This document shows, one piece after another, positions 1 to 53,609 of a DNA stretch of 53,609 nt. Both the position numbers and the translations under genes were made by a program. Within the stretch, counting starts at the first letter, position 1. Every line of letters starts with the position of its first letter. Source of the DNA: a virus. The stretch spans positions 1 to 53,609 of the IMG/VR virus record IMGVR_UViG_3300043099_000999. One strand, written 5' to 3'. The notes under the pieces are model-generated. The model saw only the letters and a program-made list of their open reading frames with translations, was not told the origin of the DNA and ran no database searches.

Positions 1-662
1 ATAAGCGTAGTTATGTTATCACGATCACGCCAAACAGCATTTGAAAACGGCTGCATGACGTCGTATTCTTCGAGTAGCTCACTTGTCGCATTGAGCCAAT
101 CGCGTCGGCTGAACTCTAGATCTGCATCCATAAATACCAGTTTTGGATGCGGCAACAACGCAGCCCCGATGTTGTACAGATTTTCCTTCAAAAACAATAT
201 GTTTTTAACTGTTGCCGGTATTTGTTTGTGTATACAGCATTCTGGAAGCTCTGTGAGCGGCACTGCGCCCGGCATAACAGCTTCGACAACTGCTACTGGA
301 TAGCCGGCGTCAGCAAAGTGCTGCACTACACGCAGCAAATTAGCGCGCGGTAATTTGAAATTGCACGGCGAGTAGTACGCCAAAACAATTCCAATATCTT
401 GACGTATTAGCGGCGCGTACTGCGCTCGTATTTTTCCGCGAAAGGCTAACTGCATAAGCCGGTCGCGAACTGCCATGCTAAGTATGACGCCGCGTTTATT
501 CGCTTCGTCATCTAGCCATTGCGCGACACGGTCAGGGTGCTCGACTTTCGTGTCTAGCCACTGAACACGGTTTGATAATGTTTTGCCGTCAAGTTGTGTC
601 TTTAGCAAAAAATTTGCTGCGCGAAGTAACCGTGAGCCAATCAATACGGAGCTGCGCAACAT
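1..662 (-). CDS. GT-A-type glycosyltransferase (C-terminus cut by window edge)
   Basis: I translated this reading frame by hand: it opens at ATG 660-662 and runs off the left edge without a stop. Residues around 95-200 look like a GT-A nucleotide-sugar transferase. An 'IGIVLAYYSP' strand is followed by 'LLRVVQHFADAGYPVAVVEAV', and then by 'LVFMDADLEF' near residue 176, which carries the metal-binding DxD-type motif after a hydrophobic strand. The N-terminal 90 residues are helical and unassigned. It starts inside the end of the upstream tail-fibre-like gene (about 20-nt overlap), so it is probably co-translated with it. By family it would move a sugar from a nucleotide-sugar onto a glycan or protein. 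The acceptor cannot be read from sequence. Possible targets are fibre decoration or host surface glycan. The fold assignment is moderately sure and the substrate unknown. Confidence 0.7.
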   Translation of the reverse strand, partial: MLRSSVLIGSRLLRAANFLLKTQLDGKTLSNRVQWLDTKVEHPDRVAQWLDDEANKRGVILSMAVRDRLMQLAFRGKIRAQYAPLIRQDIGIVLAYYSPCNFKLPRANLLRVVQHFADAGYPVAVVEAVMPGAVPLTELPECCIHKQIPATVKNILFLKENLYNIGAALLPHPKLVFMDADLEFSRRDWLNATSELLEEYDVMQPFSNAVWRDRDNITTL

Positions 663-1210
663 GTCGTAACTCGCCATCGGCTAGACACCGGATCGTAGAA
701 TAGGCCGGCTTCTTCATTTTCGCCAAGCACGTAATCTACGCCTGATGCCATAATCATACGATTTGCCGGGAGGCTATCCAAACTTTGATGCGCTAGCGTT
801 AATGTATTAATCGTTGTGTTTATGAGGCGCACCCAACTCGCCGCGGTTCCGCCAGTCAAACCCGTAATTTTGGCTGAGTTAGTAGCTGAAATTACGAGCA
901 TATTGGCTGAGCCGACAGCGTAATTATTTACTGTGCCGCTGATTTCTCGAGCTTCCCAAACGAGTTTGACGTAATTTCCCGCAACTTGTTTTTGATTAAG
1001 GGCCGACTGCAGATCTGTAACGTCTGTAATTTCAAGAGTAACGGCGCCGGTTTTTGCCGCGACAGACTGCACTGGCGCGAGTGTGCCCAAATAAGACGCA
1101 GGTATTTTTTTAGTTGTAGGTGCGCCGCTCAGATCTACAACAATAAATAGGTCGGCCGGATTGACGGCAAATGTCGGGGGAAGCTCTGAGATTTTTACGT
1201 CTAAAGGCAT
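641..1210 (-). CDS. Tail-fibre/adhesin-like structural protein
   Basis: This 189-residue protein starts 'MPLDVKISELPP', the same N-terminal plan (K-I-S-x-LP, then a D-x-hydrophobic patch) as the 118-residue protein at 4228-4584. Around residue 48 it has 'VQSVAAKTGAVTLEITDV', a version of the V-x-SV-x-G-x-x-G-x-V-x-L motif common in phage tail fibres, followed by 'LQSALNQKQ'. The C-terminal half is Thr/Ala/Leu-rich and looks like beta-structure. It is the last fibre-like gene before the glycosyltransferase that overlaps its end. It is inferred to be a virion component, probably a short fibre or fibre tip module. Exact position in the tail is unknown. Confidence 0.6.
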   Translation of the reverse strand: MPLDVKISELPPTFAVNPADLFIVVDLSGAPTTKKIPASYLGTLAPVQSVAAKTGAVTLEITDVTDLQSALNQKQVAGNYVKLVWEAREISGTVNNYAVGSANMLVISATNSAKITGLTGGTAASWVRLINTTINTLTLAHQSLDSLPANRMIMASGVDYVLGENEEAGLFYDPVSSRWRVTTCCAAPY

Positions 1211-1222
1211 TTCAGCACCGCG

Positions 1223-1501
1223 TTATCCGATGATAATTCGTTTGAAATCTTCCGTGTAAAACACAGCACCGGCTTCTGTAAGCAGCGCCGGCAAACCGGA
1301 CGTTGTGCCGACGAGTAAACCGCCATCAATACTGTACAGCGGCTCCGTGATATCCAGTACCGTGCTGTCTGCTTTTTTGAGAAATACACGCCCGTCAACG
1401 TAATTTATGCCAAACTCGCCAAACATTAGTTGCGCAGCAGTTGGCGTACGCCCGGGTACGGCAGTACGCCTGTGGACAATAATATTTTGCGTTGTTGCCA
1501 T
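1223..1501 (-). CDS. Small tail-fibre module protein
   Basis: The preferred start is ATG at 1499-1501, just after the upstream TGA (TGACATG junction), giving 92 residues. The N-terminus 'IIVHRRTAVPGRTPTAAQL', then 'GEFGINYVDGRVFLKK', follows the usual opening of phage fibre proteins: a basic Arg pair, a PT/AP patch, 'L-x-x-GE-x-x-x-N', and a Lys-Lys/gly patch. The same plan is seen in the neighbours at 1503-2348 and 2996-4225. The small size suggests it is one module of a fibre that is encoded in pieces. No catalytic motif is visible. Confidence 0.55.
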   Translation of the reverse strand: MATTQNIIVHRRTAVPGRTPTAAQLMFGEFGINYVDGRVFLKKADSTVLDITEPLYSIDGGLLVGTTSGLPALLTEAGAVFYTEDFKRIIIG

Positions 1502-1502
1502 G

Positions 1503-2348
1503 TCAGAAGCCACCGCCGTCAATAATATCTGTTACATTGACCTTTTGACTCAGCGATTGCGTTATAGTCGTTAACGTGCTCGACAGGTCTACAACGTCTG
1601 TTATAACGTGCGTGTGTACCAATTCAGCTTTGGCATCTAAAGCAAATTGCATCGCTATAGAAATCGGCTTGTCGATATCCGCGGTGTTGTTTACGTTCGC
1701 TAGGCCGATGTCGTCTTGCGTTACAAATACGTCTCCAGTCCGGCCAACGACGCTTTTGACGGGCGAGTATGTGAAAACACGATCCGGCGTTAAAAATAAG
1801 TTTATGGAGCCTTCTGCAATGGCGTCGGTGGTGCCGGGCGACGCCACAATCTCTACAAACATACTCCCCGACCACCGATACACACGGCCAGTATTGTTGA
1901 TCACATACAACTTGCCTGCTTCGCCCTCTTCCGGCAGGTAACTCTCGTCGCCGTATTCGACAATATCGTCGATGAACCCGGGCAACTGCTCTGCCGGAAT
2001 AAGCCCGTTTATAAGCGTCGCGTAATTTTGCGATTTAACGAAGGCTGTTGTAGCCAATCTGTTTGACGAATCGTTTGTCGGCGGTGTTGGGGCGAGGACG
2101 TTTGCCGCGAAAAACGTGTCGTCAAGAAACGTTTTTTCGCCGGAAATTTGTTGGGAACCAGCGAGGCCGACAAACGCGCCAAAACCGCCGATTTCAATAA
2201 TCTCAGATGCTGTTGTATCTGGCTCTAAGCCGCGGCCATAGTACAATACGCCGCTTATTTCGTTAAACGCAAGTTCGGCGTTTAACAATTGCGAAGGCGC
2301 GCCCGGCTCCCCCGATAAGCGGCGTTTAATTCTAACAGCTTTAGTCAT
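1503..2348 (-). CDS. Tail-fibre protein
   Basis: This 281-residue protein opens with 'IKRRLSGEPGAPSQLLNAEL' then 'AFNE', followed by 'LYYGRGL', the typical N-terminal fold of phage fibre proteins that anchors to the baseplate. A middle segment has 'LATTAFVKSQNYA'. Near residue 205 'VKSVVGRTGDVFVTQDDI' is followed by 'GLANVNNTADIDKPIS', the classic tail-collar/fibre repeat (GL-x-NV-x-NT-x-D-x-DKP-x-S). The C-terminus ends in a glycine-rich 'IIDGGGF'. It is probably a trimeric fibre involved in host attachment. It is tightly spaced with the flanking fibre genes. Confidence 0.75.
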   Translation of the reverse strand: MTKAVRIKRRLSGEPGAPSQLLNAELAFNEISGVLYYGRGLEPDTTASEIIEIGGFGAFVGLAGSQQISGEKTFLDDTFFAANVLAPTPPTNDSSNRLATTAFVKSQNYATLINGLIPAEQLPGFIDDIVEYGDESYLPEEGEAGKLYVINNTGRVYRWSGSMFVEIVASPGTTDAIAEGSINLFLTPDRVFTYSPVKSVVGRTGDVFVTQDDIGLANVNNTADIDKPISIAMQFALDAKAELVHTHVITDVVDLSSTLTTITQSLSQKVNVTDIIDGGGF

Positions 2349-2357
2349 CGCTGAGTC

Positions 2358-2990
2358 CTACTGAGCTGAAGCAGCAAATTCGTCAATAACTGCTTTGTTT
2401 TGAGCATACTCTTGCGCAAGTGCCGCCCTTCGATTTCCGTATTCTAGCATTATTGCCGTGAAATTTTCGATCGTATCGACAGCGTGTACTGCCTGGTTTT
2501 TATCGATAATCGGCGGCAAAGGCATACCTGCAGCAACGGCGGCTTGGGCTAGCACATAATTTCCAGTTAACAAAGTCACGTCGCTATCTGTCAAACCAAG
2601 AGTAAACCCGGCGCTCACCAGGCAACCCGCGGCAATTTGCTCGTTAAACCAGCTCTCGAGCAGTGTGTAGTTGTGGGCAATTGTGCGCTGCCGCTCTTTG
2701 TATTCCGGCCAATTTTGTAAAAACGCAAGAGCTTCGCTTACCTGGGCTTCTGTTGCATGCTCTTCAAAATCGACGCGGTAGTGTGACATGTCTGGCCCAG
2801 CGCCAGAAACACCGCAAACGGGCGCAATAGCCGAAATAGCTTTATGCAGTTGCGCTAGTTCGTCACCAGTTACAGCGAAAAAAGTGTGTGCAGAATTTAC
2901 TTCAACTGTCGGAGGCGCGGCTAGTTGAGGCGGGTTTGCCGTAACAGGCGCGGTATTTTCCGCCGGCATATTGTCTTGGTTTTCAGTCAT
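2358..2990 (-). CDS. Putative tail-fibre assembly chaperone-like protein
   Basis: This 210-residue acidic protein sits between two fibre genes. The N-terminus is a Pro/Ala-rich low-complexity tail, followed by helical segments ('HKAISAIAPV', 'VSEALAFLQNWPEYKERQRT', 'EYGNRRAALAQEYAQNKAVI'). This Ala/Gln-rich helical composition with a disordered head resembles fibre-assembly chaperones that are encoded beside their client. The identification is by position and composition, not by a diagnostic motif. I chose ATG 2988-2990. A GTG at 2997-2999 overlapping the previous stop is an alternative. Confidence 0.4.
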   Translation of the reverse strand: MTENQDNMPAENTAPVTANPPQLAAPPTVEVNSAHTFFAVTGDELAQLHKAISAIAPVCGVSGAGPDMSHYRVDFEEHATEAQVSEALAFLQNWPEYKERQRTIAHNYTLLESWFNEQIAAGCLVSAGFTLGLTDSDVTLLTGNYVLAQAAVAAGMPLPPIIDKNQAVHAVDTIENFTAIMLEYGNRRAALAQEYAQNKAVIDEFAASAQ

Positions 2991-2995
2991 ATAGC

Positions 2996-4225
2996 TCACA
3001 TCATTGGTAGGGCAGTTAATCGCCCGCTAGTAAAGTATGAATCCGCGGATATACCGTATTCACACGGGACAAGCGAACAAAAGCCACCTAATGTCAAACC
3101 AGCGGCTATGCCAGACGACACAACCGTAGCGGACGCCTGCCCGCTTAAAGCTGTCGGGGCAATTGCGTTACCGCCGGGCTCAATCGTGTGGGCTGCGGGA
3201 CCAAGAATTACGGAGTCAAGCGTATTTACGTTTGCTGTAAGCGGCGCGCTTAACGTAACAACATTGCCAGATACCGCGGTAATAACCGGTCGCGGCTCCG
3301 ACGGCATATTGGCGCCGGACACTGTTGTAAAATTTGGCACTACGTTGTCATCTACAACAGATAACGCAAGCTGATTACCGCCCGCGACATTAACGTTTGT
3401 AGAGCCAGTTGGAGGCGCAGAAATTGTGGTGGTGTACGGCGTGCCTGCCATAATTCGCGTATGAAAATAGCCGTACCGTACAAAACTTTGCGCAAAAACA
3501 GGTATAGGCTGCCGGACGCCAAGCACAAGTTGCAAACAGTTGCCGCTACCGACGGAGTTATTCCAAATACGCCACGCTGACGTGGAATAAGTATGCGGCG
3601 ACGGCAGTCCGACAGCTAGCGGCCGCTCAAGCTGATTGTAGTAGTTGTAAACGAGTCGGCGGCCGAGCAAATCCGATGTAGTGCCGGCTGTAGTGTTCGT
3701 TCTAATGGTGCCGATATAGCGCATTGTTGCCATACCGCTGCGCACTAAAACGCCGTTTAGCGATACAAGCGAAACAGCGCGCGTAGTGTTGTTTGTCCAC
3801 TGCACCGCGCTTAACGTTACAACACCGTTTACTTGATACGCAAAAATATCGAAGTTCTTGGACGCCGGTAAACCGCCAATTCCAATCATAGTCGTATTGT
3901 TAAACGTATACTGCTGCCAGTTTGTGCCTGACCATAACGTGATTTTGTCAGACGAATGCGGCACGTACCATACGACTGCCGCTGACGTATTCCAAGTCAA
4001 CGTGGCCCAAGGATCTGGCGCAGAAACATTTTGTATTACGGACAACCGGCCGCCCGCTGTTGCATTGTCGCCGGAGCTGTACGGCGCCAATCTGTTATAC
4101 GTTTCTAACCCGTCGCCAATTTTTAAGACACGCGTGTCGAGCTCGTACGCGGGCTCGCCTGGGGCAAGCACAGGATTAGCTGTAGCCCAGTTGGCGGCGG
4201 TGTCTCTACGAAATTGAAAAGCCAT
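2996..4225 (-). CDS. Large tail-fibre / adhesin protein
   Basis: This is the longest protein (409 residues) of the fibre cluster. The N-terminus 'FQFRRDTAANWATANPVLAP' followed by 'GEPAYELDTRVLKIGDGLET' and 'YNRLAPY' is the widespread phage fibre N-terminal domain (RRDTAANW-x-x-xNP-x-L-x-x-GE, then KIGDG-x-x-x-WN-x-LPY). The rest is Thr/Val/Asn/Gly-rich beta-type sequence with no enzyme motif, consistent with a fibre shaft or receptor-binding head. It probably carries or contacts the host-binding surface. The N-terminal assignment is firm. The C-terminal function is inferred. Confidence 0.8.
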   Translation of the reverse strand: MAFQFRRDTAANWATANPVLAPGEPAYELDTRVLKIGDGLETYNRLAPYSSGDNATAGGRLSVIQNVSAPDPWATLTWNTSAAVVWYVPHSSDKITLWSGTNWQQYTFNNTTMIGIGGLPASKNFDIFAYQVNGVVTLSAVQWTNNTTRAVSLVSLNGVLVRSGMATMRYIGTIRTNTTAGTTSDLLGRRLVYNYYNQLERPLAVGLPSPHTYSTSAWRIWNNSVGSGNCLQLVLGVRQPIPVFAQSFVRYGYFHTRIMAGTPYTTTISAPPTGSTNVNVAGGNQLALSVVDDNVVPNFTTVSGANMPSEPRPVITAVSGNVVTLSAPLTANVNTLDSVILGPAAHTIEPGGNAIAPTALSGQASATVVSSGIAAGLTLGGFCSLVPCEYGISADSYFTSGRLTALPMM

Positions 4226-4227
4226 GG

Positions 4228-4584
4228 TTAAAAATTACCGCAGTCGAGGACTAGATCTAAATCGGTCAAGTTTTTGTTAACCCAGTCAGATTGCGCTGAG
4301 TCGTAGGCTAGCACTTGATTCTCTTGCGGAACAATTACGCGAACGTTATCTAGTTGGTCAATTGACAGCACAACTATGCCGCCAAAACCGTTAACGCTAG
4401 CTACTGTGTTCAACGCGCTAACTTGATTGTTTACGATAATTTCAGCCAGCGCCATTAAGTCGCCGACGGTTGTCTTTTTGTTTACATAATTAGCCGGCCC
4501 AAATTGCGAGTCGACGAGCGGAAGCATATCCGACGTCGCGAGCGCGTATTTGCGCGGCAACGATGAAATTTTCTGGTCTATCAT
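4228..4584 (-). CDS. Small tail-fibre-associated protein
   Basis: This 118-residue protein is encoded 3 nt before the large fibre gene. 'KISSLPRKYALATSDMLPLV' near the N-terminus, a 'TTVGDLMALAE' segment, and 'VASVNGFGGIVVLSIDQL' around residues 63-80 form the standard fibre repeat with the (V/A)SVNG-x-x-G-x-VVL signature. It closely matches the plan of the 189-residue protein at 641-1210. It likely forms part of the fibre or its connector. Confidence 0.6.
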   Translation of the reverse strand: MIDQKISSLPRKYALATSDMLPLVDSQFGPANYVNKKTTVGDLMALAEIIVNNQVSALNTVASVNGFGGIVVLSIDQLDNVRVIVPQENQVLAYDSAQSDWVNKNLTDLDLVLDCGNF

Positions 4585-4587
4585 TTA

Positions 4588-4905
4588 CTAGCCCTTGAAG
4601 TTGTATGTTTGCTCGTCGTCATCTTCTTCGTAGTGCTGCCGTTTTTTCTTCTTTGGCTGGTTTTGCGCTGTATCGATGCTGTCGGCCGCCCTGACTAGCC
4701 ATTTGGCTAATTTTCTTGCGTCGCTGGCGGTAAGCATTGGCGGGTATTCGCCGTAAGTGTCTATAACCACGCCGGCATCAACGTGATTGCCAACTTCCCA
4801 CTCGCCTACTTGCGCCAGAACTGTCGGCGCAGTTGTCGGCGCCGTATTGGCTGTCAAGTTTTTAAACTCAATCTCGTTAGCCGTATTTAAACTAAGCGTA
4901 GCCAC
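4588..4905 (-). CDS. Unknown small protein with charged tail
   Basis: This 105-residue protein is not recognised. It starts with GTG (an upstream AGGAG lies rather far, about 12 nt). The body contains 'EWEVGNHVDAGVVIDTYGEY', and a helix 'ASDARKLAKWLVRAADSI'. The C-terminus switches from a basic patch (KKKKRQ) to an acidic one (EEDDDEQ). The compact alpha/beta body with a helical 'LAKWLxxAAD' end is common in small phage proteins of unknown role. Confidence 0.6.
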   Translation of the reverse strand: MATLSLNTANEIEFKNLTANTAPTTAPTVLAQVGEWEVGNHVDAGVVIDTYGEYPPMLTASDARKLAKWLVRAADSIDTAQNQPKKKKRQHYEEDDDEQTYNFKG

Positions 4906-4920
4906 AAGCCGTATTATCTC

Positions 4921-5376
4921 CTAGCGCACAAAATCAGACTTTTTCATTTTTCCGCCCTTTGGCAGCAGCGGACGATTCTCTACTATATCATCCAAGAACA
5001 TTATCGCAATTTTAGCCGCGCGCCGTAAACCTTCGTGAATACCGGAGTGAAAGGCGCTTTTTGCTTTTACTGGTTGTTTTCCAGCTAAATCGGCTATTGT
5101 GCTCAGGCACGCGGCGTATCTAGCCTTTAAAAGCCGATATTCGTTTGACTGCTTTGTCACGCTAGACGAATGATCGCCGAGTGCCGCTTTGATTTTAGCC
5201 ACAGGTTGCACAGGTATGCCGTTAGACTGCATTATCTGTGCCGCATTGAGCAACTCGTTAATATCCGCAAACGAGGTGCTCGGAGTGTGGCGCTGCGCTA
5301 CATCAAATAGAACACCGCACAAATGCTGCAAATCTGCTTTAGTTAGTACGGGCGCCAGCAACTTTAATCCTTGCAT
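4921..5376 (-). CDS. Unknown protein overlapping tmk
   Basis: This is a helical, 151-residue protein of unknown function. I prefer ATG 5374-5376, preceded by AAAGGA at good spacing, so it overlaps the end of thymidylate kinase by 38 nt in another frame. An earlier ATG at 5403 would extend the overlap to 65 nt but lacks a convincing ribosome site. Visible features are 'LLKARYAACLSTIADLAGK' (predicted helix) and a basic C-terminus. No catalytic motif is seen. Confidence 0.6.
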   Translation of the reverse strand: MQGLKLLAPVLTKADLQHLCGVLFDVAQRHTPSTSFADINELLNAAQIMQSNGIPVQPVAKIKAALGDHSSSVTKQSNEYRLLKARYAACLSTIADLAGKQPVKAKSAFHSGIHEGLRRAAKIAIMFLDDIVENRPLLPKGGKMKKSDFVR

Positions 5377-5992
5377 TGGATTCCTTTCCGCGCAAAACGA
5401 CATCTAAAACCCGTTGATTAACCTCGTCTACTGTGCCGTAAGCGGGCACAATAGCCACGATTGTTTTCGGCTCAGTTACCGCGAGCCTTCTGGCGTAATC
5501 TAAATAAGCCGCGCGCATCATTTTTTTCTCAGCTAACGTAACGCGCTCATACCTGTCTTTGCGTGTCTCGTGCTGTTTGCGCGAATCGGCGTCCTCCGGA
5601 TCTATGTCTAGCAGAACGCAGATATCTGGACGAATAGCGGTGTGATCAAAAATGTCGTATACGAGCCGCTCGTCTGTATCGTTTAACGCAACCTGATAAA
5701 CGAGCGTAGACAGCAGCCAACGATCGCAAACAATTGAATACGCGTCGCTTAGTTTCTTTTGAATGTAATGGCTTAATTCCGCGCGGGCTGCAGAGAAAAG
5801 TAACATCTGCGCGCGCTCTGAAATCGGGTCGTCATTATCAAGCAGTATTTGTCGAATGGCCTTTCCGATTTTAGTTGTGCCCGGGTCGGCAACTAACTCT
5901 ACTAGGCGTTTTTGACACGCAAAGTAATCAGAAAGCAACCGCGCTTGCGTACTTTTGCCAGCGCCGTCAATACCTTCCAGACAAATAAACAT
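5339..5992 (-). CDS. tmk: Thymidylate kinase
   Basis: It phosphorylates dTMP to dTDP with ATP, in the cytoplasm, feeding dTTP synthesis. The P-loop 'EGIDGAGKST' lies at residues 6-15, the family's signature. The 'CDRWLLSTLVYQ' segment near residue 92 corresponds to the DR[YW]-x-x-S-x-x-A/VYQ substrate motif. 'VLLDIDPEDADSRKQ' follows as the expected strand and LID region with Arg residues. Length (217) matches the family (205-220). The gene lies among virion genes rather than the replication core. It was probably kept to meet high nucleotide demand. It overlaps the next gene and is preceded by AAGGA at good spacing. Confidence 0.92.
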   Translation of the reverse strand: MFICLEGIDGAGKSTQARLLSDYFACQKRLVELVADPGTTKIGKAIRQILLDNDDPISERAQMLLFSAARAELSHYIQKKLSDAYSIVCDRWLLSTLVYQVALNDTDERLVYDIFDHTAIRPDICVLLDIDPEDADSRKQHETRKDRYERVTLAEKKMMRAAYLDYARRLAVTEPKTIVAIVPAYGTVDEVNQRVLDVVLRGKESNARIKVAGARTN

Positions 5993-6000
5993 GTTGTTCC

Positions 6001-6318
6001 TTAACGGCCAGTGATGTTTACGCTGCGTGTCGTATCGGGCATGGTGCGTTGATTTCTAGACGCTTGCCCTGTTATCTGCACGGGCGCGCCTGGCGTTACA
6101 TCGGTTGGCGTATTTGCCGCAAGAATGTATTCGCTGCCATCAGAAAATCTAATCGCAAAGCCGTCGACGGTCTGGCCAACGCCGACCACGCCCTTTGTTA
6201 ATAGCCAATTGTTTGCAAACTCGCAAAAGTGGTTTATTACACCACCCTCGACTACAGCGCCGGGATTGGCTGTAGCATACTCGTCACGAATTGCGTCTAG
6301 AAGCTTTTTTTCTTGCAT
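6001..6318 (-). CDS. Unknown small protein
   Basis: This 105-residue protein is not recognised. The N-terminus is helical ('MQEKKLLDAIRDEYATANPG'). The middle contains 'GFAIRFSDGSEYIL', a beta-hairpin-like stretch. The C-terminus is Thr/Arg-rich. GAGGA precedes the ATG. It overlaps the end of the upstream gene by about 35 nt, so expression is coupled to it. Confidence 0.6.
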   Translation of the reverse strand: MQEKKLLDAIRDEYATANPGAVVEGGVINHFCEFANNWLLTKGVVGVGQTVDGFAIRFSDGSEYILAANTPTDVTPGAPVQITGQASRNQRTMPDTTRSVNITGR

Positions 6319-7030
6319 TTTTCTTTTCCTCGTTAGCCGCCGATGCTTGTTTCGCTGCGTGACGTGTCCTGATGCCTTCGGTGCTTTTTTCCACTAACCG
6401 CGCAAGCTTCGCGTCGGCCTTCAGCTTTTTGATTAACTGATTGGCGTCAGCGATTAAATTTCTGGCAGCGTGCGCGTACAACCTAAGTGTGTAATAGCGC
6501 GACACGGCATGAACGGCTAGTAGATCGCCATCTAGCTGCGCAAGGATTTTACGCGACTTAGGAACTGCTGCAAGCCCGTTTTTCTGCAAAAATTTGATGA
6601 CACTTTTGCCGTTACAAATGATTCCCGCGACCGCAACAATTTGTGTGGCTAACGGGCTTACGCTTAACCGGCCGCGATACTCTATATCGCGCTTAGTCTC
6701 GACCATGCGATAGTCGCGCGTAAGCGTAGATACCATGGACGCAATTTGTACGTTTGTTATCGCGGCAATATTTTCAAACGTTCGTCGGGCTACGCCAACG
6801 GCTTCGCTAAGAACCGCGGCATGCACAATACTTTCAATAATGTCGTGTTTATCTGGCGGAACAATGTCGCTGCGCATGTCTTTAAAGAGCTGTTGCGCTA
6901 TCTGCTCTGCCAGCTTTGCGACGGCAAGGCAATACGTTGTTATTTCGCAATCGGCGTTTGTTTTTTCATTGCCGTAAGCTTCGCGGGCAAAATTAACAGT
7001 TGTCGTAATTTGCAATACTTGCTTGGTCAT
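6284..7030 (-). CDS. RelA/SpoT-type HD-fold-like protein, catalytic residues replaced
   Basis: This 248-residue protein starts at ATG 7028-7030 with GGAGG five bases upstream. Residues 20-150 resemble the helical HD hydrolase domain of RelA/SpoT/MESH1 proteins: 'YCLAVAKLAEQIAQQL', then 'IVHAAVLSEAV' where family members have AALLHD, then 'TFENIAAI' (normally T-x-E-x-I), then 'MVSTLTRD', and 'QIVAVAGI' where ADRLHN is usual. The metal-binding HD pair reads S-E here and the later D/N positions are lost. It is therefore probably not a functional (p)ppGpp hydrolase, unless chemistry differs. The C-terminus is strongly basic (KKNARKKASRR), a possible nucleic-acid contact. The assignment is by fold pattern and tentative. 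Confidence 0.45.
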   Translation of the reverse strand: MTKQVLQITTTVNFAREAYGNEKTNADCEITTYCLAVAKLAEQIAQQLFKDMRSDIVPPDKHDIIESIVHAAVLSEAVGVARRTFENIAAITNVQIASMVSTLTRDYRMVETKRDIEYRGRLSVSPLATQIVAVAGIICNGKSVIKFLQKNGLAAVPKSRKILAQLDGDLLAVHAVSRYYTLRLYAHAARNLIADANQLIKKLKADAKLARLVEKSTEGIRTRHAAKQASAANEEKKNARKKASRRNS

Positions 7031-7055
7031 CGGCACCTCCATGCGCCAACGCCCG

Positions 7056-8096
7056 TCATGCGTCGAATATGTTTGTCCAGCTCATTTCAAACGCATTCTT
7101 GCGGGCGTTTAAGTTGTAGTTTGTTTTGTGATTTAACCGCTGGATATGTCGCGGTTCAGCCACAAGCTCTTGTAGTACGTACATGAATTTGTCGTAGTCT
7201 GGTAGTGCATGAGCTACGCCATTTTCGTCGTAGTCTATGTCAGTCTTTACCAGCACAGAATTGACGTCTGGGAACAAAAAATCTGTTTGCGGAGAAATAG
7301 CTGTAGCTAAAACCGGCGTACCCATCGTGATAGACGTTATAGCGCAGAGCCCGTAATTGTCGCACTCCGCCGGTAGTAGCGTAATGTCGTGCGCGGAATA
7401 CAAATGCGCCCTAGAAACTACCGGTACGCCGCGCAAAATACTTACGCGATTTTTGCAACGCCGCTGAAGCGTCAAGAAAAACTTGACTATTGAGGGCGAG
7501 AATTGACTTGGCGTTATAGCTACTGTTAGATACGCCTCTTCCATATGTTCGATAAGAAACCGCAACGATGCGATAAATGCCGCGGAAGTACATTTAGCGT
7601 TTCGATCAAACCACGGCAAAAAAATACGGACATTGCGCGCATTTACAGTTCCGGATTTTTTGAAAACAGGCAAACCCGGATCAAACGGAATTAACTCAGC
7701 AGAGCGCAATTTGAATATCTCAGAAAAGAGCATTTGGCATTCTGCGCTCATCGTAATTACGTGATCAGCGCGTTGGAGCGTTTTTTTGAACGGCCTAACT
7801 AGCTCCTGCCACATCGGTGCTACTACTGTTTTTATGTTTTTGCGCTTTGCGTAATTTATTTGCTCTATGGGCGGAACGTGCGTCCAAATAATTACGCGCT
7901 GTTTTTTAGCCCACTCGGTGTATTTGATTATGTTGCGTGTCACTACGGCGCTGTCGCACGGTAGACCCAAAAAACCCGGCGTATTATCGGAGTAGATATC
8001 GAACTCTGCGCCAAGTTTCTGCAACAGCAGCGCCAGTCTTGCAGCTAAATAGGCCTGGTCACAGTGCGCGTAGTGTGTATAAATGCCGACACGCAT
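7056..8096 (-). CDS. GT-B-type glycosyltransferase
   Basis: The preferred start is ATG 8094-8096 with GAGG seven bases upstream, giving 346 residues. It begins 'MRVGIYTHYAHCDQAYLAAR', the N-terminal Rossmann strand and helix of GT4-like enzymes. The C-terminal half has 'RIFLPWFDRNAKCTSAAFIA' (where family members have a nucleotide-sugar binding strand and helix), 'DITLLPAECDNYGLCAITSI' (the donor-binding P-x-E-x-x-G-L-x-x-x-E/S-A region) and 'MGTPVLATA'. It is a typical length for the family. It is expected to transfer a sugar from a nucleotide-sugar donor. The acceptor is unknown. It sits just downstream of the portal gene, so a role in virion decoration is possible but not shown. Confidence 0.8.
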   Translation of the reverse strand: MRVGIYTHYAHCDQAYLAARLALLLQKLGAEFDIYSDNTPGFLGLPCDSAVVTRNIIKYTEWAKKQRVIIWTHVPPIEQINYAKRKNIKTVVAPMWQELVRPFKKTLQRADHVITMSAECQMLFSEIFKLRSAELIPFDPGLPVFKKSGTVNARNVRIFLPWFDRNAKCTSAAFIASLRFLIEHMEEAYLTVAITPSQFSPSIVKFFLTLQRRCKNRVSILRGVPVVSRAHLYSAHDITLLPAECDNYGLCAITSITMGTPVLATAISPQTDFLFPDVNSVLVKTDIDYDENGVAHALPDYDKFMYVLQELVAEPRHIQRLNHKTNYNLNARKNAFEMSWTNIFDA

Positions 8097-8109
8097 TATT
8101 GGGCCTCTA

Positions 8110-10035
8110 CTACGGCCCAGGCGGTAGCGGGCCTTGTCCGCCGGCTGGCTGGCCATACTGCTGCGCCATAAGCTGCGCGCCGCCTTCAACCTGCGCTTGT
8201 TGTCGGATGTCTTCGATGATGCTGCGCACTAGTGCGTGCATTGTGGGATCTGTCTTCTTCAGTTTGATAAGCTGGCTGTCTTTTACAGACTCAGGCAGCG
8301 ACAGTATCTGCTGCGCAAGCAACTGCGCTTGAGCTTGCAAATCCTCTGGTGTGCGCGGCACATTTGGCGTATTTTGTCGCTGCATGATGAACTGATCGAC
8401 GGGATTCGCTGGCGGGCCGGGCGGGGCGGGCGTCATGCCCGGTTGTTGCGGCATCCCTGTCGCCCCCGCGCCCGGAGCGCCTACGCCGCCAACTGCTGGG
8501 CCGGCGGACTGTGAAAGCGCGTCCATCTGCTGCGCCTGTTCCATCTCGCGCTGCATTTTGGTTTGTTCTTCTGCGTAAATCTTTTCTTCTTCGAGAAGCT
8601 GCTTTGTCTCTTCGTCGTAGTCGAGTCCGATAGATTTGAGGCCCGTGGTCTTGCTGATTTGCTGACCCATCATCAGCTGCAGCTTTGCCATCTGCCGGTT
8701 TAGATCGTCTGCGTGCGTTACGCGCATTAGTCGCACAGCTGCCGGCTCCCAAGATTTAACTCTGGCAACAGCAGACGCGACATTCGCCAGAAAACGGTTT
8801 AAATTGTGCGGTAAATGCGCCCAGTTTGCCTCGAACAATCTAAGCGCCGCAGGGGCAGCTTGCATCGTCAAGCTTCCGTTAAACAGCTCAACCGGCATAC
8901 CGATACACTTCAACAATGTGTCAAAGCCCTGATCTAACAGGTCTTTCGGCGCAAGCTGTGATGCATCGCCGCCAAGTGCCTGATAATTGACAGGGAACGG
9001 TAACACGTTCCAGCGGGCCGGGTCAAGCCTTCGTGCGCGCAGCATTGCCTGTACGCGCCCGGTAAAATTGCTGAGATTAATCGTATGTACGGGATCGCTT
9101 GAAGCTGCGTCGCCGCCGCGTGGCGCCGGCGTGATTACGCGAAACGGAATAACGTAATCCAAGGCAACAGCCTCGTTGTAGCGCATGAGAATCTGCACAT
9201 ACCAGGCTTGTCGAAAGTTAGCCAGAATACGAGATATGCCCCAGCCGCGATTACGTAAACCAGCGAGCGCGTCTTCTTTCAGATGAAAAATGACGTCCTT
9301 GTCGAACATCAAATTCTGGTTGTCTTTGACAGCTTGAATTACTTCCCAGCTGGCGCGCTCCAAGTGGTGCAAATGCCCCTGTCGAATTAAGGCGCGATAC
9401 TCTTCAGAAATGCGCCACACATATCTGACTTCGTCGGTATACGGATCCCAAATCAGTTCCATCTCATGCGGATTCCACCGCTTGATTTTGAGATCACCGG
9501 CGTCACCACTTCGCCGGTCGATATGCGTCCACGGGCCGGCATAATGACATTGCGGACAAGTGGCGTGAAACTCAAATTCTTGCCATTTGAATTTACACGC
9601 GGGTTTGTTGAACACTTGCGCTAGCGGCATCTCTAAGCTGCACCGCTTACAAGACAAATAGCGTTTGAACGGCACCAAAACGCTGGTAAAACTATTGCCA
9701 TAGGTTAGATAGTCCATGGCGACGGAGTGCAACGCGTTTTTAATGCCTAGCGTGTTCTCAAAAAATTCGACGTACTTGTCTTTTTCTTCCCGGCCGAGTT
9801 TGTTTTTGCCGTCTTCGCTTACGTGGATGTCTGTCAAAAAATACGACACAACACGGTCAACGGCCTGCCGGTACAAGCCGTTGCAGTTCATAATGAACTC
9901 GCACCAGCGCAGCGCAGCCTGAATCGATTCAGGCATAGAAAGCGACGCAATGTCGCAGAACGGGTCCGGAAACCGGTCGTCAGCGGATACGCCAGGGCCG
10001 GAAGTGGCAAAATTATTCGAGCTTAGATAAGCCAC
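8110..10035 (-). CDS. Portal protein
   Basis: This 641-residue protein starts with GTG (GGAA upstream). Its plan fits phage portals: 'YRQAVDRVVSYFLTDI' (wing helix), a 'DYLTYGNSFTSVLVPFKRYL' segment, the 'NPHEMELIWDPYT' insertion, and the C-terminal Pro/Gln/Gly-rich disordered tail. The portal forms the dodecameric ring at the capsid vertex through which DNA is packaged and ejected. An unusual zinc-ribbon-like insertion is visible: C-x2-C near residue 125 and C-x2-C near residue 161. No terminase or capsid gene is in the window. Confidence rests on overall plan; a structure-based search would settle it. Confidence 0.75.
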   Translation of the reverse strand: MAYLSSNNFATSGPGVSADDRFPDPFCDIASLSMPESIQAALRWCEFIMNCNGLYRQAVDRVVSYFLTDIHVSEDGKNKLGREEKDKYVEFFENTLGIKNALHSVAMDYLTYGNSFTSVLVPFKRYLSCKRCSLEMPLAQVFNKPACKFKWQEFEFHATCPQCHYAGPWTHIDRRSGDAGDLKIKRWNPHEMELIWDPYTDEVRYVWRISEEYRALIRQGHLHHLERASWEVIQAVKDNQNLMFDKDVIFHLKEDALAGLRNRGWGISRILANFRQAWYVQILMRYNEAVALDYVIPFRVITPAPRGGDAASSDPVHTINLSNFTGRVQAMLRARRLDPARWNVLPFPVNYQALGGDASQLAPKDLLDQGFDTLLKCIGMPVELFNGSLTMQAAPAALRLFEANWAHLPHNLNRFLANVASAVARVKSWEPAAVRLMRVTHADDLNRQMAKLQLMMGQQISKTTGLKSIGLDYDEETKQLLEEEKIYAEEQTKMQREMEQAQQMDALSQSAGPAVGGVGAPGAGATGMPQQPGMTPAPPGPPANPVDQFIMQRQNTPNVPRTPEDLQAQAQLLAQQILSLPESVKDSQLIKLKKTDPTMHALVRSIIEDIRQQAQVEGGAQLMAQQYGQPAGGQGPLPPGP

Positions 10036-10050
10036 GATATAGATTCCGGT

Positions 10051-10224
10051 TTACTTGTTTAGAGAATCGGTCGCACGGGTCGCAGCTTGTTTGCGAAAAT
10101 CGGCGTCCAGCTCCTCGATTTTATGCCGTTTATTATCCACAATTTGCGGATCGGCGCAATTCGCGGATTTAGTCGGTTCAACCTGGGGTGTTATATCCGG
10201 GCGAACGACACCCATTTTTTCCAT
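10051..10224 (-). CDS. Small protein upstream of portal
   Basis: This 57-residue protein starts at ATG 10222-10224 with GGAG seven bases upstream. It starts 2 nt after the previous gene's TGA, so the two are translationally linked. It is charged and mostly helical ('DNKRHKIEELDADFRKQAAT'). No known family is recognised. Position between a virion-type gene and the portal suggests a small structural or scaffolding role, but nothing in the sequence proves it. Confidence 0.6.
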   Translation of the reverse strand: MEKMGVVRPDITPQVEPTKSANCADPQIVDNKRHKIEELDADFRKQAATRATDSLNK

Positions 10225-10225
10225 G

Positions 10226-11119
10226 TCACAGCTCCGATTCAACGGCTTTTTCAACAAGTAATACACAGAACTCGCGTTCATCATAAACATACTGAAATCC
10301 GGTTGTATGAACAAGATACAGCCGGCGATCATTATTAATCTGTACCGCCCACGGGCGCTTGTATGGATCATTAGACGGGGGAAACCAGCGTGCGGCCGCT
10401 TGATCAAAGCGCAAGTCGTAAACGAGCACAATAAAGCCGCTTTCAGTCAAATTTTCGTCGTCAAAAGACACGTCCACAACAATATCGTGAAAAAACGCGG
10501 GAACAGTGCCAATTCCCTCTTTTTCAAAATAAACGAGTTTGTTTGGCGGGCCGGCATTTGCTTTTTGCGAAATAACAGGAACGCGCCCAGTAACTGTTTG
10601 CTGTTTTTTAAGTCCAAACGCCGCCATTGGACTATACGTACGATCGATTGTCTCAATCGGCGCGTAATCTGTTTCTGGTATATCCTGCGGATGTTCAAGC
10701 GCGACCGCAGCTTTTGGCTTGGCGGGCGGGACGGGAGGCGGCACAGCAGTTGTTTTTTGTACGCCAGAATTAGCAATTTTTGCCAGCTCTTCAAATGCCA
10801 TAGCGGTCCTTTCTCTGACAGATACGATGTCGCTGCCTTGTACTTTACTTGCTGCGGCGGCTAAAGCTTGCGCTACTGAGCTCTTAGTAAACTGCGCCAA
10901 CGTTAAGCATCGGCCGCCGGCGATATCGGGTTCTACGTTAATTACGATATGCTGCGTATCGTGCGGGTTAAAGTTTGACGGACGACCATCAACGCCGGCG
11001 GCGGACACTATTGCGCCTTTAAGTCCGCGCATACCGCGGACACCAACCGCGTCAGCCACCGATAACCCACTTAATAACTTTTCTTGTGCTGGGTCTTTGT
11101 ATCCTGTTGGCGTTGCCAT
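10226..11119 (-). CDS. Unknown protein, possibly structural
   Basis: This 297-residue protein starts at ATG 11117-11119, preceded by GGAG. The N-terminal 110 residues contain 'GLKGAIVSAAGVDGRPSN', then 'DTQHIVINVEPDIAGG'. A Pro-rich linker ('AVPPPVPPAKPKAAVAL') precedes a C-terminal beta-type domain with 'FFHDIVVDVSFDDENLTES'. It is the first gene after a strong terminator (11136-11168). It lies beside the portal, so a virion role is plausible. I do not recognise the family. Confidence 0.55.
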   Translation of the reverse strand: MATPTGYKDPAQEKLLSGLSVADAVGVRGMRGLKGAIVSAAGVDGRPSNFNPHDTQHIVINVEPDIAGGRCLTLAQFTKSSVAQALAAAASKVQGSDIVSVRERTAMAFEELAKIANSGVQKTTAVPPPVPPAKPKAAVALEHPQDIPETDYAPIETIDRTYSPMAAFGLKKQQTVTGRVPVISQKANAGPPNKLVYFEKEGIGTVPAFFHDIVVDVSFDDENLTESGFIVLVYDLRFDQAAARWFPPSNDPYKRPWAVQINNDRRLYLVHTTGFQYVYDEREFCVLLVEKAVESEL

Positions 11120-11135
11120 AAAAGCTCCGATAGCT

Positions 11136-11168
11136 AAAAAAAGGGGGGCCGGCTTACGCCGGCTCCCC
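11136..11168 (-). terminator. Rho-independent terminator
   Basis: An 11-bp stem (one G-U pair) pairs 11143-11153 with 11158-11168 around a 4-nt loop. It is followed on the minus strand by seven U residues (A-run 11136-11142). The hairpin overlaps the C-terminal codons of the upstream gene at 11154-11441. It marks the end of the transcription unit that runs down to that gene. The GATAGCTAAAAAAA flank is shared with the terminator at 15475-15502. Confidence 0.85.
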
Positions 11169-11441
11169 AAAAGATTTCCTGGACAGCTGCGGGCAGACCA
11201 GGAAGAGACTATCCTTTTTTACGTGGAAGAACAACCTGCCGTATGGGAAGCCCTTGCCGCAAACTGCGAACAATTGTTCTTTACTTGTCAGCACTTCGGC
11301 ATAACAAGTCCCATTCAGCAGATACGCCACAACCAACCCAATCTCGACGTCGTCGGGAAATACCGGGATAACGCTTGGCGCGGCATCCTGTTTAAGGAGC
11401 CATGCCAATAGTTTCCCAGCGGGTTGGAGAAAGTGTCTCAT
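11154..11441 (-). CDS. Unknown small protein
   Basis: This 95-residue protein is hydrophobic and beta-rich ('EIGLVVAYLLNGTCYAEVLT', 'LFAVCGKGFPYGRLFFHV'). It has no signal peptide or clear membrane segment. Its last codons form the terminator stem, so it ends its transcription unit. Four bases separate it from the upstream 419-residue gene. Function is unknown. Confidence 0.6.
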   Translation of the reverse strand: MRHFLQPAGKLLAWLLKQDAAPSVIPVFPDDVEIGLVVAYLLNGTCYAEVLTSKEQLFAVCGKGFPYGRLFFHVKKDSLFLVCPQLSRKSFGEPA

Positions 11442-11445
11442 ACAA

Positions 11446-12705
11446 CTACTCGCAGGCCAGCTCCACGGTCTGAGCGGGCGCTACCACATCGAACACCGCG
11501 GGAAAGAAACCGCCCGTCGCGTAGGACGGAAGCACTCGAAGGTCGTCTGCACGGACGATTTGGATCTTCGAATACGCATGAACCACGAGCGGTTCATACG
11601 GCTTCTTTGCCGCATCCACAAGCTCGTCGTCGGTGACGTGCTTGTGAACGGCCTTACCTGCCGGAATTGCCGCACGCATGGCGCGGATAATCACCGAGGT
11701 AGGCAGCCGATCAACCGGCACACCAAAACTCAGCGGCTTGGTCGGATCTGACAACCCGTCGATCAAGTCCGAGTCAGTGGCCATCTCTGGCAGCGGGAGC
11801 GACTCCCGCATTTTGGCGAGCAGCTGCTCGACAACAGCCTCGTCGGCAGTCATCGCCCAGTCGTCGGCCAGCCCCGCAGCCTTCAAGACATAACGCGCGG
11901 GATTCCTCGCGAGGAAGATTTTCCTCGCGGGGTTGATCTCGTGCGATCCGAGAAGGTTCTCGTAGTTCTCATAGGCCCGCTGCTGTCGGAACCCGGCAGC
12001 AATTTCGGCGTCCTTGAGAACCTCAGCGTCTCCGAAGAGTTCGCCGAGTGAAATTACTTCAGCCGCTTCGCGCTTCTTCTGCGCGTAAACCGGCCTGAGC
12101 TCCGGCGGATTAATCGACTCGACCAAGCCCGCAAGCTTGGCTTCGTCGATTCTCACGGCATCGAGCATAATCAACAGCTGCGGAAGCGCGGGCGTCTGCA
12201 GCGTGTCGGTCGACTGCTCGACCGTGTTGATGAGTTCCTGCAGAAGGTTGTTGCCCGCGGTGAGCAACACATGATTCTCAGGACCATCAAGCCTCGGGAA
12301 CTCGGCGCCGCGAGTCGGGGGCAGACCGAAGTCATACCACCGCTTTACGGCGTAATTTAATTTACCATTCACCGGATGGCTTTCCACCTCGGAAATGATC
12401 AAACGATCGTGCCGCACAACGTGCAACAGCACGAACGTAGGCCGGCCACGGAACTTTGGAAGTTCCTTGTGAACCGGCCGGAACATGAAGGGGTCATGAG
12501 CACTCCCTTGCCCCGGCAGGATTTCCATCGCAATACGACCAACTAGGCGATGCGCGATCTCGTCGTACTGGGCCATGAGATCGCGGTGTCGCTTGAGCTG
12601 CCGCGCCGTCCGCTCGTCCATCGGCGGATGCGCAGAATTTTCCGGGTTATTTTTCTTGCCCGGCTTGCGATAAGAACGAACCTGCTTTTGATTGACCTGG
12701 GTCAT
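11446..12705 (-). CDS. Unknown 419-residue protein, codon use looks expression-optimised
   Basis: This large protein is of unknown family. It opens with a basic, disordered tail ('KQVRSYRKPGKKNNPENSAH'). A central alpha/beta part holds 'RPTFVLLHVVRHDRLIISEV' and 'LPQLLIMLDAVRIDEAKLAG'. The C-terminal part includes 'PTSVIIRAMRAAIPAGKAVH'. No catalytic motif is seen. By eye, third-base choice here (C/G-rich, few A/T-runs) differs from most neighbours and resembles the UvsX-like and ssDNA-binding-like genes. That may mean high expression. GGAG precedes the start at 7 bases. Confidence 0.6.
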   Translation of the reverse strand: MTQVNQKQVRSYRKPGKKNNPENSAHPPMDERTARQLKRHRDLMAQYDEIAHRLVGRIAMEILPGQGSAHDPFMFRPVHKELPKFRGRPTFVLLHVVRHDRLIISEVESHPVNGKLNYAVKRWYDFGLPPTRGAEFPRLDGPENHVLLTAGNNLLQELINTVEQSTDTLQTPALPQLLIMLDAVRIDEAKLAGLVESINPPELRPVYAQKKREAAEVISLGELFGDAEVLKDAEIAAGFRQQRAYENYENLLGSHEINPARKIFLARNPARYVLKAAGLADDWAMTADEAVVEQLLAKMRESLPLPEMATDSDLIDGLSDPTKPLSFGVPVDRLPTSVIIRAMRAAIPAGKAVHKHVTDDELVDAAKKPYEPLVVHAYSKIQIVRADDLRVLPSYATGGFFPAVFDVVAPAQTVELACE

Positions 12706-12724
12706 TCAGCTACTCCATTCTTTA

Positions 12725-12958
12725 CTAAGTATTACAGTACTTGCAATACTGCCCCCAATTCCGAAGCACGTGTTCCCGCGTGCCTAGTTTTTTGGGGACA
12801 AACACTTCACGCGTATTATCCAACCACGCGCGTTCCGATACAAACTCAACGTTTCCCTGATAGTCACGCCATCGAATTTGGCTGCCTACCTTCCGTTGAG
12901 CTTTGACAGGGCGGCCGTTGTAAACAACCGCCCTGAACGTATCGTAAACTTGGTTCAA
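12725..12958 (-). CDS. Unknown small protein (start uncertain)
   Basis: This 77-residue basic protein is not recognised. It carries a 'RAVVYNGRPVKAQRKVGSQI' stretch and a C-terminal 'CKYC' pair. The first in-frame start (TTG at 12965-12967) directly abuts GGAGG and has no spacing. A second TTG at 12956-12958 gives nine bases of spacing and is preferred. Neither is certain. Confidence 0.5.
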   Translation of the reverse strand: MNQVYDTFRAVVYNGRPVKAQRKVGSQIRWRDYQGNVEFVSERAWLDNTREVFVPKKLGTREHVLRNWGQYCKYCNT

Positions 12959-13050
12959 CTCATTCAACCTCCAGTGGAGAAACTCCTAATTATTTGTTGC
13001 TTGATCAGAAAGAGATACCACAACAAATATGCCAGCATTTTGGCAAAAAT

Positions 13051-13476
13051 TTAGCTGTCTGGATCTGGCAGAATATCGTCGAACACACCCATCCCCGCGT
13101 CTTCTTTGTCGTCAAAAAACTCGTCATTGCCGCCGGCCTTGTTTTGTTTTGGAACAGACAGCGGTGGCGGATCAGATAGATGAATGAAATCCGCGCCGAG
13201 GTATCCCGTATCGTCGGGCTCGAGCTCTGTGGTGTTTGAGTCAAATAGCGGTTTAGCGCCCCACGGCGTTAATAAATGCCGGAATGGCGGCCGAGATACC
13301 TTGAGCTGCACGCCGGCAAAATTGAACACGCTGACGTCTTTATCCACCAACGACTTTAGCCGATTTGCCAGCGCATCTGGCGTATCAAACTGCTCCACTT
13401 TGTATTCGCCATCTGGGTACAAAATGGCGGCGTAAAACTTAATTTCTTTCAGCTGTTTGTCTGGCTTGTCACTCAT
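13051..13476 (-). CDS. Unknown acidic protein
   Basis: This 141-residue protein is coupled to the upstream gene by an ATGA overlap. The N-terminal half is alpha/beta ('EIKFYAAILYPDGEYKVEQF'). The C-terminal third is Pro/Asp-rich and acidic ('FFDDKEDAGMGVFDDILPD'), probably disordered. The function is unknown. An 83-nt gap follows before the next gene; it holds only a weak TGTGGTATCTC promoter-like element (about 13008-13018) with no good -35. Confidence 0.6.
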   Translation of the reverse strand: MSDKPDKQLKEIKFYAAILYPDGEYKVEQFDTPDALANRLKSLVDKDVSVFNFAGVQLKVSRPPFRHLLTPWGAKPLFDSNTTELEPDDTGYLGADFIHLSDPPPLSVPKQNKAGGNDEFFDDKEDAGMGVFDDILPDPDS

Positions 13477-14096
13477 GTGTCACCCCTGAGTCGTTTTAAA
13501 TCATGCTCAGTAACCGGACTTATTTTGAAACCTGGTATATGTTCAGCTGCAGGCACTGTTGTGACGTATGGTGGATTATGTCCGGCCGGCGCTAGATACG
13601 TTATTCGTTCGCGTATGAGCACGCCAAATACGTGTAACGGAATTTGCGCGCCAGAACCAATCAGCGAAGCAGTAGGATCAGGCATAGTTAGCTCATATGT
13701 TACAGCGCTGGCGTAGAAGTCGTCGCCGTGAATGCCTATGCCGCCTATAAAATTGAAGCAACTTTCTGCTATGGCGATAGGCGCGGCGTACAACCGCCGA
13801 TCCCAATCAATTTGTTTGCCGTCAAGTACAGAAACGCCAAGACCGGAAAAAAATGGATGGTGCGCCGGAGACAACTCTACGCAAAACGGCTGACTGTCTG
13901 CGCCGACATTAAATCGCGCGATAAACTCTTGAGCTGGATCAAACGGCATGCGGCCGGCAGTAACTAAAAGCGCCGGTGTAAAGCAAACAACTTCACCGCG
14001 GCGCTCGCGCATTGCTTCTAAACACGACAACCGCCTAACGGGCGCATGCTCAGTAACTGCGTCTGCCTGCGCTAAAAATTTCGCGTGCTCGGTCAT
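13473..14096 (-). CDS. Unknown 207-residue protein
   Basis: This protein is not recognised. Sequence includes 'EVVCFTPALLVTAGRMPF' and 'IPLHVFGVLIRERITYLAPA'. These alternate hydrophobic strands with polar loops. No catalytic signature or membrane segment is seen. It is separated from the RuvC-like gene by 3 nt and coupled to the next gene by ATGA. Confidence 0.6.
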   Translation of the reverse strand: MTEHAKFLAQADAVTEHAPVRRLSCLEAMRERRGEVVCFTPALLVTAGRMPFDPAQEFIARFNVGADSQPFCVELSPAHHPFFSGLGVSVLDGKQIDWDRRLYAAPIAIAESCFNFIGGIGIHGDDFYASAVTYELTMPDPTASLIGSGAQIPLHVFGVLIRERITYLAPAGHNPPYVTTVPAAEHIPGFKISPVTEHDLKRLRGDT

Positions 14097-14099
14097 CGG

Positions 14100-14738
14100 T
14101 TATTTTGGCGGCGTGCCGATGCCGACTTTAACCTGCTGCAAAAGCATCAACAGCACAAACGCCGCGTCGACAACGTTGTCGATTCCCTCGGCTTTGTATT
14201 TTGCCGGGTCAAATGCCGTGTTGAAATTCTTGTTGGCGGCAGCAATCATGTCTTCTTTGTTCGCGCGACCGTTGCCGGTAGCAAACTTTTTGATTGTCGT
14301 AACGCCAAATCCCATAGACGGCAAATTCCGCTCTTGCGCCCAAGTAGCGACAGTAACTTTCATACCGCCCAGCACTTCCGATGCTGTAGCAACTCGGGCA
14401 AGAATGGCAGGAATACCGAATTTCTTATTGACAAAGAACTCACGAGGCGGCGTGTATTTCACGTCTTCATAGGCTATTGCGTCAGGGGCTACAACGTTTA
14501 AAAAGCCGCGCAAACGCACAAAGCGCGCGGCGCCTGAATCAAGCCCGGTGCAAGACAGATCCCATTGAAACAACTGCAGTTTTTCGCGAAGAAGTTTGCC
14601 GCCAGGCGTAAAGTCATAAATAGCTACGCCGCAATTGCTGCCAAGATCCAGGCCGAGGCAGCGCACACAATCGCTATCGAGCTTCGGAAGTTTTGCCGCG
14701 AACACTTCCGGATCGCGGTACATTCTGTATTTTGGCAT
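14100..14738 (-). CDS. RuvC-like Holliday-junction resolvase
   Basis: This 212-residue protein has an RNase H-type RuvC plan. The first catalytic strand is 'CLGLDLGSNCGVAIYD' (Asp near residue 30). A second acidic position 'IAYEDV' (near 91) follows. The basic/acidic patch 'FATGNGRANKEDMI' (near 155-165) and the final 'DNVVDAAFVLLMLL' (near 190) match the expected third and fourth acidic residues. By family it would cut four-way or branched DNA intermediates, so it could resolve recombination products or debranch DNA before packaging. It belongs functionally with the UvsX, SbcCD and UvsW-like genes at higher coordinates. Confidence 0.8.
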   Translation of the reverse strand: MPKYRMYRDPEVFAAKLPKLDSDCVRCLGLDLGSNCGVAIYDFTPGGKLLREKLQLFQWDLSCTGLDSGAARFVRLRGFLNVVAPDAIAYEDVKYTPPREFFVNKKFGIPAILARVATASEVLGGMKVTVATWAQERNLPSMGFGVTTIKKFATGNGRANKEDMIAAANKNFNTAFDPAKYKAEGIDNVVDAAFVLLMLLQQVKVGIGTPPK

Positions 14739-14739
14739 G

Positions 14740-15405
14740 CTACTTCCGCGTTAGTGACAATACACTGAGTACGATATCGAGAATGCTCTTCGTGTTTTTT
14801 GCCAGCTCAGGGACGGTTGGCTGCATTTTTTTCTGCGCCTCTGCAAGTTTTTCCTGCAAAACCTGATACTCAGCATACAGCGTGCGCATGCGCGACTGCA
14901 GCACGTCGTTTTTGAGTTGCAAATTAGCAATCGTCAGCTGTTTGGCTTCCGGCGTCGATTTGTAGCCGAAAAAACCCTGTACAGTTGCTGTAAAGTCTGC
15001 CATGCCAGGAGCTGCGGGAGATTCCTCGTTTACACGCGATACTTCGCGTACGGCTGTAAACCAAGCCGCGCAGAACGCTTGCCCGATAGCGGCAAAAAGA
15101 AACTGCCGGACCGGATAGCGTATATCCGTAAAGTCGCGGCGATTTAATGCCTGCTCAAAAGACGTTACAGGGTCAGAGGCGTTTACAAAATCGCGTTGCG
15201 CGCGGGCCAAGGCTTCAGCAGCTAGGCCTATCTCATCGTCTGTTATACCGGCTTCAAGTTTCCACGCCTGTACTTCTTCCGGCGTGTTTTTTGATTCCAT
15301 GCTCGCAATGGCCGCAGCCATAAGCGTGGGCGTAACATAAGCGTAGTCTCTGGCCGGATGATAAACCGGGCCCGATTCGCCTTTTGGTCGGTAACCAATA
15401 GACAT
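14740..15405 (-). CDS. Unknown coiled-coil protein
   Basis: The preferred start is ATG 15403-15405 with AAGGAG six bases upstream, 221 residues. It opens 'MSIGYRPKGESGPVYHPARD' and is helical afterwards. The C-terminal third ('LTIANLQLKNDVLQSRMRTL', 'YQVLQEKLAEAQKKM') has a clear heptad-like pattern and likely forms a coiled coil. A hydrophobic tail 'ILDIVLSVLSLTRK' ends it. It is the first gene of a unit under the promoter at 15428-15455. Function is unknown. Confidence 0.6.
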   Translation of the reverse strand: MSIGYRPKGESGPVYHPARDYAYVTPTLMAAAIASMESKNTPEEVQAWKLEAGITDDEIGLAAEALARAQRDFVNASDPVTSFEQALNRRDFTDIRYPVRQFLFAAIGQAFCAAWFTAVREVSRVNEESPAAPGMADFTATVQGFFGYKSTPEAKQLTIANLQLKNDVLQSRMRTLYAEYQVLQEKLAEAQKKMQPTVPELAKNTKSILDIVLSVLSLTRK

Positions 15406-15427
15406 AACACACTCCTTGCGTCGAGAA

Positions 15428-15455
15428 AACATACCAGATCAATACGGCGTGTCAA
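15428..15455 (-). promoter_or_regulatory. Sigma-70-type promoter
   Basis: On the minus strand a consensus -35 TTGACA (15450-15455) is followed by a 16-bp spacer and an extended -10 TGG-TATGTT (hexamer 15428-15433). The predicted start of transcription is near 15421, which leaves a leader of about 16 nt including AAGGAG before the ATG at 15405. A strong terminator lies just upstream (15475-15502), so the block looks like a true unit boundary. Confidence 0.75.
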
Positions 15456-15474
15456 CCGAATATCGCTGATAGCT

Positions 15475-15502
15475 AAAAAAAAGCCGGGATTAAATTCCGG
15501 CT
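15475..15502 (-). terminator. Rho-independent terminator
   Basis: The hairpin pairs 15482-15490 with 15494-15502 (9 pairs, one G-U), loop of 3, followed on the minus strand by an eight-U tract (A-run 15475-15482). The stop codon of the upstream gene lies inside it. A promoter begins 20 bases further downstream. Confidence 0.85.
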
Positions 15503-16326
15503 GTATTGCGCTGTAATTTACGCTGCCAACACGTAAGACACAACTCATCAGATCTCGTTAGATCAAAATGAGAATTGAGATTACAGCCTGGACACAGCCG
15601 CAGCTCGAGCTCTTTTGCGTGAATAGCCGCGGCGCAAGTATCGTAGCCGACAACGCAATTTAGACACTCATGCTGAAAACCGCGCGGGCAGGGCGAAATA
15701 CGTGTTCTGATCTCTAGTATTTTGCGATTGCTTGTCTGCATAGATGGCGGGCAAGCTACTTCTTGAAAAAATAACCCAGCACCACTTCTAGCCGCGTTCA
15801 GATGCGCCCAAAACTTTAAGCCAGTGAAATATGCGCTACTGGTATACGGCATATTGCGCGAAAACCCGACAATGTGCGAGATACCCGCACAACTCGCCTT
15901 AGACATAAAATGCGAAAACAAAGTTGGGCACGGCGAGCCCGCAAGCACGCGCAACTGAAATAAAAACCCCGGCTTACCGCGCCGAAACGCCGGATCAACG
16001 CGCGTAACAAGCACGGGAACCCACTCGTCCTCCGACTGCCGAGTCCAGGGCAGCACAGGCCTGCCTGTAATTAGCGTGTCGATATTGCCGGCCAAACGCC
16101 ACGCAAACTCTGCCGCAATTTTTCGAGTTAGTTCGTCGCCGACTATTGCGCGACTAGACTCGAATACGGCGTCGTGCGATACGTAATTAGGCAGAACGCG
16201 ATACACGTCTGCTACAAGGTCGTGCAGCGTGTTTCCTGATATCGTCAAGCCCACGTATGGGCGTATTGCTTGAAATAGTTTATCGCGCTGCTTGAATACC
16301 CGAGAAAGACTAAACCGTTTTTTCAT
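15490..16326 (-). CDS. Unknown protein with Cys-rich zinc-finger-like C-terminus
   Basis: This 278-residue protein is not recognised. The N-terminus is basic ('MKKRFSLSRVFKQRDKLF'). The middle has 'VPVLVTRVDPAFRRGKPGFL'. The C-terminal 70 residues hold many cysteines: 'CPRGFQHECLNC', then 'YDTC', 'LCPGC' and 'LCLTCW'. They are spaced like two zinc-binding units. It overlaps the previous gene by 17 nt. It may bind nucleic acid; this is inferred from the cysteines only. Confidence 0.6.
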   Translation of the reverse strand: MKKRFSLSRVFKQRDKLFQAIRPYVGLTISGNTLHDLVADVYRVLPNYVSHDAVFESSRAIVGDELTRKIAAEFAWRLAGNIDTLITGRPVLPWTRQSEDEWVPVLVTRVDPAFRRGKPGFLFQLRVLAGSPCPTLFSHFMSKASCAGISHIVGFSRNMPYTSSAYFTGLKFWAHLNAARSGAGLFFQEVACPPSMQTSNRKILEIRTRISPCPRGFQHECLNCVVGYDTCAAAIHAKELELRLCPGCNLNSHFDLTRSDELCLTCWQRKLQRNTAGI

Positions 16327-16894
16327 CAGTCTTGTTAGTCAGTGAAATGCTCGACGCAGTTCTCGCGGTAACGGCTTGCTTAACCGCAACCTGCATATTT
16401 GATGTAACATGCCCCAGCACAAACAACGTTTGATGCATTTTGTCGATGATGGCGCGTAAACCGGTACCAATTGCCACAGAAACTTCGGCGATTGACGTTG
16501 CGCCGGGAATTTCTGCCGTATTTGATTTGCCGTCCACGCTAAAGTCAATCGTGATTTTTGAAATCTTGACAGATTCAGGCAGAGGTGCTGTTTGCGGAAG
16601 CCCGTTGAGCGGCATTGCCAGTTCTCGCAGGGCTAAATACTGCGCGTACAACTTGTAGAAGTCAGCGCTATTATCCCTAATCGCGGTGGCTGGGTCTTCG
16701 ATTGAGATCTGCGTCTGACCTGGATCATTTGCTGCAGATTTTACGCCGATACCAACACCAGCAGCCGCAGCAGTCAATGCCGGCATAGACAACTTGGCGG
16801 TCGTCGTTACCGTTGTAGTGTTGCTACTGGTTTTGCACGACTCATTGTCGCACGATTCAGGATTGCACTTTCCTTTTTTGCATTTTTTTGCCAT
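16310..16894 (-). CDS. Small protein with Cys-rich N-terminus
   Basis: The preferred start is ATG 16892-16894 with TAGGTAG upstream, giving 194 residues. Residues 1-20 'MAKKCKKGKCNPESCDNESC' hold four cysteines five residues apart, then a Thr/Ser-rich stretch. The remainder is an Ala-rich helical and strand mix ('YKLYAQYLALRELAMPL', 'AIGTGLRAIIDKMHQTLFVL'). The regular Cys spacing is unusual and may bind a metal or be crosslinked. No family is recognised. Confidence 0.6.
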   Translation of the reverse strand: MAKKCKKGKCNPESCDNESCKTSSNTTTVTTTAKLSMPALTAAAAGVGIGVKSAANDPGQTQISIEDPATAIRDNSADFYKLYAQYLALRELAMPLNGLPQTAPLPESVKISKITIDFSVDGKSNTAEIPGATSIAEVSVAIGTGLRAIIDKMHQTLFVLGHVTSNMQVAVKQAVTARTASSISLTNKTDEKTV

Positions 16895-16907
16895 GTGGCT
16901 ACCTACT

Positions 16908-17303
16908 TTAATCAAAAGCTATTGCGAACCCGAACCAGTACCGCATAACTGTTACGGCACCGGCAGAATTACTTACGAGCTCAACAGGGTTACCTGTCAC
17001 AATATGCAAACATTCTGGCGCAGACGCAAGTTGCGCGGCACAGGATAACCCCAGTCTAAACGCTATTGCTAATGCGGTGTCGCCTTGTGCCGGCAAGTCA
17101 TACTTAAAAAGCGGAATACGCACATACTCGTCCGACGCAGCAGACGCCCACGTTAATGCCGCGTTTTCCGAAATTGGCGCGTCCAAAACTAACCATTTGC
17201 GCGTATCGTCTTTTCTTGGAAAAACGAAAGCCGGTTGAAACGCTTCTTCAGGCCAAGCTGCGCGCGTTTTAATTAGGTCAACACGGGTAGTTTTTACGAC
17301 CAT
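16908..17303 (-). CDS. Unknown small protein
   Basis: This 131-residue protein starts with ATG after GAGG. Sequence ('AFVFPRKDDTRKWLVLDAPI', 'ALTWASAASDEYVRIPLFKY') suggests a compact beta-rich fold. It sits 4 nt downstream of a glycosyltransferase gene. Function is unknown. Confidence 0.6.
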   Translation of the reverse strand: MVVKTTRVDLIKTRAAWPEEAFQPAFVFPRKDDTRKWLVLDAPISENAALTWASAASDEYVRIPLFKYDLPAQGDTALAIAFRLGLSCAAQLASAPECLHIVTGNPVELVSNSAGAVTVMRYWFGFAIAFD

Positions 17304-17304
17304 A

Positions 17305-18036
17305 TTAACCTCGCGCTACATAGTCGTAACCGATTGGCGATTCCGCTCGACCGCGGCGTGTGGACTGAGATTCAACACCAAATTCATTCGCGTTGATCCA
17401 AAGGTTATCTCGAAAATGCCCAAGCGGTAAATCATGTTGCCGCAGCAGCTCTCCTAGCATAACGTCGCCGCCTCTGTGTTTAAACTGGGGCGGCGGCCAG
17501 TCAAACCGCGTCAACACATCAGCGCGAATCGTCCACCAACCGCCGGCGGCAAACTGTACGTATTGCTGCGGCTCTTTGCTGTTATACCACGCTTGCGCTT
17601 TTATCCAGTCGGGCTGATTGCCGATGTACCTAGTTTTATGCACAGACCCCAACATGGCGTACGCATGCATTTGCCGCTGAATGCGCGAAAGCCACGCGTT
17701 TAAATCAGTAGAGGGGATTATGCAAGAATCATCGTCAAACCACATAAGATAAGACGATGTTAGAGTGCGGTCATACAATAACCGCCGCATCATCGGGTAC
17801 TTGTGTATGTTTTCGGGGCAGTCGACGACTAGCGCACCAGGAAAGCTATCGTGCACGGCTTGATGCACGAACGTTCTCGTCTGCTCGCTAACTGCGTTTA
17901 ATCCAAACCGAAAATCTATACCCGCGGCCCCCAAACCACGCAGCGGTGTATTTATCACGCGCTGCGCCATACGGAAACAATAGTCGTCTGTTCCGTACAG
18001 TAAAACACAAACACAAAACTGCGAATTTGACAACAT
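17305..18036 (-). CDS. GT-A-fold glycosyltransferase (DDD motif)
   Basis: This 243-residue enzyme has 'FCVCVLLYGTDDYCFRMAQR' at its N-terminus, then a helix-rich part with 'PMMRRLLYDR', and 'SYLMWFDDDSCIIP' near residue 100, where the D-x-D metal-binding motif sits after a hydrophobic strand. 'FAAGGWWTIRADVL' follows at the region that usually closes the nucleotide-sugar site. This fits a family-2-like glycosyltransferase that uses a metal-bound nucleotide-sugar. The acceptor is not shown. It adds to two other glycosyltransferases in the window and to ADP-heptose synthesis genes. Confidence 0.8.
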   Translation of the reverse strand: MLSNSQFCVCVLLYGTDDYCFRMAQRVINTPLRGLGAAGIDFRFGLNAVSEQTRTFVHQAVHDSFPGALVVDCPENIHKYPMMRRLLYDRTLTSSYLMWFDDDSCIIPSTDLNAWLSRIQRQMHAYAMLGSVHKTRYIGNQPDWIKAQAWYNSKEPQQYVQFAAGGWWTIRADVLTRFDWPPPQFKHRGGDVMLGELLRQHDLPLGHFRDNLWINANEFGVESQSTRRGRAESPIGYDYVARG

Positions 18037-18063
18037 TTAACGCATCCGTGCATTAAACGCAGC

Positions 18064-18615
18064 TTACACGCCAAGAGACTTTTTTGGCTTTGCTACTGCT
18101 ATTGGTAGAACAACCGGACCGACGTTAGACGCTAAAAGCAATTGTACAACCGTCTCGACGTCTTTGCGTATGGCATTCGCGTTTTTGTTGTTTTCCTGGT
18201 AATGATTTACCAGGCTGTTAAACGCGCCAAGAAATTTATCGCGCGACTTTATTGAGTTAAACGAAAACCGCACCGAAAACTGCGTAACTGTTTCGCCAAT
18301 CTGCTCTGGTACGGTTTTGTTCTCTGTCCAGGCGCCATTTTTCGATTCGCGCGTATAGACGTTGTACAACTTGCCCAGGTAATCGTAAATCAGTAAGAAC
18401 GGACTTGCGTCAATGTCTTCAGCCATTGAGAAAATGTGAGGGTGGCTCGACGACACAATAAACGGCAGCTTTTCGGCTATTGTTGCGTCCGTGTTTACGC
18501 GGCTAAACGGCACGTAAAACAAACGCTCGCCATCTTTTGTTTTTCGGCAGACGGCCACTTCAAGGGCAGCGACGCCGGGCTCTATGACGACTGGGACGTT
18601 TTTGAAAAACAACAT
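18064..18615 (-). CDS. Unknown protein
   Basis: This 183-residue protein is taken from ATG 18613-18615, just past the upstream gene's stop. An earlier start would read through the previous gene. It contains 'FLLIYDYLGKLYNVYTRESK' and 'VETVVQLLLASNVGPVVLPI'. The C-terminus is basic (KPKKSLGV). No recognised motif is present. Confidence 0.6.
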   Translation of the reverse strand: MLFFKNVPVVIEPGVAALEVAVCRKTKDGERLFYVPFSRVNTDATIAEKLPFIVSSSHPHIFSMAEDIDASPFLLIYDYLGKLYNVYTRESKNGAWTENKTVPEQIGETVTQFSVRFSFNSIKSRDKFLGAFNSLVNHYQENNKNANAIRKDVETVVQLLLASNVGPVVLPIAVAKPKKSLGV

Positions 18616-18619
18616 ACTG

Positions 18620-19471
18620 CTACCGTGTAATACCTTTCTTTTTCTCGTGCTGCGCAGGCGGTTCGGCTTCGTCGCCGTCCGCCGACTCAGCATCGATATG
18701 CTCCGCAAATTTTCGACAAAGCGCTTGGTGTGTGTCGATTACTTCTTGCATCTTGTGGAAATTTTCTGTGATTTCCGCCATGTAGCCGCGTACGGTTTCC
18801 GTAATGTCTGATGACGCCATATTCATAAGCGCGTCGTACAGCCCGTCGTCCTCTACCCACAGCTTTTCCGACCGCGAAATAAATTTTCGCTGATGTTCAA
18901 GTAGATCGTACACGCGCTGTTTTAAACCCTTTGGCGCTGCCGGGCCGCGACCAGCTCTTTTTTCTTCGCCGCGAATTTCGTTTAGCTCAACGGCCAGCGC
19001 TTTTGTAGTGTATGCTTCGTTTACACAGCGATCTTCTATGACTTTGCGCTGGTCAGGATCCTGCACGGTCAGCAAAAGCTGCACGTGAGATGCTGTAACG
19101 CGCCACGTCGGTCGGGCCGGGCAGCGGCGATTAATGAGCGCGTCTATGCGCTCCTGAGAAGGATAGTTTTCAAACAACTGCCGCGACGTATTGAAAGAGT
19201 CGGCCGTGTAGATTTTATTGAAAGCATTGAGCAGCAGCGCAGACGGACTTACATGATTTGCCAGTTGCTCTTCTGTCAGATATTGCTCAGGATCGTTGTC
19301 AATTTCAAACAGCATCTGGCCAACACGCCACATAGCCATAATGTTAGCTGCGTGTTGCTCTGTCACGAGTTCTGTGACGCGCATAATAACCTGTTGCAAA
19401 TTTGTGTGCAAATCAGCAACGTTGATCAGGTCATTGCGCTGTGCGTTAACAGTATTTAGTTGCATTGTCAC
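18620..19471 (-). CDS. Unknown helical protein, possibly ParB-like/DUF1016-like
   Basis: This 283-residue protein is helical throughout: 'TELVTEQHAANIMAMWRVGQ' near the start resembles the YhcG/DUF1016-type N-terminal helix (weak). 'LLTVQDPDQRKVIEDRCV' followed by 'NEAYTTKALAVELNEIRGEE' looks like the helix-turn-helix region of ParB-related proteins. The C-terminus is acidic then basic (KKKGITR). Two starts are possible: GTG 19469-19471 with AGGAGG at 6, or ATG 19463-19465. Confidence 0.5.
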   Translation of the reverse strand: MTMQLNTVNAQRNDLINVADLHTNLQQVIMRVTELVTEQHAANIMAMWRVGQMLFEIDNDPEQYLTEEQLANHVSPSALLLNAFNKIYTADSFNTSRQLFENYPSQERIDALINRRCPARPTWRVTASHVQLLLTVQDPDQRKVIEDRCVNEAYTTKALAVELNEIRGEEKRAGRGPAAPKGLKQRVYDLLEHQRKFISRSEKLWVEDDGLYDALMNMASSDITETVRGYMAEITENFHKMQEVIDTHQALCRKFAEHIDAESADGDEAEPPAQHEKKKGITR

Positions 19472-19487
19472 ACCTCACCTCCTTGAG

Positions 19488-20639
19488 TTAAACCTTACCA
19501 AACGCCTTTTTTGTCGCGGGCAAAAGAAGCGATAACCCCACAGACTGAATTTTTTCGCGTACGTGCGTCGGCTGATTTCTCGCGTGTTTTAAAGTTGCGC
19601 ACACAAGATCGTAGCCGTTCCGCGTTTCTAGTACTTTTCCTGTATACGCATCTAGCGGATTGCGCGGCTCAATGTCCGCTCCTGAAAAGGCTGCGTTTCT
19701 TACAATTGCGCGCGCCGTTTCTTTAGACAGTCCAAAGCTGACTAGGTAACCAATCCATTTTTTGACTACCGTTTCGAACTCGGTTTGGTTGTCTGTAAAA
19801 CCTAATTTGAATTCGCGTAGCGTAGCTATACGCTGTTTTAGCTCTACCATATCGATTGATTTGGTAAATGTGCGCACAACGAGTTGAGCTGTGCGACCAG
19901 ATAAATCAGTGCCTACATGCGGCAATCTGTTTCTGTTTTTATCCGTCGCGAGAGCTACGCCAAACCGCGTATACAAACAAGGTATGGCACGCACAGAATT
20001 GCCCGCGTCCTCTCGATTACAAAAATACCAGCCGGCCGCGAAAACGTGTCGGGAATCCGGATGCGCGTCAGTCGTCTTGGTGGCGGGATCAAGAATGTAC
20101 ACCCGCAACTCTCGGCCTACAAGTTCAGCTCTGTAAAAAATTGTGTCGTCTGATTTGTCTGTTCGGGCATTTTGAATTGTCTCGAAAAACACAGAATTAT
20201 CGAGCAGCTTGTGGTTGAGCCCGAGAAATCCGTCAACAACCCGATCGTGGTGGTCGATAAGAAGATTGCGCTCGCGTAATGTTTCGAACCTGACGCGCAA
20301 TGCTTCGTTATAGATACTGACCGCAGACGGCAAACTATATGCGTCTGCGTCGATAAGTTTAGACGGCGACTCGCCAGATATTTCACCAAAAACGCGATGC
20401 AAGCCAATGGCTATCGCGTCGCACACAGCGATAAACCCGAGCACATTGAAGCGATAGCCCGTATCAGTAAACTTACCGGCTGCAGTAAGCGTCAGTTGCT
20501 CTGCATCTGACAGAGGTACAAGCTCAGTGTGCGCGCTACGCTTGTCTATAAAAGCCGCGCAGTCAGCTTCTTGGTCTTGTGAAAAAGACAAAGCGGTAAC
20601 CGGAACGAAAATGCTGCGGTATTTTCTGTTCGGGCCCAT
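19488..20639 (-). CDS. Unknown protein, faint DUF932-like pattern
   Basis: This 383-residue protein has a segment 'HVFAAGWYFCNREDAGNSVR' (about residue 210) that resembles the G-x-x-x-x-NSE-x-G signature of DUF932 phage/plasmid proteins. The rest is alpha/beta with no catalytic motif. The match is weak and the function unknown. The C-terminus is a basic helical segment. It is nine bases from the next gene upstream. Confidence 0.5.
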   Translation of the reverse strand: MGPNRKYRSIFVPVTALSFSQDQEADCAAFIDKRSAHTELVPLSDAEQLTLTAAGKFTDTGYRFNVLGFIAVCDAIAIGLHRVFGEISGESPSKLIDADAYSLPSAVSIYNEALRVRFETLRERNLLIDHHDRVVDGFLGLNHKLLDNSVFFETIQNARTDKSDDTIFYRAELVGRELRVYILDPATKTTDAHPDSRHVFAAGWYFCNREDAGNSVRAIPCLYTRFGVALATDKNRNRLPHVGTDLSGRTAQLVVRTFTKSIDMVELKQRIATLREFKLGFTDNQTEFETVVKKWIGYLVSFGLSKETARAIVRNAAFSGADIEPRNPLDAYTGKVLETRNGYDLVCATLKHARNQPTHVREKIQSVGLSLLLPATKKAFGKV

Positions 20640-20648
20640 ACCGTAAGC

Positions 20649-21212
20649 CTAATTTGAAAACCACGCCGGACCTATAGCAGTACAAAGATTTTTTAACGGC
20701 TCGACAATGAACGGTCGTTTATTTGCCGTCGGTAGCATCACGAACTGCTGTCGGGCGCCATCAGGCAACCGAGTGTCGGCAAGGCTGCTAAAACTATGCG
20801 CGCAGAACGCTGTCTTAATCACAGGAAAGACAAAAACGTAGCTGTCGCTCATCGGGTCAATCTCGTTGATAGCCAGTTCTTTAGCTATCGCCTTTACCAG
20901 CCTGTTTTTCGGGGCGGGTTTGAACAAATCAGGCAGCGTAGTTTTATGAAGAAACGGAACGCGCCGCCCAAGCAATACACCCGGAAAAGCAGTATACGTC
21001 GCGTTGAACCAGGCAAAATTAAGCTTAGTCTGCTGCGTCTTTGCACGACAGTCAGACGCAAGACGGCCCCAGCCGTTTGGTTTTAGTCCGCAATCCGTGA
21101 ATATGCGCTTGATGACGCGCTCTTCGTACGCCAGCTGCCGGAGGATTTTTAAGTCCTCGGCAGCTGGCGTACTTTCATTGAACAGGTTATCGAAAAATTC
21201 TTCGCGCGACAT
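20649..21212 (-). CDS. Unknown protein
   Basis: This 187-residue protein opens with an acidic helical segment ('MSREEFFDNLFNE', 'LKILRQLAYEERVIKRIFTD'). Later sequence ('YVFVFPVIKTAFCAHSFSSL') is strand-rich. It is not recognised. It sits in a short run of unknown genes just after the UvsX-like gene. Confidence 0.55.
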   Translation of the reverse strand: MSREEFFDNLFNESTPAAEDLKILRQLAYEERVIKRIFTDCGLKPNGWGRLASDCRAKTQQTKLNFAWFNATYTAFPGVLLGRRVPFLHKTTLPDLFKPAPKNRLVKAIAKELAINEIDPMSDSYVFVFPVIKTAFCAHSFSSLADTRLPDGARQQFVMLPTANKRPFIVEPLKNLCTAIGPAWFSN

Positions 21213-21217
21213 TGTCG

Positions 21218-21472
21218 TTAAACGTCGTCTTTTTCTGCCATAGCCGCCGTATGGTTCTCAATCGCATCGGCGATTCGGCATAGCCCGGCTGTTACGCCCA
21301 TTACTGCTTCAGTAAGAGACGTAACGAAACCGCCAGAAGCATCGTGGCCGCCGGAAATAATAGTGTCGCCTCGGCCACGTGGTGTAATAGCTGTATCAAG
21401 TTCACCGAGTGCGCGAACAATTGCATCAACAGCATCTTTCACATCGTTGCTACTTTTCGTCGTTTTACGCAC
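21218..21472 (-). CDS. Small conserved-looking phage protein
   Basis: This 84-residue protein starts with GTG preceded by a perfect AGGAGGTGA. The body 'DTIISGGHDASGGFVTSLTE' then 'AVMGVTAGLCRIADAI' is a compact helix-and-loop layout that I have seen in similar small phage proteins, but no function is known. It lies directly after the UvsX-like recombinase gene. Confidence 0.65.
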   Translation of the reverse strand: MRKTTKSSNDVKDAVDAIVRALGELDTAITPRGRGDTIISGGHDASGGFVTSLTEAVMGVTAGLCRIADAIENHTAAMAEKDDV

Positions 21473-21482
21473 AAATCACCTC

Positions 21483-22853
21483 CTATTCAGAAAACTGTCC
21501 AAGCGGATCAAGATCTGCAGGCACAAGATCTTCCAAAGCACCAGCTGCCGCCATGAGCTCTGGATTATCGGTCGTCTGCTTGTCTTTAAGCTGCGACATA
21601 ACCTGCTCCCGGTATTTAACAGCCGGATCACAGATGGCGTAAGCATTGACGCCTAGCAAACCGTCAAGCAGGCTGCGCATCTTCTTGTTCTCCTCGATCA
21701 TCATCGAAATCTCGACTTCAGGAACGGCTTCCTGCTTCGAGATTCCGAGGGCGCTGGAAAACACAAGCGGCGTGTCGGCGTTTTTAGTGCCGTGCTTGTA
21801 CTCAAGATCGCACACCTGCCTAAGAATCTCACCCAGCTTGGGATCGTGGCCCGGCTGCGGTTTACGCTCTGGATCCTGCAGATCGAGTAGCAGTCTGGTA
21901 GAGGCGGTATGCCAATCCCAGTAATGGTGCTGCTGCTGCTTATACGCCTGATCGCCGTTTTCGTCGCGGTATGCAATGGTTTTGGGATACCAAAGCAGGT
22001 TGACGACGATACGCCGGCCAGGAGCGCCAAGATTGTTCTTGGTCGCAATAATCCGCACCTGCTGCCCCTGAGCGCCATTACGCTCAATCAGCTTGGCAGA
22101 CACTCGATCCATATCAAGGATTAACGTGGGATAATAGTCAAGGCTTGCCCCACCCGGAGCGTACTTCTTTGGCGCGCCGAATCCCATCTGATTAATTTCT
22201 TCTTTCAGATGGTTCGTTGCAACAAACGCAATCGGATAATGCCGAAGCGTCGGTACAAGCGCTGTTCGCATAAAGTCAGACAAGTTACGCGCTAGGTATG
22301 GATGCCCAGCCGCAGCATGTCCTTCTTCAGCCACCTTTTCGACGCGACGCTCAACCTCGACAGCCGAGATAGAGTCTACGCCGATGCACATTGGATACAC
22401 CTCGTTGCCGGCGTCAGCTTGCTTGTGAATAAGCTGACACAGACTAATGTACTTCTTCTGCCACTCTTCAACGCTGGCAGCTTCGACAACTACAGCCCGT
22501 TTCGTGTATTCCGGGTTGTGGCCGAACATGCCGTCAATCATGCTGCGGCTACTTTTGTGCTCGGTGTCGATCATGACGCCACCGCCGCCATACATGGCAA
22601 ACCAGCGCATGACCTCGATGAGCATAGCCGATTTACCGGCGCTAAATTGCCCACGCAGCTGAACAAACCGAGACAGCGGAAAGATATTGCTTTGAAGCAG
22701 GTACCTTGCCGCTAGTGACGGTAGTGGTAAGCCGATAAGCGGATCCTGCTCTTCGGCTGTTGCTTTGAGAATCTCTGTAATAACAGGATGCTCACCAAGT
22801 GGTGCGGTGACATCAATACCGGCAGTTACTTCACTTTTTTTACGTCGGCCCAT
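21483..22853 (-). CDS. UvsX/RecA-type recombinase
   Basis: This 456-residue protein is a RecA-fold ATPase. Walker A 'GQFSAGKSAML' lies at residues 68-78. 'VMIDTEHKSSRSMI' follows as the catalytic Glu-type segment. Walker B 'MCIGVDSIS' ends at Asp160. 'IAFVATNHLKEEI' near 210-220 fits the L1/L2-adjacent strand. As in other recombinases it would coat ssDNA and pair it with homologous duplex, for repair and recombination-dependent replication. The neighbouring candidate ssDNA-binding protein, SbcCD, a UvsW-like helicase and the RuvC-like gene complete the set. The name uvsX is by analogy only, so no symbol is given. Confidence 0.9.
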   Translation of the reverse strand: MGRRKKSEVTAGIDVTAPLGEHPVITEILKATAEEQDPLIGLPLPSLAARYLLQSNIFPLSRFVQLRGQFSAGKSAMLIEVMRWFAMYGGGGVMIDTEHKSSRSMIDGMFGHNPEYTKRAVVVEAASVEEWQKKYISLCQLIHKQADAGNEVYPMCIGVDSISAVEVERRVEKVAEEGHAAAGHPYLARNLSDFMRTALVPTLRHYPIAFVATNHLKEEINQMGFGAPKKYAPGGASLDYYPTLILDMDRVSAKLIERNGAQGQQVRIIATKNNLGAPGRRIVVNLLWYPKTIAYRDENGDQAYKQQQHHYWDWHTASTRLLLDLQDPERKPQPGHDPKLGEILRQVCDLEYKHGTKNADTPLVFSSALGISKQEAVPEVEISMMIEENKKMRSLLDGLLGVNAYAICDPAVKYREQVMSQLKDKQTTDNPELMAAAGALEDLVPADLDPLGQFSE

Positions 22854-22870
22854 AGTATCCTCGTGGTTTG

Positions 22871-22915
22871 TAAAAGATTGGGATGGGGGCTTGATGTTTC
22901 ACAAGCCCCCATCCC
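22871..22915 (-). terminator. Stem-loop terminator between ssDNA-binding-like and recombinase genes
   Basis: A perfect 14-bp stem pairs 22880-22893 with 22902-22915 around an 8-nt loop. On the minus strand it is followed by a short AATCTTTTA tract, so the U-run is weak. It may act as a partial terminator or stabilise the 3' end of the upstream message. The UvsX-like gene follows after a GAGG site. Confidence 0.7.
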
Positions 22916-22934
22916 GCAGATCTTGGCTAATTAA

Positions 22935-24350
22935 TTAGCCGTTTCGCCGAGCCGCCTGAAGAGCAGCCTGCGCTTTTGCCCGAGCCTCAGCGACAATGTC
23001 TGCCGTCTGCGGCTTGTTGCCAAATGGCGCGGACGCTGCTGCTGCGGACTTCATGCCCATCTGCAGCTGCGCGAGCGCGGCTTCGGCATCCGGATCGATA
23101 TCGTCTGCATCCGGAACAATAGAGCTAATAGCCGGCGCCGTCGTGGTTGTGGTCGCAGCGTTGATAGCATGCGCCGTCGCCACGGACGAGGCTACGCCAG
23201 TCGGCGGCTGAAAGCGCGCTTGCGGCGCCTCAACCGTCGTTGTCCCACGGCGTAGATACCGGATGTACTCCGGATGATCACGCCACGCGAAATCAAGAGC
23301 TTCGCGCGGGAACGACTCAGCCATTAGCTCTGCCTGCTCTTCGAAACTCGGCACGTACATCAATTCGTCGAACGTGCTGTTGGCCGTAGCAATCTTATTT
23401 GCATAAGCGCCAAACGGAACAGCCTGTCCGTTGTACGTGTCATGAAGCACAACCCAGTGCTGTTCGCCGGACATCTTGCCGTCCGGCGATGGATTGGGTT
23501 TACCGACAACTACGGCTTCAGCCTGATTTGCAGCTGAAATCGCATATGGCGGCACATACAAATAGTCCGGACCCTCATTCGAAATCGCAAGAGGACGCGG
23601 CGGCTTCGGATGTGCCGCTACGCCATACGACTTCGAGATGACGGTCACGAGCTTGGACGGCCCCGCCGACAGCATATCGCCAGCGAGAAACTGCCCATCT
23701 GCGCCTTGAACCTGCAGAGCGTTCAGCAGGCTTTCGGCAGCGGTCTTCTTAAACCCGAAGATCCGCGCGTTATTTTCTTTCTGATCAGCCAGATCGAAGC
23801 AACCGAAACCGGGAGTACGATCCGGCTTGTTGTAAAGCTGCGTCGCGCTGACGAACAGAATCTGCTCCGGACGCTTCAGCGAGCCGACATGCGTCTGCTG
23901 CTGAAAACCAGCCGCCCTATTAAGCAAATCACAGAACAAAGCGCCGATGCCCGGCGTTTCCTTGTTCTTGTAAGCCGCTCGATAGAGCAACCACACCGGA
24001 CTCTCGTACCTATTTACAGCCGGGTTGCCGTCCCACACGATGAAGTGCAGACCCGGCTGCCCGAACCACGACACGCACTCATAGGTACGACACCAGTCGC
24101 CGAAGCCGGCATCTTCACGAAACTGCGTCAGCGCCGGTTTGCCGTCGGCGCCAACGATGCGCTGCCCAGACTGATCTGTGGCATACGTAGGAAGAAGCCG
24201 AAGGCAGAGCCCGTCGTCGAGCATCTTTTTGCCGCCGACGATAATTACATTGCGCTGCTTACCGTAACAAAAACGTCTCTTGCCATCTCCATTACCAGCC
24301 TGCTGCGGCGTACCAAAGGAAGCAAGATTCTGACTAGGGAAACGTGCCAT
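22935..24350 (-). CDS. Candidate ssDNA-binding protein
   Basis: This 471-residue protein is not identified by motif. It lies directly between the polymerase gene and the recombinase gene. It begins with a basic region and has aromatic-rich segments ('GDWCRTYECVSWFGQPGLHF', 'YESPVWLLYRAAYKNKETPG') that could stack on single-stranded DNA. The C-terminal 130 residues are Ala/Asp-rich and flexible. Position, size, aromatic content and a dedicated regulated promoter all fit an abundant DNA-binding role such as gp32. The role is inferred only. By eye its codon use looks like that of the UvsX-like gene. Confidence 0.45.
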   Translation of the reverse strand: MARFPSQNLASFGTPQQAGNGDGKRRFCYGKQRNVIIVGGKKMLDDGLCLRLLPTYATDQSGQRIVGADGKPALTQFREDAGFGDWCRTYECVSWFGQPGLHFIVWDGNPAVNRYESPVWLLYRAAYKNKETPGIGALFCDLLNRAAGFQQQTHVGSLKRPEQILFVSATQLYNKPDRTPGFGCFDLADQKENNARIFGFKKTAAESLLNALQVQGADGQFLAGDMLSAGPSKLVTVISKSYGVAAHPKPPRPLAISNEGPDYLYVPPYAISAANQAEAVVVGKPNPSPDGKMSGEQHWVVLHDTYNGQAVPFGAYANKIATANSTFDELMYVPSFEEQAELMAESFPREALDFAWRDHPEYIRYLRRGTTTVEAPQARFQPPTGVASSVATAHAINAATTTTTAPAISSIVPDADDIDPDAEAALAQLQMGMKSAAAASAPFGNKPQTADIVAEARAKAQAALQAARRNG

Positions 24351-24392
24351 GAAAGCACTCCTTGGGTTAAAGAAAAACCAACCAGTGGCTGT

Positions 24393-24420
24393 ACTCTACC
24401 ACATAGAACGGAGAAGTCCA
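24393..24420 (-). promoter_or_regulatory. Candidate promoter
   Basis: On the minus strand a -35 TGGACT (24415-24420, 4 of 6) is followed by a 16-bp spacer and an extended -10 TGG-TAGAGT (hexamer 24393-24398). It lies in the gap between the polymerase stop and the ssDNA-binding-like gene. The extended -10 and spacer match the promoters at 15428 and 47214. Confidence 0.5.
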
Positions 24421-24430
24421 GCCCTTGTTT

Positions 24431-24450
24431 TTGACCTATTTTGACCTATT
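24431..24450 (-). repeat. Tandem 10-bp direct repeat, possible operator
   Basis: Two perfect copies of a 10-mer (TTGACCTATT on the plus strand) lie head to tail at 24431-24440 and 24441-24450. The second overlaps the stop codon of the polymerase gene at 24446. They lie just upstream of the candidate promoter at 24393-24420. A helical-turn spacing (10 bp) and this position suit an activator or repressor pair. No regulator can be named. Confidence 0.55.
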
Positions 24451-27400
24451 TTTCGAGCAACCAGTCGAGGCCTAAACTCGAGGCCTCGGCAGGTTTAATC
24501 TTCTCGCCCCAGTGCACAAATACATCACGGTCCATGCCAAAGTGGTACGGCTCGTCTACGGGTATTGCTACTCCGTCTAAATACCGCGGCCAAAATGGCA
24601 CGTCGTCAACCATGCATTTTGGTATGACATCTTTGTAAACGCGTTCGGCGTGCGCTACGGGAACAATAAGCACGATAGCGTCATGAATTTGCAGCGCGAT
24701 GTCATACTGCACATCCGGATGTTCTTTTCTGTACCGATAAAAATTGGCCAGCGCAATAGATACAGCGTCAGCAACTCCGCCCTGAATCGGGAAGTTTTGC
24801 GCCTGCCGTTGTTGGTCTGCAATGATAGCCTGCGCGCCGTCATCAGAAATCGGCGGCGAAAATCTACGCATACGGCCATACGGGCCTACGATCCAGCCTG
24901 GATCCTGCGACCGCTCTCGGCATTGCGCTAAAAAGGTCTGCGTACCTGGATACGAGTCAAAGTACGCATCGATCATCGCTTGGCACTCAGCCGCCGTAAC
25001 TTCGACGCCCTCTTCTTTACACTGCCGAGCGATGGCCTCTGAACCGCGGCCGTACGGAATACCGAAATTCACGTTTTTGGCCGCAACTCGTAAACCTTTT
25101 TTGCCGGCGTCTTTCATGCCGGTTTTTGTCGGTACAACGCCTTTAAGCGCGAAAGTTTTAACGGCTTGCTGCGAGTGAATGTCGTAATGATCTGGGTGCT
25201 CTTCCGGCAGTAAGTTGCGCCGGACGTGTTCAATCATGTTACGATCTTGCGACAACCAAGCTAAGACCGCCAACTCCGCACCAGTGAGATCGGTTTCGAT
25301 CCCAACACACCCCTCCGGTACTTTGAGTACCGAGCGCACCGGATGCGTGTAGGCTGGGCCGAGAATGCGCCTGTAGTCGTCCTCTCGCCGTGAGCTGAGA
25401 TTTTGCAGCGGCGGCCGAGAACTTGACGCACGCCCGGTTTCTTTTGTTTGAAATAAGTGAGTACGGACTTTACCGTCAGCATGCGCACTGCCGACAAGAC
25501 CCTTCTCATAGACATAATTGCCGTTATCATCTGTGTCAAATTCTCCATCATCCTTGACATTAGGCACGCGCAGCACAGATTGTAATACCTGCGCAATAAA
25601 CTTGTAATCACGAATCTTAGCCGCCGTAGTATTGGCGTGGCCAAGAATACCCAGGCTTTCCTTATCCGTGCTCGGCGGCGATTTACTCTGTGTAGCCGCG
25701 TCGATCGTGTGCCACAGCTTCGGTCTCTTTCCCGTTGTCTTGATCGGGGTTAGATCGAGCAGGCGCGCGTCATCAGGAATAGTGATTTTATTGGTGAAAT
25801 TCTTCGCGAATTTACGCCCAAACAGCGCCACAGCGAGCTGCGGATGCGATTTTGGGTTAAACGCCGGCCAGTTTAGTTCTTCACGAACTTCGGCTAAAAG
25901 CGTTTCCTGTTGTTCCATAAATATGTTAGCAAGCGCGTCAGTACGATCTCGGTCGATGACCATGCCTGTCATTTCCATTTCAAGAAATGCCAGCGAGGCC
26001 ATATGCGCTGTCCAGTACGGCACCCAGCAATCATTACCGTTTGCGTCACATGCTATTTTTCCGTCATAGCCGTTTGTGCCGTAGAAATACATCATGATCC
26101 GCCGCGTAACGTCTACGTCATAATTCGCGTATGGATGCAACACGTGGCTCGGACATGCACCGTATCCGCCTAACGCGTCTGGTTTAATTTTGTTCTGCGC
26201 GCAAAACGTCTTTTTCCAAACATACAGTTTTTCCCAATATGTCGGCGCGGAGGTAAACCGCATAACGCAGTCATCTAGCGCGTATTTTGCGGTCTCGTTG
26301 CAAGCGTGATAAAGCAGGCTCGTATCCCAGCCGCCCTGCGACCGATTATTTACATCAGGATCCGGCGCGTACTCGTCACGTACGTCGACACCAAAATCAA
26401 TAAGCCACGGCAAGTCAGCGCGGAGAAAGTGCCCGCCCACCCGTACGCGTCGACTAGCGGTTGATTTAAGAAGACGTGTAAGTTGCGTTCTTGCGGCGTC
26501 GAGACTTGGGCGGAATGCCGTTGCGCCGCCCTCATACCGGAGAACAATTGTGCGAGCCCATTTATCTTTGTTGGAAATTTGAATCGTGCGTAAATATGCA
26601 CCGTGCTCAGTCGGGTATTCGCCGTGCCACTCGCAGTCAATAGCGATGATATTAGCGTTGGGGTCGGGATCCGCAAGCATAGCGTCAACCGTTTCTGCCA
26701 ACGCCTCTTCTGTGTAAATTTCTGCATGATCCACAACCTCTTTCGTTATTAGGACATTGTTTGTCAGCGCAATAAACCGCTGAATCTGTCCTTCAAATTC
26801 GGCGGTTATGGCCGCATCAGATTTACGCGCAACATATGCTGGATGCAACGACGACATGACTTTGATGTTGTGCGTTGACCCGTCTGGCATGGGTACATCA
26901 ATTTCAGCGACACGGCCGTTAAGTTTTACCGGACTACCGAGAACCGCTTTTACGGCGTCTGCGCCAAGGCAAAGAATGTAGTCTGGTTTGACAAGCCGAA
27001 ACTCTTGCGCCATAAGCGGAGCGCAATCTTTAAACCACGCAGCCTCAATGTTTTCAACCTCGGCGTTCTCTGGCGCAAATTTACAAGCAAACGTAACAAA
27101 CCACTTAGCGTATTCAGTGTGCGGTACGTTTGCTTTCTGAATCGCGGTCATAAGCGCGTCAATTCCTCTACCAGCCCAGGCGTCGCGTTTGTGTAGGTTA
27201 TCGCGGCCGGGCATTTTCCCAACAACCATAACACGCGCCGGCTTTGGCCCGTAAATAATCGTCGGATCGTCACTCGTTAGATCGCCGACGAGGTGCCCCG
27301 GAACAAACAGCGCAGTAAACGTGCCGCGTTTGCTCAATACTGGAATAGAAAACGTATTATCGTACATTGCGCGACGATACAGATAATCGAGATGTTTGCT

Positions 27401-27595
27401 AGCAGGTGCCTGCTTTTTCTTTTTAATATCGTCCAGATTGAGATCGTCGCCAAGATCTATTGCGTGCTTGACAAAATTTGCTCCGGGCGGCGGCATGCCA
27501 GGCGCTGTCAGATCAATTGCCGGATACAAAGCTTCAAGCGCTTCTTGCTTTTCCGGAAAAACAAGCGCTTCTGAGAACAGATGCAAAAGACTCAT
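24446..27595 (-). CDS. UDG-like / 3'-5' exonuclease / family-A DNA polymerase fusion
   Basis: This 1049-residue protein carries three parts. A uracil-DNA-glycosylase-superfamily region has 'VVGKMPGRDN' near residue 123 (family 4 normally GE-x-PG), 'CLGADAVKAVLG', and 'SSLHPAYVAR' near 248. The 3'-5' exonuclease has 'IIAIDCEWHGEYP' near 318 (D-x-E). The polymerase holds motif A 'DLTGAELAVLAWL' near 768, motif B 'AAKNVNFGIPYG' near 840, and motif C 'QIHDAIVLIV' near 970. In polymerase I family members these make the replicative enzyme. SPO1-like phages have a similar polymerase arrangement. The glutamate in the first UDG motif is a lysine, so the glycosylase may be inactive. It is preceded by GGAG. 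Confidence 0.9.
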   Translation of the reverse strand: MSLLHLFSEALVFPEKQEALEALYPAIDLTAPGMPPPGANFVKHAIDLGDDLNLDDIKKKKQAPASKHLDYLYRRAMYDNTFSIPVLSKRGTFTALFVPGHLVGDLTSDDPTIIYGPKPARVMVVGKMPGRDNLHKRDAWAGRGIDALMTAIQKANVPHTEYAKWFVTFACKFAPENAEVENIEAAWFKDCAPLMAQEFRLVKPDYILCLGADAVKAVLGSPVKLNGRVAEIDVPMPDGSTHNIKVMSSLHPAYVARKSDAAITAEFEGQIQRFIALTNNVLITKEVVDHAEIYTEEALAETVDAMLADPDPNANIIAIDCEWHGEYPTEHGAYLRTIQISNKDKWARTIVLRYEGGATAFRPSLDAARTQLTRLLKSTASRRVRVGGHFLRADLPWLIDFGVDVRDEYAPDPDVNNRSQGGWDTSLLYHACNETAKYALDDCVMRFTSAPTYWEKLYVWKKTFCAQNKIKPDALGGYGACPSHVLHPYANYDVDVTRRIMMYFYGTNGYDGKIACDANGNDCWVPYWTAHMASLAFLEMEMTGMVIDRDRTDALANIFMEQQETLLAEVREELNWPAFNPKSHPQLAVALFGRKFAKNFTNKITIPDDARLLDLTPIKTTGKRPKLWHTIDAATQSKSPPSTDKESLGILGHANTTAAKIRDYKFIAQVLQSVLRVPNVKDDGEFDTDDNGNYVYEKGLVGSAHADGKVRTHLFQTKETGRASSSRPPLQNLSSRREDDYRRILGPAYTHPVRSVLKVPEGCVGIETDLTGAELAVLAWLSQDRNMIEHVRRNLLPEEHPDHYDIHSQQAVKTFALKGVVPTKTGMKDAGKKGLRVAAKNVNFGIPYGRGSEAIARQCKEEGVEVTAAECQAMIDAYFDSYPGTQTFLAQCRERSQDPGWIVGPYGRMRRFSPPISDDGAQAIIADQQRQAQNFPIQGGVADAVSIALANFYRYRKEHPDVQYDIALQIHDAIVLIVPVAHAERVYKDVIPKCMVDDVPFWPRYLDGVAIPVDEPYHFGMDRDVFVHWGEKIKPAEASSLGLDWLLEK

Positions 27596-27608
27596 AGTCG
27601 CTTCTCCA

Positions 27609-28649
27609 TCAAATCATTGCGTTTAGTACACCTGCCGCAGCAGCACGTTCCATTAACAAATCCGTTATATCGCCAAGAGCGTAGTCGGCCGGATCACGCG
27701 CATCTGGCAAATCAACAGACACAACTGTCATACCGTGTTGTGTTAACACCGTCCGCGCTCGTTCCATTTCTGCTTTAGCATCATTGTCCAAAAGCAGGAA
27801 TACCGGTTTATTTACCCAAGTACGCGCTATCAAATTTTGCTGGTGCATAGACATGCTTTTGCCGAACAAACAGACAGCCCCGCCGCCAAGACGCCAAACA
27901 CTTGTCACACCTTCAACAATTACGGCAAACGGTTGCGATGCCGCGTTGTCAAAGTTGTACAGCAATTTAGACTTTTGCATATTTGGCGCGTTTAAATACT
28001 TTGGCGCTGTAGTCGGCCTAATAGCGCGGCACTGCCAACCAACAAGATCACCGCGAAACGTGACCGGTATGTATAACCGCTCTCGCATAATTTCAAACCG
28101 CGGTTCTGCGGCAGTAGCGCAGATGCCAACTTGAAATTTTACGGCTAGCCAATCCGGGTCGAAACCGCGCGACTCTATGTAACACCGCGCTGGATGTTTG
28201 GCAGGAAGATCGCTTAAAAGCACGATATCGCCCGGCGGAGTAACAGCAGTGTGCTCAAAGCTCGTTACCGCCGGCCGAATTGTTAGCGGCTTTGGCTTTA
28301 AATGCCGGCCGACTCCGAAGATCAACTGCTCTAATTGTTCCATCCGCCCCGGCTCGCGCAGGCATTGCTCGTTGTAGCAAACCGCTAAGTGCGTGAGTTG
28401 CCTTATACCACGGCTCACTTCAGATGCATAGCGGTGATTAATCCACAAACGAGGAGAATGGTCATTACAAAACGGACAGCGCACGCAATAATACTCCCCC
28501 CAGGATGAAGCCTGTGTAACTGTTCGCCGAGGATTAAGAGGGTCAGGCAAGCGCTGATAATAAGCGTGACAACCTTCATTTGATATATGCACGTCTCCGA
28601 ATTTTTGCTTTAGTAACCTGTAAAGAACCGGATTCAACGGATCAGCCAT
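27609..28649 (-). CDS. DNA primase (zinc + TOPRIM)
   Basis: It lays down RNA primers for replication. An N-terminal zinc cluster has Cys55, Cys58, Cys61 ('YYCVRCPFCNDHSPRLWI') and later Cys91 and Cys96 ('CYNEQC'). A TOPRIM region follows: 'PFAVIVEGVTSVWRLGGG' near residue 225 and 'KPVFLLLDNDAKAEMERART' near residue 275 (E-G-x-x-S and D-N-D). Length is 346. It follows the DnaB-like gene by 14 nt, and the polymerase is next, so the three form the replisome block. A GAGGA precedes its ATG. Confidence 0.87.
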   Translation of the reverse strand: MADPLNPVLYRLLKQKFGDVHISNEGCHAYYQRLPDPLNPRRTVTQASSWGEYYCVRCPFCNDHSPRLWINHRYASEVSRGIRQLTHLAVCYNEQCLREPGRMEQLEQLIFGVGRHLKPKPLTIRPAVTSFEHTAVTPPGDIVLLSDLPAKHPARCYIESRGFDPDWLAVKFQVGICATAAEPRFEIMRERLYIPVTFRGDLVGWQCRAIRPTTAPKYLNAPNMQKSKLLYNFDNAASQPFAVIVEGVTSVWRLGGGAVCLFGKSMSMHQQNLIARTWVNKPVFLLLDNDAKAEMERARTVLTQHGMTVVSVDLPDARDPADYALGDITDLLMERAAAAGVLNAMI

Positions 28650-28663
28650 ACCGTCCTCAGATG

Positions 28664-30364
28664 TTACAGCAAGTTATCGCTGAAGTTATCAATAACCGCA
28701 GAACCAGCTCGGCGTTCTCGCGTGTCCATAGCGCCGCCGCCGCTAAACGGGCGCACATCGCCTTTAGACAGAATCTTTTTAGACCCGCGACAAACTACAT
28801 ACTTGTCTGTCACAAGTCCGACGTCTACCCAGTTGTCATTGATTTTGACTAAACCCATGGCGGAAATCGGGCGGCTGGCGCGGATTTTTGAATAGTGAAT
28901 AGTCGAAACCTGCGAGTCAGGATCGCGATTGCCGATGCAAAAACAAGCATGCAGATTTTCTGCAAAGCTTTTCCCCATAGACGAGTCGTGGTGATGCACA
29001 TACCGACTCGGCGGGTAGCCCTTGATCTCGCCCTGCGCCAGCTGATGCGCCAGCAACACAGTGGCGCCAAACGGATCTGCAATGTGCCGCCGCAATTGAT
29101 CCGGCAGTAACCGCAAGAACCGCCACATAGATTCCTGCAGTTTTGCGGCAGTAGCAAAACCTTCGCCCTCGAGCATGCGGTCGATCATTTTTGCCGCGTA
29201 GTCAATTGCGACAAAACCAATTTCACACTTACGCTCTTCGCATAGTCTGTGCAGTGCTTCAGCTAACTCGGCGGGGCCGCTAAATTTGCGAGAACCCATC
29301 GCGCTGCCGGCGCCATAGTCTAGGTACATGAAATTTTTGTTGTACCACATTTTCGTGAGCTCCCAGCGCTCACGCTCGCCGAGCTTGACTGCTGGATTTT
29401 GATTTTCAGGCAGTTTGAGTTCGTAGTCTTTGAGATTAGTAGACGTCGAAAACAAATCCCAAAAGTTTGCCGTCTCGCGTTGGGAAAATAATTCGCGGTC
29501 AATGTGCGAAGCCGCAGACCAGCACAACGCCATTGTCTTGTCGGCCGCGTCTTCAAAGCCTATGTATACGGCAATTTTGTTCTGCTCTGTCAGGTGATAG
29601 TTTTCGGCTATGCGTACCGCCGCTGACACAAGCATTGTTGTCTTACCGCCGCCGAAAGGCGCTAGACAGCCAACCAAATCCCCCGGCCGGATCCCGCCAA
29701 GAAACGTATCAAGCCAAGGCACATTAGTTGGTTCTGGGGCCGGCGGTAATTTAATCGGCGCGCCAAAATCTGGCATAACCGCGGCGTTCTCGATTATCGC
29801 GCCGACATGCTGCACCCGCTGCGATTTGCGGCAAAAATCTTCCAAAAGCGCGTCGATGTTGACCGGAGCGGCGTTCGCGCCAGTCTGATTTAGGACGCCC
29901 TGCAAAGATTCTTTAATCAGCCGGGAATTAAGGAACCGCCGTAAGATGCTCTCGCAGTATGCCCGCTCGGCACGCTGCTGCTCTTCAGATAGCGGCGGGC
30001 TGTCAAAAGCCTCTTCAATAAAGCCGGCGCGATTATCGTCGCCGAGCAGAAACAGAACGTCTTCGGCCGACAGTTGCGTAGTGCCGCCAATTGTCGCGCT
30101 AGTTACCGCAATACTGGCAATGTGATGAATTAACATCGCCTTCGTGAGCGCGCCGTACTTCTCTGTCAAGTCGCACATGGCGCCGAAAAGCGCGTAGTAT
30201 TTCAACTCGTACTGCCGCTGCCCGAAATGTTCTTGTTGAAGCCCTGCACGCAGAGCTTCGCCCAAGAGCCGCTCGTGCCGCAAAAATCCTCGCAGAATGG
30301 CTTCAATTTCTGGAGGCGTAATCGGATTTTCAACTGTGACTGCGTTGTCGCTACTGTAAGTCAT
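28664..30364 (-). CDS. DnaB-like replicative helicase
   Basis: The start is ATG 30362-30364 (GGAGG at good spacing) rather than the longer frame, and it overlaps the previous stop as ATGA, leaving 566 residues. An N-terminal helical domain precedes an ATPase: Walker A 'APFGGGKTTM' at residues 235-244, and a Walker B-like 'IGFVAIDYAA' near residue 380. 'VAVYIGFED'-like strands ('KIAVYIGFEDAADK') fit the RecA/DnaB fold. It would unwind the replication fork as a hexameric ring, working with primase and polymerase encoded just downstream. Confidence 0.87.
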   Translation of the reverse strand: MTYSSDNAVTVENPITPPEIEAILRGFLRHERLLGEALRAGLQQEHFGQRQYELKYYALFGAMCDLTEKYGALTKAMLIHHIASIAVTSATIGGTTQLSAEDVLFLLGDDNRAGFIEEAFDSPPLSEEQQRAERAYCESILRRFLNSRLIKESLQGVLNQTGANAAPVNIDALLEDFCRKSQRVQHVGAIIENAAVMPDFGAPIKLPPAPEPTNVPWLDTFLGGIRPGDLVGCLAPFGGGKTTMLVSAAVRIAENYHLTEQNKIAVYIGFEDAADKTMALCWSAASHIDRELFSQRETANFWDLFSTSTNLKDYELKLPENQNPAVKLGERERWELTKMWYNKNFMYLDYGAGSAMGSRKFSGPAELAEALHRLCEERKCEIGFVAIDYAAKMIDRMLEGEGFATAAKLQESMWRFLRLLPDQLRRHIADPFGATVLLAHQLAQGEIKGYPPSRYVHHHDSSMGKSFAENLHACFCIGNRDPDSQVSTIHYSKIRASRPISAMGLVKINDNWVDVGLVTDKYVVCRGSKKILSKGDVRPFSGGGAMDTRERRAGSAVIDNFSDNLL

Positions 30365-31077
30365 GAACGCCTCCAATACGTTCGAATCATTTCTACTGCG
30401 TCTAATAGCTGATCTGTAATACACCAGGCCGGCACATTGCTGTACAACGACTGCTGCGATTCGTAGTCAAAAGCAGCCGGCCATAAATAACGCTCCGCCG
30501 CATCTGCAGCGCCGGCCTGAGTCGCAATGGCGTGGCGAAAAAAGGCCGGAGCGGTTACATAATTTTCGTCACATAGGGCGCAAGAGTATTGAGCTTCGCG
30601 CGACAACGGGAGCCGCGCTAAACTCTTCAAACGCAAGCCGACAGATCTACCTGCCGTCTCGTAGCTGTCGTTAAGGTACTTGGGGAAAAACGCACAATAA
30701 TCGGTATAAAGCCGATCAGACGTTTTACTACAAAGACTCGTCGGCGAGATTTCTCGTATTTCAAACGAGCCGGTATTGTCGCCGCGGATAACATTCGCAA
30801 TCGGCGAGAAATGCGCAGCCACCCAAATACCCGGTTCCGCATCATATGAGTGCAGCATTTTGAGAATACGCGGCCAGACCGGCGTAAACTTGCACCCAAA
30901 CGAATCTTCACCGCCGTCCCAGCGCACAGTCTTTTTACACTGCGCAGGACTGTTCAAACTTGTGTTGCCCGTACTGCGCCAGATATATGCGTGGCGAATG
31001 TAAGCCATCAATTGCGGCGGGCTTAAATACTTATGCCAGTCATACGCCAGGAGCGGCCTAGCGTCGTTATTTTTCAT
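30361..31077 (-). CDS. Unknown replication-cluster protein with CxxC
   Basis: This 238-residue protein is taken from ATG 31075-31077 (GGAG is close, only 2 bases away; an alternative ATG lies at 31099-31101). It overlaps the helicase before it by 11 nt. It has 'YSCALCDENYVTAPAFFRHA' (one C-x-x-C and His) in the C-terminal half. No family is recognised. It sits between the UvsW-like and DnaB-like genes, where a helicase loader is often found, but it shows no visible ATPase motif. Confidence 0.55.
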   Translation of the reverse strand: MKNNDARPLLAYDWHKYLSPPQLMAYIRHAYIWRSTGNTSLNSPAQCKKTVRWDGGEDSFGCKFTPVWPRILKMLHSYDAEPGIWVAAHFSPIANVIRGDNTGSFEIREISPTSLCSKTSDRLYTDYCAFFPKYLNDSYETAGRSVGLRLKSLARLPLSREAQYSCALCDENYVTAPAFFRHAIATQAGAADAAERYLWPAAFDYESQQSLYSNVPAWCITDQLLDAVEMIRTYWRRS

Positions 31078-32602
31078 CTCTCCAGCTACGCTGAGCGTCA
31101 TTCCAATTTTGCTCCCATCCTAAAAGTTTGTACGAGTTTCGCCTTCCCATACTTTTGCGATAAAACGTCGGATCGAACGTATCCATGCAGTCAATAACTT
31201 CGCCAAACTCTTTTTTCACGCCGTCAGGAGATACATACACGCGGCTTACGCGGCCTGGCCCCTGCACGTCAACAATATCGCTATCGCGATCATCAGCGCG
31301 GACAAGCAAGTTTAACTGCTCAAAGTCAACGCCAGTAGACCACACATCCGTGGCGATCACGCGGCGCAACTTACCCGATTCGAACTGATCGCGCAACTGG
31401 TGTTTTTGGTAGTCATTTAGCGGCTTGTAGTCCGCTGGGAGCAACCCGCGTTTTTTGTACGCCGCGCAATCGCTCGGGAACATAGACGAATAGACCAACG
31501 TGTACTCGGGTAGAAGATGTCCAAGATGCACAGCATGCTCAATCGTCTCTACCAGAATCAAAATCTGATGCGTATCCGGATAGGACCGCACCGCATCCGC
31601 AATCATTTGATTACGCGCAGCATTTGTCCAGATCCCGTAACGTTTCTTAGCTACACGATTTGAGTAACGCTCTACGGGATTAAAGTGCATACGAATCGGA
31701 AGCCACGTTACTCTAATCGGCACAACTAGCCCGAGCTCGACCGCTTGTTGATATGTCAGCTCAAAAATCATTGGGCCAAAAATCGGCTCAAGAACTGCGT
31801 GCGCATTATCCATTCGCGAGTACGGCGTAGCGCTAAGCCCGAAGTTTCTGCTTTGCATGTACCGCCGAGCAATCTCTGTAGAAAAATTAATAGTGGCTAG
31901 CTGGTGTACCTCGTCGCAAAACAAAAAATCCGCGTCGCCATCTGAATGCGCAAGACTGCCCGCGGTAATAACCGTAACGCGCTCCCAATATCGAGAACCG
32001 TCGCCGACAAAACCGACTTTGGGAATAAAACGCTTTAGCGCTTTGACGATACGCTCGGCTACGTCTACAGATTTGGTAACCACGTGAATTTTGGCCTGCG
32101 GAAACAGCAGAGCTAGCGCGCCAATGCTGGTAGTTTTACCGAAACCTGTTACGGCTTTGATAATTCCACAACGAGATTTGGCAATCATCTTTAAGCATTC
32201 TTCCTGTCGCGGCCGAAACTCGATTCGACCGTCCAGGTTCTTCCAGTCAGGTGTATAGCAGTCAGGCCGCTTTCGCTTTGGCGACGTATCGGTAAATGTT
32301 GCGGAGCAGCCAAGTTTTTTCAGGCACGCCGCAAGTCTTGCAAGATAGCCGCTCGGCAGTATTAGTTTGCCGTGCTCATACCGAAATAGTTTGTACTCAG
32401 TTGTCTTAAAATACTGCCGCTGCCCCGTGATTGGATTTCGTTGCGCGGCGCCGTGTAATTGCTCTACATGCTGATATCGCATGTCTTTGGTTATCACATT
32501 AACGAATTCCAGATCAAACGGCATGCCGTCGGCACGGGAGAGCGTAAGCGCGTTACCACAACGGTTTAACGCAACAGGAATCTGGCTCCAAGATTCAACC
32601 AT
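31067..32602 (-). CDS. UvsW-like SF2 DNA helicase
   Basis: This 511-residue protein is a superfamily 2 helicase: 'AVTGFGKTTSIGAL' (Walker A, near residue 154), 'FLFCDEVHQL' (DEVH, near 232), 'FGLSATPYSR' (motif III, near 259), and 'GPGRVSRVY' (motif VI, near 450). It would remodel branched DNA as does T4 UvsW. I chose ATG 32600-32602 with AAGGAC upstream, 8-nt overlap with the previous gene. An upstream ATG at 32653 would add 17 residues and lacks a convincing ribosome site. Confidence 0.88.
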   Translation of the reverse strand: MVESWSQIPVALNRCGNALTLSRADGMPFDLEFVNVITKDMRYQHVEQLHGAAQRNPITGQRQYFKTTEYKLFRYEHGKLILPSGYLARLAACLKKLGCSATFTDTSPKRKRPDCYTPDWKNLDGRIEFRPRQEECLKMIAKSRCGIIKAVTGFGKTTSIGALALLFPQAKIHVVTKSVDVAERIVKALKRFIPKVGFVGDGSRYWERVTVITAGSLAHSDGDADFLFCDEVHQLATINFSTEIARRYMQSRNFGLSATPYSRMDNAHAVLEPIFGPMIFELTYQQAVELGLVVPIRVTWLPIRMHFNPVERYSNRVAKKRYGIWTNAARNQMIADAVRSYPDTHQILILVETIEHAVHLGHLLPEYTLVYSSMFPSDCAAYKKRGLLPADYKPLNDYQKHQLRDQFESGKLRRVIATDVWSTGVDFEQLNLLVRADDRDSDIVDVQGPGRVSRVYVSPDGVKKEFGEVIDCMDTFDPTFYRKSMGRRNSYKLLGWEQNWNDAQRSWRDEK

Positions 32603-33089
32603 CGTTGAAGTGTCCTTGGATTGGTTTGATTGAAATGATTTCAAATGTCCCATAGTGCTCGGTGGGGTTGTTGAACGGCGAAAAGCCTTTGTATTTACCG
32701 ACTAGATCTAAAAGTCGAGAGAAGTCTTGAATTGGCAACTCGTCTGGAATAACTGCTGAAAGCACAACTGTGTCTCCAGGCTGAAACGCCTCATGCACAG
32801 CATAATGCGCACGCGTTTCGCCATCGTGCTGCGCAACAATGGTGCGCCGCCAATCGTTTCTGGTGCGCCCCTCGACAATTGGGCACCAGTCAATTTTTTG
32901 CACTGCGCTGTGATGCTTGTTTGCTAGTTTTGCGGCATAACGCATCACGCTTAGCCACGCCGCGGGCATGAACATTACCCTATTCGACGGGTCGCGGTCA
33001 AACCCAAAAACTACTTGCCCGTGCTTCTTGCGTTTTGCCGCGCCTAAGCACACGCGATTGAAGCGCAACGTGATAATGACTTCCTGCAT
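32595..33089 (-). CDS. Unknown conserved-looking phage protein
   Basis: This 164-residue protein carries 'MFMPAAWLSVMRYAAKLANK', 'KIDWCPIVEGRTRNDWRRTI', and a C-terminal 'PTEHYGTFEIISIKPIQGHF'. I recall proteins with this plan in other phages near recombination genes, without assigned function. No catalytic residues are apparent. It overlaps the helicase start by 8 nt. Confidence 0.6.
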   Translation of the reverse strand: MQEVIITLRFNRVCLGAAKRKKHGQVVFGFDRDPSNRVMFMPAAWLSVMRYAAKLANKHHSAVQKIDWCPIVEGRTRNDWRRTIVAQHDGETRAHYAVHEAFQPGDTVVLSAVIPDELPIQDFSRLLDLVGKYKGFSPFNNPTEHYGTFEIISIKPIQGHFNDG

Positions 33090-33098
33090 ATCCCAAAC

Positions 33099-34028
33099 TC
33101 AGGCAAGATGTGTTGCAAACGCTTGCTGCTCCGCCGGCGTCTTAAAGAACTGCTCCGGAAGAAAGAAGCCGTCGCGCGCGCCTTTGCGCGACGACGCGAT
33201 GTCCAACCAATTCGCGTGCAGATACCGTATGAACGCCTGTGAGGCCCGTAAATCGCCTTTTGCGCCCTCACCGGCTGCGCGCCAAATACGCCACAGAAAG
33301 TTTTGCGGTGCTTGAAAATCTATTACACCGGGATCCTGCGTTTTCCAACAACGCAGGACCGTACTGCAGCGCAAGTCACGGCCGCGATGCAATAGTTTTG
33401 TAGTGTCAGACACTCTGTTCTGAATTTTTGGCGTCAGACCGAGAAACAAATTCAGTTTAATGGCGTTGTCAGCCCGACGCCTGTCAACGTACCACCGCGG
33501 ATCGACTATTGTGGTCAGTAGCATTGTCGCATCTTTGTGCGATATGCCGCCGATAAAATTTAACCGCTTGTATAGCGGATGCGTCTCGTAAAATATGCGC
33601 GACGTGTTGTCAGCTAAATCCCGGCCGCGGCGGTGAAGTGAAAGAAGTGCGTAAATTGAATATTCTACGCTAGTCATCTCGTGCCAGCCGCCGCAGGCCA
33701 GCGGAAACCAAGATTCGCGCATCCGGAAAAGCGTCATTACCGGATCATTCAATTCTGACATAGCTGCGCAAACGTTTGGCCCAGCTAGGCATATAGTTGC
33801 CAGCTCTTTTCCGCGTTTTCGTAAATAAAGGTTGGCGATTAACTCAGCGTTTTGCGCTACGCCAAGAATACGTATGTTTGTGTTTAGCCGGCTTATCAAA
33901 TTAGATAGCAGAAACGTGTCTAACGTCTGCTGAGAGTTTTCTGGCGGATTTATACCCGCGGCGTACCAGATATTCCCGTCGGGCGCTGTGTGTAATTTAA
34001 TAGCAGTTTCATCGGCAAGGTGAAACAT
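33099..34028 (-). CDS. Unknown protein between SbcC and UvsW-like genes
   Basis: This 309-residue protein is basic and helical. Segments such as 'YALLSLHRRGRDLADNTSRI' and 'TTKLLHRGRDLRCSTVLRCW' are rich in Arg. It lies in the recombination cluster, so it may bind DNA, but no motif proves it. The C-terminus is Phe/Gln-rich ('EQFFKTPAEQQAFATH'). Confidence 0.6.
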   Translation of the reverse strand: MFHLADETAIKLHTAPDGNIWYAAGINPPENSQQTLDTFLLSNLISRLNTNIRILGVAQNAELIANLYLRKRGKELATICLAGPNVCAAMSELNDPVMTLFRMRESWFPLACGGWHEMTSVEYSIYALLSLHRRGRDLADNTSRIFYETHPLYKRLNFIGGISHKDATMLLTTIVDPRWYVDRRRADNAIKLNLFLGLTPKIQNRVSDTTKLLHRGRDLRCSTVLRCWKTQDPGVIDFQAPQNFLWRIWRAAGEGAKGDLRASQAFIRYLHANWLDIASSRKGARDGFFLPEQFFKTPAEQQAFATHLA

Positions 34029-34034
34029 GGGCGC

Positions 34035-36161
34035 TCACGCATCAAGCTCGACTGCCGACTCAAACAAATGAGATAGGCTAGTCTCGTGGGTTACTAACAG
34101 ACATTGTAACCCACGCGCAGTTGAAAGATCTCGAAGTTTCTCGAGAACCGGCGCTAGCGCTTTAATACGCTGTTGATCTAAATACGCCGTAGGCTCGTCA
34201 AGCGCCAGTAAGCCGATTTCCTCAGCGAACAATGCGTTAACAGCTACGCGAAACGCTAAAGCTAATACAGTTTTTTGCCCATATGATAGCCGCTTTGCTG
34301 GCTGTTTCCGGCCGTCAAAGAATTCGGCGACAAATGTTGGCGAGTCGTCGTCGGCTGCTTTAACAAAGAAATCAACGCCAAATATCTGCAGTAGTTCATT
34401 AATAGCTGTTTCTAGCTTTTGTAGATTTCGTGTTGCGACTATGCGCGGAGCCGATTTCAACGCCTCTTTCGCTGTAGCTGCAATCGCTGTCCAATCACGC
34501 AGTTTTTCAGCTTTCTGCTCATTTGCTTGAATATCCGCGATTTTTGTGCAGAGCTGCTCTCGCGCAAATTTCAACTGTGTTCTCGCGTTTTCCTTTTGCT
34601 GCCGCTGATTGCACTGCGTTCTCAGCTCAGTCAACAAGCTTTCGGCGATATCTGCGTCGACGGCTGTAACGTTTAAACCAGCCAAATCGTCAAGAATTTT
34701 TTGCTTGTTGTCTGTTAGCGCGTTAATAGTGCTGGTTACGCCTGCTAGTTTTTCACGTGTTCGCTGCGCGAGCGGTTCTAGTTCAGCCTGCGCATTCTGT
34801 AAGCTTTCGTGATTGCTTATCAGTTTTAGCAACTCGTCTTCGCTGAGCTCGGGCGCAGATATGTCGCTGAACGATTTAAGAGACTCGGCCAGCTGCGCCT
34901 GCTCTGTAAGTAATTTTTGCTGCTCTGCTTGCCATACCGTTTTCCGTGAAATCCGGGAAATGCCGCGCGTCATTTCTTTTCTGGCAGCTTCCATGACGTC
35001 GCGTAAAATTGGTAGGCTAGTCTGCACCCGCTCCATTTCAGTCGTTAAATCCGAAATAGGTGTGTTGCACGTAGGGCAAGCCGCAGCTTTGTGTTCAATA
35101 AACGTCCGCGTAAACTCTTCTGCTTTTTGCAGATTTAGTTCGGCTTCTTTAACCGCGGCTATCAGCTCTACGCGTTGTTCTTCAGTAGGCGCTTCTGGTT
35201 CTGGATTGTCTGACAGCCACTTGTCAATCTCAGCAATCCGATCTTTTGATGCCTTACGCGTAGCAGCAATTTGCCGATATGTCGCCAAGTGGTTTAACGC
35301 AGTTCTGGCATGGGTATGCGCGTCTGCGTTTCCGGAAATAGCGTCTTTAAGTGCATTGATGTCGCTGGCGTACTGTTCGCAGGCGTCAGCCAGTTGCGCT
35401 TTCTGCTTCAAATTTTCCGCTAGATTTTGTTCCATCACAGCAAGCCCGCGACTAAGCTCTTGCCGCTTATGCCAATCGCTTGCAATTTTCTGCTGAGCTA
35501 ATTGCGTACTTAGCACCTGCTCCACGGTCGGCAACTGATTTATCTCTGTTGTTAACTCAGCTAACTGCTTGTCCGTATCGGGCAAGGCGGTAGCCAATTG
35601 CGCAGACGTTTCAATAATTTCAGGAATAACTAGCTTGTTAAGCTGTTTGCTCAGAAGCTCGCTGCATTTTTCCGCGGTAGCTGTGCCGAACAGTTTCTGG
35701 AAAAATTTGTCAACCTCTGTGGCGCCGTCTTCGATAAATGCGAATATCTCATTTTGCGCAACAAGCACAAACCGAGAAAGAAACTTGCTGTCAATTCCAA
35801 GCAGCTTTTCAATTTGCGCTGTAACCGCTTTATCGCCACGGGCAACCTCTGTCCCGTCTACAAGCAACGTCGCCGGCTCTTTTTCGGGGAGCAGGTGCCG
35901 CGTTACTACAACGAGATGCCCGGCGTGCTCAAACTCCAAGCTAGCGTGCGCGGGTTCGCCCTCAGCGGATAGCTGCGATACATTCTCCGCTTTTACGCCG
36001 GCATTTGGATTTTCGCCGGTTAGCAGCCAGCAAATTGCACCCAACAGATTTGATTTACCAGAACCAATGCGGCCGATAATAGCAACAAGACCGCGTGTGA
36101 ATGAACACACGCGGTGCTTGTGCTGGCACCAGTTTCGAACCTCGAGCCTAAGCAACTGCAT
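34035..36161 (-). CDS. SbcC/gp46-type SMC-like ATPase
   Basis: This 708-residue protein has the Rad50/SbcC layout. Walker A 'IGRIGSGKSNLL' lies at residues 29-40. Long coiled-coil segments flank a zinc hook, with 'CPTC' near residue 365. The ABC signature-like 'LSYGQKTVLALAF' (near 623) and Walker B 'LLALDEPTAYLDQQ' (near 653) close the ATPase. With the SbcD-like nuclease just upstream (13-nt overlap) it would form the SbcCD/gp46-gp47 complex that resects and trims DNA ends for recombination. The ribosome site AGGAG lies seven bases upstream of the ATG. Confidence 0.93.
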   Translation of the reverse strand: MQLLRLEVRNWCQHKHRVCSFTRGLVAIIGRIGSGKSNLLGAICWLLTGENPNAGVKAENVSQLSAEGEPAHASLEFEHAGHLVVVTRHLLPEKEPATLLVDGTEVARGDKAVTAQIEKLLGIDSKFLSRFVLVAQNEIFAFIEDGATEVDKFFQKLFGTATAEKCSELLSKQLNKLVIPEIIETSAQLATALPDTDKQLAELTTEINQLPTVEQVLSTQLAQQKIASDWHKRQELSRGLAVMEQNLAENLKQKAQLADACEQYASDINALKDAISGNADAHTHARTALNHLATYRQIAATRKASKDRIAEIDKWLSDNPEPEAPTEEQRVELIAAVKEAELNLQKAEEFTRTFIEHKAAACPTCNTPISDLTTEMERVQTSLPILRDVMEAARKEMTRGISRISRKTVWQAEQQKLLTEQAQLAESLKSFSDISAPELSEDELLKLISNHESLQNAQAELEPLAQRTREKLAGVTSTINALTDNKQKILDDLAGLNVTAVDADIAESLLTELRTQCNQRQQKENARTQLKFAREQLCTKIADIQANEQKAEKLRDWTAIAATAKEALKSAPRIVATRNLQKLETAINELLQIFGVDFFVKAADDDSPTFVAEFFDGRKQPAKRLSYGQKTVLALAFRVAVNALFAEEIGLLALDEPTAYLDQQRIKALAPVLEKLRDLSTARGLQCLLVTHETSLSHLFESAVELDA

Positions 36162-37263
36162 CTATCTGCTCCTGTTGAAATTTAGCGAATTGCTGATCCA
36201 GCTCAGTCGTGGCGTTCTCTGCCTGTAAAAGAGCTGTAGCCAGCTTCAACGCCTCTGGCTGCGATTTGAGCAACTCGCCAACAACCGTCATCAGATCATT
36301 GCGCGCGACTGCGCGATTTGTCTCTGTTTCTCCACGCGATTTGTCAACGATTGCGTCGCAAAACAAATGCGCGGAATCGCCAACTGCGGTAGAAATTCGC
36401 AGAAAGGCATCGGGCAGCTTCTTGTCGAACTTAACCCGTACAAGCGGCTTGGCTACCGGTTCCGGCGACTCTTTTACAAGCTCTGCAATAGCGTTAGTCA
36501 GCGCGCCAGCGCAAAGCGTGTCCAGTGTTTCCGGATCTTTGACCGTGTAGTTCACAAACCGGCGTGTTTTTAACTGCCGATTATCGCAATAGAATTCGCC
36601 GTTCTCTTGGCGGCTAATCGCGAAAAAATACTTGTCGTCGGCTTCGCTAATGTCTTGCATGCACGTAGAACCCGGCGACAGCATCGTAATCGGGCGATTT
36701 TGCGCATTTACACTAGTCGCAGTCTCAGTTACATGGAAGTCGCCGGCTAGGACGATTTTCGCATGATGCACGTCGGTAAGCGCGCACTCGGGCCGGCCGA
36801 CGTTTTTCATGAAATCATGCCACACCTGATGCGTGATCAGAATGTCCGTTTCAATCGGTACGGCACTCAGTGCTTTCTGAATATCGCCTTTGGGTAACCA
36901 ATCTAATCCGTAAACAAAAGCGCCGTTAATGTTAATCAACTGCTCGTGCATATGGTTCGGCCAAGAATGCACCGACAGCCAGGGCGCATTTCGATCGTAC
37001 TCATGATTGCCCTGGATATAGAACACAGGGACAGTCGCTGCTTCCATCCTTGACATTTGCCGGCACAACATCGAGATGGGCCGGGCCGCGTTCGTTTTCT
37101 TTTCGAGCACATCGCCGCCGAGTATGAGCGGCAAACGCTGCTCAATGCAGTAATCAACAATTTGCTCGAAGCTGTAGTACGCGTCGCCGTAGATCCCGGG
37201 GCGAGTTGTCCATGCGCCGTCAGCAAGATGTGTGTCAGCGCAGAAAACAAAAAGAGGCGTCAT
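36148..37263 (-). CDS. SbcD/gp47-type DNA nuclease
   Basis: It is the nuclease of the end-resection complex. Calcineurin-like metallophosphoesterase motifs run in order: 'FCADTHLADG' near residue 8, 'LGGDVLEKKTN' near 48, 'IQGNHEYDRN' near 85, 'LITHQVWH' near 145 and 'AGDFHV' near 178. They supply the D-x-H, GD, GNH and H residues. An extra C-terminal helical part fits the SbcC-binding end. I chose ATG 37261-37263, the second of two consecutive start codons. It partners the SbcC gene just downstream. Confidence 0.92.
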   Translation of the reverse strand: MTPLFVFCADTHLADGAWTTRPGIYGDAYYSFEQIVDYCIEQRLPLILGGDVLEKKTNAARPISMLCRQMSRMEAATVPVFYIQGNHEYDRNAPWLSVHSWPNHMHEQLININGAFVYGLDWLPKGDIQKALSAVPIETDILITHQVWHDFMKNVGRPECALTDVHHAKIVLAGDFHVTETATSVNAQNRPITMLSPGSTCMQDISEADDKYFFAISRQENGEFYCDNRQLKTRRFVNYTVKDPETLDTLCAGALTNAIAELVKESPEPVAKPLVRVKFDKKLPDAFLRISTAVGDSAHLFCDAIVDKSRGETETNRAVARNDLMTVVGELLKSQPEALKLATALLQAENATTELDQQFAKFQQEQIDAVA

Positions 37264-37275
37264 CAAACTTGATCC

Positions 37276-37902
37276 CTACTGCGAGTAGAAATAATCGTCA
37301 TCTTCGTCTTCTTCATATTCGTCGTATTCTTCCCAGTCGTTCTCTTCCGCATCATAAAACGTGTAATGCGCGTTGCCGTTCTTAATGTTCTTGGGAAGAA
37401 TTGAAAACAGGTTGATCAGTGCCGTAATAATCGTCGTTTGCGGATTTGCCGCGTCTTCGGCTTGCTTCTGCAAATAGACGTCATTGAGCGACTTGATAAC
37501 CTGTTGCCACTGTGACGGATGGCCGCTACTCCACCCGTCGTGCGCCGGCGTGTTTTTATCTACTAGTAACGCATTTTTGGTGCTGGCGTCGATCAACTTG
37601 AAAAATGACTGCGTAAACACATACGCAATTTGTTTGTGCGACACTTCGTCTTTGTACTTCTCTGCCAATTTTTTGCTCACAGTGCCGCACGCTTCTATCT
37701 TGTTACAGTACTCGGTTTGCATTTTTTGCAGTTTTTTTGCCAGTATGGCGGCGTCAACTACGTTAGTAATGCCAAGATTTGCAGGATCTGTTAGCTGATT
37801 TAGCCGCAAGATAAGGTAATAGTCATTTTTCACAGTGGCGCAATACAGCTTGATAAAACTGTACTCGTCATCTGACATCTTGCTGGAATCAAAATGTTGC
37901 AT
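37276..37902 (-). CDS. Unknown protein, acidic C-terminus
   Basis: This 208-residue protein is helical ('IKLYCATVKNDYYLILRLNQ', 'AILAKKLQKMQTEYCNKIEA') with a very acidic, Tyr-rich tail ('YDEYEEDEDDDYFYSQ'). The tail is likely disordered and could mimic DNA or contact a basic partner. No family is recognised. It precedes the SbcD-like gene by 12 nt. Confidence 0.6.
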   Translation of the reverse strand: MQHFDSSKMSDDEYSFIKLYCATVKNDYYLILRLNQLTDPANLGITNVVDAAILAKKLQKMQTEYCNKIEACGTVSKKLAEKYKDEVSHKQIAYVFTQSFFKLIDASTKNALLVDKNTPAHDGWSSGHPSQWQQVIKSLNDVYLQKQAEDAANPQTTIITALINLFSILPKNIKNGNAHYTFYDAEENDWEEYDEYEEDEDDDYFYSQ

Positions 37903-37938
37903 ATACGCGCAACTCCATTTGCTAACTAACGCTGCGGC

Positions 37939-38142
37939 TTAACGCTTTTTTTTGACGGTTTTCTTGCGGCTTTTGGCTAGCTTTACTGGCTTTGGAAAAT
38001 CTTCATAGGCGTCGTAGCCCTCGATTATCGCTACGGGGGCGTTGTACTCTGCGCAATCACGATCGCAGTGCGCAGCAAAGTTTCTAACAAATGCGCCAAC
38101 ATCGAACCCGTCCTCGAGCTTAACTCTGATGTTCAAGTGCAT
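37939..38142 (-). CDS. Unknown small protein with basic C-terminus
   Basis: This 67-residue protein starts with ATG after GGAGG at six bases. It has a small alpha/beta body ('IRVKLEDGFDVGAFVRNFAA') and a strongly basic tail (SRKKTVKKKR). It could bind nucleic acid. No family is recognised. Confidence 0.6.
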   Translation of the reverse strand: MHLNIRVKLEDGFDVGAFVRNFAAHCDRDCAEYNAPVAIIEGYDAYEDFPKPVKLAKSRKKTVKKKR

Positions 38143-38190
38143 AACGCACCTCCATAGTTACGCAAAACAAAACTACGTTCACGACGCTGT

Positions 38191-38628
38191 TTAAAACTCT
38201 ACGTCCACTTCCGGAAACAATTTCTGCAGTTTTTTGACAAAAGCAGTCAATTCGTTAACGTCCGCAAGACATTTATCATCAAGCGGGTTGTCTTTTAAAC
38301 CATCTACGTGATACCAAATACGCTCGGCAACCGCTTGTACCACATCTTTTGCCAAAGCTCGCGGAACCGGAACCATTACAACGTCAGTAGCCGGCGGCGA
38401 TGAAGAACTAGCAGGTATCGCCCACAAATCGTCCTCTTCTGGTGGCATATCATTATCCTCCTCTAAGTCATCGCGGTCCGTGTCGCATATGTAGCAAACC
38501 CAAAATGTGTTGTGATCCAGCGTAATTTCTTCTCGTTCGGCACCGCACGCAGGGCAAATGCTTTCCAACCTGTACTCTTCGTCCGCTTTTGCCATTTCTT
38601 CTTCTAACTGTCGTTTTGCGCCACCCAT
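38191..38628 (-). CDS. Unknown protein with zinc-ribbon-like core
   Basis: This 145-residue protein is acidic. Two cysteine pairs, 'CPACGAEREE' and 'CYICDTDRDD' (residues ~25-50), form a zinc-ribbon-like unit. The middle is strongly acidic and Pro-rich ('EEDNDMPPEEDDLW'). The C-terminus is helical. It follows the tRNA gene directly, with AAAGGAG before the ATG. Confidence 0.65.
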   Translation of the reverse strand: MGGAKRQLEEEMAKADEEYRLESICPACGAEREEITLDHNTFWVCYICDTDRDDLEEDNDMPPEEDDLWAIPASSSSPPATDVVMVPVPRALAKDVVQAVAERIWYHVDGLKDNPLDDKCLADVNELTAFVKKLQKLFPEVDVEF

Positions 38629-38665
38629 ATTTGAACTCCTTTCGTAAAAACGAGACGCTACATCA

Positions 38666-38736
38666 ATGCCCGACTAGGATTCGAACCTAGACAAAGAGAA
38701 CCAAAATCTCTTGTGCTACCGTTACACCATCGGGCA
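38666..38736 (-). tRNA. tRNA-Gln (anticodon UUG)
   Basis: Read on the minus strand, a full cloverleaf is visible: acceptor TGCCCGA/TCGGGCA, D-arm with AACGGTAGC, anticodon stem AGAGA/TCTCT with a 7-nt loop TTTTGGT (anticodon TTG), and T-arm CTAGG-TTCGAAT-CCTAG. It is 71 nt with a discriminator T and lacks an encoded CCA. It would read CAA glutamine codons. It is the only tRNA gene found. Confidence 0.93.
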
Positions 38737-38896
38737 ACCGCGCTGCAACATCCAGTTGCTACGGCATCTGACACCACTGAGTAGAAAGTTTCCGCAGTGT
38801 GTCAGCATCTGTCGTTTTAGCCCACGAACAGCTCGGGCGCCGGGTTGTCGACCATGCTGGCGGGCAATGAACTCCGCCTTCGACAACGTGCCTGGT
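38737..38896 (-). ncRNA. Hairpin-rich non-coding stretch, candidate structured RNA
   Basis: No convincing gene is seen in these 160 nt. Nested and serial hairpins are seen: 844-851 pairs with 880-887 (8 bp), enclosing 859-863/874-878 (5 bp; all positions 38xxx); 768-774/799-805 plus 776-779/795-798 (11 bp with one bulge); and 745-749/755-759 (5 bp). It lies between the exonuclease gene and the tRNA, so it could be a structured RNA, a processing signal or a spacer. Expression and function are not shown. Confidence 0.4.
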
Positions 38897-39463
38897 CTAG
38901 CAGAGCGCCGGCTCGCCCTTCGAAATCGCCACGAATTTCTTCGCTAACTCGACAGTTGCGAGAACGTCGGCCATCGCATTGTGCGCATCTCCAGTCTCGA
39001 TTTTAAACAGCTGCCGCAAAGCTACGAGGCTGCAAAAATTCGGGATGGTGTTTGAGATAGTGTAGAACCGCGCCACAGACGCTGTGTCGAGTTCTGGGTA
39101 TGTGCAGTAGTTTTTCCACATCGCTTCTGGAAGCAACTGAGTCCAAATGAAATCAAGGTCAAACTTGATGTTGTGACCGACAGGGATGAGCTTTTTATTG
39201 CCAGAGATTTCCATGCCGTCGCGTAAAAATTGCTCAAGCTCTTCCGACGCAAGCTGCGGCGACATAGACGTAGCCGCGTGTTCTGCCAGATTGATTTTGT
39301 TCACCCGCATCGCGCCCGGGCTCACAATGTATACGGGCGGTTTGACACCAAAACAGGTTTTGCGCAGCACATTAAACTGATCGTCCGCAATAGCCGCGGC
39401 GACTGTCAGCAAACTGTAGTCTGCTGTTAGCCCTCCCGTCTCAGTATCTACAAACACGAACAT
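38897..39463 (-). CDS. DnaQ-like DEDDh 3'-5' exonuclease
   Basis: This 188-residue protein carries the exonuclease motifs in order: 'FVFVDTETGGLT' (Asp6, Glu8), 'GHNIKFDLDFIW' (near residue 100), and 'HNAMADVLATVEL' (near residue 162, the H-x4-D of the DEDDh group). It resembles the proofreading subunit family. It may proofread or digest RNA or host DNA. The polymerase has its own exonuclease, so a separate role is likely. A GGAGG lies 4 bases before the ATG. Confidence 0.87.
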   Translation of the reverse strand: MFVFVDTETGGLTADYSLLTVAAAIADDQFNVLRKTCFGVKPPVYIVSPGAMRVNKINLAEHAATSMSPQLASEELEQFLRDGMEISGNKKLIPVGHNIKFDLDFIWTQLLPEAMWKNYCTYPELDTASVARFYTISNTIPNFCSLVALRQLFKIETGDAHNAMADVLATVELAKKFVAISKGEPALC

Positions 39464-39477
39464 ACCGCCTCCGTTCG

Positions 39478-39783
39478 TTACGCTCCAGCTTGCTTGCGCT
39501 CGTGCTCATCAAGGGCAAACTGCGCTAATGCTGGCAACAGATCGTGGCTGCACTGCGTGCCGCCAACGTGTTTGCCAATATGCCAAAGAATAGCGCAAAG
39601 CGAATCTTCCGGAAGCTCGCCGACACTGCAATTTGCGTCGTCTGAGTCTGTCTCTAAGTTGGCGATGTCAGCAAGGGTGACAAAATCCAACACAACGAGC
39701 ACATCCTGGTACTCTGCACAGACGGCTTTTAATGCAGCCGCAGCAAGCATAGCACGCTTTTTTGTGTCTTCGGACAGAGGCAT
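39478..39783 (-). CDS. Unknown small helical protein
   Basis: This 101-residue protein starts with ATG after AAGGAG. It is acidic and helical ('KRAMLAAAALKAVCAEYQDV', 'LCAILWHIGKHVGGTQCSHD'). No motif is recognised. Confidence 0.6.
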   Translation of the reverse strand: MPLSEDTKKRAMLAAAALKAVCAEYQDVLVVLDFVTLADIANLETDSDDANCSVGELPEDSLCAILWHIGKHVGGTQCSHDLLPALAQFALDEHERKQAGA

Positions 39784-39794
39784 GGCAATACTCC

Positions 39795-40022
39795 TTATGA
39801 TGTCAGTTCAACTTCTTGAAGGCTTACAATTTTTCCGCCTTTTGCGGTCAAAATAACTGCCGTGTCGCCTGACGTTGTCTTAGTTTTTTCTTTGGCAAAT
39901 ACGACGATCTCTTTAAATGTGCGTTTGCCAATAGCATTACCCAATTTTCGAATGAAAAAAGTTTCGAGCGTATCGGCCTCGATTTCAACAATCTGACAAT
40001 ATGTCTCTGCTTCTTTTGTCAT
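39795..40022 (-). CDS. Unknown small protein
   Basis: This 75-residue protein follows the heptose kinase/adenylyltransferase gene by 4 nt. It has a mixed alpha/beta sequence ('YCQIVEIEADTLETFFIRKL', 'GDTAVILTAKGGKIVSLQEV'). No known motif is visible. It may be translationally coupled to hldE. Confidence 0.55.
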   Translation of the reverse strand: MTKEAETYCQIVEIEADTLETFFIRKLGNAIGKRTFKEIVVFAKEKTKTTSGDTAVILTAKGGKIVSLQEVELTS

Positions 40023-40026
40023 AGCT

Positions 40027-41547
40027 TCATGCTTTCATTTTTGTAACTAGAGCAGTTGTGCTTGTGCCAGGCACCATCGGCACCAGAACAACGCGCCCAG
40101 GAACTTCTTGTTGCATCACGTCGTCAGCGCCAATAACTCTTCGGCCGGCGTACTCAGCGCCTTTTACAAGCACTGCGGGTTGCACGTCCCGAATTAGGTT
40201 GAGCAGCGTATTATGCCCGCTCGATGCGGCGTCGTCAAACACACAGACAGCCGCAACGCCGGCCAATGCCGCTACATTGCCGGCGCGTGTTTCTTGATCT
40301 TGAATAGGCCTATTTTTGCCTTTGTTTCTGCGTACGTTGTCGTCGGAATCTACGGCTACGAGTAATATGTCGCCTTCGGCACGCGCGCGCTGCAATAGCG
40401 TTCTGTGGCCTGTGTGCAAAAGATCAAAGCAACCGTTCGTAAATACGATGCGAAAGCCCGCCGCTCGGCGAATTTGCGCAAACCGCACAAACTCGCTTGG
40501 GGACAGCACTCGCCCGTCAATGCGCGAACAGCTGGCAACCTCTTTGAGCACCTGCCGCTCATTTACGGCTTTCGTGCTATTTGTGCGTACTCGTTGCCCT
40601 GCCGCTGAAAAACCGAAAGAGAGGACCAGCGGGATAGTGGTTGGTGTCAGAATACGGGGATTAAATTCCCCTAATTCCGAAAAACCCATAATAATACCGG
40701 CAAGAAAAACGTCGCCGGCACCTACACAATTTCCAGATGAATACGTTTTTGGCGCTTTTACAAACGCCGCGTCGCGCTGCTTAAAAACGTACCAGACGCC
40801 ATGAGATCCGGCTGTGACCAGCAAAAACGTGGTGCGCAGCTCTTTGGCTACGAATTCCAACTTCTGCTGAATGGTCTCGGCTATCGACGAGGACTCTGGC
40901 AGCAGATCTTTTGTAAAACCAAATTTGGCTGCAAACTCGTCAAGCTCCGTCATGTTTATTTTGACGAGATCGGCGCCGATGTACTCGCCGAGCGTTTGCG
41001 GCTTGGCGTCTACAAACACGGGCACGCCGCAAGCTTTTGCAGACGATACTATGCCGCCGCGGGTCGCCGCGGATATACAACCTTTGGCGTAATCGGACAC
41101 AACTACGCACTGGGCTGTTTTAATCTCTGAAATTATGGCATCAATTTGCAACGGCCCTTGAATAGCATTTAGTGGCTGTTCAGAGTCGTGCCGCATCAAA
41201 ATGTGCCCGTTGGCGTTTACATAACGAGTCTTAATCGGCGTGCAAAACATGCTCGTCCGATGCACGCGCGTAACGTCAATGTATTTAGCCAGCCTGTGCA
41301 GCGCTACTTGTGTTGGCACTTTGTCGTCGGTCATTGAAAACAGACAACCAGAAAATCCCAACCGGCCGACGGCGTCCATTAGCAAACCTGCGCCTCCCGG
41401 TCGGATCTGACAATCCCCCGGGAGGCTGCAGAGCGCCATTGCAGCGTGTTCAACGTTTCGATTTGCAGGTGTGACACGCCACCAAATATCAACAAGAAAG
41501 TCGCCTATTCCGACGATCTTTCCGCGATGTGCATTTTTTTGCGTCAT
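40027..41547 (-). CDS. hldE: Bifunctional ADP-heptose synthesis enzyme HldE (heptose kinase / adenylyltransferase)
   Basis: By family this enzyme first phosphorylates D-glycero-beta-D-manno-heptose 7-phosphate at C1, then (after a phosphatase) couples heptose 1-phosphate to AMP. The N-terminal half is a PfkB-family kinase: 'RPGGAGLLMDAVGRLGF' and 'VGAGDVFLAG' (catalytic Asp near residue 277), plus 'VDAKPQTLGEYIGADLVKIN' then 'MTELDEFAAKFG'. The C-terminal half is a nucleotidyltransferase: 'FTNGCFDLLHTGHRTLL' near residue 375 and 'PGTSTTALV' near 499. The start ATG overlaps the previous stop as ATGA. A phage HldD-type epimerase lies at 51621. Phosphatase GmhB and isomerase GmhA are not seen here, so the host would supply them. 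Confidence 0.92.
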   Translation of the reverse strand: MTQKNAHRGKIVGIGDFLVDIWWRVTPANRNVEHAAMALCSLPGDCQIRPGGAGLLMDAVGRLGFSGCLFSMTDDKVPTQVALHRLAKYIDVTRVHRTSMFCTPIKTRYVNANGHILMRHDSEQPLNAIQGPLQIDAIISEIKTAQCVVVSDYAKGCISAATRGGIVSSAKACGVPVFVDAKPQTLGEYIGADLVKINMTELDEFAAKFGFTKDLLPESSSIAETIQQKLEFVAKELRTTFLLVTAGSHGVWYVFKQRDAAFVKAPKTYSSGNCVGAGDVFLAGIIMGFSELGEFNPRILTPTTIPLVLSFGFSAAGQRVRTNSTKAVNERQVLKEVASCSRIDGRVLSPSEFVRFAQIRRAAGFRIVFTNGCFDLLHTGHRTLLQRARAEGDILLVAVDSDDNVRRNKGKNRPIQDQETRAGNVAALAGVAAVCVFDDAASSGHNTLLNLIRDVQPAVLVKGAEYAGRRVIGADDVMQQEVPGRVVLVPMVPGTSTTALVTKMKA

Positions 41548-42677
41548 ACAACAAGCAAAACGGTTGACTGCCCGTTCAAAGGAAACAAATAAACACCGCA
41601 CGCTGTAAATTCACGCGGCGTATCCAGCCGCATAAGAATTTTGCCGTCGCTGGGGCGCACTAATGTTGATGTAATGTACGGCCGAATGGCGGCGTGTTGG
41701 GCGGTAATTACCACGCGTAAATCCGTGTCGGCTACATCAATAATTTTCATTGCGCCTTCTGCCGTATCATGACTACCCCAACGAGCTTTGTCAATAACAT
41801 TCTCGCATGCCGCCAGCTCATCGAGTGTCGCCACGCAAAGGTACGGCGTCATAGTGAAATTGCCGAAATTTTTGTCTAACTTGTCGCTGATTTCTTGCGC
41901 ATTTTCTGGACTTACTTGTGACAGCAAAAACGGCATGAACAACTTAGCGCAAGCCAGCAAATACGGCGGAAGCTCGCTTGTGTCGTAATCTTTCGTCACG
42001 GCCAGCGTCAGCGACATGCTTGGAACGCACACGTACTCGCCCGTCTCGAGCAGCACGTGCGCTTTCTCATCGACCAGGTGCGCCAAACCCCACAGCTCCG
42101 GCCCAAAACCGCCGCCAAGCAGTTCGCCGCGATAGACAACGATTTCAAGCGGACTAAGGTCTACAGCGGCAACAGTGCCTGGCGTAAAAATCTTTAGCGT
42201 ATTAGCGCGATAATTCAGCTCCGGCGCCATTGCTGCCGTCGTTTTTGTCTGAACACTGTCTGCCACAATGCCGCGCAGAATGGACTCTTTTGCGTATTCC
42301 GGGTTTTCCTGCAAAAGCGCAATAAACGTAAACAAGCTTTCCAGCAAAACCGAATGCTTGTCTGCGTCTCTAACATTGTTCTCTGTGAATATGTTTGCGT
42401 ACGTTTGAGACGTTAGCGTCGTATTTATTGGAAAATCGACAGCGTTCCACTGTAACTGCCGCAGATCTTTAAAAACCTGCGCGAGCAAATCACACATGGT
42501 ATCGCGCGGCATACGCGATGCCGGCATAACGCGCTGCGCTAAAGCTATTATTGCCGCAGCTGCCATAAAGATATCACGCGAATCTGCAGACTTGTTTGCC
42601 GCGGAATACTCGCTCAAAAACTGATTTAACGTATCAACCGCTGATTTTTTCTGTTTGACCGCTGTTTGCGTAGCCAT
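41544..42677 (-). CDS. Unknown 377-residue protein
   Basis: This protein is not recognised. The N-terminal third is helical ('DIFMAAAAIIALAQRVMPAS'), then 'LSPLEIVVYRGELLGGGFGP' and a Leu-rich C-terminal part. It overlaps the HTH-fusion gene by 44 nt and hldE by an ATGA, so it is probably produced in step with them. AAGGGAG lies 6 bases before the ATG. No catalytic motif is visible. Confidence 0.6.
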   Translation of the reverse strand: MATQTAVKQKKSAVDTLNQFLSEYSAANKSADSRDIFMAAAAIIALAQRVMPASRMPRDTMCDLLAQVFKDLRQLQWNAVDFPINTTLTSQTYANIFTENNVRDADKHSVLLESLFTFIALLQENPEYAKESILRGIVADSVQTKTTAAMAPELNYRANTLKIFTPGTVAAVDLSPLEIVVYRGELLGGGFGPELWGLAHLVDEKAHVLLETGEYVCVPSMSLTLAVTKDYDTSELPPYLLACAKLFMPFLLSQVSPENAQEISDKLDKNFGNFTMTPYLCVATLDELAACENVIDKARWGSHDTAEGAMKIIDVADTDLRVVITAQHAAIRPYITSTLVRPSDGKILMRLDTPREFTACGVYLFPLNGQSTVLLVV

Positions 42678-43824
42678 CCGTTACTCCCTTGTAAACTGCC
42701 TCACACGCCGAATACAGTTGCGACAAAATTTCGCTGTAGGATTCCCATGTGGAATCATTAATGTACGACATTATCGGCGCGGCGAAGACGTGCCGCGGCG
42801 TTGCGCACGATGCGGCAAGCGCCATTGTTAAAACGTTTGACGCCGAGCTCGAATCCGGGCCCGTATAGATGAACACGCTTGAAGCGCCGCCATTTGTAGC
42901 TGTCCGAATAAACTCAATGAATGCCAGCATGTCTACATACGCTGTCATGCATACCGCGGCGTTGAACTTGGTTCCGGCTACAACCGGCGCAACGTGCATA
43001 AGAGAATCGCCAATAGTTGTTTGCACAAAAACCGGCAAACCCATATCGTACGCCGTTGATATAACGCTGTTTGCACGCCGCTCTGCGCCGGTTAGCGCCC
43101 AATTACCGAAAGCTTCACCGGCGCCGATGTTACGAACAGCGGCGTTGTTCAAAATAGCTGCAAGCTCAGTCGGCGGCAGCTGCAAATCAGCAGAAACCGC
43201 TGAACTGGGTAGAGCAATTGCTGTAATCCACTTGTTCCGCAAAAACGCGCATATAAGCGGACCGCAGCCAAGCTCCAGCAAATTATCTGTCACATAAAGC
43301 AGCACAGGTTTAAAAGCCAACCGCGCTTCAAACATGTCGCGCGCAAGCCCTTTAATCGCTGGCAAAATTTGGTCAACGGGCCGAAGTGGATTCGCTAACG
43401 ATGCGGATGGCGTTTTATTTTTTGCAAACAACTCCGGATCTATAAGCGCTGTATCGAACAATGGTTGTGAGCTGCCGCCGGCCGGATTAACGGGCAAAAA
43501 AGTATCAGCGTCCGTTTTATGTTTGCGCATTGGTCCTGTTCCACAAAAAAGCCACTCAGCCTCTACGACTCCGCTTTCGACAAATTTAGTAAACGTCGAC
43601 AGGCGAAGGCGGGCCGTAGAATTCAGAATCCGGTGCATCCAAGACTTAGAGAAGCCAACTGCTGCGCCGTACGACTCCATGTCTCCGCCAAATACATGCT
43701 CGCCCACATAACGAAGCCGTTGAATAATGGCATCAACTTTAGGGGATGAACGGAATGACGACTGGCGGCGGCTCGACTTTGGGCGTGCTGACCCGTCCTC
43801 GTTTGTAGAGACATCCTGTCCCAT
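42634..43824 (-). CDS. HTH protein fused to deoxyhypusine-synthase-like domain
   Basis: The start is ATG 43822-43824 with GAGG seven bases upstream, giving 396 residues and an 86-nt overlap with the upstream gene. Residues about 30-85 look like a CI/BetR-type helix-turn-helix ('YGAAVGFSKSWMHRILNSTA', then 'VVEAEWLFCGTGPM', the hallmark W-L-x-x-G-x-GP end). Residues 130-390 resemble a deoxyhypusine-synthase-like Rossmann domain: 'PVFVQTTIGDSLMHVAP', then 'VDMLAFIEFIRTATNGGASS', and 'IYTGP'. The matches are partial and the catalytic lysine cannot be assigned. It could be a regulator with a sensor-like domain. Confidence 0.5.
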   Translation of the reverse strand: MGQDVSTNEDGSARPKSSRRQSSFRSSPKVDAIIQRLRYVGEHVFGGDMESYGAAVGFSKSWMHRILNSTARLRLSTFTKFVESGVVEAEWLFCGTGPMRKHKTDADTFLPVNPAGGSSQPLFDTALIDPELFAKNKTPSASLANPLRPVDQILPAIKGLARDMFEARLAFKPVLLYVTDNLLELGCGPLICAFLRNKWITAIALPSSAVSADLQLPPTELAAILNNAAVRNIGAGEAFGNWALTGAERRANSVISTAYDMGLPVFVQTTIGDSLMHVAPVVAGTKFNAAVCMTAYVDMLAFIEFIRTATNGGASSVFIYTGPDSSSASNVLTMALAASCATPRHVFAAPIMSYINDSTWESYSEILSQLYSACEAVYKGVTDGYANSGQTEKISG

Positions 43825-44704
43825 TCGATAACCTCAGATTGTTACGAGCATGGAGCACAGAGGCTGTCAGCTCAACGTATGACGCGAGTAACCCACGCGG
43901 ATACTCTACAAAACAACCTAACGCCGCCATAGTAGCCTGAAAGTCAGAGATTTTCGCTGACTGCAAAAAAATAGCCGAAGACTTTTTAGCACGATTTACT
44001 GGCCGCCGAGCTTTAGGGCGGGTAATAAAGAACTGGCGAATTTGAATTTCCCAACCGTCGTCTACGGGATTTACAACAACCCGCCAAAGCGAGCCAAATG
44101 TCTGCGCCTGCAATTGCTTTTTAAGCTGTCGGTATTTGTGCTGCTCGCCCTGCAGAACGTTTCGCAGTATCCCGGCATTTTCGTAGACGTTGTTAATATC
44201 CCAGCCTATTTGCTCAAAGTCTTTTGCCAAAACCTTGTAGGTCTCGATGCGGCATGTAGCCACAGCAAACACGCCGCGCTTTTGAAGCCCCTTAATAGCG
44301 CGAGAAACGCGTTTATAGAGGTCTTCCGCGTGCCTAGCTGCGCAGAACGGACAACTGCTAAAACGCCCGCAGAGCCGCAGCTGGACCTCGTCTTTAGGCC
44401 AATAGTAAACCAGATTGGTCGGCCGGCAATACATGCACCGCTGCACTGACGATTTTTTAATCTGCAGGCTGTTGTATCGCGGACTGGGCAGCCACAACTC
44501 GCGGCAGGCCAGCTCTTTGATTAGCGCAAACCAGAGCAAATGCGCGCGCCATAGCCGGCGTTTAATAGACGCCGGCATAAGCGATCGAAATTTTCGTTTA
44601 TGCGTCACGGCCGGAATGATCACATGCCTGTACGCGAACACTTGTGACCGAAAACGCTGTACAAACCGAACCCGCCAGCGCCGCGGATAGAACAGATCAA
44701 ACAC
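43739..44704 (-). CDS. Cys-rich protein with Rep-like zinc motif
   Basis: This 321-residue, very basic protein starts with GTG after AAGGA at 7 bases. 'CMYCRPT' is followed by 'CGRFSSCPFCAARHAEDLYK' with 'RVSRAIKGLQ', close to the C-x-x-x-x-x-CP-x-C-x-x-R zinc-binding start of some rolling-circle replication proteins. The later 'GSLWRVVVNPVDDGWEIQIR' region lacks the HUH histidines of such enzymes. I treat it as a DNA-binding or degenerate Rep-like protein, not a proven relaxase. It overlaps the next gene by 86 nt. Confidence 0.5.
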   Translation of the reverse strand: MFDLFYPRRWRVRFVQRFRSQVFAYRHVIIPAVTHKRKFRSLMPASIKRRLWRAHLLWFALIKELACRELWLPSPRYNSLQIKKSSVQRCMYCRPTNLVYYWPKDEVQLRLCGRFSSCPFCAARHAEDLYKRVSRAIKGLQKRGVFAVATCRIETYKVLAKDFEQIGWDINNVYENAGILRNVLQGEQHKYRQLKKQLQAQTFGSLWRVVVNPVDDGWEIQIRQFFITRPKARRPVNRAKKSSAIFLQSAKISDFQATMAALGCFVEYPRGLLASYVELTASVLHARNNLRLSNGTGCLYKRGRVSTPKVEPPPVVIPFIP

Positions 44705-44719
44705 GCATGCATCCTTGGT

Positions 44720-44757
44720 AAAAAGTGTGCAGGGGCGGGATTAGCGCCCCTGCACAC
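44720..44757 (-). terminator. Rho-independent terminator
   Basis: A perfect 13-bp stem pairs 44725-44737 with 44745-44757 around a 7-nt loop. It is followed on the minus strand by five U residues (A-run 44720-44724). It ends the unit that comes down to the HTH protein at 44766-45140. Confidence 0.9.
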
Positions 44758-44765
44758 AAACACAG

Positions 44766-45140
44766 CTACCGCGGCTGGGAAGTCGACACAAATGCACCTG
44801 AGCGAACGTCGTATGACAGCGCAGGTATACGTGCCTCTTCTCGCTTTTTCCCGCGAAACCGTTTTTCTGCTTCGTCTTCGGGCCAAGATGCGCGGATCTC
44901 TGCCGCCCGTATGGCTATCTCTTCTTCCGAAGGATCATCAGCCAACATGCCAGTAATTGCGTATCTTGCCGACCGCTGCCAATTGTGTTCCGCTGCAATC
45001 CTGTAAAGACGAGTGCGCGTAATACCAGAGACAAGAATAATGTCACTAATTGGCCGGCCGTCTGCCCACATCTGCTGCATAACCGACAGCGCCACTTTTG
45101 GCTCAACAAGTTTGTTTTTTAATTTTGCGGTTTGCGTCAT
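44766..45140 (-). CDS. HTH protein
   Basis: This 124-residue protein has a helix-turn-helix segment 'GRPISDIILVSGITRTRLYR' (about residues 28-48) near its N-terminus. A helical middle carries 'EEIAIRAAEIRASWPEDEAE', a segment common in small phage DNA-binding proteins, and a basic 'KRFRGKKREEARIP'. It is likely a DNA-binding regulator or packaging-related protein; the exact role is unknown. It ends just before a strong terminator. Confidence 0.65.
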   Translation of the reverse strand: MTQTAKLKNKLVEPKVALSVMQQMWADGRPISDIILVSGITRTRLYRIAAEHNWQRSARYAITGMLADDPSEEEIAIRAAEIRASWPEDEAEKRFRGKKREEARIPALSYDVRSGAFVSTSQPR

Positions 45141-45161
45141 GCAAAACAGCCCTTTGATTAG

Positions 45162-45533
45162 TTATTCTTCCTTGACAAAAACTCCTTCCGGCGTCAAGTA
45201 ACCCTTACGATCTTTAATGGCGTCGTAAGCAATCTCAAGGCACATGCGAGGACAAACACCCTGCGTTGCGGCATACATAATCAGCGTGACAATAACATCG
45301 CCAACGCCGTCCACAATTTCTTCGCGGTCGCATTGAAGAGTGGCGTCAGACAGCTCGCCTAGCTCACTCATGCACTTTAGCAATTGCGCCGCTGGCGTAC
45401 TGTTCTTTGTAATCAGCCGGTCGTCACCCCATTTACGCACTTTTTCAACAAGCTGATCGAGCGACGGCGGAACAGACGGTGTATTCGCCGGTTCCTTTTT
45501 AGTTGGCAGATGGTGCTTAATCCAGTGCAGCAT
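45162..45533 (-). CDS. MazG-like nucleotide pyrophosphohydrolase
   Basis: This 123-residue protein carries the MazG-type active-site helices: 'KCMSELGELSDATLQ' (E-x-x-E) followed by 'EEIVDGVGDVIVTLIM' (E-x-x-D), and the conserved C-terminal 'AYDAIKDRKGYLTPEGVFVK'. By family it would cleave nucleoside triphosphates or alarmones to monophosphate plus pyrophosphate. Phage versions may lower (p)ppGpp or clear odd nucleotides. No direct substrate is shown. The length is typical of phage versions. AAAGGA precedes the ATG. Confidence 0.85.
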   Translation of the reverse strand: MLHWIKHHLPTKKEPANTPSVPPSLDQLVEKVRKWGDDRLITKNSTPAAQLLKCMSELGELSDATLQCDREEIVDGVGDVIVTLIMYAATQGVCPRMCLEIAYDAIKDRKGYLTPEGVFVKEE

Positions 45534-45534
45534 G

Positions 45535-45822
45535 TCACGTCCTTTCTTTTTTGCGGCGGTGATCCTGAATAGCTTTGATTGCTTTACGCAACTCCGGCAT
45601 ACGCTCCGTGTCCTCGAAAATGCCGTCGCCTTCGGGACTGGATTCGTATACCAGGTCGTCTAAGCAATCTGGCGTTTCAGCAGTAAAATGTCCGTGCCGT
45701 AAACGCAGATAACCAATTTTTTCTTTACCCTGGTATACGTCGTATTGCTCAGGGCAGGCAAAAGACGTACGCACAAGCCGGCAACCGTCAAGCTCGAAAT
45801 CGAACTCGTCGTCAGGCGTCAT
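45535..45822 (-). CDS. Unknown small phage protein
   Basis: This 95-residue protein contains 'IGYLRLRHGHFTAETPDCLD' and 'GDGIFEDTERMPELRKAI'. The pattern G-Y-x-RLR-x-G-x-F, then G-D-G-x-F-x-x-x-ER is familiar from other small phage proteins of unknown function. GAGG precedes its ATG. It overlaps its upstream neighbour slightly. Confidence 0.65.
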   Translation of the reverse strand: MTPDDEFDFELDGCRLVRTSFACPEQYDVYQGKEKIGYLRLRHGHFTAETPDCLDDLVYESSPEGDGIFEDTERMPELRKAIKAIQDHRRKKERT

Positions 45823-46138
45823 GCTTTGGCGCCTCGCTAATCCACTGTTTCATCGCGTCGTAGCTGCCGTGGCAAACTGCTGGCGCAATGTTATAAAACC
45901 ACTGCAAATACAGTTTGAGCAGCTGCAGATTCTGGTCGTCAGCGCGACTTACGGCATTGCGTAAGTCATTGCAAATAATGGCCGTAAGGAAATGGCCAGG
46001 TTGGATGCGATCTTGTACATAACGCAAAAGCGCCATGCGCATATGCTCCGGAATAGCTGTGTAGACGCCCGGAAACCAGTCATGAGGAATTGATGGCGCA
46101 GGGTCTTCTGACAAAGAAACAGGTAAAGAGTTTTCCAC
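45812..46138 (-). CDS. Unknown small phage protein
   Basis: This 108-residue protein starts with GTG after AGAGG. It carries 'AIPEHMRMALLRYVQDRIQP' then 'GHFLTAIICNDLRNAVSRAD' and 'YLQWFYNIAPAVCHGS'. The layout is shared with other phage small proteins; no function is assigned. It is probably a compact all-helical fold. Confidence 0.65.
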   Translation of the reverse strand: MENSLPVSLSEDPAPSIPHDWFPGVYTAIPEHMRMALLRYVQDRIQPGHFLTAIICNDLRNAVSRADDQNLQLLKLYLQWFYNIAPAVCHGSYDAMKQWISEAPKHDA

Positions 46139-46160
46139 AAAAACCTCTCAAGTAAAACGG

Positions 46161-46445
46161 TTACGAACTAATTTCAAGCTGCACAACTCCCGATGCCGCC
46201 TGACCATCTGTGTTGGGGCCGCCAATTTCAATAGTTGGCGGATTGTCGAGATCGTAGCCAGCGCCGGCGTCAATAATTTCAATACTGACAATTGCGCCGT
46301 TACTCACCTCAGCCAATCCAGTTGCAGTTCGGCCATTTTCGCCGTTCGGCGGAGCGAACGCTACAAACGGCGGCGCAGTATAACCGCTGCCGCCACTAAC
46401 GATGACAACGCCGGACACACGACCAACGAGAGCAGAATCTGGCAT
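46161..46445 (-). CDS. Small GGSGYT-repeat protein
   Basis: This 94-residue protein consists of two related halves. Each ends or begins with a V-x-I-x-x-G-(G/A)-GY pattern: 'VVIVSGGSGYTAPPFVAF' and 'IEIIDAGAGYDLDNPPTIEI'. The repeats give a beta-rich, Ca2+-binding or collagen-like surface in related phage structural proteins. Its start overlaps the previous stop as TAATG. Function is not shown; a virion decoration role is a guess. Confidence 0.6.
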   Translation of the reverse strand: MPDSALVGRVSGVVIVSGGSGYTAPPFVAFAPPNGENGRTATGLAEVSNGAIVSIEIIDAGAGYDLDNPPTIEIGGPNTDGQAASGVVQLEISS

Positions 46446-46753
46446 TATTTTTCCTCTGGTGTTGTTGCTTGCGGCAGCGTGGATTGATGATACACAGCAT
46501 GCAACGTGTGCAACTCAATAAGCGCTTGCGCAAGCGGGAAGATGATTTGATCGTCAAAAGAGATTAGCCGCCCGGGAAAGTTGCGTAACTCGATTTTAAG
46601 GCGCCGGTCTTTTTCGTCATGCCAGACACGCAAATACGCAGGATACCCATCGATAACAGGTCCGACGTCAAGTGCATGAGCAGGCGCGACGTAGTTAGAC
46701 TTTGTTGGTTTTTCTGGCGCAAAAAACCAATCAGTCACTTTGCGCAACGTCAT
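46445..46753 (-). CDS. Unknown small protein
   Basis: This 102-residue protein is basic and short-stranded ('YPAYLRVWHDEKDRRLKIEL', 'FDDQIIFPLAQALIELHTLH'). It overlaps the next gene as TAATG and the SEC-C gene by 23 nt. No known motif is visible. Confidence 0.6.
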   Translation of the reverse strand: MTLRKVTDWFFAPEKPTKSNYVAPAHALDVGPVIDGYPAYLRVWHDEKDRRLKIELRNFPGRLISFDDQIIFPLAQALIELHTLHAVYHQSTLPQATTPEEK

Positions 46754-47183
46754 CTATTGGAATCTCCTGCGCAGATGTTTTATCAGCAATTCGTTCGTTG
46801 ATTAGCGCTACAGCAGTCGCGGAGTCTGGAACCTCAACGTACGGCAACGTGTTCTGCAGATGCTCCCATTTCGTTGCGCCAACGCCGGCGACATTAATCT
46901 CGTTCTCGACTTGCGGGCTAAAAATCTCTAGCCGCGCAATTTCGACAGCGAGCGCTTTATCGGAAAACACCATGATGCTGCCTTTTTTGTCGGCAAAAAA
47001 TGCCGTGCCAGCGTCATTCGAGATGACCCAACGCACAGGCGGTTCGCCCGTATCGATGTGGTGGTAAACCTCGGGGACGAACACAGCGCCTTCTGGCCGG
47101 CCGTGGCACTTTTTGAATTTGCGGGAAGAACCGCACGGGCACAGCTCATTGCGCCCGATTCTGGATCGTGTCTTCTCTGACAT
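46731..47183 (-). CDS. SEC-C zinc-motif protein
   Basis: The preferred start is ATG 47181-47183 after AAGGAG, 150 residues. Residues 6-25 'SRIGRNELCPCGSSRKFKKC' then 'HGR' form a SEC-C zinc-binding motif (C-x-C-x8-C-H). It normally sits at the C-terminus of SecA or in small proteins that bind partners through zinc. The rest is alpha/beta with no enzyme motif. The promoter at 47214-47241 is just upstream. Confidence 0.75.
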   Translation of the reverse strand: MSEKTRSRIGRNELCPCGSSRKFKKCHGRPEGAVFVPEVYHHIDTGEPPVRWVISNDAGTAFFADKKGSIMVFSDKALAVEIARLEIFSPQVENEINVAGVGATKWEHLQNTLPYVEVPDSATAVALINERIADKTSAQEIPIDDVAQSD

Positions 47184-47198
47184 AGGCACTCCTTGCAC

Positions 47199-47447
47199 TG
47201 AGGCGAGTTGCGAAGTCTACCAAATGCTACGCGGGACGCAAGTCTGGTAATCTGGGTAAGAAGTGTTTGGCAAATTTAAGTACGCCGCCCGCAAAAACAC
47301 CGCAATTTTGGGCGTTTTACGCATGTGCTGCCGCGAAGCACTCGTTCACTTCCGTATATTCTTTCTTTCGAAAGATGTAAGACAATTCAGCACCTTCTAA
47401 GCTGGATACGGTGGCGCCTACAGGAGCGCCAACCGGATCCAAGCAGC
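47199..47447 (-). other. Intergenic region: promoter, palindrome and hairpin
   Basis: About 250 nt without a gene. It holds a candidate promoter (47214-47241), a perfect 12-bp palindrome TCTTTCGAAAGA at 47364-47375 (a possible operator), and a 9-bp stem with one bulge pairing 47409-47417 with 47426-47435, just after the upstream stop codon. There is no clear U-run. No reading frame or further structure was recognised. Confidence 0.6.
47214..47241 (-). promoter_or_regulatory. Candidate promoter
   Basis: On the minus strand a -35 TTGCGT (47236-47241) is followed by a 16-bp spacer and an extended -10 TGG-TAGACT (hexamer 47214-47219). The -35 is a weak match, but the -10 plus spacer equal those at 15428 and 24393. 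The start of transcription would be close to 47207, giving a short leader before the SEC-C gene. Confidence 0.5.
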
Positions 47448-47888
47448 CTATCGCCGAAACTCAAACAGCTTTTGCACATGCTCCCACATTAGCTCGAAAA
47501 AAGCGTCTGCAATTTTGTCTTCGATTGCTTCGAAGATTTCTAGCTGAGTAGGTTCGTTTGTTTGCTGCGATAAGGTAATTGTGTGCTTTTTCTTTTTGTC
47601 TGTTGTTTGAGTTTTGCCGTCAGCGCCAACCGAGATTAGTTTTCGGTCGAAGCCTATGTCATTTTGATCGGCGAAACAACCCCAAATGCCGGTATCGCTA
47701 TTGAGCTTCCATGCAGTGCAGTTTCCAAAATTGTTGTAGATCAGTCGAAATGGGCCGCGCTTTTCGTCGTCTACAAAAGTCATAGGCCACCGAAACATAA
47801 ACGATTCATACTTAATTGAGCCGTTGTCTAATGGCACGACTTGCTTAATGATCTTGCCCTGCTGCGTATCTTCTCGAACGGTGAACAA
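47448..47888 (-). CDS. Unknown protein
   Basis: This 146-residue protein starts with TTG preceded by GGAGG at 6 bases. Middle sequence 'FGNCTAWKLNSDTGIWGCFA' and the basic 'KTQTTDKKKKHTI' are visible, with a helical C-terminus ('IFEAIEDKIADAFFELMWEH'). No family is recognised. It follows a stable hairpin. Confidence 0.6.
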   Translation of the reverse strand: MFTVREDTQQGKIIKQVVPLDNGSIKYESFMFRWPMTFVDDEKRGPFRLIYNNFGNCTAWKLNSDTGIWGCFADQNDIGFDRKLISVGADGKTQTTDKKKKHTITLSQQTNEPTQLEIFEAIEDKIADAFFELMWEHVQKLFEFRR

Positions 47889-47914
47889 ACTACACCTCCG
47901 TAATTGCGGCCAGC

Positions 47915-47942
47915 GCAGGGGGCGGTTTTACCCGCCCCCTGC
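47915..47942 (-). terminator. Stable GC hairpin, possible terminator
   Basis: An 11-bp stem pairs 47915-47925 with 47932-47942 around a 6-nt loop, in the 72-nt gap between two genes. It lacks a U-run, so it may act only as a partial terminator or RNA stabiliser. Confidence 0.5.
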
Positions 47943-47960
47943 TTGCTGCCTACTTAGTCA

Positions 47961-48572
47961 TCAGTCAAATACGCGCCGGATGCCGAGATCCGCTGCTACC
48001 GTGCGCTGGAACGTAATCCGGTATGTACCCGGAGGCAGAACCCAATCACCGTGTTCTGGATGCGAAATCTTGCTCTCGTGCGTGAGCGTAAAAATCGGAC
48101 CGCAGAAATTTAACGCGTCGCTAAGCTTATCAGCAATTAGGACGGACTTTGATCGCCACTTGTTGGCCTGTTCTTCAGTTTCACCAGCAATTTCACGAGC
48201 TAGTTTGCGCATATCCAGCGACAATTCCAGCACGCTATCTCGCACAGCTTGCCAGTCGTCTTCTTCGCCGGGGGCAATTGCGCTTACGTTTAGCACGTAA
48301 ACCGTAGCGTTTACGGACTCCTCAAGCATATGCCGCGAACCCTTGGTATTACCGGGGGCAAGCTGCATTGGATACACCGGCGCCATTACGCGCTTGTAGA
48401 ACTTTGGCGTTTCGCTCGGCTCCGGAATCTTTTGAATGTAGATATCGCCTTGCCGGACTGCGTCACCAATACTGGCAGCGTCGGGAAACCGCTGCTCTGC
48501 GTCGTTCTTGACGCGTTCTACTGCTTCGTCAACTCGGGCAACCGCCTTATCGATCGTTAACAACGTACTCAT
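47961..48572 (-). CDS. RQGD/HPEHGD-type protein (partner of DUF6745)
   Basis: This 203-residue protein has 'AVRQGDIYIQKIPEP' near residue 40, 'LAPGNTKGSRHMLEE' near 75-90, and 'SHPEHGDWVLPPGTYRITFQ' near the C-terminus. The pattern RQGD-x-x-x-x-x-(P), G-x-x-x-(G/S)-R/HAH, then H-x-EH-x-x-x-LP-x-G-x-Y-x-(I/V)-x-x-Q resembles small bacterial proteins often found near DUF6745 proteins. Here it is coded just after a DUF6745-like gene. Function is unknown; it could be a partner or regulator. AGGAG lies six bases before the ATG. Confidence 0.6.
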   Translation of the reverse strand: MSTLLTIDKAVARVDEAVERVKNDAEQRFPDAASIGDAVRQGDIYIQKIPEPSETPKFYKRVMAPVYPMQLAPGNTKGSRHMLEESVNATVYVLNVSAIAPGEEDDWQAVRDSVLELSLDMRKLAREIAGETEEQANKWRSKSVLIADKLSDALNFCGPIFTLTHESKISHPEHGDWVLPPGTYRITFQRTVAADLGIRRVFD

Positions 48573-48587
48573 GGAAAACTCCTAAAG

Positions 48588-49961
48588 TCAGGATGCACCG
48601 ACAACATTGATGGGATATTTAGCGTACGGCAAATAAGCCGTTGTAGCGCCATCTGCAAGCCACTTCTGCGCTTGTTCGCAGTTTGTGATTGCCTGATCGG
48701 GAAATTCTTTCAACTCGTTTTCATTTGCGGCCAAGCCATTCAGTACCGGACTATCGGGATGCCTGACAGTCCTTGGAACTGCGATAAAGTATTTTCTGCC
48801 GGTTGAGCGGCAAGACAATACCATACGCAGCGGTTCAGACGGACCCCACGGCCGCCGACCTGGACGATCGGGCGGATCGATCAACACCTCGAACGTGTTA
48901 TCGACCCAGTTTTCGCGGCTGTCTGCGATTTTGGCCTTAATAGCTGTCAGATAATTATGCCAGCCCATTCGGTCAATGGCTACTCGGCGCTCTTCTTCAT
49001 TATCGATATTGAAGATCATTTCTTTCGTCAGCGTCGTGGGCGCCATTACGATTTGCTCGCCGTACTGCGATAGATAATGCCCATCGACATACCACAGCTT
49101 TTTGCCGTCAGGCCAAACAACTGCCGGACCCGTGTCATTATGCAGCTGCTCCTCTGCAGTCACCTGAAACACCGGCCGATCGGTTAGCAGCAAATAAGCG
49201 CTATCAAACTGCATAAATGCGGGCACGTGGTGAAAAATTTCGTAAGGCCAGATTGACTGCGGATCTTTGCAGCCGATGGCTTTGCAAATAATCTCTGCCT
49301 GCACTGCGTCAAACTTGTGCCGGTTAGGAATATGGAGCCCGAGCATTATGTCATCTATAAAACCAGACACGGCCTCATGCAGTGAAAAATACGACATATC
49401 CACGTGAGCTTGCGCGCTCAGAAAATTTAGCCGCCAATCGCGCGTTTGGCATTCAGCTCGCTCGTCAACCGGCGCATTACTTTTCGGCACTGGGAACATA
49501 AAGCGGTACAGCGCGTGTAAATCTTGCAAACTAACCATTATGCGCGGCCCGGAATACGCCAACCACGGCCGCGGAGGTTCAGCGGTTGCCATGTTATGAA
49601 AATGCCGCTGAATTACAGCTAGCATCGTATTAGTGGTTGATTCAGGGCTGGCCCATCGGCACGCGCGATTTGTAAGTTGTATTGGGCGGCCTATGCGCGT
49701 AAGCGGTTTGATAAACGCTGTATCTATTCCTAATTCCGTAGCCAACTCCGTCGCCGCCTTTTTCGAAAAGCGCCCGCGAAGCACCGCCTGCGCGATGTAA
49801 AACTCGAGCGGCGAGCGCGCTTCAAAAAATCGCAAGTCTTGGGGGAAAGCGGCCTGCAGCAACGTTTTTGCCCGAGCTACGTTTGGCGGCGCCGTGCTTG
49901 TAATTGTTTCACGCCACCGGTGTGTAGTTTCTTCGATGATCCGTGTAAATCGCTTGCTCAT
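48588..49961 (-). CDS. DUF6745-like protein
   Basis: This 457-residue protein is in a family of unknown function by pattern. The C-terminal half has 'GPAVVWPDGKKLWYVDGHYL' and 'QIVMAPTTLTKEMIFNID', then 'EEERRVAIDRMGWHNYL', as in DUF6745 proteins. The N-terminal half is helical ('PLEFYIAQAVLRGRFSKKAA') and not assigned. It is encoded with an RQGD-type and a DUF6876-like gene. No catalytic residues can be named. Confidence 0.6.
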   Translation of the reverse strand: MSKRFTRIIEETTHRWRETITSTAPPNVARAKTLLQAAFPQDLRFFEARSPLEFYIAQAVLRGRFSKKAATELATELGIDTAFIKPLTRIGRPIQLTNRACRWASPESTTNTMLAVIQRHFHNMATAEPPRPWLAYSGPRIMVSLQDLHALYRFMFPVPKSNAPVDERAECQTRDWRLNFLSAQAHVDMSYFSLHEAVSGFIDDIMLGLHIPNRHKFDAVQAEIICKAIGCKDPQSIWPYEIFHHVPAFMQFDSAYLLLTDRPVFQVTAEEQLHNDTGPAVVWPDGKKLWYVDGHYLSQYGEQIVMAPTTLTKEMIFNIDNEEERRVAIDRMGWHNYLTAIKAKIADSRENWVDNTFEVLIDPPDRPGRRPWGPSEPLRMVLSCRSTGRKYFIAVPRTVRHPDSPVLNGLAANENELKEFPDQAITNCEQAQKWLADGATTAYLPYAKYPINVVGAS

Positions 49962-49992
49962 CTTAAGTAACCTTTCTTAAATGGGTAACTGC

Positions 49993-50385
49993 TCAGTATT
50001 CGCTCGGCAGCAGAATCGTGTAATGGATTCCGTCGCCAGAAGGCATGCAATACAGCTTTAGCTCATTTAGATCGAAATCCGTGTAGTCGATTTCCTGCTC
50101 AACGACAGGCGGCAATCCACTGTCTTCAACGCACACAAGGCGCGCTGTTTTGTCAGGGTTTACCGAAAGCGTCCAGAATTGTGCATCCTGCAGTCGCGGG
50201 TTTTTCAGTAATTCAGGCTGGTGCGCCGCAATTGCGTCCATAAGCCAGAATGCACCGTGTGCTCCGCCGTGCTCTGCTACGTATTGCGCGCCATCTGTTA
50301 AAAGCATTTTGGGAAACATCGGCGACCAGCGACGCCAGGTCTCGGTTCCTGTGAACTGCGATAGTTCGTGAGTTTTAATGGGCAT
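49993..50385 (-). CDS. DUF6876-like protein
   Basis: This 130-residue protein has the layout of the DUF6876 family: 'ELSQFTGTETWRRWSP', 'LLTDGAQYVAEHGGAHGAFW' then 'LMDAIAAHQPEL', 'DAQFWTLSV', and the final 'YTILLPSEY'. I chose ATG 50383-50385 with AAAGGA at 6 bases. Its function is unknown. It may serve with the adjacent DUF6745 and RQGD-type proteins. Confidence 0.7.
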   Translation of the reverse strand: MPIKTHELSQFTGTETWRRWSPMFPKMLLTDGAQYVAEHGGAHGAFWLMDAIAAHQPELLKNPRLQDAQFWTLSVNPDKTARLVCVEDSGLPPVVEQEIDYTDFDLNELKLYCMPSGDGIHYTILLPSEY

Positions 50386-50405
50386 CAATTATCCTTTATT
50401 CTGCT

Positions 50406-50441
50406 TTACTTCGCTTTTGATTTTGTCTTCGCTTTAGCCAT
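50406..50441 (-). CDS. Possible 11-residue basic peptide
   Basis: A tiny frame encodes MAKAKTKSKAK: ATG 50439-50441 with AGGAG six bases upstream and stop TAA at 50406-50408. The alternating Ala/Lys with good ribosome site is suggestive, but such a short frame may be chance. Confidence 0.3.
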   Translation of the reverse strand: MAKAKTKSKAK

Positions 50442-50451
50442 CGGCAGCTCC

Positions 50452-50733
50452 TCACGTGGTTACAGGTTGAATCACTTCGGCGTTGTCGTCTAGCGCAACT
50501 TTTGTCAAATTCATTTTGCGCGCTGTCCAGCCAATAAAATGCTGTTGAATGTGTGCTGTTAATTCTTCTTTGGTAGCGGTTAGATCTGTCACGCGTAACG
50601 CCGGATAGTTCTCGGGGTGCCAGGAAATGTCTTTCCACTCATTCGTGCCTGGAATTGTTAGATACGCCTGAAATCCACCGGCGTCGTTTACTAGTAGTAC
50701 GCCGCCGCGCTCTGTCAGTGAGTTTGCGCCCAT
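50452..50733 (-). CDS. Unknown small protein
   Basis: The preferred start is ATG 50731-50733 with GGAG upstream, 93 residues. The body holds 'GFQAYLTIPGTNEWKDISWH' and 'ATKEELTAHIQQHFIGWTAR'. It has an alpha/beta look and no recognised motif. Confidence 0.6.
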   Translation of the reverse strand: MGANSLTERGGVLLVNDAGGFQAYLTIPGTNEWKDISWHPENYPALRVTDLTATKEELTAHIQQHFIGWTARKMNLTKVALDDNAEVIQPVTT

Positions 50734-50747
50734 ACAATCTCCATAGG

Positions 50748-51200
50748 TTAAACAGGCCACACATACGGCAAGTCGTCTGGCTCGTCCCATCCAAAAACAC
50801 TGTAATACTTCTTATCTTTGCGCAGTAAATTGCTTCTGTGACTTGCGTGAAATGCGTCGTCGCCAATCCACAACGGTTTTTTTGCCGGCGCTAGCGTACT
50901 GCCCGCGGCCAGTCGGGCGTATACATCAATAAATTCGTGGCTCAGCGTGTCGTTAAATCTGCGCCGACGCCATTCGGCACACATACACGCGCCGTATACG
51001 ACTAGCGACAGCTCGTACCCGCGCCACATGCGTACGGCCGGGTGATTGCGCCAACCGCGCTTACCGGGCTTGTGGGAGCCTACAGCAACGCCTAGAGCCA
51101 GCAAGATCTGCTTGCACTCTAGGCGCTGTTTACCGAGGCGTTTATTGTCTAGATACTTTGCGGATTTTGCGTAGTCTGGATCAGGCAAAAACGTTTGCAC
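50748..51200 (-). CDS. Pyrimidine-dimer DNA glycosylase-like protein
   Basis: This 150-residue protein starts with GTG after AGGGA. It opens 'MQTFLPDPDYAKSAKYLDNK' followed by 'RLGKQRLECKQILLAL', contains 'GWRNHPAVRMWRGYELSLV' and 'WIGDDAFHASHRSNLLRKDK', and ends in 'YVWPV'. This is the pattern of the MSMEG_6728/Pyr_excise family, which includes T4-type pyrimidine-dimer glycosylase relatives. It probably repairs or cuts UV-damaged DNA. Direct activity is not shown. Confidence 0.75.
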   Translation of the reverse strand: MQTFLPDPDYAKSAKYLDNKRLGKQRLECKQILLALGVAVGSHKPGKRGWRNHPAVRMWRGYELSLVVYGACMCAEWRRRRFNDTLSHEFIDVYARLAAGSTLAPAKKPLWIGDDAFHASHRSNLLRKDKKYYSVFGWDEPDDLPYVWPV

Positions 51201-51201
51201 G

Positions 51202-51624
51202 TCAATCCCTGTTCTCCATCTCGTGCCGACACTTGTAGCAGATCAGCCCTTCCGCTGCTCCGCCAAGATCAGATACAGGATACAGTTCGCCGCAATAATG
51301 GCACTGATGCGTAACTGCCCCGGCCTCGACGTCTTGGCGCTGGTCGGCCATGTCGTAGGCCGCTTCTTGCAGCTTTTCATTTGCCATTTCGGCTCTGAGC
51401 GCGGCGACAGCCCGGCCCCCCGCCTCAAACGCCTCAACAGCTGTTTTTTCTTTTTTCGTTTCCATTAGCTCCACAAATTCATTGAATTCGCGTTCGTCCT
51501 CTCGGATAATGCGCTTGAATGCTTTTCTTAGATCTGCGTGAAACTCAGGCCGCGTGTGCGACTTTAACGCTACCCACAGCTCGTGCAGATTCTCTTTGAA
51601 ATGTCTAAATTGGCGCTTAGTCAT
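51202..51624 (-). CDS. Unknown protein with C-terminal zinc motif
   Basis: This 140-residue protein has a helical N-terminus with charged heptad-like patterns ('RIIREDEREFNEFVELMETK') and a C-terminal 'HQCHYCGELYPVSDLGGAAE' then 'ICYKCRHE', two C-x-x-C pairs suited to bind zinc. It overlaps hldD as ATGA. It may bind nucleic acid or a protein; no family is recognised. Confidence 0.6.
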   Translation of the reverse strand: MTKRQFRHFKENLHELWVALKSHTRPEFHADLRKAFKRIIREDEREFNEFVELMETKKEKTAVEAFEAGGRAVAALRAEMANEKLQEAAYDMADQRQDVEAGAVTHQCHYCGELYPVSDLGGAAEGLICYKCRHEMENRD

Positions 51625-52553
51625 CTGTAAAACTCCTTTCTGTATTGCTGAATCGCCGTCGCTAGCGGCGTGACCGGGGCGTGATATCCCGCGGCCCGTA
51701 ATTTTGATAAATCGGCTTGCGTGAATTTCTGATACGCACCTTCGAGCTCCGTCGGCATCGGAATAAGCTCGAGCTTTACGCCGACGTAGTTTTCGCGAAG
51801 CAGAGTGGCAAGCGCCATAAAGCTGACGGCCGCTCCCGTGCCGATGTTGTAGATACCGCTTATCCGGTTATCAAACAGGTAGAGCGACATAGCTACCGCA
51901 TCGTCTACGTAAATAAAGTCGCGCTTGATGTCTTCGCTGCCTTCAAATAAGTAAATGGTTTCATTGAGGTCTATAGCTTTAAAGCATTTGCACACAAAGC
52001 TCGCCATTTCGCCCTTGTGGTTTTCGCCGGGGCCGTACACATTGAAATAGCGCAGACCGGTCACGGGCACGGTAACTTTGCGGCACTCCAGCTGCCGGCG
52101 CACGTATTGGTCAAAAGCCCACTTAGAAAACGCATACGGTGATTTAGGCTTTTCGCATTCTGGCTCTTCGGTAAACCCGTTTTTGCCGTCGCCATACACG
52201 CTTGCTGAGCTGGCATATACGAACGGGGCTTCAAAACGTTTGGCTACTTCCAGCATTCGTTTTGAGAACGCGTAATTCTGTTCCATGAGAATCTTGCCGT
52301 TCGTAAACATCGTGTCAGATATAGCGCCAAGATGCACGACGCCATCGATGTCTACGTTGCAACCACCGGGCTCATTTTTGTCGATAATTTCGCGCCAATC
52401 GCAGTAATCGGCAAACTGTAGCCCGACCAGATTCATAGCCTTGCGGCCGGCCATGAGGTCGTCTACGACCAATATGTCAGATCTGCCTCGCGCGTTCAGT
52501 TCGGCTATGACGTTTGACCCAATAAAACCAGCACCGCCTGTGACGAGCAGCAT
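51621..52553 (-). CDS. hldD: ADP-L-glycero-D-manno-heptose 6-epimerase (HldD-type)
   Basis: It inverts C6 of ADP-D-glycero-beta-D-manno-heptose to give the ADP-L-glycero form, the last step of LPS inner-core heptose donor synthesis. This 310-residue extended SDR has 'VTGGAGFIGSNV' (NAD(P) site, residues 4-15), 'YASSASVYGDG', the catalytic 'YAFSKWAF' (Y-x-x-x-K, near residue 141), 'GLRYFNVYGPGENHKGEMAS' and 'YIKFTQADLSKLR'-type ends ('YQKFTQADLSKLRAAGY'). The 'HKGEMAS' and 'QADL' blocks are HldD-specific. It complements the phage hldE at 40027. The start follows AGGAG. Confidence 0.92.
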   Translation of the reverse strand: MLLVTGGAGFIGSNVIAELNARGRSDILVVDDLMAGRKAMNLVGLQFADYCDWREIIDKNEPGGCNVDIDGVVHLGAISDTMFTNGKILMEQNYAFSKRMLEVAKRFEAPFVYASSASVYGDGKNGFTEEPECEKPKSPYAFSKWAFDQYVRRQLECRKVTVPVTGLRYFNVYGPGENHKGEMASFVCKCFKAIDLNETIYLFEGSEDIKRDFIYVDDAVAMSLYLFDNRISGIYNIGTGAAVSFMALATLLRENYVGVKLELIPMPTELEGAYQKFTQADLSKLRAAGYHAPVTPLATAIQQYRKEFYR

Positions 52554-52565
52554 CCTGCGTTTCTC

Positions 52566-53018
52566 CTATTCGCGAGTTCGCGTGACTATGCCGGCCAAAG
52601 CGTCGATGGGCGCAACGGTCTGTCTTTGCGCTACAGTAAACATCTTTGATCTAGCCGGTCGGTTTACATCTTCTTGCGGCGTTTCGTTGCGCAGATTTGC
52701 GAGCATTTCTTCAGTTTCTTCTAGACACAAGAAGCCGATGTGCAGGACAGCAGTGACTGTACCTTGCTCGTCGTCTTCGCAACCGCCTGGACCGGGCAAT
52801 AACGCTAGATCTAGCAATTTGCTTTTGAGCCAAACAAGCGGGCCGGCGGCGGTCACCAGATAGTCTGTTTTCAAGCTTGCTTTTACGCGTTTATCGTGCG
52901 TCTTTATGTACGCCGTATAAATGACTGCCGCGCACTCTAGTGAGATATCTACGTCCCACCACTCTCTAACTACGTCCTGAACTCCAAGCGGACTGCGCAT
53001 TTGTTCGTATACCCGCAT
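52566..53018 (-). CDS. Unknown protein
   Basis: This 150-residue protein starts after AGGAGG. It is helical and acidic ('VQDVVREWWDVDISLECAAV', 'LCLEETEEMLANLRNETPQE'). The central GPGG segment lies in 'LALLPGPGGCEDD'. No known family is visible. Confidence 0.6.
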   Translation of the reverse strand: MRVYEQMRSPLGVQDVVREWWDVDISLECAAVIYTAYIKTHDKRVKASLKTDYLVTAAGPLVWLKSKLLDLALLPGPGGCEDDEQGTVTAVLHIGFLCLEETEEMLANLRNETPQEDVNRPARSKMFTVAQRQTVAPIDALAGIVTRTRE

Positions 53019-53032
53019 GGTCGCCTCCTGCG

Positions 53033-53467
53033 TTAGTCGTTGTCCTCGTCTTCTTCTTCTTCGTCCATGTTTTCTGTGATTTTCTCCAGCTCGGCCTCTG
53101 TCGGCTTTCGCAGAGCTGGTGTATACGCGCCTAATTTAAATCGCGCAATCGCCGTCTGGTTCATAATGCACCGAAGCCTGTTCAAACTGTCATGCAGGCG
53201 CGCCAGCCACATCATGAACATATCGCGTTCTTCGGCGGGAAAAACGTCATCAATATCATCGTCATCCGCGGCAACTTCTTCGCCGGCGTTTACTTCAGCC
53301 GCGCAAATCCTGGCGTGCGCGGCAGCTAACGCGCCGCATCGCATAAAACGGTCAATATCGCGCGGCATGTCATTTAACCATTCGGCTAATTTATTCATGT
53401 CGCGTGCCGTGGCTTTGTAATCAATTTCGTTGTCGTCGTCTTCGTACTCGTCGTCGTAAAAAGTCAT
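53033..53467 (-). CDS. Unknown acidic protein
   Basis: The preferred start is ATG 53465-53467 with AGGAA at seven bases, 144 residues. Both ends are very acidic ('YDDEYEDDDNEIDY', 'MDEEEEDEDND'). The middle is helical ('FMRCGALAAAHARICAAEVN'). The charge pattern may mimic DNA or bind a basic partner. It follows a stable stem-loop. Confidence 0.6.
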   Translation of the reverse strand: MTFYDDEYEDDDNEIDYKATARDMNKLAEWLNDMPRDIDRFMRCGALAAAHARICAAEVNAGEEVAADDDDIDDVFPAEERDMFMMWLARLHDSLNRLRCIMNQTAIARFKLGAYTPALRKPTEAELEKITENMDEEEEDEDND

Positions 53468-53491
53468 GAGCACTTTCCTTAGTTAAAGACA

Positions 53492-53526
53492 GCCCGGGCG
53501 GCAGCAATAGTTACTACCGCCCGGGC
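53492..53526 (-). terminator. Stem-loop between genes, possible terminator
   Basis: A perfect 10-bp GC stem pairs 53492-53501 with 53517-53526. On the minus strand it is followed by TGTCTTTAACT, so the U-run is poor. It lies between the stop codon of the edge gene and the ribosome site of the next. Confidence 0.65.
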
Positions 53527-53549
53527 CAAATCCGTTGCGTAATTTGCGA

Positions 53550-53609
53550 TTATCGCGTCATGCCTTTTTTACGCTGACCCTTTTTGCACTTCAGCGTTTC
53601 TTCTTCGAT
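53550..53609 (-). CDS. C-terminus of an unknown gene (cut by window edge)
   Basis: Only the last 19 residues can be read ('IEEETLKCKKGQRKKGMTR'), with stop TAA at 53550-53552. The tail is basic. The rest lies beyond the window. A stem-loop follows it. Confidence 0.7.
   Translation of the reverse strand: MEEETLKCKKGQRKKGMTR

Follow-up and report, generated by a model that had tools for sequence, protein, structure and literature searches.

The window, meaning the whole 53,609-nucleotide stretch of IMG/VR record IMGVR_UViG_3300043099_000999, is a linear record that likely represents a tailed-phage fragment, because it carries genes for a DNA polymerase, helicases, and UvsX-like and SbcC-like proteins. 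A search of the window DNA and of its own proteins against the phage collection returned zero matches. Three co-directional genes run along its minus strand in the order DUF6876, DUF6745, and a gene designated RQGD/HPEHGD after two motifs of its product (Table 1; RQGD hereafter). The initial annotation had described three genes in order with short gaps, and the reading frames bear this out, with 31 nt separating DUF6876 from DUF6745 and 15 nt separating DUF6745 from RQGD; both motifs that it named occur literally in the protein, RQGD towards the N-terminus and HPEHGD towards the C-terminus, and both are conserved. The hairpin that follows the RQGD stop codon has a perfect 11-bp, GC-rich stem, far stabler than shuffled sequence and without a T run, and possibly marks a transcript 3' end or a processing site. 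SEC-C-like proteins recur near the DUF6745-RQGD pair in related phages (L016 and L086, for example), and proteins similar to the epimerase/dehydratase of the window are encoded by related phages L016 and L101.

Table 1. Coordinates of the three genes and of nearby features in the window
Feature	Position	Strand	Details
DUF6876 gene	50385-49993	-	ATG at 50385 gives 130 aa; alternative TTG at 50388 gives 131 aa; Pfam PF21781
DUF6745 gene	49961-48588	-	457 aa; Pfam PF20530; alignment; AF2 model
DUF6745-stop to RQGD-start gap	48573-48587	-	15 nt; TAGGAG-type, ribosome-binding-like site
RQGD/HPEHGD gene	48572-47961	-	203 aa; ORF, conserved residues, AF2 model, partner linkage
Hairpin just 3' of RQGD stop	47915-47942	-	GCAGGGGGCGG-GTAAAA-CCGCCCCCTGC; z -5.8
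Small SEC-C-motif protein	46731-47198	-	close to the three genes
Pyrimidine dimer DNA glycosylase	50748-51200	-	PF03013, 1.4e-22; two genes upstream of DUF6876
NAD-dependent epimerase/dehydratase	51621-52553	-	upstream of the three genes

Features of the three proteins

The DUF6876 assignment rests on a match to PF21781 with an E-value of 2.8e-33 and 114.8 bits (cut-off 27) over 126 of 131 residues. The DUF6745 protein scores 27.0 bits against PF20530, exactly at the 27-bit cut-off (E 3.3e-6), and this borderline call is secure because relatives from the same clade exceed the cut-off well (46 bits for the protein on contig L016). It retains the family motifs RP..LH..GPA..DG..W..G, N-E-RR and C-STGR as well as the C-terminal motifs, but it differs from PF20530, a family without assigned function, in having a long helical N-terminal part, and it shows little similarity outside the core. 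Its C-terminal DUF6745 module closes with the residues NVVGAS; among 127 DUF6745 proteins, the last residue is Ser or Thr in 112.

In bacterial DUF6745 proteins, a constant C-terminal module sits behind variable N-terminal parts composed of leucine-rich or tetrapeptide repeats, and several cyanobacterial copies have an LRR-DUF6745 architecture. Copies within single cyanobacterial genomes are 58-70% identical over the last 170 residues and 26-34% identical over the remainder; in a genome with seven copies, the corresponding values are 70% and 26%. Among DUF6745 proteins, 34 of 84 viral ones and 23 of 45 from bacteria contain tandem repeats of the tetrapeptide type. Arrays such as VGDSVWDSVRDS or QLRDQLGGQL lie inside DUF6745 reading frames (L035, L038, L039, L221, L083, L131 and others), and seem to be encoded in units of 12 bp.

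The RQGD protein of the window matches neither a Pfam nor an NCBIfam model. Its only PHROG match, at 8.4e-8, is to phrog_27831, a family that names no function; the match runs through the C-terminal part of the window protein, while in some bacterial RQGD proteins the same family matches almost the full length. Membership in the RQGD family was judged by a significant profile match together with QGD, GxxxGxxH, HxxH and terminal D motifs, all of which the window protein has. Across 68 RQGD sequences, G74, G78, H81, H171, H174 and D203, the last residue, are invariant, and 105 of 106 distinct RQGD proteins end in Asp. Two cyanobacterial members (L206:6931-7713 and L254:1042-1800), although extended by about 150 residues ahead of the C-terminus, still finish exactly in VVD or VAD. 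Bacterial members show GHxH and HxxH motifs, and the pattern of conserved histidines suggests a metal site.

AlphaFold2 models were confident, with a mean pLDDT of 91 for RQGD and 84 for DUF6745. RQGD is predicted to be a small beta protein that is interrupted, at about residues 97-156, by a helical insert of some 60 residues, which distinguishes the window protein from PHROG 27831. Foldseek searches of the PDB at E 0.001 returned nothing for either model, and Foldseek combined with VIA-align found no convincing solved fold for either (best Z 4.1 and 4.5). A weak likeness of RQGD to NAD kinase (Z 2.3-2.9) and one of DUF6745 to propeller fragments (Z close to 4) were both taken as noise. BFVD yielded one clear match, an uncharacterised phage protein of 122 aa that is probably of the same family, and one weak match to a lipothrixvirus protein, while no relative turned up among PDB chains searched by sequence. 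Our literature search found no paper naming DUF6745 or DUF6876, and mention of STM4011-4015, discussed below, only in passing.

No natural fusion of RQGD to DUF6745 was seen. The best candidate, L260:1465-3285, is a long repeat protein from a 2 Mb genome of the cyanobacterial phylum in which a weak RQGD-like N-terminal domain is joined to other repeats without DUF6745. It has no relatives among the viral contigs.

Linkage and distribution of the genes

Scanning viral contigs with the RQGD protein found 13 loci, with a DUF6745 match in 13 of 13 contigs. Using alignments as queries, we fetched 46 RQGD-seeded and 72 DUF6745-seeded viral loci. Iterated profiles placed the partner on the same strand in 45 of the former and 67 of the latter, counts that do not represent independent events, as the profiles were trained on the very loci counted and many of the viral contigs are close kin. 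The two genes usually overlap or lie within tens of bases of each other; those of the window, adjacent, co-directional and 15 nt apart, form such a module. Five of the six partnerless loci lie at contig ends (L085 among the RQGD-seeded, L135, L141, L143 and L146 among the DUF6745-seeded), leaving L130 as the sole partnerless viral locus with full flanks. DUF6745 comes first in 58 and RQGD first in 9 of the 67 DUF6745-seeded loci with both; because both orders occur, the linkage does not reduce to a single fixed layout.

Scanning genomes with the RQGD alignment identified five bacterial contigs, all five with DUF6745 beside RQGD, several of them being metagenome bins that could be phage-derived. 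More secure as bacterial cases are the cyanobacterial, actinobacterial and plasmid loci. The pair recurs in cyanobacteria, actinobacteria, Deinococcus, Methylobacterium and a Mycobacterium prophage. In 244 cyanobacterial genomes, DUF6745 is present in 21 and RQGD in 21, with 16 encoding both where 1.8 would be expected (Fisher 8e-17). When the genomes from which the RQGD query was built are excluded, 6 shared cyanobacterial genomes remain against 0.5 expected (p 9e-7). Actinobacteria have 4 shared genomes against 0.14 expected, a count to which the same caveat about query-source genomes applies. Linkage of DUF6745 with RQGD is far beyond chance. The initial annotation had described the two as frequent neighbours in bacteria and had proposed a gene-neighbourhood search; run for this pair, the search found them adjacent in phages and in several bacterial phyla.

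Presence is patchy, extending to 21 of 244 cyanobacterial, 6 of 246 planctomycete and 7 of 246 actinobacterial genomes, and the two genes differ in copy number. DUF6745 reaches seven copies per genome, whereas the RQGD gene is usually single: genome G149 has seven DUF6745 copies and one RQGD, and G192, G119 and G059 are similar. A ratio of seven to one fits a shared partner rather than seven separate toxin-antitoxin pairs. RQGD was not detected in some DUF6745-positive genomes (G121, G213 and G217), in two of which the match contains stop codons.

Over 108 pairs, the DUF6745 and RQGD distance matrices correlate with r 0.60, whereas 1000 permutations gave 0.09 at best. Such co-divergence is what two genes travelling together should show, and it is also expected from linkage alone. 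Matched inserts in both partners of the clade of the window were considered as coordinated change and dropped, being confined to a single clade and scored by a noisy measure. Trees of 101 pairs, which leave out uncertain metagenome bins, require at least three switches between phage and bacterium for each protein; for DUF6745, the well-supported branches of the tree make all three unavoidable. Movement between phages and bacteria, raised as a possibility in the initial annotation, is borne out for the pair.

The same does not hold for DUF6876, the third member of what had been proposed as a functional trio. In favour of a three-part unit, four phage contigs share the gene order and the close spacing, and the DUF6876 protein is 67% identical to that of L016. 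However, an upstream DUF6876 is confined to the window, L086, L087 and L088, which together form one small clade in the DUF6745 tree, and in a sister phage (L101/L012) the gene directly preceding DUF6745 is instead one resembling the pyrimidine dimer glycosylase, a homologue of the glycosylase gene in Table 1. Among the 244 cyanobacterial genomes, DUF6876 is found in 18 and shares 2 with DUF6745, against 1.5 expected (p 0.47), and none of 20 cyanobacterial DUF6876 loci carries DUF6745 or RQGD. We therefore rejected the trio, a reading that is largely refuted and now very improbable; DUF6876 is a clade-limited local addition and probably not part of the core unit.

One copy of the pair resides in a cultured phage, Ma-LMM01 of Microcystis, as MAP_175 (RQGD) and MAP_174 (DUF6745). 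To one side of it lie the genes for DNA polymerase (gp178), exonuclease (gp180) and dUTPase (gp181), and to the other that for uracil-DNA glycosylase (gp173). Morimoto et al. 2018 (PMC5780444) list all four as middle genes, and the early block that they name does not include gp174 or gp175. Judged by their neighbours, gp174 and gp175 would belong to the middle (replication) class.

A different context is found on three Deinococcus plasmids, two Streptomyces plasmids and one Methylobacterium plasmid and in three actinobacterial genomes, where the pair adjoins STM4011-STM4015, a cluster that includes two radical-SAM proteins and a hydrolase. Such neighbours were seen at L233, L234, L235, L236, L237 and L290, in three bacterial phyla. 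In contrast, none of the phage and cyanobacterial loci examined has this cluster beside the pair; tblastn of STM4011-4015 against the viral loci gave one generic HemN-like match and no such cluster, and in the window, the neighbours of the pair either belong to other families or have no family match, with no STM4011-STM4015 homologues. The statement in the initial annotation that no enzyme is visible stands for the three genes of the window, but it does not extend to the several bacterial pairs with radical-SAM and hydrolase neighbours.

Possible roles of the pair

DUF6745 and RQGD very probably work as one unit. Our main reading, to which we assign a probability of roughly 0.55, is that they form a shared, physically interacting unit; our confidence in any particular activity is lower, and naming one is a guess, neither fold matching a solved structure. 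RQGD would be small, beta-rich and probably metal-binding through its conserved histidines, and would dock on the constant C-terminal domain of DUF6745, with contact at or near the conserved C-termini, Asp in RQGD and usually Ser or Thr in DUF6745. The variable N-terminal arm of DUF6745, whether leucine-rich repeats, tetrapeptide repeats or, as in the window, helices, would probably recognise a target, and a single RQGD could serve several DUF6745 proteins per cell. The phage-borne module has one RQGD to one DUF6745; it is probably expressed together with the genes of replication and would act on a host or phage target. Against docking stand the RQGD-like domain that occurs, weakly matched, without DUF6745 at L260, and the DUF6745-positive genomes and viral locus L130 in which RQGD was not detected.

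Beyond this, we offer tentatively, as rather unlikely in its full form, an undescribed and widely shared recognition system in which a constant, small metal-binding subunit serves many DUF6745 proteins whose repeat arms vary with the target; the system would be bacterial, in some cases with a radical-SAM pathway, and acquired by phages for host control or counter-defence. The main rival makes RQGD a metalloenzyme or carrier that modifies or processes DUF6745, possibly at its C-terminus, with STM4011-STM4015 adding steps in bacteria, as in peptide maturation. The histidine cluster, the exact C-termini of both proteins, the single RQGD per many DUF6745 copies and the radical-SAM and hydrolase neighbours on the plasmids and in the actinobacterial genomes listed above are all in keeping with an enzyme and its substrate, but RQGD matches no enzyme fold, the phage and cyanobacterial loci examined lack STM4011-4015, and the Asp end is retained in phages with no such enzyme nearby; we regard this rival as doubtful. 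An anti-phage defence role in bacteria, with phage-borne copies serving for counter-defence or exclusion of other phages and with repeat arms recognising the opponent, would suit the patchy presence, the carriage on plasmids and phages and the variable arms on a constant domain, yet PADLOC defence models gave only noise-level matches, and we consider the role improbable.

About equally improbable is a toxin-antitoxin pair on phages and plasmids, a reading implied by the initial annotation. Its appeal lies in two short, close, co-directional genes, in both orders, scattered over phages, plasmids and chromosomes, with several DUF6745 copies in some genomes. However, many DUF6745 copies have no local RQGD, the motifs and C-termini have been conserved rather than diversified from phylum to phylum, neither a toxin fold nor a toxin family was matched, and the copy in Ma-LMM01 sits inside a replication block.

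A pair that tailed phages share with bacteria of several phyla, that has near-invariant residues of catalytic appearance and that shows no known fold points to an apparently undescribed molecular task. The novelty claimed is that the pair fits no known kind, and not that its function is unprecedented. If RQGD acts on repeat proteins at their constant end, it would provide a handle on many uncharacterised cyanobacterial LRR and tetrapeptide-repeat proteins and on the bacterial STM4011-4015 cluster.

With type II toxin-antitoxin systems, the pair shares a compact, mobile two-gene layout. It departs from them in that no toxin or antitoxin fold was found and in that one RQGD accompanies several DUF6745 genes, up to the seven of G149, whereas in a type II system every toxin gene is paired with a linked antitoxin gene of its own; a single RQGD serving many DUF6745 copies weakens that comparison. 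The closest known parallel in a cultured phage is Ma-LMM01, which differs from the window in placing RQGD first, in its bacterial-type GEVTGHKH and HEEH motifs and in having no adjoining DUF6876, but resembles it in the adjacency of the RQGD and DUF6745 genes, there among replication genes. Because this cultured model exists, the pair is directly testable as MAP_174/175.
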